Assembly: GCA_029882995.1 (NCBI GenBank)
Contig: JAOUJV010000010.1
Coordinates: forward strand, 1 to 38,934
Reading direction: 5' to 3'
DNA from: Gammaproteobacteria bacterium
GTDB lineage: Bacteria > Pseudomonadota > Gammaproteobacteria > DAOVJZ01
Length of the DNA stretch: 38,934 bases
Shown: in pieces, positions 1 through 38,934 of the stretch
Position numbering within the stretch: the stretch's first letter is position 1
Layout: every line of letters begins with the position of its first letter
The notes under the pieces: model-generated
Database searches by the model: none
What the model was told of the DNA's origin: nothing
What the model saw: only the letters and a program-made list of their open reading frames with translations
Made by a program: the position numbers and the translations under genes

Positions 1-126
1 GGAGACAATGTGAAAATGACAGTCACATTGATTAACCCGATTGCGATGGAAGATGGATTACGTTTTGCGATACGAGAAGGTGGCCGTACTGTGGGTGCCG
101 GTGTTGTTGCAAAGATTATTGAATAA
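1..126 (+). CDS. tuf: Elongation factor Tu, 3' end only
   Basis: The window opens inside this gene; 41 codons and a TAA stop are present, in frame from base 1. EF-Tu is the GTPase that carries aminoacyl-tRNA to the ribosomal A site. The visible piece is the end of beta-barrel domain III, recognised by [16 protein letters not shown] followed by the terminal KIIE. It lies 85 nt before rpsJ on the same strand, so the str operon appears to run directly into the S10 block. Whether this is tufA or tufB cannot be told, although the position next to rpsJ fits the str-operon copy. Confidence 0.97.
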
Positions 127-211
127 GACAAGTTAGAACGTTAACAGGTTACAGGGTTTGAACGTTAAAACTTTATAGCCTTTAAACCTTGAATTAACAG
201 AGTAGGAAATT
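127..211 (+). other. tuf-rpsJ spacer (short S10 leader region)
   Basis: This 85-nt AT-rich spacer contains the 8-mer GAACGTTA twice (about 136-143 and 160-167) and ends in an AGTAGGA ribosome-binding site before rpsJ. I see no factor-independent terminator and no room for the roughly 170-nt L4-binding S10 leader known from E. coli. Read-through from tuf into rpsJ is therefore inferred. Confidence 0.5.
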
Positions 212-523
212 ATGGCGAATCAACGGATTCGAATTAGATTAAAAGCGTTTGATCACAGACTGATTGACCAGTCTGCGCGTGAAATTGTTGAAACAGCAAA
301 ACGTACCGGTTCTGCAGTAAAGGGTCCTATTCCTTTACCAACGAAAAAGGAGCGTTTTACAATTCTGATTTCACCGCATGTAAACAAGGATGCGCGTGAT
401 CAATATGAAATTCGTACACACAAGCGACTGATGGATATTGTTAATCCAACAGACAAGACAGTGGATGCATTAATGAAACTGGACTTGGCAGCAGGCGTGG
501 ACGTTCAGATTAAATTGTATTGA
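212..523 (+). CDS. rpsJ: 30S ribosomal protein S10 (NusE)
   Basis: S10 is a 30S head protein that also acts as NusE, pairing with NusB in transcription antitermination. The 103-residue product is full family length and collinear with E. coli S10: it starts [19 protein letters not shown] and carries [22 protein letters not shown] and [12 protein letters not shown]. The ATG is preceded by AGTAGGA. It is the first gene of the S10 block, and its TGA stop lies 8 nt before the rplC ATG, so the two are probably translationally coupled. Confidence 0.98.
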
Positions 524-531
524 GGTTGACG

Positions 532-1176
532 ATGACTATTGGTGTTATAGGTCGCAAAGCGGGCATGACAAGAATCTTCACAGAAGAAGGTGCTTCCATT
601 CCTGTGACTGTTATCGAAATTGAACCTAATCGTGTCACACAGGTGAAGTCGGGTGATACGGATGGTTATCGTGCTTTACAGGTAACAGTTGGTTCACGCC
701 GCCCTTCACGAGTTACGAAGGCATTGGCAGGGCATTTTGCCAAGGCCGGTGTCGAGGCAGGACGTGGTTTATGGGAATTTCGTTTGAATGATGGTGAAGG
801 CGAAGACATCAATGTTGGTTCTGAAATCAAGGTTGATATTTTTGAAGCCGGTCAGAAAGTTGATGTAAGAGGCACTTCAATCGGTAAAGGTTTTGCCGGT
901 GTTATCAAGCGTTATAACTTCCATACACAGGATGCAACTCATGGTAACTCATTGTCGCATCGTGCTCCGGGATCAATTGGTCAAAACCAGACTCCGGGCC
1001 GTGTTTTCAAAGGCAAGAAAATGTGTGGACACATGGGTAATGAAAAAACATCTGTACAGAGCCTGGAAGTGGTTCGTGTAGATGCAGAACGTAATCTGCT
1101 TTTGGTAAAGGGTGCAGTTCCCGGATCCAAGGGTGGTGATGTGATTGTGCTTCCTTCAATCAAGGCGCGCAGTTAA
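532..1176 (+). CDS. rplC: 50S ribosomal protein L3
   Basis: L3 is an early-assembly 50S protein whose long loop reaches the peptidyl transferase centre. The product is 214 residues. The start is the ATG at 532 ([16 protein letters not shown]), matching the L3 N-terminus; an in-frame TTG 12 nt upstream would overlap rpsJ and add four non-conserved residues. The conserved segment [18 protein letters not shown] is present; it contains the glutamine that PrmB methylates in E. coli. The ribosome-binding site GAGG overlaps the rpsJ stop. Confidence 0.98.
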
Positions 1177-1188
1177 GAGGATTAAGTC

Positions 1189-1806
1189 ATGGAACTGGGT
1201 TTAACAAAAGAAAACGGCAAGGTATCTGGCAAGATCAGCGTATCGGATACAACGTTTGGTCGTGACTTTAATGAAACATTGATTCACCAGATTGTTGTTG
1301 CACATCTGGCCGGTGCCCGTGCAGGAACACATGCACAAAAGACACGCTCACAAGTAAGCGGTGGTGGTAAAAAGCCATTCCGTCAAAAAGGAACAGGCCG
1401 TGCACGTGCCGGTACCATCCGTAGCCCATTATGGCGCGGGGGAGGCAAGGCATTTGCTGCTGTGAAAGGTGATTATTCACAGAAAGTGAACAAGAAAATG
1501 TATCGCAGTGGTATGCGTTCCATTTTATCTGAACTGGTCAGACAGGAACGCCTGATAGTAGTGAAGGATTTTGATGCAGATTCACCCAAGACCAAGGACA
1601 TGGTCAGCAAGCTGAATGCTCTGGGTCTGAATGACGTACTCGTTATCAGTGAGTCAGCCAGTGAGAACCTGCATCTGGCGACACGCAATTTGTCCAAAGT
1701 GGCAGTGTGTGATGTTGCAAGCGCCGATCCGGTCAGTCTGATTGGTTTTGAAAAGGTGCTGATGACAGAAGATGCAGTCAAGAAATTTGAGGAGGTTTTG
1801 GCATGA
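1189..1806 (+). CDS. rplD: 50S ribosomal protein L4
   Basis: L4 binds 23S rRNA and its extended loop lines the narrowest part of the peptide exit tunnel. In E. coli it also represses the S10 operon by binding the S10 leader, but that leader is not visible here. The product is 205 residues. The tunnel loop is recognised by the basic, glycine-rich segment around [20 protein letters not shown], and the C-terminus ends [25 protein letters not shown] precedes the ATG. The last 4 nt overlap rplW (ATGA), indicating translational coupling. Confidence 0.98.
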
Positions 1807-2099
1807 ACCAGGAACGTCTGATGAAGGTAGTACTGGCACCTCATATTTCTGAAAAAAGTACAATCGTTGCTGATCGTAACAAGCAGTTTGTATTCAAGGT
1901 GATCGCGGATGCAACCAAGCCTGAGATTAAAAAGGCTGTTGAAATGATGTTTGATGTCAAGGTTGCAGGTGTACAGGTTATTAATATGCCAGCCAAAAGA
2001 AAACGTTTTGGTCAGGCTGAAGGTCAACGTTCAGGCTGGAAGAAAGCCTACGTTAAACTGCAGGACGGCCATGATATTGATTTCATGGGTGCCGAATAG
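1803..2099 (+). CDS. rplW: 50S ribosomal protein L23
   Basis: L23 sits at the mouth of the peptide exit tunnel and is the docking site for trigger factor and the signal recognition particle. The 98-residue product has the conserved N-terminal APHISEKST; Glu17 corresponds to the chaperone-contact glutamate of E. coli L23. The [20 protein letters not shown] loop that enters the ribosome is also present. The start overlaps rplD by 4 nt. Confidence 0.98.
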
Positions 2100-2134
2100 A
2101 ATAGTAAAGCAGGATAAGTGAACAGGTAATAGAG

Positions 2135-2962
2135 ATGGCAATAGTAAAAGCAAAACCAACATCACCTGGACGCCGTGGCGTTATTCAGGTAGTTACTCCG
2201 GATCTCCATAAGGGAGCACCGCATACACCCCTGCTTGAAAAGAAATCACGCAATGGTGGTCGTAACAGCAATGGTCGTATTACTGTTCGTCATCAGGGTG
2301 GCGGTCATAAACAGCATTACCGTGTTATTGATTTCAAGCGTAATAAAGATGGTATTCCGGGCAAGGTAGAAAGAATCGAATACGATCCTAACCGAAGTGC
2401 ACATATTGCATTGGTTCTTTATAAAGATGGTGAACGTCGCTACATCATTGCACCAAAGGGTATTAAGCAAGGCGCGAATGTGATGTCCGGTACAGAATCC
2501 CCCATCAAGCCAGGTAACTGCCTGCCTTTGAGAAATATACCGGTTGGTTCAGTTGTGCATTGTATTGAAATGAAGCCAGGCAAGGGTGCGCAGATAGCAC
2601 GCAGTGCCGGTGCTTCAGTCCAGATAGTGGCACGTGAAGGTGACCATGCAACCCTGCGTTTGCGTTCAGGTGAACTGCGTAAGGTGGCGATTGATTGCCG
2701 TGCGACAATCGGGGAAGTAAGTAATTCAGAACATAATTTGCGTTCTTTGGGTAAGGCAGGTGCTACTCGCTGGCGCGGTGTACGTCCGACAGTCCGTGGT
2801 GTTGTTATGAACCCGGTTGATCACCCGCATGGTGGTGGTGAAGGTCGTACTTCAGGTGGTCGTCATCCGGTTTCTCCTTGGGGTATGCCAACCAAGGGTT
2901 ACAAGACACGCAAGAACAAACGTACGAACAACATGATTGTTCGCAGACGTAAAGCGAAATAA
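2135..2962 (+). CDS. rplB: 50S ribosomal protein L2
   Basis: L2 is a primary 23S-binding protein needed for subunit association and peptidyl transferase assembly. The 275-residue product shows the OB-fold and SH3-like halves. The near-invariant [13 protein letters not shown] motif, which contains the histidine important for activity, is followed by [20 protein letters not shown]. The 35-nt gap from rplW is longer than most gaps here, and the ribosome-binding site (AGGT) is weak. Confidence 0.98.
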
Positions 2963-2977
2963 GTGAGGTAAGTAGAC

Positions 2978-3250
2978 GTGGCTCGTTCAGTTAAAAAAGG
3001 TCCATTTATAGACCAGCATCTGATGAAGAAAGTTGATGCAGCGGTGAGCAGTAATGATCGTCGTCCGATCAAGACCTGGTCGCGTCGCTCAACAGTTTTT
3101 CCTGAAATGATTGGTTTAACAATTGCTGTACATAACGGGAAACAACATGTGCCTGTTCTGATCTCGGAAAACATGATTGGACACAAGCTGGGTGAGTTCT
3201 CTCCAACCCGTACCTACAAGGGGCACACTGCGGACAAGAAGGTGAAGTAA
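2978..3250 (+). CDS. rpsS: 30S ribosomal protein S19
   Basis: S19 lies in the 30S head, pairs with S13 and touches the A-site tRNA and the B1a intersubunit bridge. The 90-residue product reads [18 protein letters not shown] and [18 protein letters not shown], which are classic S19 motifs, and ends GHTADKKVK. The start codon is GTG at 2978 with GAGG upstream. The gap to rplV is 9 nt. Confidence 0.97.
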
Positions 3251-3259
3251 GAGGATATC

Positions 3260-3592
3260 ATGCAAACATTTGCAAAATTAAAATATGCACGCATTTCTCC
3301 ACAAAAGGGGAGACTGGTTGCCGATCAGATTCGTGGTTTGCCAGTGGAAAATGCTCTGAACCTGCTGACATTCAGCAACAAGAAGGCGTCTGATCTTATC
3401 CAGAAAGTACTGGAATCTGCTATTGCCAATGCAGAGCATAACGAAGGTGCAGATATTGATGAATTAAAGGTTTCAGCCATTCAGGTGGATGAAGGTCCAA
3501 CTTACAAGCGTTTGATGCCACGTGCCAAGGGACGTGCGGACAGGATCCTGAAAAGGACCAGTCATATAACAGTTACTGTTTCAGACGATTAA
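3260..3592 (+). CDS. rplV: 50S ribosomal protein L22
   Basis: L22 spans the 50S subunit and its beta-hairpin narrows the exit tunnel opposite L4. The product has the usual 110 residues. [17 protein letters not shown] is the conserved N-terminal region, and the hairpin segment [18 protein letters not shown] is intact; mutations in that segment give macrolide resistance in other bacteria. AGAGGA precedes the ATG. Confidence 0.98.
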
Positions 3593-3625
3593 ACAGGAAA
3601 AGATTAAGAGTAAACCGAGGTTATA

Positions 3626-4300
3626 ATGGGACAAAAAGTACATCCAACAGGTATTCGTTTAGGCATTGTCAAAGACTGGTCTTCCAAGTGGTATGCGGAC
3701 ACCAAGGACTTTGCAGACATGCTTAACCTTGATCTGAATGTGCGTGATTTTCTGCGCAAGAAATTGTCACAGGCTTCGGTCAGTAGAATCCAGATTGAAA
3801 GACCTGCCAAGACTGCCCGTATTACCATTCATACTGCGCGTCCGGGAATCGTGATTGGCAAGAAGGGTGAGGATATTGAAAAACTGCGTGCTGAGTTGTC
3901 ACAGAGAATGGGTATTCCTGTACACATTAATATTGAAGAAGTACGCAAGCCGGAACTGGATGCTCAACTGGTAGCAGAAAGTGTTGCACAACAGCTGGAG
4001 CGTCGCATCATGTTCCGTCGTGCTATGAAGCGTGCAGTAACCAATACCATGCGTCTGGGTGGTCAGGGTATCAAGATCAAGGTATCCGGTCGTCTGAACG
4101 GTGCAGAAATTGCACGCTCTGAATGGTACCGCGAAGGCCGTGTACCACTGCATACATTACGTGCAGATATTGATTATGGTTTTGCCGAAGCCAAGACAAC
4201 CTACGGGATCATTGGCGTGAAGGTATGGATCTTCAAGGGTGAAGTATTTGATCGGGCTGAAAAAGAAGAAACGACTTCTTCTGAAACAGCGGCAGCCTGA
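3626..4300 (+). CDS. rpsC: 30S ribosomal protein S3
   Basis: S3 forms part of the mRNA entry tunnel and its helicase site with S4 and S5. The 224-residue product begins [18 protein letters not shown]. It carries a KH domain with the GXXG loop in [15 protein letters not shown], then the C-terminal domain with [20 protein letters not shown]. The tail ([13 protein letters not shown]) is variable, and the protein is a little shorter than E. coli S3 (233). A CGAGG ribosome-binding site precedes the ATG. Confidence 0.98.
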
Positions 4301-4316
4301 GCAGGAGTAAAGAACA

Positions 4317-4730
4317 ATGTTACAACCCAAGAAAACCAAATTCCGCAAGACACAGAAAGGTCGTAACCGTGGTCTGGCGCAATCTGGTAACAAAGTAAGT
4401 TTTGGTGAATATGGCCTGAAAGCAGTAGGGCGTGGTCGAATTACAGCACGTCAGATTGAAGCGGCACGTCGCGCAATGACACGTTATATCAAGCGTGGCG
4501 GGAAAATCTGGATTCGTATATTCCCGGACAAGCCAATTACCAAAAAGCCTATTGAAGTACGTATGGGTAAAGGTAAGGGTAATGTTGAATACTGGGTTTC
4601 ACAGATTCAGCCAGGTCTTATGTTATATGAAATGGAAGGTGTATCTGAAGAAATTGCGCGTGAAGCGTTTAAACTGGCAGCAGCAAAACTGCCAATAGCT
4701 ACAACCTTTGTTACTCGGACGGTGATGTAA
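4317..4730 (+). CDS. rplP: 50S ribosomal protein L16
   Basis: L16 helps organise the A site of the 50S subunit. The 137-residue product starts [19 protein letters not shown] and contains [21 protein letters not shown] and PVE-type segments ([19 protein letters not shown]), matching the family over its full length. The ribosome-binding site is GGAG. Its TAA stop shares one base with the rpmC start (TAATG), a tight coupling signal. Confidence 0.98.
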
Positions 4731-4927
4731 TGAAAGCAAGCGAGCTCAGAGAAAAGAATACCGAAGAACTGCAGCAAGAGCTGACAGGTCTTTTACGTGA
4801 ACAGTTTAACCTGCGTATGCAAAGAGGTGTTGGACAGATGTCAAAGCCACACCAGATGAAACAGATACGTCGTGATATTGCACGTATCAAAACAGTAATT
4901 GAAGAAAAAACGGATAACGCATCATGA
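4730..4927 (+). CDS. rpmC: 50S ribosomal protein L29
   Basis: L29 is a small helical-hairpin protein next to L23 at the tunnel exit, and also contributes to the SRP/trigger factor site. The 65-residue product has the family motifs [13 protein letters not shown] and [17 protein letters not shown]. It overlaps rplP by 1 nt and rpsQ by 4 nt, so it lies within a three-gene overlapping unit. Confidence 0.97.
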
Positions 4928-5184
4928 GTGAACAGACAGAAGTAAAACGTACTGTCGAAGGACGTGTTGTTAGCAACAAGATGGACAAGTCCATTACAGT
5001 ACTGGTTGAACGCAGAGTACCGCATCCTGTTTATAAAAAGTATGTTCGTCGTTCAACAAAAATTCATGCACATGATGCAGCTAATGAATGTAATGAAGGT
5101 GATGTTGTCAGTATTGAACAATGTCGTCCAATTTCGAAGACTAAATCCTGGCGTCTTGTCAGTGTTATTGAAAAGGCCAGATAA
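4924..5184 (+). CDS. rpsQ: 30S ribosomal protein S17
   Basis: S17 is a primary 16S-binding OB-fold protein of the 30S body. The 86-residue product has [20 protein letters not shown] and [12 protein letters not shown] followed by [18 protein letters not shown], all diagnostic. The start ATG lies inside the last codons of rpmC (ATGA overlap). It is the last gene of the classical S10 block; 25 nt separate it from rplN. Confidence 0.97.
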
Positions 5185-5209
5185 GGTCGGGCTGTAGAGG
5201 AAAAGTACA

Positions 5210-5578
5210 ATGATTCAGATGCAGACCACACTTGATGCAGCAGATAACAGCGGTGCACGTCGTTTGATGTGTATTAAAGTGCTTGGCGGTTCACATCGTC
5301 GTTATGCACGAGTAGGTGACGTTATCAAGGTAAGCGTGAAAGAAGCGATTCCGCGCGGCAAGGTCAAGAAGGGTGAGGTTTATAATGCTGTTGTTGTAAG
5401 AACACGCAAGGGTGTACGTCGCCCTGATGGTTCAGTCATTCGTTTTGACGGCAATGCAGCGGTTTTGCTTAACACCAATTTACAGCCAATTGGTACACGT
5501 ATTTTTGGCCCGGTTACTCGTGAACTGCGTGGCGAGAAATTCATGAAGATTATTTCACTTGCACCGGAAGTGTTGTAG
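5210..5578 (+). CDS. rplN: 50S ribosomal protein L14
   Basis: L14 lies at the subunit interface and helps form bridge B8; the silencing factor RsfS binds it in other bacteria. The 122-residue product begins [20 protein letters not shown] and ends [19 protein letters not shown], the expected family ends. The ribosome-binding site is AGAGGA. It opens the spc block. No terminator or clear promoter is visible in the 25-nt gap before it. Confidence 0.98.
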
Positions 5579-5588
5579 AGGTTACGAA

Positions 5589-5906
5589 ATGAACAAGATA
5601 CGTAAAGGTGATGAGGTCATTGTGATCACAGGTAAAGACAAGGGTAAGCAGGGCACAGTTCTGGGTATTCTTGACCGCGATCGCATTCTCGTTGAAAACA
5701 TCAACATTGCCAAACGTCATACGAAGCCAAACCCTCAACAGGGTGTAGCTGGTGGTATTGTGGAAAAAGAAATGCCTCTGCATATGTCTAACATTGCGCT
5801 TTTTAACCCGGTAACCCAGAAGGGTGACAAGGTGGGTATCAAGACTCTGGAAGACGGTAGCAAGGTACGTTACTTCAAATCAAACGGTGAAGTGGTAGAT
5901 AGCTAG
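5589..5906 (+). CDS. rplX: 50S ribosomal protein L24
   Basis: L24 initiates 50S assembly and lies near the tunnel exit. The 105-residue product starts at the ATG at 5589 ([20 protein letters not shown]), which carries the KOW motif; AGAGG precedes it. An in-frame ATG at 5559 lies inside rplN and would add ten non-conserved residues, so it was not used. Confidence 0.97.
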
Positions 5907-5917
5907 GGTATTAGAAA

Positions 5918-6457
5918 ATGAGCAGGCTTCAAGAATATTATCAGAACACAGTAGTTAAACAGCTTACAGAAAAGTTTAGCTACAAGAATGTTATGCAGGT
6001 ACCTCGCATTACCAAGATCACGCTTAATATGGGTCTGGGTGAAGCTGTGACAGACAAAAAGATTGTCGAACATGCAGTTAGCGACATGGTCAAGATTGCA
6101 GGACAGAAACCGGTCGTGACTCATGCGCGCAAGTCGATTGCCGGCTTCAAGATTCGTGAAGGATGGCCAATTGGTTGCAAGGTAACCCTGCGCAGTGATC
6201 GTATGTATGAGTTTCTGGATCGCCTGATTTCAATTTCAATTCCACGTATTCGTGACTTCCGTGGTCTGAATGGCAAATCATTTGATGGTCGCGGCAACTA
6301 CAGCATGGGTGTACGTGAGCAGATTATTTTCCCGGAGATTGATTTCGACAAGATCGACACTCTGCGTGGAATGGATATCACTATTACAACGACAGCAAGA
6401 ACGAACGAAGAAGGCAAGGCACTGCTGGAAGCCTTCAATTTTCCATTCAAGGGTTGA
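5918..6457 (+). CDS. rplE: 50S ribosomal protein L5
   Basis: L5 binds 5S rRNA with L18 and L25 and forms the B1b bridge to S13. The 179-residue product has [42 protein letters not shown] and the [20 protein letters not shown] region typical of the family. The ribosome-binding site is weak (AGGGT). Confidence 0.98.
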
Positions 6458-6464
6458 TAAGACT

Positions 6465-6770
6465 ATGGCAAAGACTTCAATGATAAATCGTGATGTGAAA
6501 CGCAAGAAAATGGTTGCAAGATTTGCCGCCAAGCGTGCAGCACTCAAGGCAAAACTGATTGATCCAAACATCAGTGATGAAGAACGTGAAGCAGCACGCA
6601 TCAAGTTTCAGTCATTGCCGCGTGACTCAAGTCCAACACGAGTTCGTAATCGTTGTCGTATAACAGGTCGTCCACATGGCTACTATCGCAAATTTGGACT
6701 GTGCAGAAACAAATTACGTGAAGCTGCAATGCGCGGCGACATTCCAGGTCTGGTCAAGGCCAGCTGGTAA
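6465..6770 (+). CDS. rpsN: 30S ribosomal protein S14 (long, zinc-free form)
   Basis: S14 is a late-assembly protein in the 30S head. The 101-residue product, from the ATG at 6465 ([20 protein letters not shown]), is the long C-minus form: the C-terminal domain has only two cysteines ([11 protein letters not shown] and [10 protein letters not shown]), not the four of the zinc form. Longer in-frame extension upstream lies in rplE and was rejected. The gap from rplE is 7 nt. Confidence 0.97.
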
Positions 6771-6792
6771 TCAATAGAAAGGCTAGAACATT

Positions 6793-7188
6793 ATGAGTAT
6801 GAGTGACCCAATTGCCGATATGTTTACCCGCATCCGTAATGGACAAGCGGCCAAAAAGGTTGAGGTAAACATCCCTTCATCCAAGCTAAAGGCAGACATT
6901 GCTCGCCTGATGAAGGACGAGGGTTATATTTCCGACTTTTCCATAAAGGAAGAGGACGGCAAACCGGTATTAAAAGTAGTACTGAAATATTATCAAGGTA
7001 AGCCAGTAATCGACATGATTAAGCGTGCGAGTCGTCCAGGTCTGCGAGTTTACAAGGGCAATGATGAATTACCCAAGGTAAACGGTGGTCTTGGTATTGC
7101 GATTATTTCAACCTCAAAAGGGCTGATGTCAGATCGTGCTGCACGTGCTGCAGGTACTGGCGGTGAAGTCATCGGATATTTGGCTTAA
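6793..7188 (+). CDS. rpsH: 30S ribosomal protein S8
   Basis: S8 binds the central domain of 16S rRNA. In E. coli it represses the spc operon by binding mRNA near the rplE start. The 131-residue product begins [18 protein letters not shown], collinear with E. coli S8 (MSMQDPIADM), so the first of two ATGs is chosen. It ends [20 protein letters not shown] plus VIGYLA, the conserved rRNA-contact end. Confidence 0.97.
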
Positions 7189-7203
7189 AGGCGAGAATTA
7201 TTT

Positions 7204-7740
7204 ATGTCCAGAATAGCTAAAAACCCAATTGCAATTCCTTCCGGCGTAGAAGTTTCTATCAATGGTCAGGATGTGGCAGTAAAGGGTTCAAAAGGTAATT
7301 TGTCTCAGAATATTCATGATGCAGTTGAGATCATGAAGGAAGACAACGTATTGAAATTTGTGCCACGTGATAATGATGGCAAGCCAAATTGGGCAATGGC
7401 AGGCACCATGCGTGCGATTGTTAGCAATATGGTTACTGGTGTCAGTCAGGGTTTTGAAAGAAAGCTTGAGCTGGTTGGTGTTGGTTACCGTGCTCAGGCC
7501 AAGGGCAAGACACTGGAATTAACACTCGGTTTTTCACATCCGGTGAAATTCCCTGTGCCAGAAGGTATTACGATTGAAACACCAAGCCAGACTGAAATTC
7601 TGGTCAAGGGTGTGGACAAACAACTCGTAGGAGAGGTTTCCGCCAAGATTCGTGCATACCGTCCACCTGAACCTTATAAAGGCAAGGGTGTACGTTATTC
7701 GGATGAAGTGGTTGTTCGTAAGGAAGCCAAGAAGAAATAA
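7204..7740 (+). CDS. rplF: 50S ribosomal protein L6
   Basis: L6 sits near the factor-binding site of the 50S subunit. The 178-residue product starts [19 protein letters not shown] and carries the C-terminal signature [16 protein letters not shown] with a lysine-rich end. AAAGGCGAG lies upstream of the ATG. Confidence 0.98.
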
Positions 7741-7758
7741 GGTTCAGGTTAAACGATT

Positions 7759-8115
7759 ATGAATAGTAAAAAATCAACTCGTATACGCCGCGGTCGCAAG
7801 TCTCGTGCCAGAATCAAGGAACAGACAACGCATCGCCTTTGTGTACATCGTACTCCGCGTCATATTTATGCGCAGGTCATTGATCCTTCTGGCTCACAGG
7901 TACTGGCCAGTTCTTCAACGCTTGATGCAGAAATCAGGAAAGCTGTTAAGAATTCAGGTAACAAGGATGCAGCTTCTGTAGTGGGTAAATTTATCGCCGA
8001 ACGCGCCAAGGCAAAGGGTGTTACCCGTATTGCTTTTGATCGTTCCGGTTTCAGGTTTCATGGTCGTATCAAGGCATTAGCTGATGCGGCACGTGAAAAC
8101 GGACTTGAATTTTAA
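7759..8115 (+). CDS. rplR: 50S ribosomal protein L18
   Basis: L18 binds 5S rRNA and anchors it in the 50S central protuberance. The 118-residue product has a basic N-terminus ([19 protein letters not shown]), the [13 protein letters not shown] strand region, and a C-terminus [20 protein letters not shown], all typical. Confidence 0.97.
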
Positions 8116-8126
8116 AGGTTTGAGTA

Positions 8127-8639
8127 ATGGCAAAATTTGATGCAGCTGTTGAAAATAGTGGTAGCGACTTACAGGAAAAACTGATTGGTGTCCGTCGTGT
8201 CGCCAAGGTAGTAAAAGGTGGTCGCCAGTTTGGTTTCTCTGCACTGACCGTAGTCGGTGATGGTGCAGGCAAGGTTGGTTTTGGTATGGGCAAGGCACGT
8301 GAAGTACCTGCCGCAATCCAGAAGGCAATGGAGCAGGCACGTCGTAACATGAAGTCTGTCAGCCTGACCAACAACACATTGCAATACCCTATTACTGCAA
8401 CACACGGTGCAGCTAAAGTATTTATGCAACCGGCATCAGAAGGTACCGGTATTATTGCCGGTGGTGCCATGCGCGCTGTTTTTGAAGTAGTTGGTGTACA
8501 CAACGTTCTGGCCAAGTGTATCGGTTCTACCAACCCGATTAACGTTGTACGTGCAACCATTAATGGTTTGGCTGAAATGACATCTCCTGATGATGTTGCT
8601 GCCAAACGTGGTAAAACTGTGAAGGAAATACTGGAGTAA
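8127..8639 (+). CDS. rpsE: 30S ribosomal protein S5
   Basis: S5 helps form the mRNA entry site and influences decoding fidelity. The 170-residue product contains the double-stranded RNA-binding-like N-domain with [20 protein letters not shown] and [20 protein letters not shown], then the C-domain with [20 protein letters not shown]. The gap to rpmD is 4 nt, and a GGAG near the end of this gene serves as the rpmD ribosome-binding site. Confidence 0.98.
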
Positions 8640-8643
8640 ACTC

Positions 8644-8835
8644 ATGGCTTCAGGCAAAAAAATGATTAAAGTGACATTGGTAAAAAGTACCAATGGAAGA
8701 CTGGCTTCTCACAAGGCATGCGTTGCCGGACTGGGTCTGCGCCGTATGCACCACACCGTTGAAGTTGAAGATACACCATGCACACGCGGTATGATTAATA
8801 AAGTGTCTTACATGGTGAAGACCGAGGACGTATAA
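8644..8835 (+). CDS. rpmD: 50S ribosomal protein L30
   Basis: L30 is a small, non-universal 50S protein. The 63-residue product reads [20 protein letters not shown] and [17 protein letters not shown], matching the family, and is slightly longer than the 59-residue E. coli form. The rplO start lies 1 nt after its stop. Confidence 0.96.
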
Positions 8836-8836
8836 A

Positions 8837-9277
8837 ATGACAATGCGATTGAATACGATTAAATCTGCAGACGGTGCCAGAAAGCCAGGCAAACGTGTCG
8901 GACGTGGTATCGGTTCCGGTACTGGCAAGACCTGTGGACGTGGTCACAAGGGTCAGCATTCTCGTGCCGGCGGTTTTCACAAGGTTGGTTTCGAAGGTGG
9001 TCAGATGCCATTACAGCGTCGCCTGCCCAAGCGTGGTTTTGCTTCCACAACCAGTGCCGAAAAAGCAGAAATTCGTTTGCATGAATTAGCTATGGTAGAA
9101 GGTGATGTTGTTGATTTGCTGGCACTGAAAACAGCCAAAATAATCAATCATGACATCAAGCGTGCCAAGGTGATTGCATCAGGTGTTATCGAAAAGGCAG
9201 TGACTGTTCGCGGCCTTGGGGTAACCAAGGGAGCACGTGCTGCTATCGAAGCGGCTGGCGGCAAGATCGAGGAATAA
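8837..9277 (+). CDS. rplO: 50S ribosomal protein L15
   Basis: L15 is a late-assembly 50S protein. The 146-residue product has the basic glycine-rich N-terminal extension ([20 protein letters not shown]) and the [18 protein letters not shown] signature. The ATG at 8837 is used because GAGGACG upstream fits it; the ATG at 8843 (MRLNTIK) would match the E. coli N-terminus equally well. Confidence 0.97.
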
Positions 9278-9282
9278 GATAA

Positions 9283-10638
9283 ATGGGAGCCTCCAAGTCA
9301 GCAGTTGCTGATATGTTGGGCAGCGGCAAGCTCGCAGAGCTGAAACGTCGACTGTTATTTGTATTGGGGGCTTTGCTGGTATACCGGATCGGAACGCATG
9401 TACCGGTACCCGGGATTGACCCAGCAGCATTGGCTGCATTGTACGAGCAGCAACGTGGCACGATTCTGGACATGTTTAACATGTTTTCAGGGGGTGCATT
9501 AGGACGCTTTGCCGTCTTTGCATTAGGTGTGATGCCTTACATTTCAGCATCCATCATTATGCAATTGTTGTCTTCAACTGTACCAACACTGGAACAGATG
9601 AAGAAAGAAGGCGAGTCCGGACGCAGAAAGATTACACAGTACACGCGCTACGGCACGGTGGTACTGGCCACTTTCCAGTCAATGGGTATTGCGTTGGCAC
9701 TGGAAAGCCAAATGGCACCGGGTAATATTCCGGTTGTCATGGAACCGGGATTTATATTCCGTTTCACAGCGGTAACAACACTGGTTACCGGCACCATGTT
9801 CCTGATGTGGTTAGGGGAACAGGTGACAGAGCGTGGTATCGGTAACGGTATTTCGCTGATTATTTTTGCCGGTATCGTTGCAGGATTACCTGCGGCTATC
9901 GGCGGTACACTCGAACTGGTGCGTACCGGCGAGATTCATACCTTGATGGTATTGATTCTGTTTGCACTGGCTCTGGCAGTGACCGCATTTGTTATTTTTG
10001 TTGAACGCGGGCAACGGCGTATTACCGTTAACTATGCCAAGCGTCAGCAAGGGCGCAAGATGTATGCAGGGCAGACCAGTCATCTGCCGCTGAAACTGAA
10101 CATGGCAGGTGTAATACCGCCGATTTTTGCGTCCAGTATTATTCTGTTCCCGGCAACATTGGGTAGCTGGTTTGGACAGACTGAAGGATTAGGGTGGTTA
10201 AGTGATATCGCAACAACACTTTCACCCGGGCAACCGCTATATGTCATTTTTTATGCGATTGCGATTATATTTTTCTGCTTTTTTTATACCGCCTTGGTAT
10301 TTAATCCCAAGGATACAGCAGATAACCTGAAAAAATCAGGTGCGATAATTCCGGGTATGCGTCCGGGTGAACAGACAGCACGCTATATTGACAGCGTCAT
10401 GTCGCGGTTGACCCTGATAGGCGCAGGCTATATTACAGCCGTGTGTCTGCTACCGGAGTTTTTGATCCTGAACTGGAACGTTCCGTTCTATTTTGGCGGA
10501 ACCTCACTGCTGATTATCGTGGTGGTGGTCATGGACTTTATGGCCCAGATGCAGACACATTTGATGAGCCACCAATATGAGGGGCTGATGAAAAAGGCCA
10601 ATCTCAAGGGATATGGCGGTACCGGGATGCTTCGTTAG
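9283..10638 (+). CDS. secY: Protein translocase subunit SecY
   Basis: SecY is the channel of the SecYEG translocon in the inner membrane. The 451-residue product has ten hydrophobic segments. The N-terminal region reads [20 protein letters not shown], followed by VPGID and the plug-region [32 protein letters not shown] lies near residue 85, and cytoplasmic loop EQ(V)[17 protein letters not shown] and the conserved [13 protein letters not shown] loop come later. AGGAATAAG precedes the ATG, 5 nt after rplO. Its position between rplO and rpmJ is the standard spc-operon location. Confidence 0.98.
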
Positions 10639-10666
10639 TCGAGGCGGACGTTAGGAGTAAAGAGCG

Positions 10667-10780
10667 ATGAAAGTAAGAGCTTCAGTCAAGAAATTGTGCA
10701 GAAATTGCAAAATTATCCGTCGCCACGGTGTGGTACGGGTGATTTGTAAGGAAAAGCGCCATAAACAGCGTCAGGGCTAA
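10667..10780 (+). CDS. rpmJ: 50S ribosomal protein L36 (zinc-binding form)
   Basis: This 37-codon gene starts at the ATG at 10667 after a TTAGGAG ribosome-binding site. The product begins [20 protein letters not shown] and ends with KQRQG. Cys11, Cys14, Cys27 and His32 form the CCCH zinc site of the C-plus type L36, which stabilises 23S rRNA folding near the peptidyl transferase centre. It is the last gene of the spc block, 28 nt after secY; 94 nt separate it from rpsM. Confidence 0.97.
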
Positions 10781-10874
10781 GGCTCACAGGCGTGGTTTTT
10801 GGGTGTTTTTTAGGGTATAATCTGCTGTTTTGTATAAACAGCTAACTTATTGATTTTTATAGGAGTCCAGGTGC
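10781..10874 (+). promoter_or_regulatory. Alpha-operon leader with candidate -10 and hairpin
   Basis: The spacer before rpsM contains a perfect TATAAT at 10816-10821, although no good -35 is seen 16-18 nt upstream. A 7-bp hairpin follows (10824-10830 with 10836-10842, loop TGTAT), and then a TAGGAG ribosome-binding site at 10860-10865. In E. coli, S4 represses this operon by binding a pseudoknot in the leader and rpsM start. The hairpin could be part of a comparable structure, but a pseudoknot was not demonstrated by eye. Confidence 0.35.
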
Positions 10875-11231
10875 ATGGCGCGAATTGCCGGTATCAATAT
10901 TCCAGATAATAAACATGCAGTAATTGCCTTGACGGCAATTTATGGCATTGGGCGTACACGCGCGCAGGATATCTGTAAAGGAGCGGGCATTGCCCCGACC
11001 ACCAAGATTAAGGATCTGACCGAAGCCGAGGTTGAGGCTTTGCGTACAGAAACTGGCAAATACACCCTTGAAGGTGATTTGCGCAGAGAAGTTTCAATGA
11101 ACATCAAGCGTCTGATGGACCTTGGTACATACCGCGGTATTCGTCATCGCCGTGGTTTGCCATTAAGAGGTCAACGCACACGCACTAACGCACGGACACG
11201 TAAAGGTCCACGCAAAGCAATCAAGAAATAA
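10875..11231 (+). CDS. rpsM: 30S ribosomal protein S13
   Basis: S13 in the 30S head contacts P-site tRNA and forms bridges with L5. The 118-residue product begins [20 protein letters not shown], has the helix-hairpin-helix-like [18 protein letters not shown], and ends with the basic tail [20 protein letters not shown], which reaches the tRNA. First gene of the alpha block, with ribosome-binding site AGGAG. Confidence 0.98.
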
Positions 11232-11246
11232 GCGGATTAGTTAATT

Positions 11247-11639
11247 ATGGCCAAACCAGCAGCAAGCAGAACACGTAAACGCGTTAAAAAGAATGTCGTT
11301 GACGGTGTCGCACACATTCATGCTTCATTTAATAACACAATCATTACTATCACTGATCGTCAGGGCAATGCACTAGCTTGGGCAACATCAGGTGGTTCCG
11401 GTTTCCGCGGTTCACGCAAGAGTACACCTTTTGCCGCACAGGTTGCTGCTGAAAAGGCAGGTGCCGTTGCACAGGAATTTGGAATGAAAAACCTGGACGT
11501 GATGGTGAAAGGTCCGGGTCCGGGTCGTGAATCTGCCGTACGTGCATTGCACGCCAGAGGATTCAAGATTACTAACATTAAAGATGTGACACCGATTCCA
11601 CACAATGGATGTCGGCCACCCAAGAAACGTCGCGTTTAA
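11247..11639 (+). CDS. rpsK: 30S ribosomal protein S11
   Basis: S11 lies on the 30S platform near the Shine-Dalgarno helix. The 130-residue product has [40 protein letters not shown] and the C-terminal [16 protein letters not shown], all diagnostic. Its N-terminal alpha-amine or Asn is the site of isoaspartate modification in E. coli S11; the NG pair in HNGC is present. The ribosome-binding site is weak, 15 nt after rpsM. Confidence 0.98.
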
Positions 11640-11656
11640 TTTTCGGAGATAGAAAG

Positions 11657-12283
11657 TTGGCTAGATACATAGGTTCAAAATGTCGCTTGTGTCGCCGTGA
11701 GGGTGAAAAGCTCTTCCTCAAGGGTGAAAAGTGTTACACAGGTAAATGCGCAATGGAAAACCGTGCGTTCCCTCCTGGTCAGCATGGTCAGAGACGTACT
11801 CGTTTATCAGACTATGCATTGCAGTTACGTGAAAAACAGAAACTGCGCAGGATTTACGGCGTACTGGAAAAACAGTTCCGTCTTTACTACAAGGAAGCGG
11901 ATCGTCAAAAGGGTTCAACCGGTGAAAACCTGTTACGCCTGCTGGAGTCACGCATTGATAATGTTGTCTATCGTATGGGTTTTGGTTCATCACGTAACGA
12001 AGCCCGCCAACTGGTAAGACACAAGGCAATTACAGTAAATGGTGCCATCGTTACCATTCCTTCCTATCAGGTTAAACCAAGTGATGTTGTTGCACTGGCT
12101 GATGGAGCAAAAGAGCAATTACGTGCCAAGTCTGCACTTGAACTTGCACAACAGCGCGGCGTAGCCGATTGGCTGGATGTTAACGTCAATCAAATGCAGG
12201 GTACTTACAAGGCTCATCCGGAAAGAAGTGAATTACCGGCTGAGATCAATGAACATCTTGTAGTTGAGCTTTACTCCAAATAA
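11657..12283 (+). CDS. rpsD: 30S ribosomal protein S4, four-cysteine zinc form
   Basis: S4 is a primary 16S-binding protein, part of the mRNA entry tunnel, and in E. coli the translational repressor of the alpha operon. No ATG fits: the best start is the TTG at 11657, which gives the S4 N-terminus [15 protein letters not shown] and has CGGAG 8 nt upstream; an in-frame ATG at 11609 lies inside rpsK. The product is 208 residues. Cys9, Cys12, Cys26 and Cys31 form a C-X2-C-X13-C-X4-C zinc knuckle, unlike the zinc-free N-terminus of E. coli S4. The S4 RNA-binding domain ([20 protein letters not shown]) and the C-terminal [10 protein letters not shown] are normal. Confidence 0.96.
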
Positions 12284-12311
12284 GTAGAGAACTAAAGAGG
12301 GCATTTAGCAC

Positions 12312-13310
12312 ATGGGTTCAGTCACTGAATTTTTAAAACCACGTCTTGTTGAAGTTAAGACAATCAGCAACACACATGCCAGAGTCGTTCTGGAACCACT
12401 GGAACGTGGTTTTGGTCATACACTGGGTAATGCACTGCGTCGTATTCTCCTGTCTTCCATGTCAGGATGCGCGGTAACAGAAGTTGAGATCAATGGCGTT
12501 CTTCATGAATACACCACGATTGAAGGTGTACAGGAAGACGTTGTTGAAATCATGTTGAACCTGAAACAACTGGCTATCATCATGCATGAACGTGATGAAG
12601 CAATTGTGACACTGAAGAAATCAGGCCCGGGTGCGGTTACAGCGGGTGATATCGAACAGTCACATGACATTGAAATTGTTAATCCTGATCTGGTCATCGC
12701 TACCCTGAACGGTTCCGGTGAACTAAGCATGACCCTGAAGATTGAAAAGGGTCGTGGTTATCAGCCAGCCAATACACGTTACGATGCGGAAGACGGTGAT
12801 CGCCCAATTGGCAAGCTGAGACTGGATGCTTCATTCAGCCCGGTACATCGTGTTGCCTACAACGTGGAAAGTGCCCGTGTTGAACAACGCACCAATCTGG
12901 ACAAGCTGATTATTGATCTGGAAACAAACGGAACCATCGACCCTGAAAATGCAATTCGCCAGTCAGCGACTATCCTTCAGCGTCAGTTATCCGTATTTGT
13001 AGACCTTGAAGCAGAAGAAAAACACGAAGAAGTGAAGAAAGAAGAAGACATCGATCCAATTCTCCTGCGCCCTGTTGACGATCTGGAACTGACTGTCCGT
13101 TCTGCCAACTGCCTCAAGGCAGAAAGTATTTATTACATTGGTGACCTTATCCAGAAGACCGAGGTTGAATTACTCAAGACCCCGAATCTGGGCAAAAAGT
13201 CACTGACCGAAATCAAAGACGTTCTCGCTTCACGCGGACTTTCACTGGGTATGCGCCTGGATAACTGGCCGCCGGCAAGTCTGATGAATCGTGAAAGAGA
13301 ATCAGCATAA
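12312..13310 (+). CDS. rpoA: RNA polymerase alpha subunit
   Basis: The alpha subunit dimerises to nucleate RNA polymerase assembly; its C-terminal domain binds UP-element DNA and activators. The 332-residue product has the N-terminal domain with [20 protein letters not shown]. An acidic linker follows near residues 236-246 ([11 protein letters not shown]). The alpha-CTD contains [19 protein letters not shown] and [19 protein letters not shown], ending LDNWPP. It sits between rpsD and rplQ as expected, with ribosome-binding site AGAGGG about 12 nt upstream. Confidence 0.98.
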
Positions 13311-13334
13311 GAGCTGTTTTAGCAGGTAACCAAA

Positions 13335-13736
13335 ATGCGTCATCGTAAGAGTGGAAGACAATTAAATCGTAACAGCAGTCACCGCAAGGCTATGTTTAAA
13401 AACATGGCGGCATCGCTGTTGCAACATGAAGTGATCAAGACAACCCTGCCAAAGGCAAAGGAACTGCGTCGTGTAGTCGAGCCTTTGATTACCATGGCCA
13501 AGGATGACAATGTATCACGTCGCCGTCTGGCATTTTCTAGACTGCGTGATCGTGACACAGTGACCAAGCTGTTTAACGAACTGGCACCACGTTACAAGGA
13601 ACGTCCTGGTGGTTATACAAGAATCCTGAAATGTGGTTTTCGTGTCGGCGACAAGGCACCGATGGCGATAGTTGAACTCGTCGATCGTCCACAAATCGAG
13701 GAAGATGTATTAGAAGAAGCTGCAACCGCAGAATAA
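13335..13736 (+). CDS. rplQ: 50S ribosomal protein L17
   Basis: L17 lies near the tunnel exit. The 133-residue product begins [20 protein letters not shown] and carries [19 protein letters not shown] and [20 protein letters not shown]; the acidic C-terminal tail is variable. It ends the ribosomal cluster: a strong terminator begins 24 nt after the stop. Confidence 0.98.
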
Positions 13737-13760
13737 ACTTCCGTAATCCTCCATATTGAT

Positions 13761-13785
13761 AAAGCCGGCTCTCGCCGGCTTTTTT
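13761..13785 (+). terminator. Terminator of the ribosomal protein cluster
   Basis: A 9-bp GC-rich stem (AAAGCCGGC with GCCGGCTTT, loop TCTC) is followed by more T residues. This is a textbook factor-independent terminator closing the S10-spc-alpha cluster after rplQ. Confidence 0.92.
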
Positions 13786-13839
13786 GTGCGTATAACACGT
13801 GAATTTATCCCCTTCCCACAAGGGGAGGACTATAATCCA

Positions 13840-14562
13840 ATGATGATTATTCTCTTCACAGACTTCGGCCTGCAAGGCCCCTACATCGGTCAAATGAAGG
13901 CGGTACTCGCCAAGTGGGCGCCAGATACCCCAGTCATCGATCTGTTTACTGATGTACCTGCATTCAATGCAAAGGCCGGTGCATATTTGTTGTCTGCCTA
14001 TTGCAGGGAGTTTCCGGAAGGCTCAGTGTTTTTGTCGGTTGTTGATCCTGGTGTCGGCAGTGATCGCGATGCGGTGGTGTTACAGGCAGATGGCCGCTGG
14101 TTTGTTGGACCGGACAATGGTTTGTTCAATGTGGTTGCGATGCGTGCCTCCCGATCTCAATGGTGGAATATTACATGGCAGCCGGAAAGGTTGTCCGGTT
14201 CATTTCATGGTCGTGATTTGTTTGCACCGGTAGCGGCAATGATTGCACGTGGTGATGATGTGCCGGGTGAAAAACGGAGTGAACAAAATAAAAATGATTT
14301 GCCGGAAGACTTAAATGAAATTATTTATGTTGATCATTTTGGTAATGTGATGACTGGCTTGCGTGCAAGCAAATTAACAAAAGATAAAATGATTGTAATA
14401 AAAAATCACAAACTCGGGTTTGCAAGAACCTTTTCTGAAGTAAAAAGTGGTGAAGCTTTCTGGTATGAAAATGCAAACGGACTGGTTGAAATTGCAGTGA
14501 ATAAAGGACGGGCAAATGAGGCATTGGGTCTGGTCATCGGAGATGCATTCAATATCATCTAA
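13840..14562 (+). CDS. SAM hydroxide adenosyltransferase (DUF62 family)
   Basis: The product, 240 residues from the ATG at 13840, belongs to the DUF62 / fluorinase-chlorinase fold family. These enzymes usually hydrolyse S-adenosylmethionine to adenosine and methionine using a hydroxide held by an Asp-Arg-His set. Those residues appear as Asp69 and Arg76 in VVDPGVGSDRDAV and His123 in SGSFHGRDLFAPVAA, which is the hydrolase pattern rather than that of the halogenases. The N-terminal IILFTDFGLQGPYIGQMKAV and the C-terminal DHFGNVMTGL are also typical. AGGGGAGG precedes this ATG, so an in-frame start at 13756 inside the terminator was rejected. Its physiological role is unsettled in most bacteria. 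Confidence 0.9.
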   Translation: MMIILFTDFGLQGPYIGQMKAVLAKWAPDTPVIDLFTDVPAFNAKAGAYLLSAYCREFPEGSVFLSVVDPGVGSDRDAVVLQADGRWFVGPDNGLFNVVAMRASRSQWWNITWQPERLSGSFHGRDLFAPVAAMIARGDDVPGEKRSEQNKNDLPEDLNEIIYVDHFGNVMTGLRASKLTKDKMIVIKNHKLGFARTFSEVKSGEAFWYENANGLVEIAVNKGRANEALGLVIGDAFNII

Positions 14563-14573
14563 CCTATTGATAT

Positions 14574-14613
14574 ATAATAAAAAAGCCGGTCATTTGACCG
14601 GCTTTTTTATTAT
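14574..14613. terminator. Bidirectional terminator between DUF62 gene and hup
   Basis: A perfect 18-bp palindromic stem (14574-14591 with 14596-14613, loop ATTT) has a GC core GCCGGTC flanked by A-run and T-run. It reads as an intrinsic terminator in both directions and serves the convergent genes on each side. Confidence 0.92.
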
Positions 14614-14628
14614 CAGGTTAAATGGTTT

Positions 14629-14940
14629 TTAAACCATGTCTTTCAATGCTTTCAAAGGACGAACCTTTACAACATTGCGGGCAGGTTTTGCTTTGAATGT
14701 TGTTTCTTCACCAGTGAAAGGATTAATACCTTTACGTGCCTTTGTAGCAGGCTTGTTTTGAACAACAATTTTCATCAGACCTGGAACAGTAAATTGTTTT
14801 GGTCCCCGATTACTTAAATCGCGCTCAATCAAATCTGCAAGTTCATCAAAGACAGCAGTAACGTCTTTCTTGGTCAGTTCTGTTCTTTCAGCAATTTCTG
14901 AAATAATTTGTGACTTAGTGGCTGGTTTTTTTGCGGCCAT
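14629..14940 (-). CDS. HU-family DNA-binding protein
   Basis: HU/IHF proteins bend and compact DNA as dimers. The 103-residue product has the family fold: N-terminal helices (KSQIISEIAERTELTKKDV), then the strand region GPKQFTVPGLMKIVV and the DNA-gripping arm KARKGINPFTGEETTFKAKP. The proline at the arm tip normally intercalates into DNA; it occurs here as NPFTG. At 103 residues it is longer than typical HU (about 90), with a short extension rich in Ala and Lys at the N-terminus (AAKKPATK) and a C-terminal tail LKALKDMV. This resembles the variant HU-like group rather than hupA/hupB proper. CAGGAGT precedes the ATG, and the gene appears monocistronic. Confidence 0.88.
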   Translation of the reverse strand: MAAKKPATKSQIISEIAERTELTKKDVTAVFDELADLIERDLSNRGPKQFTVPGLMKIVVQNKPATKARKGINPFTGEETTFKAKPARNVVKVRPLKALKDMV

Positions 14941-15287
14941 TATTTACTCCTGTATATGTTAGTGTTATGTGAGTATTCGGCTTTTTATATGCACCCTTGC
15001 AGGTACGTTTAAAATTCTTGTAATTCGTTTGCAACTACCCTCAGGTGCTATTTTGAACATTGTGAACAAAAGGTCAAGTACATTTTACAGCTTATTTACA
15101 GTGTTTCAGCGATTTTTTGAGTTTTTCAATCTGTAGTATTGCAGTAATACATTTCACTAAGTGCCCGACATTAAAAACAAAAATGATTATTTGACACTAT
15201 AAAAACAGGCATTTTTGACGCATTAAATTAATTTAAATTTTTTGTTTTATTTTGTCGAATACGCCATGGAAGCTTGATTTTCAGTCG
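14941..15287. other. AT-rich intergenic region upstream of the HU gene
   Basis: This 347-base stretch lies between the HU gene start and the uvrA stop, both on the minus strand. It holds the HU promoter region; a minus-strand TTGACC at about 15072-15077 could be a -35, but the -10 (AAAATA) is poor. No ORF, RNA gene or clear uvrA terminator was recognised. The segment 15180-15260 is strongly AT-rich. Confidence 0.5.
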
Positions 15288-18116
15288 TTAATTAGCATTT
15301 TTTAATACAGGCTTGAGGAATTGGCCGGTATACGAGCCCTTGCATTGGGCGACTTCTTCAGGCGTGCCGGTGGCAATAATTTCTCCACCCTTATCACCGC
15401 CTTCTGGTCCAAGGTCAATAATCCAGTCAGCCGTCTTGATGACATCCAGGTTATGTTCAATCACGATAATGGTGTTGCCATGATCACGTAAACGATGCAG
15501 GACAACCAGCAGGTGATCAATATCGTGAAAGTGCAAACCGGTGGTGGGTTCATCAAGAATGTAGAGCGTGCGCCCGGTATCACGTTTGGACAGTTCACGT
15601 GACAGTTTCACACGTTGTGCTTCACCGCCTGACAAGGTGGTTGCATTTTGACCCAGACGAACATAGGAAAGGCCAACGTCAATCAAGGTATCCAGCTTGC
15701 GTGCCACGGTCGGGATGTTACGGAAGAATTCACCTGCATCTTCTACGGTCATATCCAGTACTTCATGGATGTTCTTACCCTTGTAACGGATATCAAGTGT
15801 CTCACGGTTATAGCGCTTGCCCTTGCAGACATCGCATGGCACGTAGATATCGGGCAGAAAGTGCATTTCTACCTTGATAACACCATCGCCCTGACAGGCC
15901 TCACAGCGGCCTCCCTTGACGTTGAAACTGAAGCGCCCGGGAGTGTAGCCGCGTGCGCGTGCCTCGGGTGTGTTGGCAAACAGCTCGCGTATAGGGGTAA
16001 ACAGACCGGTATAGGTGGCCGGATTTGATCGCGGTGTGCGACCAATCGGGCTTTGGTCGATATCAATGACTTTATCGAACAAATGGAAGCCGGAAATTTC
16101 ATCGCAGGGAGCCGGTTCCTCGCTACTGCCATTGAGGTGTCTTGCTGCCTGTCGGTAAAGGGTATCAATAGTCAGGGTGGATTTTCCCGAACCGGAAACG
16201 CCGGTAATGCATATCATGAGTCCGGCCGGAATCGTGATATCGACATGTTTGAGATTATTGCCGTGCGCACCCTTGATGCGAAGGCAACGATCTTCCTGAA
16301 CCGGTGTGCGCACTGTCGGTACAGGAATGGATTTGCGGCCGGACAAGTATTGACCGGTCAGTGATTTTTCATTGGCCAGAATTTCATCAGGTATCCCTTC
16401 GGCCACAATTTCGCCGCCATGCACACCGGCACCGGGGCCAATGTCGACCACATAGTCGGCTTCACGAATGGCTTCTTCATCATGTTCGACCACAATCACG
16501 GTATTGCCCAGATCACGTAAACGAAACAGGGTGTCTAGCAGACGCCGATTGTCTCGTGGGTGCAGACCAATTGAAGGTTCATCCAGAACATACATTACCC
16601 CAACCAGCCCGGCACCAATCTGGCTGGCGAGCCGGATACGTTGTGCCTCACCACCGGACAGGGTATCTGCCTTGCGTTCCAGTGACAGGTATTCCAGTCC
16701 AACATTGACCAGAAAGCCAAGTCGCTCACGCAGTTCCTTGACGATCTTGATGGCGATTTCATTACGCCAGCCAGGCAAGGTCAGGTGTTCAAAAAAATCG
16801 AGTGCCTTGCCGACCGGTAGTTGCGTGATCTCGGGCAAGGTTTGTTCTGCCACATAGACATGACGTGCGGCGCGCATCAGACGTGCACCATTACATGACG
16901 GGCAAGTCTGGACGCTCAGGTTCTTGGCCAGTTCTTCACGCACAACATTGGAATCGGTTTCCCGATAACGGCGTTCCATATTGCGGATAATGCCTTCAAA
17001 ACTGTGACGGCGCTTGGTTTTGCCACTTTCTGCCAGATAGATAAATTCAATTTCCTGTTCACCACTGCCATATAACAGAATGTTTTTAATATCATCAGAT
17101 AAATCTTCAAACGGGGTATCGAGATCAAATTTGTAATGGTGCGCCAATGATGAAATTAACTGGAAATACCAGGTATTGCGTCGATCCCAGCCGCGCACCG
17201 CACCACCGGGCAGGCTCAGTTCCGGATGGCGTACCACCCGTTCCGGATCAAAAAACTGTTTTACACCCAGACCGTCACACTCAGGGCAGGCACCGGCAGG
17301 ATTGTTAAAGGAGAAAATGCGTGGCTCCAGTTCCTGAATACTGTATCCACATTCAGAACAGGCAAAGCGTGCCGAGAAGACCAGTTCTTCCTTGTCAGGA
17401 TCATCCATAAAGACAGCGCGTGCAATCCCATCAGATAAATCAATGGTGGTTTCAAAAGATTCAGCCAGTCGTTGTTTGATATCAGGACGTACTTTAAATC
17501 GATCTACGACTGCCTCAATGGTATGTTTCTTACGTAGATCCAGCTCCGGCAGTTCATCGAGTTCAATGATTTCTCCATCAATGCGTGCCCGGATATAACC
17601 CTGACTACGCAATTCTTCCAGAATCTTGATGTGTTCACCTTTACGTTCGGTGACAACCGGTGCGAGCAGCATCATGCGACTGTCTTCCGGCAGGGCAAGC
17701 ACCGTATCAACCATTTGGCTGACTGTTTGGGCTTCCAGCACCGTGTTGTGATCAGGACAGCGTGGTTCACCGGCACGTGCAAACAGCAAACGCAAATAGT
17801 CATAGATTTCGGTAATGGTGCCAACCGTGGAGCGAGGGTTGTGCGATGTTGCCTTTTGTTCAATCGAGATGGCCGGCGACAAACCTTCAATGGTATCGAC
17901 ATCCGGTTTTTCCATAACGGATAAAAACTGACGAGCATAGGCCGAAAGTGATTCGACATAGCGACGCTGGCCTTCGGCATAGATGGTATCGAAAGCGAGT
18001 GATGATTTGCCGGAACCCGACAAACCGGTGATTACGATCATTTTATCGCGCGGCAGATCAAGATTAATGGCTTTCAGGTTGTGGGTACGCGCCCCACGAA
18101 TGCGGATACTACTCAT
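15288..18116 (-). CDS. uvrA: Excinuclease ABC subunit A
   Basis: UvrA is the damage-recognition ATPase of nucleotide excision repair, loading UvrB on distorted DNA. The 942-residue product starts at the ATG ending at 18116 ([20 protein letters not shown]), the conserved UvrA N-terminus; an upstream in-frame start would add 23 unrelated residues. Two ABC modules are complete. Walker A motifs are GLSGSGKSS near residue 31 and GVSGSGKST in the second half. Two signature motifs LSGGEAQR are followed by VLDEPS and [10 protein letters not shown]. The zinc modules show [23 protein letters not shown] and [16 protein letters not shown]. Confidence 0.98.
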
Positions 18117-18239
18117 AATTTTTCCGGCCCAGACTAAACCTGTTAATATACGTTGATACCGACCCCGGAAGCAAAAGAACTTCATATTATTGATGAGAGC
18201 CTGTATATCGTGAATCCTGCCCGAAGTGACTCCTTTTCC

Positions 18240-19607
18240 ATGACAGCAAGCGAAAAACGTACAGCGGTGTCGCTATCAAGCGTTTATGCCATGCGTATGC
18301 TGGGGTTATTCATGATCCTGCCGGTATTCTCACTCTATGCCGATCATCTGGAAGGCAATACACCGTTACTGATAGGAATGGCGATCGGTATATACGGATT
18401 GAGTCAGGCGTTACTGCAAATTCCGTTTGGGCTGGCATCAGATCGTCTGGGACGCAAGCCGGTCATTATTTTTGGTTTATTGTTGTTTGTGGCAGGCAGT
18501 GTGATCGCTGCGATGTCGGAATCCATTTATGGTGTCATCATTGGTCGTGCCATACAGGGCAGTGGGGCAATTGCTGCTGCGGTGATGGCGCTGGCTGCTG
18601 ATCTTTCACGTGAAGAACAACGCACCAAGGTCATGGCCATGATTGGCATGAGTATTGGAATGGCATTTGCACTGGCGCTGTTGCTGGGTCCTTTATTGAA
18701 TAGCTGGATTGGTGTGCCGGGTATTTTCTGGTTAACGGCAGTGCTCGCAAGTATTTCGATCATTATTATCAAATTTGCGGTACCAACAGCAGTGCATTCC
18801 AGAGTGCATCGTGATGCCCAGCCGGTAGTTGATCAACTCAGTAGTGTGATGACAGATCCGCAGTTGTTACGTCTGGATGCCGGTATTTTTATACTGCATG
18901 TTATTTTGACAGCCACGTTTGTAGTGTTGCCGCTGGCACTACGCGATTACAGTGGACTGGATGCAATGCATCACTGGCAGGTTTATTTACCGGCATTGAT
19001 CCTGTCTGTTGCCGGCATGATCCCGTTTATTATTCTGGCGGAAAAACATCGCAGAATGAAACAGGTGTTTGTGGGCGCCATTGTTGTGCTGGCCTTCTCG
19101 GAAATCGGATTGCGACTTTTTTATGAATCACTGACCGGATTGTTTATTACCATTTTTGTTTTTTTTCTGGCGTTTAATTTGCTTGAGGCAACATTGCCAT
19201 CACTGGTTTCCAAAATTGCACCGCCTGACAAGAAAGGCAGTGCAATGGGGATGTATTCCAGCTCACAGTTTTTTGGTGCCTTTGTCGGAGGCGTGACCGG
19301 TGGCTGGTTATATGGTCAATACGGGGTAGAAGGCGTGTTTTCCTTTTCAGCCTCTATCGCGGCCTTATGGGTTGTAATTGCAAGCAGTATGCGAAGTCCG
19401 CGTTACCTGATAACCCGTTTAATTAATATTGGCAATGTTTCAGAAGAAGAGGCAAAGCGTTTAACACTTCAAATGACCAAAGTTACCGGAGTTGCTGAAG
19501 TCACAATTATTCTTGAAGAAGGTGTGGCGTATTTGAAAGTGGATAAGCATGCATTGGATGAGGAGGCATTGAACAAATTTTCATCTTTAAACTCCTTAAA
19601 CGATTGA
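18240..19607 (+). CDS. yajR: MFS transporter of the YajR type with C-terminal YAM domain
   Basis: This is a 12-helix major facilitator superfamily transporter, presumed drug or metabolite:proton antiporter in the inner membrane. From the ATG at 18240 ([20 protein letters not shown]) the product is 455 residues, close to E. coli Yaj[15 protein letters not shown] is the loop 2-3 motif A, and [20 protein letters not shown] the helix 4 motif. A soluble tail follows the last helix; [20 protein letters not shown] starts the ferredoxin-like YAM domain seen in YajR. The ribosome-binding site is weak. A GTG at 18210 or ATG at 18153 is possible but would extend past the family start. The last residues (NSLND) are encoded within one arm of a palindrome. 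Confidence 0.85.
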
Positions 19608-19711
19608 TGACTGCGTTGAAAAGAAATTCAAAAAATGCTCATTTACTGTTTGTAAACTCCGCTTTTTTTATTTCTTTCCGCCTTGTCCTCAATCGTTTGA
19701 GGAGTTTAAAG
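19585..19711. repeat. Long imperfect inverted repeat over the yajR stop codon
   Basis: A 23-base arm at 19585-19607, ending exactly at the yajR TGA, matches the reverse complement of 19689-19711 at 22 of 23 positions. Inside it a further near-register pairing (about 19619-19627 with 19669-19678) suggests one long broken stem with a central loop. It may be a terminator-like mRNA end or a small palindromic repeat element that supplies the last codons of yajR. Confidence 0.75.
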
Positions 19712-19907
19712 GGCTGTTATTAGGTATCCCATTAATATCATTCTCTAACAGTTTGATTTTTATATTTATGACAACATAGAGAAATAAAAGCTACCGTTGT
19801 TTGATTTCCATTGATATGATTGTCCTCGCAATTGGTCATACAATTGTTTAACAATAAAGCACCATATACGTATACATAAACGACAAAATAAAATCGGAGA
19901 TAAGAAA
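19712..19907 (+). other. ssb upstream region
   Basis: With the palindrome, this makes a 300-base gene-free stretch between yajR and ssb. It is AT-rich and holds the ssb promoter region, but I cannot fix the promoter. A CATATACGTATACAT palindrome-like stretch at 19863-19877 vaguely resembles a LexA box, but the CTGT/ACAG ends are not conserved. A CGGAG ribosome-binding site lies directly before ssb. Confidence 0.45.
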
Positions 19908-20354
19908 ATGGCGAGAGGCGTAAACAAGGTAATCCTGGTAGGAAATTTAGGCAAAGATCCGGAAGTGCGTTATATGCCAAGCGGCGGCGCAGTGACAAAC
20001 GTTACCTTGGCAACCAGTGAACAGTGGAAAGACAAACAATCCGGAGAGAAACGGGAAAACACCGAATGGCATCGTATTGTGTTTTTTGGTCGTCTGGCGG
20101 AGATTGCTGGCGAATACCTGAAAAAAGGTTCACAAATTTATGTAGAAGGTCGTTTGCAAACACGCAAGTGGCAGGGGCAGGATGGTCAGGATCGTTACAC
20201 AACAGAAATCGTGGCCAATGAAATGCAAATGCTTGGTGGTCGTAGCGGAGCAGGTGGCAGTTATTCAAATGATATGCCGGAAAGTGAAGGTTCAATGAGT
20301 AAGGAACCTGCAATGGCCAGTGCAGATGATTTTGATGACGATATCCCGTTCTAA
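19908..20354 (+). CDS. ssb: Single-stranded DNA-binding protein
   Basis: SSB coats single-stranded DNA during replication, recombination and repair. The 148-residue product has the OB-fold: [20 protein letters not shown], then [20 protein letters not shown] and [16 protein letters not shown] glycine- and serine-rich linker leads to the acidic tip DFDDDIPF, the docking peptide for SSB-interacting repair proteins. CGGAG precedes the ATG and a strong terminator follows. Unlike E. coli, it is not directly divergent from uvrA; yajR lies between. Confidence 0.98.
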
Positions 20355-20398
20355 AATGGAACTTCCATATATGTAAGCATATATAGAGAGCAAGAAAA

Positions 20399-20436
20399 CA
20401 AAAACCCCTGTTGATACCAGCAGGGGTTTTTGTTTT
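20399..20436 (+). terminator. Terminator of ssb
   Basis: A 10-bp stem (20401-20410 with 20421-20430) carries the core ACCCCTG/CAGGGGT and is followed by TTTTTGTTTT. It is a clear intrinsic terminator 46 bases after the ssb stop. Its loop contains TTGATA, a possible -35 for the next gene. Confidence 0.9.
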
Positions 20437-20454
20437 ATAGACTACACTTTTTTC

Positions 20455-21741
20455 ATGTCAGCTATTTACAAAGACAAGCAAATCTTTTCGTGGGCCTTGT
20501 ATGACTGGGCTAATTCAGCCTATGCCACGGTTGTGATTGCCGGTTTCTTTCCGGTATTTTTCAAGGAGTACTGGAGTACCGGTGTTGATACGGGCACCAG
20601 CACTTTTTATCTTGGATTAAGTAATTCGGTTTCCAGTTTGATCATTGTGTTGCTTGCACCTTTGTTAGGTGCAATTGCCGATCAAGCAGGTGCACGCAAA
20701 GGTTTTCTTTTGTTTTTTGCAGCACTGGGTATGGTGATGTGTGGCTCACTCTATTTTGTGCAAAGTGGCCAATGGCAATTGGCGGTGTTGCTTTATATTG
20801 TTGCCAGTATTGGATTCATGGGCGGTAATATTTTTTATGATGCACTGATTACTGTGGTAACAAAGAATGAAAATATGGACAGGGTATCGGCACTGGGTTT
20901 TTCATTAGGTTATCTGGGTGGCGGTATCTTGTTTTCCATTAATATATTAATGGTGTTGTACCCGGAAACGTTTGGTCTTGCTGACAGTTCTGAAGCGATA
21001 CGGCTGTCCTTTATTATGGTAGCTTTCTGGTGGATGGTTTTTTCGTTACCATTATTTCTTTTTGTGAAAGAAACAAAAAATAATAACTACAAAAGAAAGT
21101 CTGTTGTTTCTTCCATTATTAAAGGTGTTCATCAATTAACCGGCACCTTCCACCATGTACGTCGTCTGCGAGTGGTTTTTCTTTTTTTGCTGGCCTACTG
21201 GTTATATATCGATGGTGTTGACACCATCATCCGGATGGCGGTGGATTATGGAATGGCGCTGGGTTTCCCGGCACAAACACTCATGGTGGCATTACTGATC
21301 ACACAGTTTGTCGGTTTTCCAGCGGCATTGCTGTTTGGCAAACTTGGTGAAACATGGGGAACAAAAAAAGGAATCTTTCTGGCCATCTTTATTTATATGG
21401 GTGTGACCACTTATGGCTATTTTATGGATCAGGTGTATGAGTTTTATGTGCTGGCCGTTGTCATCGGTTTGGTACAAGGTGGTGTGCAGTCATTAAGTCG
21501 TTCTTTCTATGCACGCATCATTCCGGCTAATAAATCAGCCGAGTTTTTTGGTTTCTATAACATGCTGGGCAAGTTTGCTGCTGTGCTGGGACCAGTCATG
21601 ATGGGTTGGGTCAGTATGGCTACCGGTGAGCCGCGACTTTCAATTTTGTCCCTGCTTATATTGTTCGGTTTTGGTGCGCTTTTGCTTTATTTTGTTAATG
21701 AAGAAGAAGGTGTTCGTCAGGCTCAATTTTTACAAGACTAG
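20455..21741 (+). CDS. MFS transporter, Atg22/UMF1 family
   Basis: The 428-residue product has about 12 membrane helices. Its N-terminus (IFSWALYDWANSAYATVVIA) is the hallmark of the UMF1 group related to yeast vacuolar Atg22, an amino acid effluxer. Other family marks are LLAPLLGAIADQAGARKG and GFMGGNIFYDALI, as well as QGGVQSLSRSFYARIIP in helix 10-11. Substrate in bacteria is not established; amino acid or small metabolite efflux is an inference from Atg22. No Shine-Dalgarno sequence precedes the ATG. A TATAGA at 20436-20441 sits just upstream, so the transcript may have a very short leader. Confidence 0.87.
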   Translation: MSAIYKDKQIFSWALYDWANSAYATVVIAGFFPVFFKEYWSTGVDTGTSTFYLGLSNSVSSLIIVLLAPLLGAIADQAGARKGFLLFFAALGMVMCGSLYFVQSGQWQLAVLLYIVASIGFMGGNIFYDALITVVTKNENMDRVSALGFSLGYLGGGILFSINILMVLYPETFGLADSSEAIRLSFIMVAFWWMVFSLPLFLFVKETKNNNYKRKSVVSSIIKGVHQLTGTFHHVRRLRVVFLFLLAYWLYIDGVDTIIRMAVDYGMALGFPAQTLMVALLITQFVGFPAALLFGKLGETWGTKKGIFLAIFIYMGVTTYGYFMDQVYEFYVLAVVIGLVQGGVQSLSRSFYARIIPANKSAEFFGFYNMLGKFAAVLGPVMMGWVSMATGEPRLSILSLLILFGFGALLLYFVNEEEGVRQAQFLQD

Positions 21742-21856
21742 AGTTTTACTAAATATAACTCATTGTTTTATATGGTGAACAGTAATACTCCCGTGTTAAA
21801 TATACCCTGATTTTTAAAGGTTCTCTCGGTTTTACCGATTATATAAGGACATCGAT

Positions 21857-21885
21857 ATTTAATGTCTGGTAGTCAGACATTAAAT
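21857..21885. promoter_or_regulatory. Perfect 12-bp inverted repeat upstream of rhodanese gene
   Basis: ATTTAATGTCTG (21857-21868), a GTAGT spacer and CAGACATTAAAT (21874-21885) form a perfect dyad 24 nt before the rhodanese ATG. No U-run follows, so it is more likely an operator or 5' leader hairpin than a terminator. Confidence 0.6.
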
Positions 21886-21909
21886 CAATAATCAAGTGAA
21901 AGGCGAGGT

Positions 21910-22326
21910 ATGAAAATGTTCATTCGCGTAATCAATATATTGTTTCTGGTATTCACAGTTTCATTTGCCAATGCAGCAGACAAGCTATCACCAACAACAG
22001 TGACCGGCGCCAGAACAGTGACAGCAGCAGAGGCAAAAGCATTATTTGACAAGGGAGTCCTGTTTATCGATGTTCGTGCGGACACAGAATGGGAAGCAGG
22101 GCGTATTCCTGGTGCAGTACACATTGAGCTCAAAAAAGTCTTTTCAAAAGAAACGCTTTCAAAAGAGACCAAAGCCAATGAGCCAGTAGTGATTTACTGT
22201 AATGGTCCAAAGTGTTTACGTAGCTCAGAGGCATCCCAAAAGGCGGTTAAATGGGGCTTTACCAAAGTCAATTATTTTCGTGATGGCTTTCCTGCCTGGG
22301 AATCTGCCGGTTATCCGATAGAGTAA
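21910..22326 (+). CDS. Periplasmic rhodanese-like sulfurtransferase
   Basis: The 138-residue product has a signal peptide (MKMFIRVINILFLVFTVSFA, likely cut after NA near residue 22) and a single rhodanese domain. The domain shows FIDVRADTEWEAGRIPGAVH, then the active-site loop YCNGPKCLRSS with Cys97 as the expected sulfur-carrying cysteine and a second Cys102, and GFPAWESAGYPIE at the end. Such exported proteins are thought to bind or transfer sulfane sulfur; the acceptor here is unknown. The ribosome-binding site is AGGCGAGG. The gene is monocistronic, between an upstream dyad and a downstream terminator. Confidence 0.9.
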   Translation: MKMFIRVINILFLVFTVSFANAADKLSPTTVTGARTVTAAEAKALFDKGVLFIDVRADTEWEAGRIPGAVHIELKKVFSKETLSKETKANEPVVIYCNGPKCLRSSEASQKAVKWGFTKVNYFRDGFPAWESAGYPIE

Positions 22327-22424
22327 ACAGCACAGGCCAGCATAAAACTGTCTTCTGTTGCCAGAGAACTCAAGAAGCTGGTGGGAAGTTTCAAAATATA
22401 GATTCATCATCTGGCACTAAATAT

Positions 22425-22460
22425 AAAAAACCCGGTTATTTCCTGACCGGGTTTTTTTAT
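22425..22460 (+). terminator. Terminator of the rhodanese gene
   Basis: A 9-bp stem AAACCCGGT/ACCGGGTTT (22428-22436 with 22446-22454) with a 9-nt loop is followed by T residues. It is an intrinsic terminator about 100 nt after the rhodanese stop; the A-run on the left could let it work in both directions. Confidence 0.88.
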
Positions 22461-22551
22461 TTACCGCTTTTCCCTTCATATATGCATATCCCGTATTGAT
22501 TGCATGTATAAAAATTCCTCATTGGTACGATCTTATATAAAGTCATCATGC

Positions 22552-22628
22552 ATTGCTAAATAGGCAAAATAATTACGGTTTAATTACACTAAATTTATTA
22601 TGGATTAATAAATCGCTATCTAGGCAAA
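22552..22628 (+). repeat. Imperfect 17-nt direct repeats before the PhnD-like gene
   Basis: The 17-mers at 22552-22568 and 22612-22628 match at 14 positions and share TAGGCAAA exactly, spaced by 60 nt. The second copy runs into the ribosome-binding site (AAAGGA) of the PhnD-like gene. They lie in the 313-base gene-free stretch 22327-22639, which otherwise holds only a terminator and AT-rich promoter-like sequence. Confidence 0.5.
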
Positions 22629-22639
22629 GGACATATCAT

Positions 22640-23539
22640 ATGCAGAGTTTATCAAGATATTTTCTGGTAGTGATATTGTTGCTACTGGGTGCTTGTGATG
22701 GGACTACTCATTCAGAGATAACAGTCGATCCTGTCAAACAAACCGCAGCCCAAGGTGGTGATGAAAAAATAATATTGAGATTCGGTTTTGATGTGCGGTC
22801 AGGGGCGATAGAAGATGCACGCCAGTATGCTCCGTTTCTAAAATATCTTGAAAAGACGACCGGCTATCAATTCAAGCTCCATTTGAATCCGGATAATACA
22901 GAACTGTCAGATGATCTGGGTAATGGTATTGTCGATCTTGCTGCGGTAGGTGCAGTCAGCTTTATAAAGGCGGAAAGAAAATATGCTGTGATCTGTCTGG
23001 TAAGAGGAATTAATTTACAGGGAAGATCAGAGTACCGCTCATTTATGATTGCTCATCCTGCAAGTGATATCAGGGGTATAAAGGATGTACGTGGAAAAAG
23101 AATGGTATTCGGGAATACATCATCCACACAGGGGTATTTACTGCCGCGCATAGAACTGATGAATAACGGAATCAGACTGAAAGACCTGAAGAGCTATATA
23201 CATACAGGATCACATCATCAATGTGCTGAGGAAGTAATTTCCGGCAGACATGATGTATGTGGTATGCAGGATACGCTGGCGGATGTTCTTGAAAAAAAGG
23301 GTAAGGTTCGCATTATCCACCGATCCGATTACGTGCCATCCAGCGGTATTGCAATAAACAAAAATGTACCAGAGCACATAAGAGAAAAAATAAAACAGGC
23401 GTTACTGGATTTCCAGCCAACAGGTCGTGATGCCAGTGATCTCTATAACTGGCATAAAACGGAAATGCCAAACGGTTTTACTCATTCAAACAAACATGAT
23501 TTCAATCAGCTAAAAGAATTGCTCGAATTGATTCAGTAG
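22640..23539 (+). CDS. PhnD-like substrate-binding lipoprotein
   Basis: The 299-residue product is a PhnD-type (phosphate/phosphonate ABC) periplasmic binding protein. The start is the ATG at 22640, behind AAAGGA; the longer ORF start at 22553 lacks a ribosome-binding site and precedes the signal. The signal MQSLSRYFLVVILLLLGAC ends in a lipobox (LGAC), so Cys19 is probably lipidated. Binding-fold marks include ARQYAPFLKYLEKTTGYQFK, DLAAVGAVSFIKAERK, and GKRMVFGNTSSTQGYLLPRI, the latter resembling the phosphonate-binding loop. No ABC permease or ATPase is nearby. Instead a membrane GGDEF-EAL gene follows after 16 nt, suggesting a sensory rather than transport role. Confidence 0.85.
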   Translation: MQSLSRYFLVVILLLLGACDGTTHSEITVDPVKQTAAQGGDEKIILRFGFDVRSGAIEDARQYAPFLKYLEKTTGYQFKLHLNPDNTELSDDLGNGIVDLAAVGAVSFIKAERKYAVICLVRGINLQGRSEYRSFMIAHPASDIRGIKDVRGKRMVFGNTSSTQGYLLPRIELMNNGIRLKDLKSYIHTGSHHQCAEEVISGRHDVCGMQDTLADVLEKKGKVRIIHRSDYVPSSGIAINKNVPEHIREKIKQALLDFQPTGRDASDLYNWHKTEMPNGFTHSNKHDFNQLKELLELIQ

Positions 23540-23555
23540 CTCAGGATGCAATGTA

Positions 23556-26500
23556 ATGACGTTGAACAATAAAATAATGGCACTTGTTGTATCTCTGGTA
23601 TTGTTTCTGGGAGGGACAACAATAGGTATTTATAACTATTTTGCAGATAATTCGATCCGGTCATTACACAATAACTGGACTGGGTTGATATCACAAACAA
23701 TTGCAGAGAGTACAGCCACTCACATTGTGAATAGAAATATTTTACACCTCAATCGAATTTTGAAACCAATTGTTTCTGGACATGATGAAATTGAATATGC
23801 ATTTGTGGTGGATTTTGAAGGTAATATTATTTCATATACATTTGCCAAATCAAGACTGCCATTTTTTATTGATCTGGTGAAAGATGAAAATAAGTCAGTA
23901 TCTAGAAAAATCAGGTTCAACAACAAGGAGGTTGTGGATTATTCATACCAGCTGGTAGAGGGTCTCCCTGCCCGGATCCATGTTGGTGTAAATAACTCCA
24001 TCATTATAAAAGCAGAAACAGATCTTATTCATAATATTTTGACGGTTTATTTTATTGTCGCTGTCATATTTATACTGATTTCATATGTTGTAGGTAATCA
24101 TATTACAAAACCTGTAACCAGTATTATTGAACAAATGAATACAATTTCAATGAACAAAGGTGGTGGAAAACTGGAGGTTAGGACAAAGGATAAATATCTA
24201 GTAAATCTGATATCTGCTTTTAACAAAATGATAGAGCGACGCATTAGAAGTGAGCAGGAGTTGCGCGTCAATGAGGAAAATACGCGGCTATTACTAAATC
24301 ATATTGGTGAGGCAGTATATGGTATTGATTTGAATGGAAACTGCACTTTTGCCAATCCGGCTTGTGCCAGAATGCTTGGATACAATAATTCATTAAAATT
24401 GATTGGAAAAAACATGCACAGGTTAATACACCATCACCGGGAGGATGGAACCGAGTTGCCAGAAGAAGAATGCAACATTTATAAGGCACATCGGGAAGGC
24501 ACAAGTACACATATAGAAAATGAAGTATTCTGGAAAAATGATGGCAGTTATTTTTATGTAGAATACTGGTCTGATCCACTTTACCGGGAAGGTGATGTAA
24601 TCGGTTCAGTTATTTCATTTATAGATATTACAGATCGAATAAGAGCGCATAAGGCACTGGAAAAAAGTCGGCAGGGTCTGGCAGAGGCTCAGAAAATTTC
24701 CGATATGGGGAATTGGGAATGGAATATATGTACTGGCGAGCTGTCCTGGTCTGATCATATATTTCGTATTTTTGGTTTTGAACCGGGGGAATTCCAGCCT
24801 ACCTATGAACGGTTTATTCAATGTGTACATCCTGAAGACAGGGAACTGGTGGCAAGCAAGGTAGAAAATGCACTTGAGGATCATAAGGATTATGAGGTTG
24901 AGCATCGTATTATTCTTCCGGATAACTCTGTACGTATTGTATATGAAATAGGAAAGACTTATTTGGAAGATGGTGAGCCGGTCAGGATGATTGGGACAGT
25001 TCAGGATATTACGATAAGACAAGAGATGACTTCAAAAATGTCAATGCTATCAAGCGCACTGGAACAATCGGCTGATATTGTACTGATTACTGATAACAGG
25101 GGAATTATTGAATATGTTAATCCGGCATTTGAATCTATTACCGGGTTTAGCAGGGAAGATGCCATAGGACATACAGCAGCACTACTTAACTCCGGCAAGA
25201 TGGATAAGGAGTTTTATAAAAGATTATGGGGGACAATTTCTTCAGGCAAGGTATTCACTGATATTTTTGCTAACAAAACAAAAGACGGAACTATTTTCTA
25301 TGAAGAAAAAACCATTACACCGCTTAAGGACGCCAGAGGTAATATTATTAACTATATTTCTACCGGCAAGGATATTTCGGAGCGTATAGAAACACAGGAA
25401 CGTCTCCGTCATATGGCACACCATGATGCCTTGACGGGTTTACCAAACCGTACCTTGCTTATGGACAGACTGGAACAGGCAACTTCAAGAGCCCGTTGGC
25501 ATAACAGGATAGTTGGCGTCATGTTTCTTGATCTGGATCGATTCAAGACAATTAACGATACACTGGGTCATGATGTTGGTGATACCCTGTTAAAGGAAAT
25601 TTCATCACGTTTATTACAGTGTGTCCGTGATGGTGATACAGTCGCCAGACTGGGTGGCGATGAATTTGCCATTATTCTTAATGATATGGCTTCGGAAGAG
25701 GATGTATCACCTTTTGCACAGAAAATTATTCAGGAATTAAATACTCCATTTCTAATTCATGAACATGAATTATTTATAACAACCAGTATTGGTATCTGTG
25801 TTTATCCGGAAGACGGGGAAGATGCAAAAATTTTGCTTAAAAAAGCAGATACTGCCATGTATCGTGCCAAGAATATGGGACGTAATAATTACCAGTATTT
25901 TACGAGTGAAGATAATATCAAGGCAATTGAGCGATTAAAACTGGAAAATGATTTGAGACGTGCGCTCGAGCGTGATGAGTTCAGACTGCATTTTCAGCCG
26001 CAACTGGATTTACATGAAGGCAAACTTGCCGGTATGGAGGCATTGTTACGCTGGCAACATCCCGAACATGGTTTGGTTTCACCAGGAGTTTTTATCCCCA
26101 TTCTGGAAGACACTGGCATGATTCTTCCTGTTGGAGAGTGGGTATTGCGCACCGCATGTCGGCATGCGCGTTCATGGCTTGATGCCGGGTTACACTTCAA
26201 ACGTATTGCAGTGAATTTGTCTGCACGTCAGTTTAACCAACAGGATTTGGTTAAAACTATCAGGGAAATTCTGGATGAAGAAAAGGTGGGAGCGCATTTT
26301 CTTGAACTGGAATTAACCGAAGGTTTGCTGGTAGAGAATTTTGCCGAGACATCAAAGGTACTGCATGAATTGCATAAAATGGGGGTTTATATTTCTATTG
26401 ATGATTTTGGTACCGGTTATTCCTCCATGAATTACCTGAAACGTTTACCAGTAGATTCACTCAAAATTGATTATTCATTTGTACGTGATATTACACTTGA

Positions 26501-26762
26501 TCCGGATGATGCAAATATTGCTTCTGCTATTGTGAGTCTTGCGCACAGTCTTGGTTTAACTGTTATCGCTGAAGGGGTGGAAACACTCGAACAGCTGAAT
26601 TTTCTACTACACGAAGGTTGTGATGAAATTCAGGGTTTCCTGTTTAGTCCCCCGTTGCCTCCTGATGCCGTTCAGCATTTGGTGCTTGAGGGTTCCATGT
26701 ATTGGGAGTGGAATGATATCTTGCGTGAGCAGCGATGGAACAAGACCAAAAAACGGGTCTGA
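23556..26762 (+). CDS. Membrane PAS-GGDEF-EAL cyclic-di-GMP enzyme
   Basis: This 1068-residue inner-membrane protein likely makes and/or degrades cyclic di-GMP. Layout: TM helix near residues 7-27, periplasmic sensor to about 155, TM helix about 159-180, HAMP region (GNHITKPVTSIIEQMNTISM), and three PAS domains at about 245-360, 375-490 and 495-610. GGDEF follows with an intact GGDEF at 700-704 and an inhibitory site RDGD five residues before it; EAL has the motif at 828-830. EAL catalytic signatures ELTEGLLVENF, DDFGTGYSSMNYL, KIDYSFVRDI and AEGVETLEQL are all present, so both activities look possible. The partner lipoprotein gene lies 16 nt upstream, probably co-transcribed. Confidence 0.93.
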   Translation: MTLNNKIMALVVSLVLFLGGTTIGIYNYFADNSIRSLHNNWTGLISQTIAESTATHIVNRNILHLNRILKPIVSGHDEIEYAFVVDFEGNIISYTFAKSRLPFFIDLVKDENKSVSRKIRFNNKEVVDYSYQLVEGLPARIHVGVNNSIIIKAETDLIHNILTVYFIVAVIFILISYVVGNHITKPVTSIIEQMNTISMNKGGGKLEVRTKDKYLVNLISAFNKMIERRIRSEQELRVNEENTRLLLNHIGEAVYGIDLNGNCTFANPACARMLGYNNSLKLIGKNMHRLIHHHREDGTELPEEECNIYKAHREGTSTHIENEVFWKNDGSYFYVEYWSDPLYREGDVIGSVISFIDITDRIRAHKALEKSRQGLAEAQKISDMGNWEWNICTGELSWSDHIFRIFGFEPGEFQPTYERFIQCVHPEDRELVASKVENALEDHKDYEVEHRIILPDNSVRIVYEIGKTYLEDGEPVRMIGTVQDITIRQEMTSKMSMLSSALEQSADIVLITDNRGIIEYVNPAFESITGFSREDAIGHTAALLNSGKMDKEFYKRLWGTISSGKVFTDIFANKTKDGTIFYEEKTITPLKDARGNIINYISTGKDISERIETQERLRHMAHHDALTGLPNRTLLMDRLEQATSRARWHNRIVGVMFLDLDRFKTINDTLGHDVGDTLLKEISSRLLQCVRDGDTVARLGGDEFAIILNDMASEEDVSPFAQKIIQELNTPFLIHEHELFITTSIGICVYPEDGEDAKILLKKADTAMYRAKNMGRNNYQYFTSEDNIKAIERLKLENDLRRALERDEFRLHFQPQLDLHEGKLAGMEALLRWQHPEHGLVSPGVFIPILEDTGMILPVGEWVLRTACRHARSWLDAGLHFKRIAVNLSARQFNQQDLVKTIREILDEEKVGAHFLELELTEGLLVENFAETSKVLHELHKMGVYISIDDFGTGYSSMNYLKRLPVDSLKIDYSFVRDITLDPDDANIASAIVSLAHSLGLTVIAEGVETLEQLNFLLHEGCDEIQGFLFSPPLPPDAVQHLVLEGSMYWEWNDILREQRWNKTKKRV

Positions 26763-26777
26763 TGATTTGTAGATATT

Positions 26778-27866
26778 TTATCTAAACCCAGTCACTCTCA
26801 AAGTAGCACCGGTTGTGGTGCTGTCATTTTCCAGTTTGTTGATATACATAAATTTTCCGTCAGAGCTGAAAACAGCGCCACTTGGTTCTGTAGTGACCGG
26901 GGCCCAGCGTGCAAACAAAATAATCTCATCTGCCGTGTTGTCATTATTTTTATCTGGTCGAGCAATCCAGATCCCGTTGGTGCGTAAATTCATATACTGC
27001 CAATATTTGGGGATGTCCTGCAAAATATAAAGATCACCATTTGGGTGAAAGACAAGATTATCGGGATTCCGGATTCCTGATTCTGCTTTGATAAAATCAC
27101 TTATAACAGGTTTTTCCCCGGAGTCATCAATTCGAATGACCCGGTCCTCCCCGGTAACAGCAATATAAATTTTGCCATCAGGACCTGCTTCCATGTCTTC
27201 CGGCCGGTTAAAAGAAACAGCCCCTTTTTCGATGGATTCCTGTCGTGCATTTTCCGGGTGATCTATTGTTATCCAGCCTGTTGATGAAAGCGCATATAAA
27301 GTCCCTGATGCAAGTGAGTCCGTGGTTAACGAGTGATCAGGAATAAACTTATAAATAGCTCCTTGCGAATGTTCATCAGCCAAATAGACAATGCCATCAG
27401 GTGTGATGGCTATGCCTTCATGGGCAAAAGTCCCCAAACGGGCTCTTGTTACATATTTTCCATTATCGGGATCAACTTCATAAATGAGTCCATCACCTTT
27501 CTCCTGTCCCAGTAACAATGTATTCCATGGTGTCCATTTCAAACCATCTGCTGCACATATACCCTTGATCAGAATCGTTCTTGTATTGGTTACCAAATCA
27601 ATACGTGACAGTGACGGGCTATGACCGCAGATTTTCTGATCAAAGATTTCATGCGATGTGTAAAGAAAGCGACCATCAGGTGAAAGGACATTCATATCAG
27701 GTCGGGCAGGTATAGAATCACTGGCAATTGTCTGATATTGAAAACCGGATGGAAGTTGCAGATTCTTTTCCAGCATTGAGCCGGATTTAATTAAAGCAGT
27801 GGCAGGTTCAGCATTAGCCGGATGGAAAATGAAAACGAAGGACAAAAAATAAAATCTTAATCCCAT
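26778..27866 (-). CDS. Exported PhoX-like (DUF839) beta-propeller protein
   Basis: The 362-residue product has a short signal peptide (ending HPANA) and repeated beta-propeller blades such as SPDGRFLYTSHE, ITPDGIVYLADE and AGPDGKIYIAVTGEDRVIRI. The motifs FNRPEDMEAGPDGKIYI, IRNPDNLVFHPNGDLYI and EPSGAVFSSDGKFMYIN match PhoX-family (DUF839) proteins, which include calcium-dependent alkaline phosphatases. It is smaller than the usual PhoX, so activity is uncertain; a lactonase-like propeller is an alternative. The ATG overlaps the last 10 nt of the upstream fructokinase gene, indicating coupled translation. Confidence 0.75.
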   Translation of the reverse strand: MGLRFYFLSFVFIFHPANAEPATALIKSGSMLEKNLQLPSGFQYQTIASDSIPARPDMNVLSPDGRFLYTSHEIFDQKICGHSPSLSRIDLVTNTRTILIKGICAADGLKWTPWNTLLLGQEKGDGLIYEVDPDNGKYVTRARLGTFAHEGIAITPDGIVYLADEHSQGAIYKFIPDHSLTTDSLASGTLYALSSTGWITIDHPENARQESIEKGAVSFNRPEDMEAGPDGKIYIAVTGEDRVIRIDDSGEKPVISDFIKAESGIRNPDNLVFHPNGDLYILQDIPKYWQYMNLRTNGIWIARPDKNNDNTADEIILFARWAPVTTEPSGAVFSSDGKFMYINKLENDSTTTGATLRVTGFR

Positions 27867-28753
27867 AACCAGGCGGCTCCACGCACGCCGCTGGAATCAC
27901 CATAGACAGGTGGTAATAATCGGGTATCAACTCGATCCGAGAAAACATATTTTTTCCAGAGCTCAGGCACATTGTGATACAGGCGTTTGATATTGGACAT
28001 GCCGCCTCCCAATATAATGGCATCCGGATCGATGATATTGATAACGCTGGCAGTTGCGCGCGCCATTCTGTCTTCATAGCGTTGTAATGTTTGTTCACAG
28101 GCAGTGTCGCCTTGTTCTGCCAGTTGTACAATTTCGGGAGCAGTCAGTTTATTGCCGGATACCTGTAAATGATCAGCAGCCATACCGGGACCGGATAAAA
28201 ATGTTTCGATACATCCCTTCTTGCCACAGTAACAATCACGGCCGGGTAATTCGTCTTGTTGAGGCCACGGCAGTGGATTATGACCCCATTCACCGGCAAT
28301 GGCATTGGGGCCAACCAGTACCTTTCTGTTAATAACAATACCACCACCAGTACCGGTGCCAACAATAATACCAAACACAACGGGCGCATTTTTACCGGCA
28401 CCATCAGTGGCCTCGGATAAGGCAAAACAATTGGCATCATTCGTGACACGTATTTCACGACCCAGAGATTTTTCAAGATCTTCCTTAAGGGGTTTGCCAT
28501 TGAGTGCAACAGAGTTGGAGTTTTTGACCAGGCCGGTTGCGACAGAGAGTGCACCCGGCATGCCTATCCCGATACTGCCTTGGGTACCAAGAGATTTTTC
28601 AGATTCGATAATCAGGTTTTTAATAGTTTCGAGTGTGGCAGGATAGTCCAGTTGCGGGGTAGAGGTGCGCTCACGCAAGATCTCCTTGCCTTGCTCATCA
28701 AGGGCAATGATTTCGATTTTAGTGCCACCAAGGTCGATTCCAAGCCGTATCAT
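27857..28753 (-). CDS. mak: ROK-family fructokinase, Mak type
   Basis: ROK sugar kinases phosphorylate cytoplasmic hexoses with ATP. The 298-residue product resembles E. coli Mak from end to end: MIRLGIDLGGTKIEIIALDE (phosphate-binding loop), KNSNSVALNGKPLKEDLEK, the catalytic TNDANCFALSEA, and IIVGTGTGGGIVI. The zinc site lies in EWGHNPLPW plus CYCGKKGCIE, and the C-terminus is GDSSGVRGAAWLW. Fructose is the best guess; glucose, mannose or N-acetylglucosamine cannot be excluded. No Shine-Dalgarno sequence precedes the ATG. TACAAT about 8 nt upstream on the minus strand suggests a leaderless transcript. Confidence 0.88.
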   Translation of the reverse strand: MIRLGIDLGGTKIEIIALDEQGKEILRERTSTPQLDYPATLETIKNLIIESEKSLGTQGSIGIGMPGALSVATGLVKNSNSVALNGKPLKEDLEKSLGREIRVTNDANCFALSEATDGAGKNAPVVFGIIVGTGTGGGIVINRKVLVGPNAIAGEWGHNPLPWPQQDELPGRDCYCGKKGCIETFLSGPGMAADHLQVSGNKLTAPEIVQLAEQGDTACEQTLQRYEDRMARATASVINIIDPDAIILGGGMSNIKRLYHNVPELWKKYVFSDRVDTRLLPPVYGDSSGVRGAAWLWD

Positions 28754-28757
28754 GGCG

Positions 28758-28775
28758 CTATATTGTAATATATAG
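28758..28775. promoter_or_regulatory. Small dyad at the mak start
   Basis: CTATAT and ATATAG are separated by 6 nt, and the dyad ends 4 nt upstream of the mak ATG, overlapping the candidate mak -10 (TACAAT on the minus strand). It could be an operator for mak or chance in AT-rich DNA. Confidence 0.35.
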
Positions 28776-28816
28776 TCTTAAAAATCAATGAATTATATTT
28801 GTAACATTCAAATTAT

Positions 28817-28853
28817 GTGAATAGTGAATATTTTATTGAATATTCACTATTCG
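28817..28853. promoter_or_regulatory. Perfect 14-bp palindromic operator in the mak-tetR divergent region
   Basis: GAATAGTGAATATT (28819-28832) and its exact reverse complement (28839-28852) are separated by 6 nt. The left arm is built from two tandem GTGAATA units. The dyad lies 18 nt before the TetR-family ATG, the usual place for an autoregulatory TetR operator. It might also influence mak on the other strand. Confidence 0.75.
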
Positions 28854-28870
28854 AGGATTAGTATATTGCG

Positions 28871-29467
28871 ATGTCTACTAACCCAGATATTCTTGATAAC
28901 CCACGTGCACGCATACTCGAAGCGGCTGAGGTGCGTTTTCGTCAATACGGTTACAACAAAACCACCATGAATGAGATCGCAAATGATTGCCAGATGTCAG
29001 CCGCAAATCTTTATCGTTACTTTGAAAGCAAGCTGGATATCGGTGCTGCGATGGCACAGGGCTGTTTTATTGATAAAGAACAGTTGCTGGAAGAGGTGGT
29101 TAATAGAACAGATCTTTCTGCAACTAAACGTCTGGAAGAGTTTGTACTAACGCTTTTGCGTTATACCCATGGCCAATGCTATGACCAGCCCAGAATCAAT
29201 GAGCTGGTAGACAGCATTATTCAGGAACGGCCGGCATTGGTGCAAAGAAAGATCGCCGGTGAACGTGCCTTGCTGGAGCAAATTCTGACAGCAGGTAAGT
29301 CAACAGGTGAATTTGATATAAAGAATATTGGTACAACAACAGAGGCAGTGCATACATCGCTTGTGAAGTTTAGCGTGCCTTTATTTATGGGTATGTATCC
29401 ATTAGATGAATTTGAACGTATTGCAAAGAATGTCGTCGCACTTTTGGTAAACGGATTGAAAAAATAG
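28871..29467 (+). CDS. TetR-family transcriptional regulator
   Basis: The 198-residue product has the TetR DNA-binding domain at about residues 12-60: RARILEAAEVRFRQYGYNKT, then TMNEIANDCQMSAANLYRYF, ending with the F-x-S-K motif (FESK). The remaining helices form a ligand-binding and dimer domain without recognisable specificity. A GAGGA ribosome-binding site precedes the ATG, and a perfect palindrome lies just upstream. The next gene, an RND exporter, begins 28 nt downstream in the same direction, so the regulator probably controls the whole cassette to 33855 and itself. Confidence 0.92.
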   Translation: MSTNPDILDNPRARILEAAEVRFRQYGYNKTTMNEIANDCQMSAANLYRYFESKLDIGAAMAQGCFIDKEQLLEEVVNRTDLSATKRLEEFVLTLLRYTHGQCYDQPRINELVDSIIQERPALVQRKIAGERALLEQILTAGKSTGEFDIKNIGTTTEAVHTSLVKFSVPLFMGMYPLDEFERIAKNVVALLVNGLKK

Positions 29468-29495
29468 TTTCATAAAAACAAACAAGGGAGTCAGC

Positions 29496-31799
29496 ATGCC
29501 AGAGAACAAGTTGTTAAAGGATTATACCAAATGGGTATTGGCCCATCCTGTGATTACCATCATTCTGTGTCTTGCTATGGCATTTCTGGCTGCCAGTGGC
29601 GGGCGTTTCCTTTCATTCACAACCAATTACCGTGTGTTTTTTAGTCCAGATAATCCGGAATTGCTGGCATTTGAAAAACTCGAAAATACCTATACAAAAA
29701 ATGACAACGTCATGTTTGTACTTACTCCGGATGATGGTGATGTATTTACACCAAAAACACTGGAGGCAGTTAAATTATTGACAGAGAAATCCTGGCAAAT
29801 TCCATATTCATCAAGAGTTGACTCTATAAGTAATTTCCAGCATACCGAGGCAGAAGCTGATGATCTTCTGGTACGCGATCTTGTTGAAGAACCGACATCC
29901 CTTGATAGAAATGAGCTGGATCGAATAAAGAAAATTGCATTGAGTGAACCACTGTTGGTTAAGCGGCTTATTTCTCCCACGGCACATGTTACCGGCATTA
30001 ATGCAACAATTCAGTTGCCGGGAATAGACCCAACAAGGGAAACACCGGAAGTTGTCGAGTTTGCACGCAAAATAGCACAGGAAATCAGGGATCAGTTCCC
30101 TCATCTTGATGTCAGAATAACCGGTATGGTGTTAATGAATAATGCCTTTACTGAAGCCTCGCAAAATGACATGCAAACACTCATCCCAATTAGCTTTGGC
30201 CTGATGTTGTTAACGCTAAGTTTTTTAATAAGAGGCGCTTCCGGTACTTTTGCCACATTAATCGTCATCATTGCTTCTGTAATTACTGCCTTAGGGTTGG
30301 GAGGGTATATTGGTTATCCGATTACACCTCCCTCTGCTGCTACACCAACGATTGTTTTAACCATTGCTATTGCGAGTTCTGTACATATTCTGGTGACATT
30401 TGTGCATAGCATGTCGGATGGGATGTCAAAACACGATGCAATGGTTGAAAGTTTGCGCATTAATATGCAACCGGTATTTTTAACAACATTAACAACGGCT
30501 ATTGGCTTTTTGAGTATGAACTTTTCTGATGTTCCTCCATTTAATCATCTGGGAAATATGGTAGCTATCGGTGTTGCGGCTTCATTTATATTTAGTGTTG
30601 CCATGTTACCAGCAATGATGATGTTGTTACCGGTAAAACCAAAAAAATGGAAAACGGGTTCTGATAGCACGATGTATAAACTGGGTGACTTTGTTGTAAG
30701 ACAAAGAAAACTACTTATGTGGTCCATGTTGGCTATTGCTGCGACACTGATTTTATTTATTCCACGTAATGAATTAAACGATGTGTTTGTTCATTACTTT
30801 GATGAAACTATTGATTTTCGTGTAGATTCAGATTATGCCAATGACAACCTTAATGGCAGCTATGTCATTGACTATTCACTTGAGTCAGAAAAATCAGGCG
30901 GCATTAACGAAGTGGAGTTTTTACAGGAAGTAGAAGCCTTTGCAAACTGGTATCGACAACAGCCGGACGTAAAACATGTCAATACTATTACCGATATCAT
31001 GAAACGTCTGAACAAAAACATGCATGGTGATGATCCGGAATGGTACCGGTTACCGGATAATCGTGAATTGTCTGCACAGTACTTGCTTCTATATGAAATG
31101 TCCTTACCCTATGGACTTGATTTGAACAACCAAATCAATATCGATAAATCAGCTACTCGTTTTATTGTGACATTGGGTATTATTTCCTCTAATGCCATCA
31201 TTGATATGGAGAATCGTGCTGCTGAATGGTTGAAGAATAATACCAGGCATATCAAATCAGCTGAGGGCAGTGGTCCAACAGTCATGTTTGCGCATATTGG
31301 TAAACGCAATATTATAAGTATGCTAGAGGGAACAACCGTTGCGTTGATCTTTATTTCGTTAATACTGATTTTTGCATTGCGATCATTCAAGATTGGTATG
31401 GCAAGTCTTGTGCCTAATCTTATTCCGGCAGGCATGGGTTTTGGCTTGTGGGGAATGGCAGTGGGTGAAATTGGTCTTGCGCTTTCAGTAGTTGCAGGTA
31501 TGACATTAGGTGTGGTTGTTGATGATACGGTTCATTTCCTGAGCAAATATCTACGCGCAAGACGTGAAGGTAACTATAATTCTCATGATGCTGTTCGTTA
31601 TGCATTTTCCAGTGTGGGCTGGGCATTGTTTGTAACGTCAGTTGTTCTGGTGGCAGGCTTCCTGGTACTGGCCATGTCCAGCTTTAAATTGAATTCCGGA
31701 ATGGGAACACTTACTGCGATTGTTATTGCTTTTGCATTGGTGGCGGATTTTCTGTTATTGCCGCCACTGCTAATGAAAATTGAGGGGGAAAAGGCATGA
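29496..31799 (+). CDS. RND/MMPL-superfamily exporter
   Basis: The 767-residue product has the RND layout: one TM helix near residues 13-33, a large periplasmic domain, a bundle of five helices (about 230-385), a second TM/periplasmic unit, and a final five-helix bundle (about 615-760). AGMTLGVVVDDTVHFLSKYL contains Asp676 and Asp677 at the place of proton-relay acids in COG1033-type exporters. The equivalent segment of the first half (IAIASSVHILVTFVHSM) lacks acids, so the halves are asymmetric. The size is well below AcrB-type pumps (about 1040) and no periplasmic adaptor gene is present, which suggests a lipid or hydrophobic-molecule exporter like MmpL or HpnN. The ribosome-binding site is AAGGGAG; the gene overlaps the next by 4 nt. 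Confidence 0.92.
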   Translation: MPENKLLKDYTKWVLAHPVITIILCLAMAFLAASGGRFLSFTTNYRVFFSPDNPELLAFEKLENTYTKNDNVMFVLTPDDGDVFTPKTLEAVKLLTEKSWQIPYSSRVDSISNFQHTEAEADDLLVRDLVEEPTSLDRNELDRIKKIALSEPLLVKRLISPTAHVTGINATIQLPGIDPTRETPEVVEFARKIAQEIRDQFPHLDVRITGMVLMNNAFTEASQNDMQTLIPISFGLMLLTLSFLIRGASGTFATLIVIIASVITALGLGGYIGYPITPPSAATPTIVLTIAIASSVHILVTFVHSMSDGMSKHDAMVESLRINMQPVFLTTLTTAIGFLSMNFSDVPPFNHLGNMVAIGVAASFIFSVAMLPAMMMLLPVKPKKWKTGSDSTMYKLGDFVVRQRKLLMWSMLAIAATLILFIPRNELNDVFVHYFDETIDFRVDSDYANDNLNGSYVIDYSLESEKSGGINEVEFLQEVEAFANWYRQQPDVKHVNTITDIMKRLNKNMHGDDPEWYRLPDNRELSAQYLLLYEMSLPYGLDLNNQINIDKSATRFIVTLGIISSNAIIDMENRAAEWLKNNTRHIKSAEGSGPTVMFAHIGKRNIISMLEGTTVALIFISLILIFALRSFKIGMASLVPNLIPAGMGFGLWGMAVGEIGLALSVVAGMTLGVVVDDTVHFLSKYLRARREGNYNSHDAVRYAFSSVGWALFVTSVVLVAGFLVLAMSSFKLNSGMGTLTAIVIAFALVADFLLLPPLLMKIEGEKA

Positions 31800-32575
31800 T
31801 GAAACGAATATTTTTTCTTTGTGTATTGTTGTTGCCATTTGGATTACATGCAGAAACACCGGAAGAGAAGGGCTTGGCGATTGCCAAGGAAGTCAATCAT
31901 CGTGACAGTGCCTGGCATGATCAGCAGTCAACTATGCGCATGGTCCTTAAAAACCGGCATGGTGATGAAAGCTCGCGTGAAATCAGGAATCGGTTGCTGG
32001 AAGTAGAAGGAGATGGTGATAAGACCCTGATCATTTTTGATGAACCACGTGATGTGAAAGGAACCGCATTCCTTAGCTACACCCATGCTAAAGTACCGGA
32101 TGAACAATGGTTATATTTGCCCGCGCTTAAAAGGGTAAAACGGATTTCATCCAACAATAAATCCGGTCCGTTTATGGGTAGTGAATTTTCCTATGAAGAT
32201 ATTAATTCTCAGGAAGTGGATAAATATACTTATAAATATTTACGTGATGAAAAGGTGGAAGGTCGGGACAGTTTTGTAAACGAAAATTATCCATCCTATG
32301 AATATTCCGGTTATACACGTATGGTTGTATGGATAGACAAGGAATATTATCAACCAGTAAAAATTCAGTACTATGATCGTAAAAACGAGTTGTTGAAGAC
32401 GCTTTCTTATGCAGGTTACAAGCAATATGCCGGACGTTACTGGCGTCCTGATATCATGGAAATGGTCAACCACCAGAACGGTAAATCGACGCGGCTGGAG
32501 TGGAGTAATTATCGTTTTAAAACCGGTCTTACAGAGCGGGATTTTGATCGTAATACCTTGAAACGCATACGATAA
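31796..32575 (+). CDS. LolA-like outer-membrane lipoprotein-sorting family protein
   Basis: The 259-residue product has a cleavable signal peptide (MMKRIFFLCVLLLPFGLHA) and belongs to the LolA-like group (COG2834 / TP0789-like). Diagnostic parts are WLYLPALKRVKRISSNNKSG and PFMGSEFSYEDI, then YPSYEYSGYTRMVVWIDKEY. The LolA half-barrel fold carries lipids or lipoproteins across the periplasm, so a shuttle between the RND exporter and the outer membrane is inferred. The start overlaps the exporter gene (ATGA), indicating tight coupling; a second ATG at 31799 is an equal choice. Confidence 0.88.
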   Translation: MMKRIFFLCVLLLPFGLHAETPEEKGLAIAKEVNHRDSAWHDQQSTMRMVLKNRHGDESSREIRNRLLEVEGDGDKTLIIFDEPRDVKGTAFLSYTHAKVPDEQWLYLPALKRVKRISSNNKSGPFMGSEFSYEDINSQEVDKYTYKYLRDEKVEGRDSFVNENYPSYEYSGYTRMVVWIDKEYYQPVKIQYYDRKNELLKTLSYAGYKQYAGRYWRPDIMEMVNHQNGKSTRLEWSNYRFKTGLTERDFDRNTLKRIR

Positions 32576-32634
32576 AAGCTACCTTTATATAAGGTATCCC
32601 CTTTTACTCAAACACAGGGAAGTCAAAACCCGAT

Positions 32635-33855
32635 ATGTCTATGCTCTGTCTGAGAACATTCAGGCCAAATATGCTGACGCTGGCTGTTGCCACTATGTCA
32701 TTACTGTTTGTCAATCCGGTAGTGGCGGGGGAGTGGTCAGGCTATATCGCGGCTGAATATCGCAGTTTTCCACATGATACCGCTGACAGTCGTCAGTATG
32801 ATGACAACTTCTCTTTTGTTATTGAACCTGAATACCACCACAAGATTGACGGCAGTTACGAGAGCATTACCTTCATCCCGTTTATTCGTGTTGATCAGCA
32901 TGATAATGAACGTACCCATTTTGATATCCGTGAACTCATGTGGCAAAAGGCCGCGCAAGACTGGGAACTGCGCACCGGTATTGGCAAGGTGTTCTGGGGA
33001 GTGACCGAGTCACAGCATCTGGTCGATATTATTAACCAGACTGATCTGGTTAACGCGCCAGATGGTGAAGACAAGTTGGGTCAGCCCATGATTAATTTCG
33101 CCCTTGTGCGTGATTGGGGAACTATTGATTTCTTTTTATTACCCGGTTTTCGTGAACGTACTTTTTCAGAGAATGAAGGGCGTTTGCGAACAAATCCACG
33201 TGTCGATACGGAACAGGCAGTCTATGAGTCTGCACATGGCAAGCGGCATATTGATGTCGCTGTGCGTTGGGCGCATAACATAGGAATAATGGATATTGGG
33301 TTATCCCATTTTTATGGAACCAGCCGTGAGCCGAGGCTGGTCTTGGGTACAGACAGTGCAGGTGATACCGTATTTGTGCCGCACTATGATCTCATTAATC
33401 AAACCGGACTAGATATGCAAATTACATCCGGTGGCTGGTTATGGAAACTGGAAACCATACACCGCTCCGGTCAAGGTGAAACCTTTAATGCAGCAACCGC
33501 CGGTTTTGAGTATACGTTTTATGGCTTAGGTAACTCGAACAAGGATCTCGGTGTGTTATTTGAATATTCCTATGATGATCGTCGACAAAATTCACCCTCT
33601 CTGTTTCAGGATGATGTCATGCTAGGTGCACGTTTGACATTTAACGATGTCAATGACACCGAGGCGTTGCTCGGTGTCATCTATGATCGTTACTACAAAT
33701 CGAAAGGGTTGAATCTGGAAGCCAGCCGGAGGTTTGGTGATTCAATCAAGGTGAGTGTCGAAGCACGCACCTATCATGAAACACCTGCCAGCGATCCACT
33801 AAACCAGTTCCGCAATGATGATTATTTCCAGGCGGAATTGGCGTGGTATTACTAA
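32635..33855 (+). CDS. Predicted outer-membrane beta-barrel protein
   Basis: The 406-residue product has a signal region (core MLTLAVATMSLLFVNPVVAG) and then alternating beta-strand-like sequence such as EWSGYIAAEYRSFP, WKLETIHRSGQGE and LGVLFEYSYDD. It ends with aromatic residues (FQAELAWYY), as expected for an outer-membrane barrel. A segment WELRTGIGKVFWGVTESQHL and INQTDLVNAPDGEDKLGQPM recalls DUF1302-like barrels that accompany RND/LolA-like pairs. I cannot name a substrate. It follows the LolA-like gene by 59 nt in the same direction, with AGGGAAG upstream. Its stop overlaps the convergent lipoprotein gene by 3 nt, so no terminator separates them. The start could also be the ATG at 32671. 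Confidence 0.75.
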   Translation: MSMLCLRTFRPNMLTLAVATMSLLFVNPVVAGEWSGYIAAEYRSFPHDTADSRQYDDNFSFVIEPEYHHKIDGSYESITFIPFIRVDQHDNERTHFDIRELMWQKAAQDWELRTGIGKVFWGVTESQHLVDIINQTDLVNAPDGEDKLGQPMINFALVRDWGTIDFFLLPGFRERTFSENEGRLRTNPRVDTEQAVYESAHGKRHIDVAVRWAHNIGIMDIGLSHFYGTSREPRLVLGTDSAGDTVFVPHYDLINQTGLDMQITSGGWLWKLETIHRSGQGETFNAATAGFEYTFYGLGNSNKDLGVLFEYSYDDRRQNSPSLFQDDVMLGARLTFNDVNDTEALLGVIYDRYYKSKGLNLEASRRFGDSIKVSVEARTYHETPASDPLNQFRNDDYFQAELAWYY

Positions 33856-34745
33856 GGTGTAATACTGGCTGTTATTGCAACACTATTGCCATTGGCATCA
33901 AACCCCTGTGCATCAACAAGTGTTAAGCCTGTCACTTCTCCGGCCACATAGAACTTGAAATCTTGCATATCGCTTAATGGTTTATCATGTGTTGGTATTA
34001 ATATAACTTTCAGATTGGTACCATCGTCTGACCAGTTAATGTTCTTTATGTCACCGCGTGGATTGACTACATAGGCACGTCCCACACCCCCGTTATCAAC
34101 ATCGGCTGTATGAGTCATGTTAATTTCAATTGCATGCGGGATAGTGCTACCAGTGAACGAGATTGTGGAATGATTTGCGCGCTCCATTGTCCTGATTTGT
34201 GCTTCTGTGAGAGCACCTATTTGTGTATTAAGAAAAGCATTTTGTTCCCCAGTTCCAGGAAGGATGTTGATCATAGGAGAACCAATGGTTTCCCAACTGG
34301 ATGTCTCTGCATTATAAATGTTGACTTGGACAACAGCCATTCCAACAGAAAGAGAAGTGGGCAAATCAAAGATTAAAGTATCTTGCATCCATTCTTTATC
34401 ATAGATGGTTGCACCCTGTATAAGTGTTCCTGATGCTATTTCACCACCATCAATATCCTGATTTGTTTCATAACCAATGATCACTTTTGATAAAGGATCA
34501 ATAACAGCATGGAAATATGCCCTGATTGAGGGATCATTGGCAGGTATCGTGATGCCTGTGCCTTCAGAATCCTGTATATAGAGACTGATATCGGTACGTG
34601 ATATGTCCGGATGTCTGCCGGGCATAATGGCAATGGTGTCTCCCGCACGAGCAGCCATACCAAAGCTGTGAGTTCCCGTACATCCTGTCATATTTATCAA
34701 TAAAGCCAATAAAAATATCAGGCTGATTTTTTCATAAATTTTCAT
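33852..34745 (-). CDS. Unrecognised lipoprotein downstream of the subtilase
   Basis: The 297-residue product is not recognised. It has a lipoprotein signal (KISLIFLLALLINMTGC), so Cys22 is likely lipidated. The mature part is rich in beta-type segments such as MQDTLIFDLPTSLSVGMAVV and VNIYNAETSSWETIGSPMIN, followed by DFKFYVAGEVTGLTLVDAQG. This looks like immunoglobulin-like or jelly-roll sheets, though that is only inferred. GAGGA precedes the ATG and the gene starts 28 nt after the subtilase stop, so the two are very probably one operon. It could anchor or be matched to the protease's dockerin-like tail, an untested idea. Confidence 0.7.
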   Translation of the reverse strand: MKIYEKISLIFLLALLINMTGCTGTHSFGMAARAGDTIAIMPGRHPDISRTDISLYIQDSEGTGITIPANDPSIRAYFHAVIDPLSKVIIGYETNQDIDGGEIASGTLIQGATIYDKEWMQDTLIFDLPTSLSVGMAVVQVNIYNAETSSWETIGSPMINILPGTGEQNAFLNTQIGALTEAQIRTMERANHSTISFTGSTIPHAIEINMTHTADVDNGGVGRAYVVNPRGDIKNINWSDDGTNLKVILIPTHDKPLSDMQDFKFYVAGEVTGLTLVDAQGFDANGNSVAITASITP

Positions 34746-34773
34746 ATTGCGTTCCTCATGTTCAATCTCTTAA

Positions 34774-36726
34774 TTACTGTAATATCAACTTCCGTATTAA
34801 AATCAGGTCAGACATATTTATTACACCATCTGGTGCCCCAATTGGATATACATCCCCGTGGGTTAGTTCTGTCACAGTGGGTGTTAATTCACCCAGTACA
34901 ATTCGAGTCGCAATTGCATAATCGGCTGCATTAATTACACCATCCGGTGATCCAAGTGGCGCCAGATCGCCGTCTTCGTAATTAAAGTTCAATGGATATA
35001 AGTCAGCATTGTCCAGGTAGGCATCTCCATCGGTATTGTCGGATAAAGGATTCAAATCCTGCCCCGATATATAACTGGTGGCATCACCATCGTAGGCCAC
35101 TTCTGTATAATCACTAAGCCCATCATTATCGGTGTCGATTAGCAGAGTATTCGTGCCAATACTGTTTTCAAATATGTCTGTTAACCCATCGTTATCATCA
35201 TCAATATCACAGGCATCACCTTGAGTATCATTATCAGTATCCAGTTGATCTATATTAGGTATGGTCGAACAGTTATCACAACTGTCTCCAATACCATCAT
35301 TGTCGGTATCCAGTTGATCGGGGTTGGTTGTTACCAGACAATTATCACAAGCATCACCTACGCCATCATTGTCATCATCTTCCTGCCCCGGGTTGGCATT
35401 CAAGGGACAGTTATCAATAGCATCACAAATTCCATCATTGTCACTATCATTACATGGAAGTTTTAGTAAGGGTTCCTGAATACCATCTGGATCATCTGCA
35501 CATTGACCACCAACACCATTAGCGCAGGGTTCAGGGTCAGCATCTGCTAGTAACATAGTCTTGATCTGTGCTGGTGTTGCGGTGGGGTTTTCAATTACAT
35601 ATAGAGCAGCTGCCCCGGCCACGTGTGGACTGGACATACTGGTTCCATACATGTTGCATGTGCCGCCACCAATACAGGTTGACAGGATTTTAAAACCAGG
35701 TGCCATGATATCAACGCCTGAGCCATAGTTACTAAAGCAAAGAAAACTGTCGTCTACATATTCTGGGCAGGTGGAGAATGTTGCTCCACCACTACCAGCA
35801 CCACCTGCCTGTCCATCAAAATCGGCAAGCCCTGAAACCGTAATGACATCCGAGTGGCCAGCAGGAGATACATTAGTTACATCAGTCATTTCATTGCCTG
35901 CCGCAACAGTATAAATGACACCTGATGAGACGGAACTGGATAATGCTGAGTCTAATGAAGAACTGGTTCCTGTAAAACCAAGACTGATATTGGCCACTTC
36001 TATTTGATTTGCATTGGCAGTTATATAATCAATAGCAGCAATTACTTGAGATGTGTAACTAGTTCCCAGATCATCAAAAACCTTGAATCCCCACAGGCGT
36101 GCGCCAGGAGCAACACCTACCACACCAGAACTATTATCAATAGCACCTGCTATACCGGCAACATGGGTTCCATGACCATCAACGTCGTTTGCACCGGCAT
36201 CACCTTCAGTACATTCAGATGTTATATTTACACCCCTTATTGTGGCAGGGCAATTAATGTACTTAAATACATTTAGATCCGGGTGATCGATATCGATACC
36301 TGTATCAATGATTGCAATATCTACGTCCATTGGATCATTGATGTTATCTATGTTTGCTGTGGGATTAAGATCAGCTTCGATCCTGTTTATGCCCGTTGGT
36401 AAAGTCTGTGCATATTTTTTTACTTTATGGTCAGGCTCAATGTAAAGGATACGAGGATCACGTTTTAATACTTCTAGTTTGCCTGATGGTATCGAAGTTG
36501 CCATGCCCTTGATTGCATGCTGATATTTAAAATGAAGACCCAGACCATGGGCTTTAGTTAGTTCATCAGAGATATTATGAGGTTTTGTTACAGAATCTTT
36601 ATAAACAACAATGTAACGATCAGAATCACTGTTTCCTTTTGCGAGGACAAGTTCCGGAAGGCCAAGGTATAGAAAGGCCAGCACGATAAATTGAAGCAAT
36701 ATTTTTTTATTATAAAATTGGCTCAC
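34774..36726 (-). CDS. Secreted subtilisin-like protease with thrombospondin-3 and dockerin repeats
   Basis: The 650-residue product is an S8 serine protease for export. A signal peptide covers about residues 1-29, and an I9-type propeptide about 36-105 (DRYIVVYKDSV to YIEPDH). The catalytic set is complete: Asp141 in IIDTGIDIDHPDL, His185 in DGHGTHVAG, Asn278 in AAGNEM, Ser363 in GTSMSSPHVAG. From about 425 to 545 there are Asp-rich thrombospondin-type-3 calcium repeats (for example DNDGICDAIDNCP). Two dockerin-type repeats close the protein at 586-611 and 624-649 (GSPDGVINAADYAI and GAPDGVINMSDLIL). The start codon is GTG with a weak GGA upstream. A lipoprotein gene follows in the same operon. 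Confidence 0.93.
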   Translation of the reverse strand: MSQFYNKKILLQFIVLAFLYLGLPELVLAKGNSDSDRYIVVYKDSVTKPHNISDELTKAHGLGLHFKYQHAIKGMATSIPSGKLEVLKRDPRILYIEPDHKVKKYAQTLPTGINRIEADLNPTANIDNINDPMDVDIAIIDTGIDIDHPDLNVFKYINCPATIRGVNITSECTEGDAGANDVDGHGTHVAGIAGAIDNSSGVVGVAPGARLWGFKVFDDLGTSYTSQVIAAIDYITANANQIEVANISLGFTGTSSSLDSALSSSVSSGVIYTVAAGNEMTDVTNVSPAGHSDVITVSGLADFDGQAGGAGSGGATFSTCPEYVDDSFLCFSNYGSGVDIMAPGFKILSTCIGGGTCNMYGTSMSSPHVAGAAALYVIENPTATPAQIKTMLLADADPEPCANGVGGQCADDPDGIQEPLLKLPCNDSDNDGICDAIDNCPLNANPGQEDDDNDGVGDACDNCLVTTNPDQLDTDNDGIGDSCDNCSTIPNIDQLDTDNDTQGDACDIDDDNDGLTDIFENSIGTNTLLIDTDNDGLSDYTEVAYDGDATSYISGQDLNPLSDNTDGDAYLDNADLYPLNFNYEDGDLAPLGSPDGVINAADYAIATRIVLGELTPTVTELTHGDVYPIGAPDGVINMSDLILIRKLILQ

Positions 36727-36888
36727 TATTATTTGATTCCATAGATTAAGGTCTATTTCTTCATCCGTGCAAGAATCATACCTCTTCGAAATAGTACTTT
36801 ATTTTCAATGATCTATAAAAACAGAAATTTGGTTTAAAAAGGGGTTTTTCTAAAAGTGTAAAAATAACTGACACTTGGAAGTAGTTTT
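36727..36888. other. Subtilase upstream region
   Basis: This AT-rich 162-base stretch is the promoter side of the minus-strand subtilase gene. A minus-strand TATAGA at about 36808-36813 could be a -10, but no confident -35 was found. No gene was recognised. It ends at the tRNA-end repeat. Confidence 0.4.
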
Positions 36889-36891
36889 AGA

Positions 36892-36905
36892 TGGTCGGCG
36901 TGAGA
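36892..36905 (-). repeat. Duplicate of the tRNA-Pro 3' end
   Basis: The 14 bases at 36892-36905 are identical to 37027-37040, the last 14 bases of the tRNA-Pro gene including CCA. The match continues three bases outside with one mismatch. The copies are 135 bp apart in the same orientation, which resembles a tRNA attachment-site duplication or the rtt repeats after E. coli tyrT. Confidence 0.75.
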
Positions 36906-36985
36906 TGCCACGACCCGTTTTGAAGACGGGTGTGGTACGCATGATGATGCCAGCAGGCATCTATGCGCATCCGAACACGCACCTT
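36906..36985 (-). other. Two strong hairpins before the duplicate tRNA end
   Basis: Between the tRNA terminator and the duplicate tRNA end are two good stems. One is about 36909-36933, pairing CCAC(G)ACCCGT with ACGGGTGTGG around a 7-nt loop. The other is about 36938-36970, with the core GATGCC-AGCA-GGCATC extended by GCAT/ATGC. On the minus strand the stretch ends in CCA and could fold as a roughly 90-nt tRNA-like RNA. Transcription is not shown and no known RNA family was recognised. Confidence 0.4.
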
Positions 36986-36988
36986 TAG

Positions 36989-37014
36989 AAAAAAGAGGTC
37001 AGCTGAAGGCTGAC
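36989..37014 (-). terminator. Terminator of ispB-tRNA-Pro transcript
   Basis: On the minus strand a 6-bp stem (GTCAGC/GCTGAC, loop CTTCA) is followed by CTCTTTTTTC. It lies 12 nt after the tRNA CCA end, giving an intrinsic terminator for a transcript ending at tRNA-Pro. Confidence 0.85.
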
Positions 37015-37026
37015 AAATGATAGAGC

Positions 37027-37103
<77 letters not shown>

Positions 37104-37106
37104 TGT

Positions 37107-38123
37107 TTAGTAAGAACGATTTACCGAAAACCGGGCCAGTGACAACATAGCCTCTTTATAGGGTGAAGCCGGTACTTTTTCCAGTGCAGCAATAGCAAGT
37201 TGTGCTTCTTTCTCTGCGGCATCGGCGGTGTATTTGATTGCACCGGTTGATTCAATAGCCGCCATCACAGCATCAATATTGTCATGCCCGCCTTCTTCAA
37301 TTGCTTTGCGCACCACATTGGCCTGTTCGGGTGTGCCCTGACGCATGGCATAAATCAGTGGCAGAGTGGGTTTGCCTTCAGCCAGATCATCCCCGATATT
37401 TTTTCCCATCTCATCTGATGAGGCACTGTAGTCGAGTACATCATCAATGAGCTGAAAGGCGGTACCCAGATGCATACCGTAGGCGGCCATGGCCTGTTCT
37501 GTCTCGCTATCCATGTTATTGATCAGCGCCCCCAGACGGGTTCCGGCTTCAAACAGCTTGGCCGTCTTGGAATGAATCACATCCAGATAGCGTTGCTCGG
37601 TGGTATCGGCATCATGGATGTTCATTAACTGCATGACCTCACCCTCGGCGATAGTATTGGTTGCATCGGCCAGAATAGACATAATTTGCATATCCCCGAC
37701 ATCGACCATCATCTGGAAGGCGCGTGAGTACAGAAAATCACCAACCAGCACACTGGCCTCATTACCCCAGATGGAATTGGCGGTTTCCTTACCACGGCGC
37801 AGCTCGGAGGCATCCACGACATCATCGTGGAGCAGGGTGGCAGTATGGATAAATTCGATAATAGCCGCCAAATCATGGTGTTGGGTGCCCTGATAGCCAA
37901 AGGCACGGGCGCTGAGTAGAACCAGAGCTGGGCGCAGGCGCTTGCCACCACTGTTGATAATGTACTGGCTGAGCTGGTTAATCAGAACCACTTCTGACTG
38001 TAAACGCTGACAGATCAGGTCATCAACCGCCTTCATATCCTCTGAAATCAGTCGCTTAATAGTATCGAGATCCATCGGGTCAGAGCCGGATTCAGGGGGA
38101 GTTGAGCTAAGTGGAGCGGGCAT
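37107..38123 (-). CDS. ispB: Octaprenyl diphosphate synthase type (all-trans polyprenyl synthase)
   Basis: IspB extends farnesyl diphosphate with isopentenyl diphosphate to make the ubiquinone side chain. The 338-residue product has both aspartate-rich motifs, DDVVD at 100-104 (in FIHTATLLHDDVVDASELRR) and DDVLD at 227-231, and GGKRLRPALVLLSARA near the N-terminus. KPTLPLIYAMRQGTPEQANV lies further on. The chain length cannot be read from the sequence. The first ATG (38123) is given, but an internal ATG ending at 38075 (MDLDTIKRLI) matches the E. coli start better; neither has a clear ribosome-binding site. It is divergent from rplU, as in many gammaproteobacteria, and followed at once by tRNA-Pro. 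Confidence 0.93.
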   Translation of the reverse strand: MPAPLSSTPPESGSDPMDLDTIKRLISEDMKAVDDLICQRLQSEVVLINQLSQYIINSGGKRLRPALVLLSARAFGYQGTQHHDLAAIIEFIHTATLLHDDVVDASELRRGKETANSIWGNEASVLVGDFLYSRAFQMMVDVGDMQIMSILADATNTIAEGEVMQLMNIHDADTTEQRYLDVIHSKTAKLFEAGTRLGALINNMDSETEQAMAAYGMHLGTAFQLIDDVLDYSASSDEMGKNIGDDLAEGKPTLPLIYAMRQGTPEQANVVRKAIEEGGHDNIDAVMAAIESTGAIKYTADAAEKEAQLAIAALEKVPASPYKEAMLSLARFSVNRSY

Positions 38124-38175
38124 AGGCTGAAAATTTCACAAGTTCCAATAAAATCACATAGTTAGCTAATTTCGG

Positions 38176-38215
38176 GGGAGTATACCATTTTCCAGTTCAG
38201 GCATACTCCCTTTTT
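38176..38215 (+). other. Hairpin with T-run in the ispB-rplU spacer
   Basis: GGGAGTAT (38176-38183) and ATACTCCC (38203-38210) form a perfect 8-bp stem with a 19-nt loop followed by TTTTT. It looks like an intrinsic terminator facing rplU, but no + strand gene lies upstream. It may instead lie in the 5' leader of ispB. Confidence 0.45.
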
Positions 38216-38238
38216 AATGCGAATTTGGGGCTTTTACG

Positions 38239-38267
38239 TTGACCGCAAGCGCTTCAGGCAGTAAAAT
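38239..38267 (+). promoter_or_regulatory. Sigma-70 promoter of rplU-rpmA
   Basis: TTGACC (38239-38244) and TAAAAT (38262-38267) are spaced by exactly 17 nt. Each hexamer differs from consensus at one position. The predicted start is about 38274, giving a leader of roughly 55 nt before rplU. Confidence 0.8.
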
Positions 38268-38327
38268 TGCCCGCCTTTCAGTAAGCTATCGTCATTTGGA
38301 CGAAGCAGGAATTTGGAGAAACAGATT

Positions 38328-38639
38328 ATGTACGCAGTCATTCAGACTGGTGGCAAGCAGTACCGCGTCAAAGAAGGCCAGACCCTCAAGGTAGAGAAGA
38401 TCCCTGCCGAAGTAGGTGCGTCGGTTAATATCGACAAGGTATTGATGGTTGGCGAAGGTGAAAGCGTGAAGGTAGGTGCACCTTATGTTGAAGGTGGCAA
38501 GGTTACCGCGAAAGTTGTTGAACACGGTCGTCACAAGAAGATTCACATTATCAAGTTCAAGCGCCGCAAGCATCATGAAAAGCGTACCGGTCATCGCCAG
38601 GACTACACAGAACTGGAAATAACAGGTATCAAGGGCTAA
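38328..38639 (+). CDS. rplU: 50S ribosomal protein L21
   Basis: L21 is a small 23S-binding beta-barrel protein. From the ATG at 38328 ([20 protein letters not shown]) it is 103 residues, the family length, with a GGAG ribosome-binding site about 10 nt upstream. An in-frame ATG five codons earlier overlaps that site and was rejected. The C-terminus [20 protein letters not shown] is diagnostic. It is co-transcribed with rpmA. Confidence 0.97.
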
Positions 38640-38657
38640 GGCAGAGGATTTTTAGAA

Positions 38658-38915
38658 ATGGCACATAAGAAAGCAGGTGGTAGTACTCGGAACGGACGTG
38701 ATTCAGAATCCAAACGACTTGGCGTCAAGCGTTATGGTGGTGAAGCAGTCGCTGCAGGTAACATTCTTGTTCGTCAGCGTGGTACCAAGTTTCATCCTGG
38801 CGTAAACGTAGGTTGTGGACATGACCATACCCTGTTTGCCAAGGCAGACGGCAAGGTTATTTTTGAAGTAAAAGGCCCGAAGAAACGTACTTTTGTAAGT
38901 GTGGTGGCGGCCTGA
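38658..38915 (+). CDS. rpmA: 50S ribosomal protein L27
   Basis: L27 reaches the peptidyl transferase centre with its N-terminus and helps tRNA placement. The 85-residue product begins [20 protein letters not shown] and has [20 protein letters not shown] and [14 protein letters not shown]. The N-terminus is the Gram-negative form that needs no proteolytic trimming. It lies 18 nt after rplU. The next gene (often obgE) lies outside the window. Confidence 0.97.
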
Positions 38916-38934
38916 GGTCAAGCTGAAATGTAGT

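What the first reader, a model, noticed from the sequence alone, without database searches (positions are those of the whole stretch)
28817..33855. TetR-RND-LolA-like-barrel cassette: a candidate self-contained envelope lipid export line
Seen: a TetR regulator, a 767-residue RND exporter, a LolA-like periplasmic protein overlapping it by 4 nt, and a predicted outer-membrane barrel follow each other on one strand. Family knowledge: RND exporters of MmpL/HpnN type move lipids, and the LolA fold carries lipidic cargo. Inference: together they could form an inner membrane-periplasm-outer membrane route without an adaptor or TolC. Such RND plus LolA-like pairs occur elsewhere, but the substrate and the barrel's role here are unknown.
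Basis: partly seen in the sequence, partly recalled or inferred. Interest (0 to 1): 0.62.

Follow-up and report, generated by a model that had tools for sequence, protein, structure and literature searches.

The report
Self-regulated RND-LolA-barrel export cassette
Four neighbouring bacterial genes form a conserved, self-regulated set that probably carries a greasy or soap-like molecule from the inner membrane, on a periplasmic carrier protein, to an outer-membrane channel; it is a compact variant of a little-studied transport design, not a wholly new one.

Summary
A TetR gene (28871-29467), a 767-aa MMPL-type RND exporter (29496-31799), a LolA_like (PF17131) periplasmic protein overlapping it by 4 nt (31796-32575) and an outer-membrane beta-barrel (32635-33855) follow each other on the + strand. 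The cassette also has a dedicated operator: a perfect 14-nt inverted repeat 18 nt before tetR, whose core TGAATA-N10-TATTCA recurs before 28 of 36 homologous tetR genes. RND, LolA_like and barrel lie together in 54 of 70 usable homologous loci. Starting from the barrel instead, 24 of 25 other strong hits have LolA_like adjacent. Distant relatives permute the order or fuse RND to LolA_like. The barrel has no Pfam match but folds confidently (pLDDT 93.5, about 18 strands) and is a full-length distant homologue of DUF1302. The RND resembles MmpL, HpnN and NPC1. The design belongs with known RND/LolA-fold/DUF1302 systems (AmeABCD; P. putida PP_0765/0766/2018/2019) but lacks their YCF48-type part. 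Most likely it is an inducible, proton-driven export line for amphipathic molecules. Substrate and direction are not shown; no biosynthetic gene recurs beside it, which weakens the idea of one dedicated lipid. New variant of a known kind.

The parts
28819..28852 (.). TetR operator-like element: perfect 14-nt inverted repeat (GAATAGTGAATATT-N6-AATATTCACTATTC), core TGAATA-N10-TATTCA at 28825-28846
   Evidence: 100% complementary arms; core conserved at spacing exactly 10 before 28 of 36 homologous tetR genes (window included) with at most one mismatch, 0.0 expected in mononucleotide shuffles; 3 such palindromes in the whole genome, the other two without the conserved inner sequence
28871..29467 (+). 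TetR-family regulator, 198 aa, probably autoregulatory repressor of the cassette
   Evidence: PF00440 1.7e-13, PF17935 6.6e-11; homologous TetR upstream of RND in 41 of 58 usable loci
29496..31799 (+). Inner-membrane RND exporter of MMPL/HAE3 type, 767 aa; proton-relay candidates D676, D677, H680 (TM10) and H297 (TM4)
   Evidence: PF03176 1e-29; TIGR00921 159 bits, below its cut-off of 351.9; model pLDDT 89.4; Foldseek to MmpL4/5, MmpL3, NPC1L1, HpnN, TM 0.70-0.79; residue counts
31796..32575 (+). LolA_like periplasmic carrier, 259 aa, signal peptide, no lipobox; overlaps the RND gene by 4 nt
   Evidence: PF17131 1.3e-65 and DUF1329 42.1 bits over a cut-off of 23.1; PDB 3bk5 4.2e-94; only strong PF17131 gene in the genome
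32635..33855 (+). Outer-membrane beta-barrel, 406 aa, about 18 strands; long loop 118-149 is the most conserved segment
   Evidence: model pLDDT 93.5; Foldseek to OccK/OpdQ, AlgE; hhalign to DUF1302-type barrels prob 98.2, E 4e-14 over 385 columns; conservation by segment

Best explanation
A self-contained, inducible trans-envelope export line for hydrophobic or amphipathic molecules. Proposed steps: (1) TetR binds the palindrome in front of its own gene and represses the cassette until a hydrophobic ligand releases it (inferred from the conserved operator). (2) The MmpL/HpnN-like RND pump, driven by protons through D676/D677 and H680 in TM10, lifts the substrate from the inner membrane into its periplasmic domain (inferred from family and fold). 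(3) The LolA_like protein takes the substrate in its half-barrel and shields it across the periplasm; it takes the place of the adaptor (inferred; a natural RND-LolA fusion supports tight coupling). [quoted passage not shown] Shown here: the genes, their conserved linkage, the operator-like element, the folds, the fusion and the permutations. Not shown: substrate, direction and physical contact.
For: Conserved linkage from both directions: starting from LolA_like, all three genes in 54 of 70 usable loci; starting from the barrel in other genomes of the phylum, LolA_like adjacent in 24 of 25 strong hits, the exception (L130) being at a contig end. A natural RND-LolA_like fusion of 1048 aa (L120) has the barrel gene overlapping its end by 4 nt; the former signal peptide is kept as a hydrophobic segment (785-803) that would put LolA_like back on the periplasmic side. 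Gene order is permuted but content kept in distant relatives: LolA-RND-barrel (L155-L157) and LolA-barrel-RND (L158). RND structure class; LolA-fold crystal homologue; barrel nearest in fold to the channels OccK/OpdQ and AlgE. Conserved charged strand positions and loop. Dedicated conserved operator-like element. Flanking genes do not recur, so the cassette behaves as a unit. Mutants of related systems: deletion of ameABCD raised Nile Red accumulation and monoterpene sensitivity (PMC6394551); PP_0765/0766/2018/2019 are all needed on Tween 20, and AlphaFold co-folding placed the LolA-fold protein between RND and barrel with weak contacts (PMC10866462).
Against: No experiment on this family. Eight of 70 loci have LolA_like and barrel with no RND beside them, and TetR directly precedes LolA_like in L049, L050 and L098, so the RND is not always part of the local set. 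Six of 70 have RND and LolA_like without barrel. The charged barrel fits poorly with very apolar cargo. Tween-20 and alkane data from relatives are about growth on hydrophobic substrates and could equally mean uptake. Homologous loci were chosen by similarity to the window's LolA_like protein, and most are metagenome bins.
Confidence: 0.57

Rival explanations
1. Uptake line: the barrel admits a hydrophobic or amphipathic nutrient (fatty acid, alkane, ester), LolA_like carries it inward and the RND helps deliver it to or through the inner membrane, as NPC1 does for cholesterol.
For: Relatives are needed for growth on Tween 20 (PMC10866462) or induced on C28 alkane (TOL_3187/3188, PMC6304351); RND model resembles NPC1L1/NPC1; barrel resembles the uptake channels OccK/OpdQ and BenF-like porins.
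Against: Bacterial RND pumps of this class that have been tested move cargo outward (HpnN, MmpL; family knowledge); loss of AmeABCD increased dye accumulation (PMC6394551); no catabolic gene recurs beside the cassette.
Confidence: 0.18
2. Outer-membrane maintenance: the cassette moves an ordinary membrane lipid (phospholipid, hopanoid, sterol, isoprenoid) to the outer membrane, the barrel acting as a docking receptor and lipid inserter rather than an open channel.
For: RND of MmpL/HpnN class; LolA fold; L037 carries a squalene/phytoene synthase just upstream of its LolA_like gene; no dedicated biosynthetic gene is linked in general, as expected if the cargo is a common lipid; ApeL/M/N is an RND + LolA-like + LolB-like set for a polyene lipid (PMC8253772).
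Against: A TetR with a private operator suggests response to a chemical signal, not housekeeping; the squalene/phytoene synthase neighbour is seen once; only 194 of 369 genomes of the class have a PF17131 gene over cut-off.
Confidence: 0.17
3. The RND and LolA_like proteins serve the biogenesis of the barrel itself: LolA_like is a chaperone that brings the porin to the outer membrane (the reading proposed for TOL_3187/3188).
For: Proposed in PMC6304351; LolA_like and barrel are the most constant pair, also without RND.
Against: Barrels normally need only Sec, periplasmic chaperones and BAM (family knowledge); the RND belongs to the lipid/sterol branch and not to SecDF; LolA_like without barrel occurs in several loci (L016, L039, L077, L088).
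Confidence: 0.05

Closest known systems
AmeABCD monoterpene efflux system of Castellaniella defragrans (PMC6394551)
   Same: HAE3 RND, LolA-superfamily periplasmic protein (DUF1329) and DUF1302 outer-membrane protein in one cassette; the window's LolA_like protein also matches DUF1329 above cut-off, and its barrel is a distant full-length homologue of DUF1302-type barrels.
   Different: No YCF48-type protein (AmeC) in the cassette, and no PF14870 match in the genome; LolA_like is 259 aa (PF17131) not 451; barrel 406 aa not 605; own TetR and operator; no catabolic island.
P. putida PP_0765 (DUF1302) / PP_0766 (DUF1329) / PP_2018 / PP_2019 (RND) (PMC10866462)
   Same: Same three kinds of envelope part, with an explicit proposal that the LolA-fold protein links RND and barrel.
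   Different: Genes in two loci and four components; needed for growth on Tween 20; larger DUF1302 and DUF1329 proteins (family knowledge).
Thalassolituus oleivorans TOL_3187 (MMPL + LolA-like fusion) and TOL_3188 (porin) (PMC6304351)
   Same: RND and LolA-like parts followed at once by a barrel without a known domain; resembles the fusion locus L120 found here.
   Different: RND and LolA-like are one protein; induced on C28 alkane; no TetR operator reported in the passages read. Sequence identity with the window was not measured.
ApeL/ApeM/ApeN of the E. coli aryl polyene cluster (PMC8253772)
   Same: RND plus LolA-like carrier for a lipidic product.
   Different: Outer-membrane partner is LolB-like, not a barrel; embedded in a biosynthetic cluster.
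HpnN hopanoid transporter and MmpL family
   Same: Fold of the RND and proton-driven lipid movement (family knowledge).
   Different: HpnN works without co-transcribed periplasmic or outer-membrane proteins (PMC6394551); the window's RND scores 109.7 bits against an HpnN cut-off of 751.85.

Membership tests
RND superfamily, MMPL/HAE3 type | PF03176 MMPL above the gathering score; MmpL/HpnN-like fold | tested here: met
   104 bits over a cut-off of 20.5; Foldseek TM 0.70-0.79 to MmpL and HpnN
RND superfamily, MMPL/HAE3 type | NCBIfam HAE3 subfamily TIGR00921 above cut-off | tested here: not met
   159.3 bits, cut-off 351.9
LolA_like (PF17131) | Pfam gathering score; LolA-fold crystal homologue | tested here: met
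   220.9 bits over a cut-off of 30; 3bk5 4.2e-94 over residues 23-257
Canonical lipoprotein carrier LolA | Match to a LolA equivalog | tested here: not met
   Only LolA1_Flavo at 15.3 bits against a cut-off of 100
DUF1302 barrels (PF06980) | Pfam match above gathering score | tested here: not met
   No match for the window protein; 1 of 65 family members at 7e-4
DUF1302 barrels (PF06980) | Full-length profile homology to DUF1302-positive barrels | tested here: met
   hhalign prob 98.2, E 4.3e-14, 385 columns, to L155-L157 barrels, of which the L155 one hits DUF1302 at 1e-15
AmeABCD system | HAE3-type RND + LolA-fold (DUF1329) + DUF1302-like barrel in one cassette | tested here: met
   HAE3 assignment by best NCBIfam hit, below its cut-off
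AmeABCD system | YCF48-type second periplasmic protein (AmeC) | tested here: not met
   none in the cassette; PF14870 absent from the genome while controls ring
AmeABCD system | Efflux activity on apolar compounds | not testable with these tools
   needs a mutant
Classical tripartite HAE1 pump (AcrAB-TolC type) | Membrane-fusion adaptor and TolC-type factor in the operon | tested here: not met
   No such ORF in 28871-33855; RND matches ACR_tran below cut-off (19.9 against 28)
HpnN hopanoid transporter | HpnN equivalog score | tested here: not met
   109.7 against 751.85 bits

The most novel reading that the evidence does not exclude
A widespread, undescribed class of adaptor-free trans-envelope exporter in which a soluble LolA-fold shuttle, not a fusion protein or bridge, passes amphipathic cargo from an MmpL-type pump to a charged-lumen barrel. 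It would have its own TetR circuit and recur across Gammaproteobacteria and bins labelled Nitrospinota, Nitrospirota, Desulfobacterota and others, with the LolA_like-barrel pair as the core that can be served by different pumps.
Probability: 0.3. Interest if true: 0.72.

Novelty: new variant of a known kind. Interest (0 to 1): 0.5.

Why it matters
How hydrophobic molecules cross the Gram-negative periplasm and outer membrane after leaving an MmpL/HpnN-type pump is an open question. This compact three-gene set, with a conserved private operator, natural fusions and permuted gene orders, gives a minimal system in which it can be tested. It also joins scattered reports (monoterpenes, Tween 20, long alkanes, benzene consortia, aryl polyenes) into one design, and gives a fold and a distant family to a barrel that has no database name.

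Tried and rejected
Looked for a recurring biosynthetic or catabolic neighbour by scanning 107 upstream and 115 downstream flanking proteins against Pfam: none recurs beyond further TetR regulators. The window's own neighbours (ROK kinase, PhoX/SMP-30-like propeller, subtilase, 297-aa protein, polyprenyl synthase) are not found in the homologous loci, so they were rejected as parts. Considered the adjacent periplasmic propeller as a stand-in for AmeC: rejected, not conserved. Loci without an adjacent RND were checked for an ABC transporter as the replacement pump: not found among the upstream genes tested in L045, L052 and L070. Sequence search of the barrel in the PDB: nothing. PF06980 in the own genome: nothing, but no control genome rang either, so this says little. 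A paper search for a FadR-like operator sequence gave nothing.

Full report
What is there. The four genes are present as described: TetR 28871-29467, RND 29496-31799, LolA_like 31796-32575, barrel 32635-33855. The RND stop and the LolA_like start share ATGA. The gene after the barrel is convergent and overlaps its end (33852-34745, minus strand), and the gene before tetR is divergent, so the unit is bounded on both sides. Pfam gives TetR_N plus TetR_C_27, MMPL and LolA_like; the barrel has no match in Pfam or NCBIfam.

A regulator with its own operator. The stretch before tetR holds a perfect 14-nt inverted repeat, GAATAGTGAATATT-N6-AATATTCACTATTC, at 28819-28852, 18 nt before the start codon. 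Among 36 tetR genes of homologous loci (the window included), the core TGAATA-N10-TATTCA occurs upstream of 19 exactly and of 28 with at most one mismatch, always with a 10-nt spacer, against 0.0 in mononucleotide shuffles; other spacings are near zero except N5, which appears to come from the outer repeats of the same element. The whole genome holds three such palindromes, and only this one has the conserved inner sequence. Autorepression is inferred from this; the inducer is unknown.

Conserved linkage. From 80 loci fetched with the LolA_like protein, counting only those with enough contig on the relevant side, RND is upstream in 62 of 73, the barrel downstream in 68 of 76, all three in 54 of 70, and the homologous TetR in 41 of 58 loci that have the RND. 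The reverse test, starting from the barrel profile in 249 genomes of the phylum, gave 26 full-strength matches. One is the window; of the other 25 (L126-L150), 24 have LolA_like adjacent and one, L130, ends at the barrel. Pairwise distances of the three proteins correlate (Mantel r 0.64-0.69, permutation maxima 0.21-0.26), as expected of genes inherited together, though shared ancestry of the hosts contributes. In the class, 194 of 369 genomes have a PF17131 gene over cut-off. Flanking genes do not recur, so the cassette is a unit of its own and gives no substrate clue.

Variants that inform on function. L120 encodes RND and LolA_like as one 1048-aa protein with a barrel gene overlapping its stop by 4 nt. 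Between the two domains lies a hydrophobic segment (785-803) ending in AHAD, which looks like the remnant of LolA_like's signal peptide. RND C-termini are cytoplasmic (family knowledge), so this segment would return the domain to the periplasm. In L155-L157 the order is LolA-RND-barrel, in L158 LolA-barrel-RND. Rearranged order with kept content is strong evidence for a joint function. L045, L046, L052, L070 and L075 have LolA_like plus barrel without an adjacent RND (L046 starts close to its contig end); L050 and L098 have TetR-LolA-barrel. LolA_like and barrel thus look like the core, with the pump sometimes elsewhere.

The RND. The model (pLDDT 89.4) matches MmpL4/5, MmpL3, NPC1L1/NPC1 and HpnN with TM 0.70-0.79. 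In TM10, D676 and H680 are present in 60 of 60 and D677 in 57 of 60 sequences; in TM4, position 294 is N or D in 57 of 60 (S in the window) and H297 is invariant. This suggests a proton relay with its acids mainly in TM10; the assignment is an inference.

The LolA_like protein. It aligns with crystal structures 3bk5 (4e-94), 9tp6 and 4z48, is about 60% identical across the near homologues, starts with a signal peptide and has no lipobox. It also matches DUF1329 above cut-off, the family of AmeB. The cavity was not measured.

The barrel. The model has about 18 strands at pLDDT 93.5. Nearest solved folds are the OccK/OpdQ channels and the alginate exporter AlgE at TM about 0.5-0.56. Outer loops of such proteins usually vary most; here the 32-residue loop 118-149 is the most conserved segment (0.84 against 0.65 for strands), and 23 charged strand positions are conserved in 90% or more of the sequences. 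A folded-in loop and a charged lumen are the natural reading; strand orientation was inferred from strand parity. Profile comparison with the DUF1302-type barrels of L155-L157 aligns 385 columns at E 4e-14, and the shared motif around WG-x-[TA]-[DE]...D-I-[IV]-N extends to the longer barrels of L158 and L160.

Known relatives and novelty. AmeABCD (PMC6394551), the P. putida PP_0765/0766/2018/2019 set (PMC10866462), the benzene 'Nanopod' cluster (PMC13101534), regulon members in aromatic metabolism (PMC6449761) and the TOL_3187/3188 fusion (PMC6304351) share the parts list. The window's cassette differs by having no YCF48-type protein (none in the genome), small LolA_like and barrel proteins, and a private TetR circuit. 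In the papers searched, no study of this PF17131 three-gene form was found; most subscription papers are not held. It is a new variant of a known kind.

Limits. Loci were mostly metagenome bins, so phylum labels may be wrong; homologues were picked by similarity to one protein; complexes were not modelled; no experimental evidence on cargo, direction or contact exists for this family.

Noticed in passing
window 34774-36726 (-): Secreted subtilase (Peptidase_S8) with inhibitor I9 propeptide, thrombospondin type 3 repeats and a weak C-terminal dockerin-like match.
   Followed up: no
window 22553-26762 (+): A phosphonate-type periplasmic binding protein directly precedes a 1068-aa PAS/GGDEF/EAL-looking membrane protein (domains of the second read from sequence only), possibly a sensing pair.
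   Followed up: no
window 26778-27866 (-): PhoX/SMP-30-like propeller with a signal peptide next to a ROK kinase; not conserved beside the cassette.
   Followed up: partly
L037 6359-9016; L058 5620-7647: Squalene/phytoene synthase just upstream of the LolA_like gene in L037, and an ORF matching GPP34 and cytochrome P450 upstream in L058: possible substrate hints.
   Followed up: no
L031 2548-7964; L062 634-5293: Two RND genes before one LolA_like gene, suggesting two pumps may share one carrier.
   Followed up: no
L049 7264-8729; L098 572-3285: TetR directly followed by LolA_like without RND; L049 also lacks the barrel.
   Followed up: partly
G000:C29:1810-1831 and G000:C46:5676-5697: Two other TGAATA-N10-TATTCA palindromes in the genome, without the conserved inner sequence.
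   Followed up: no
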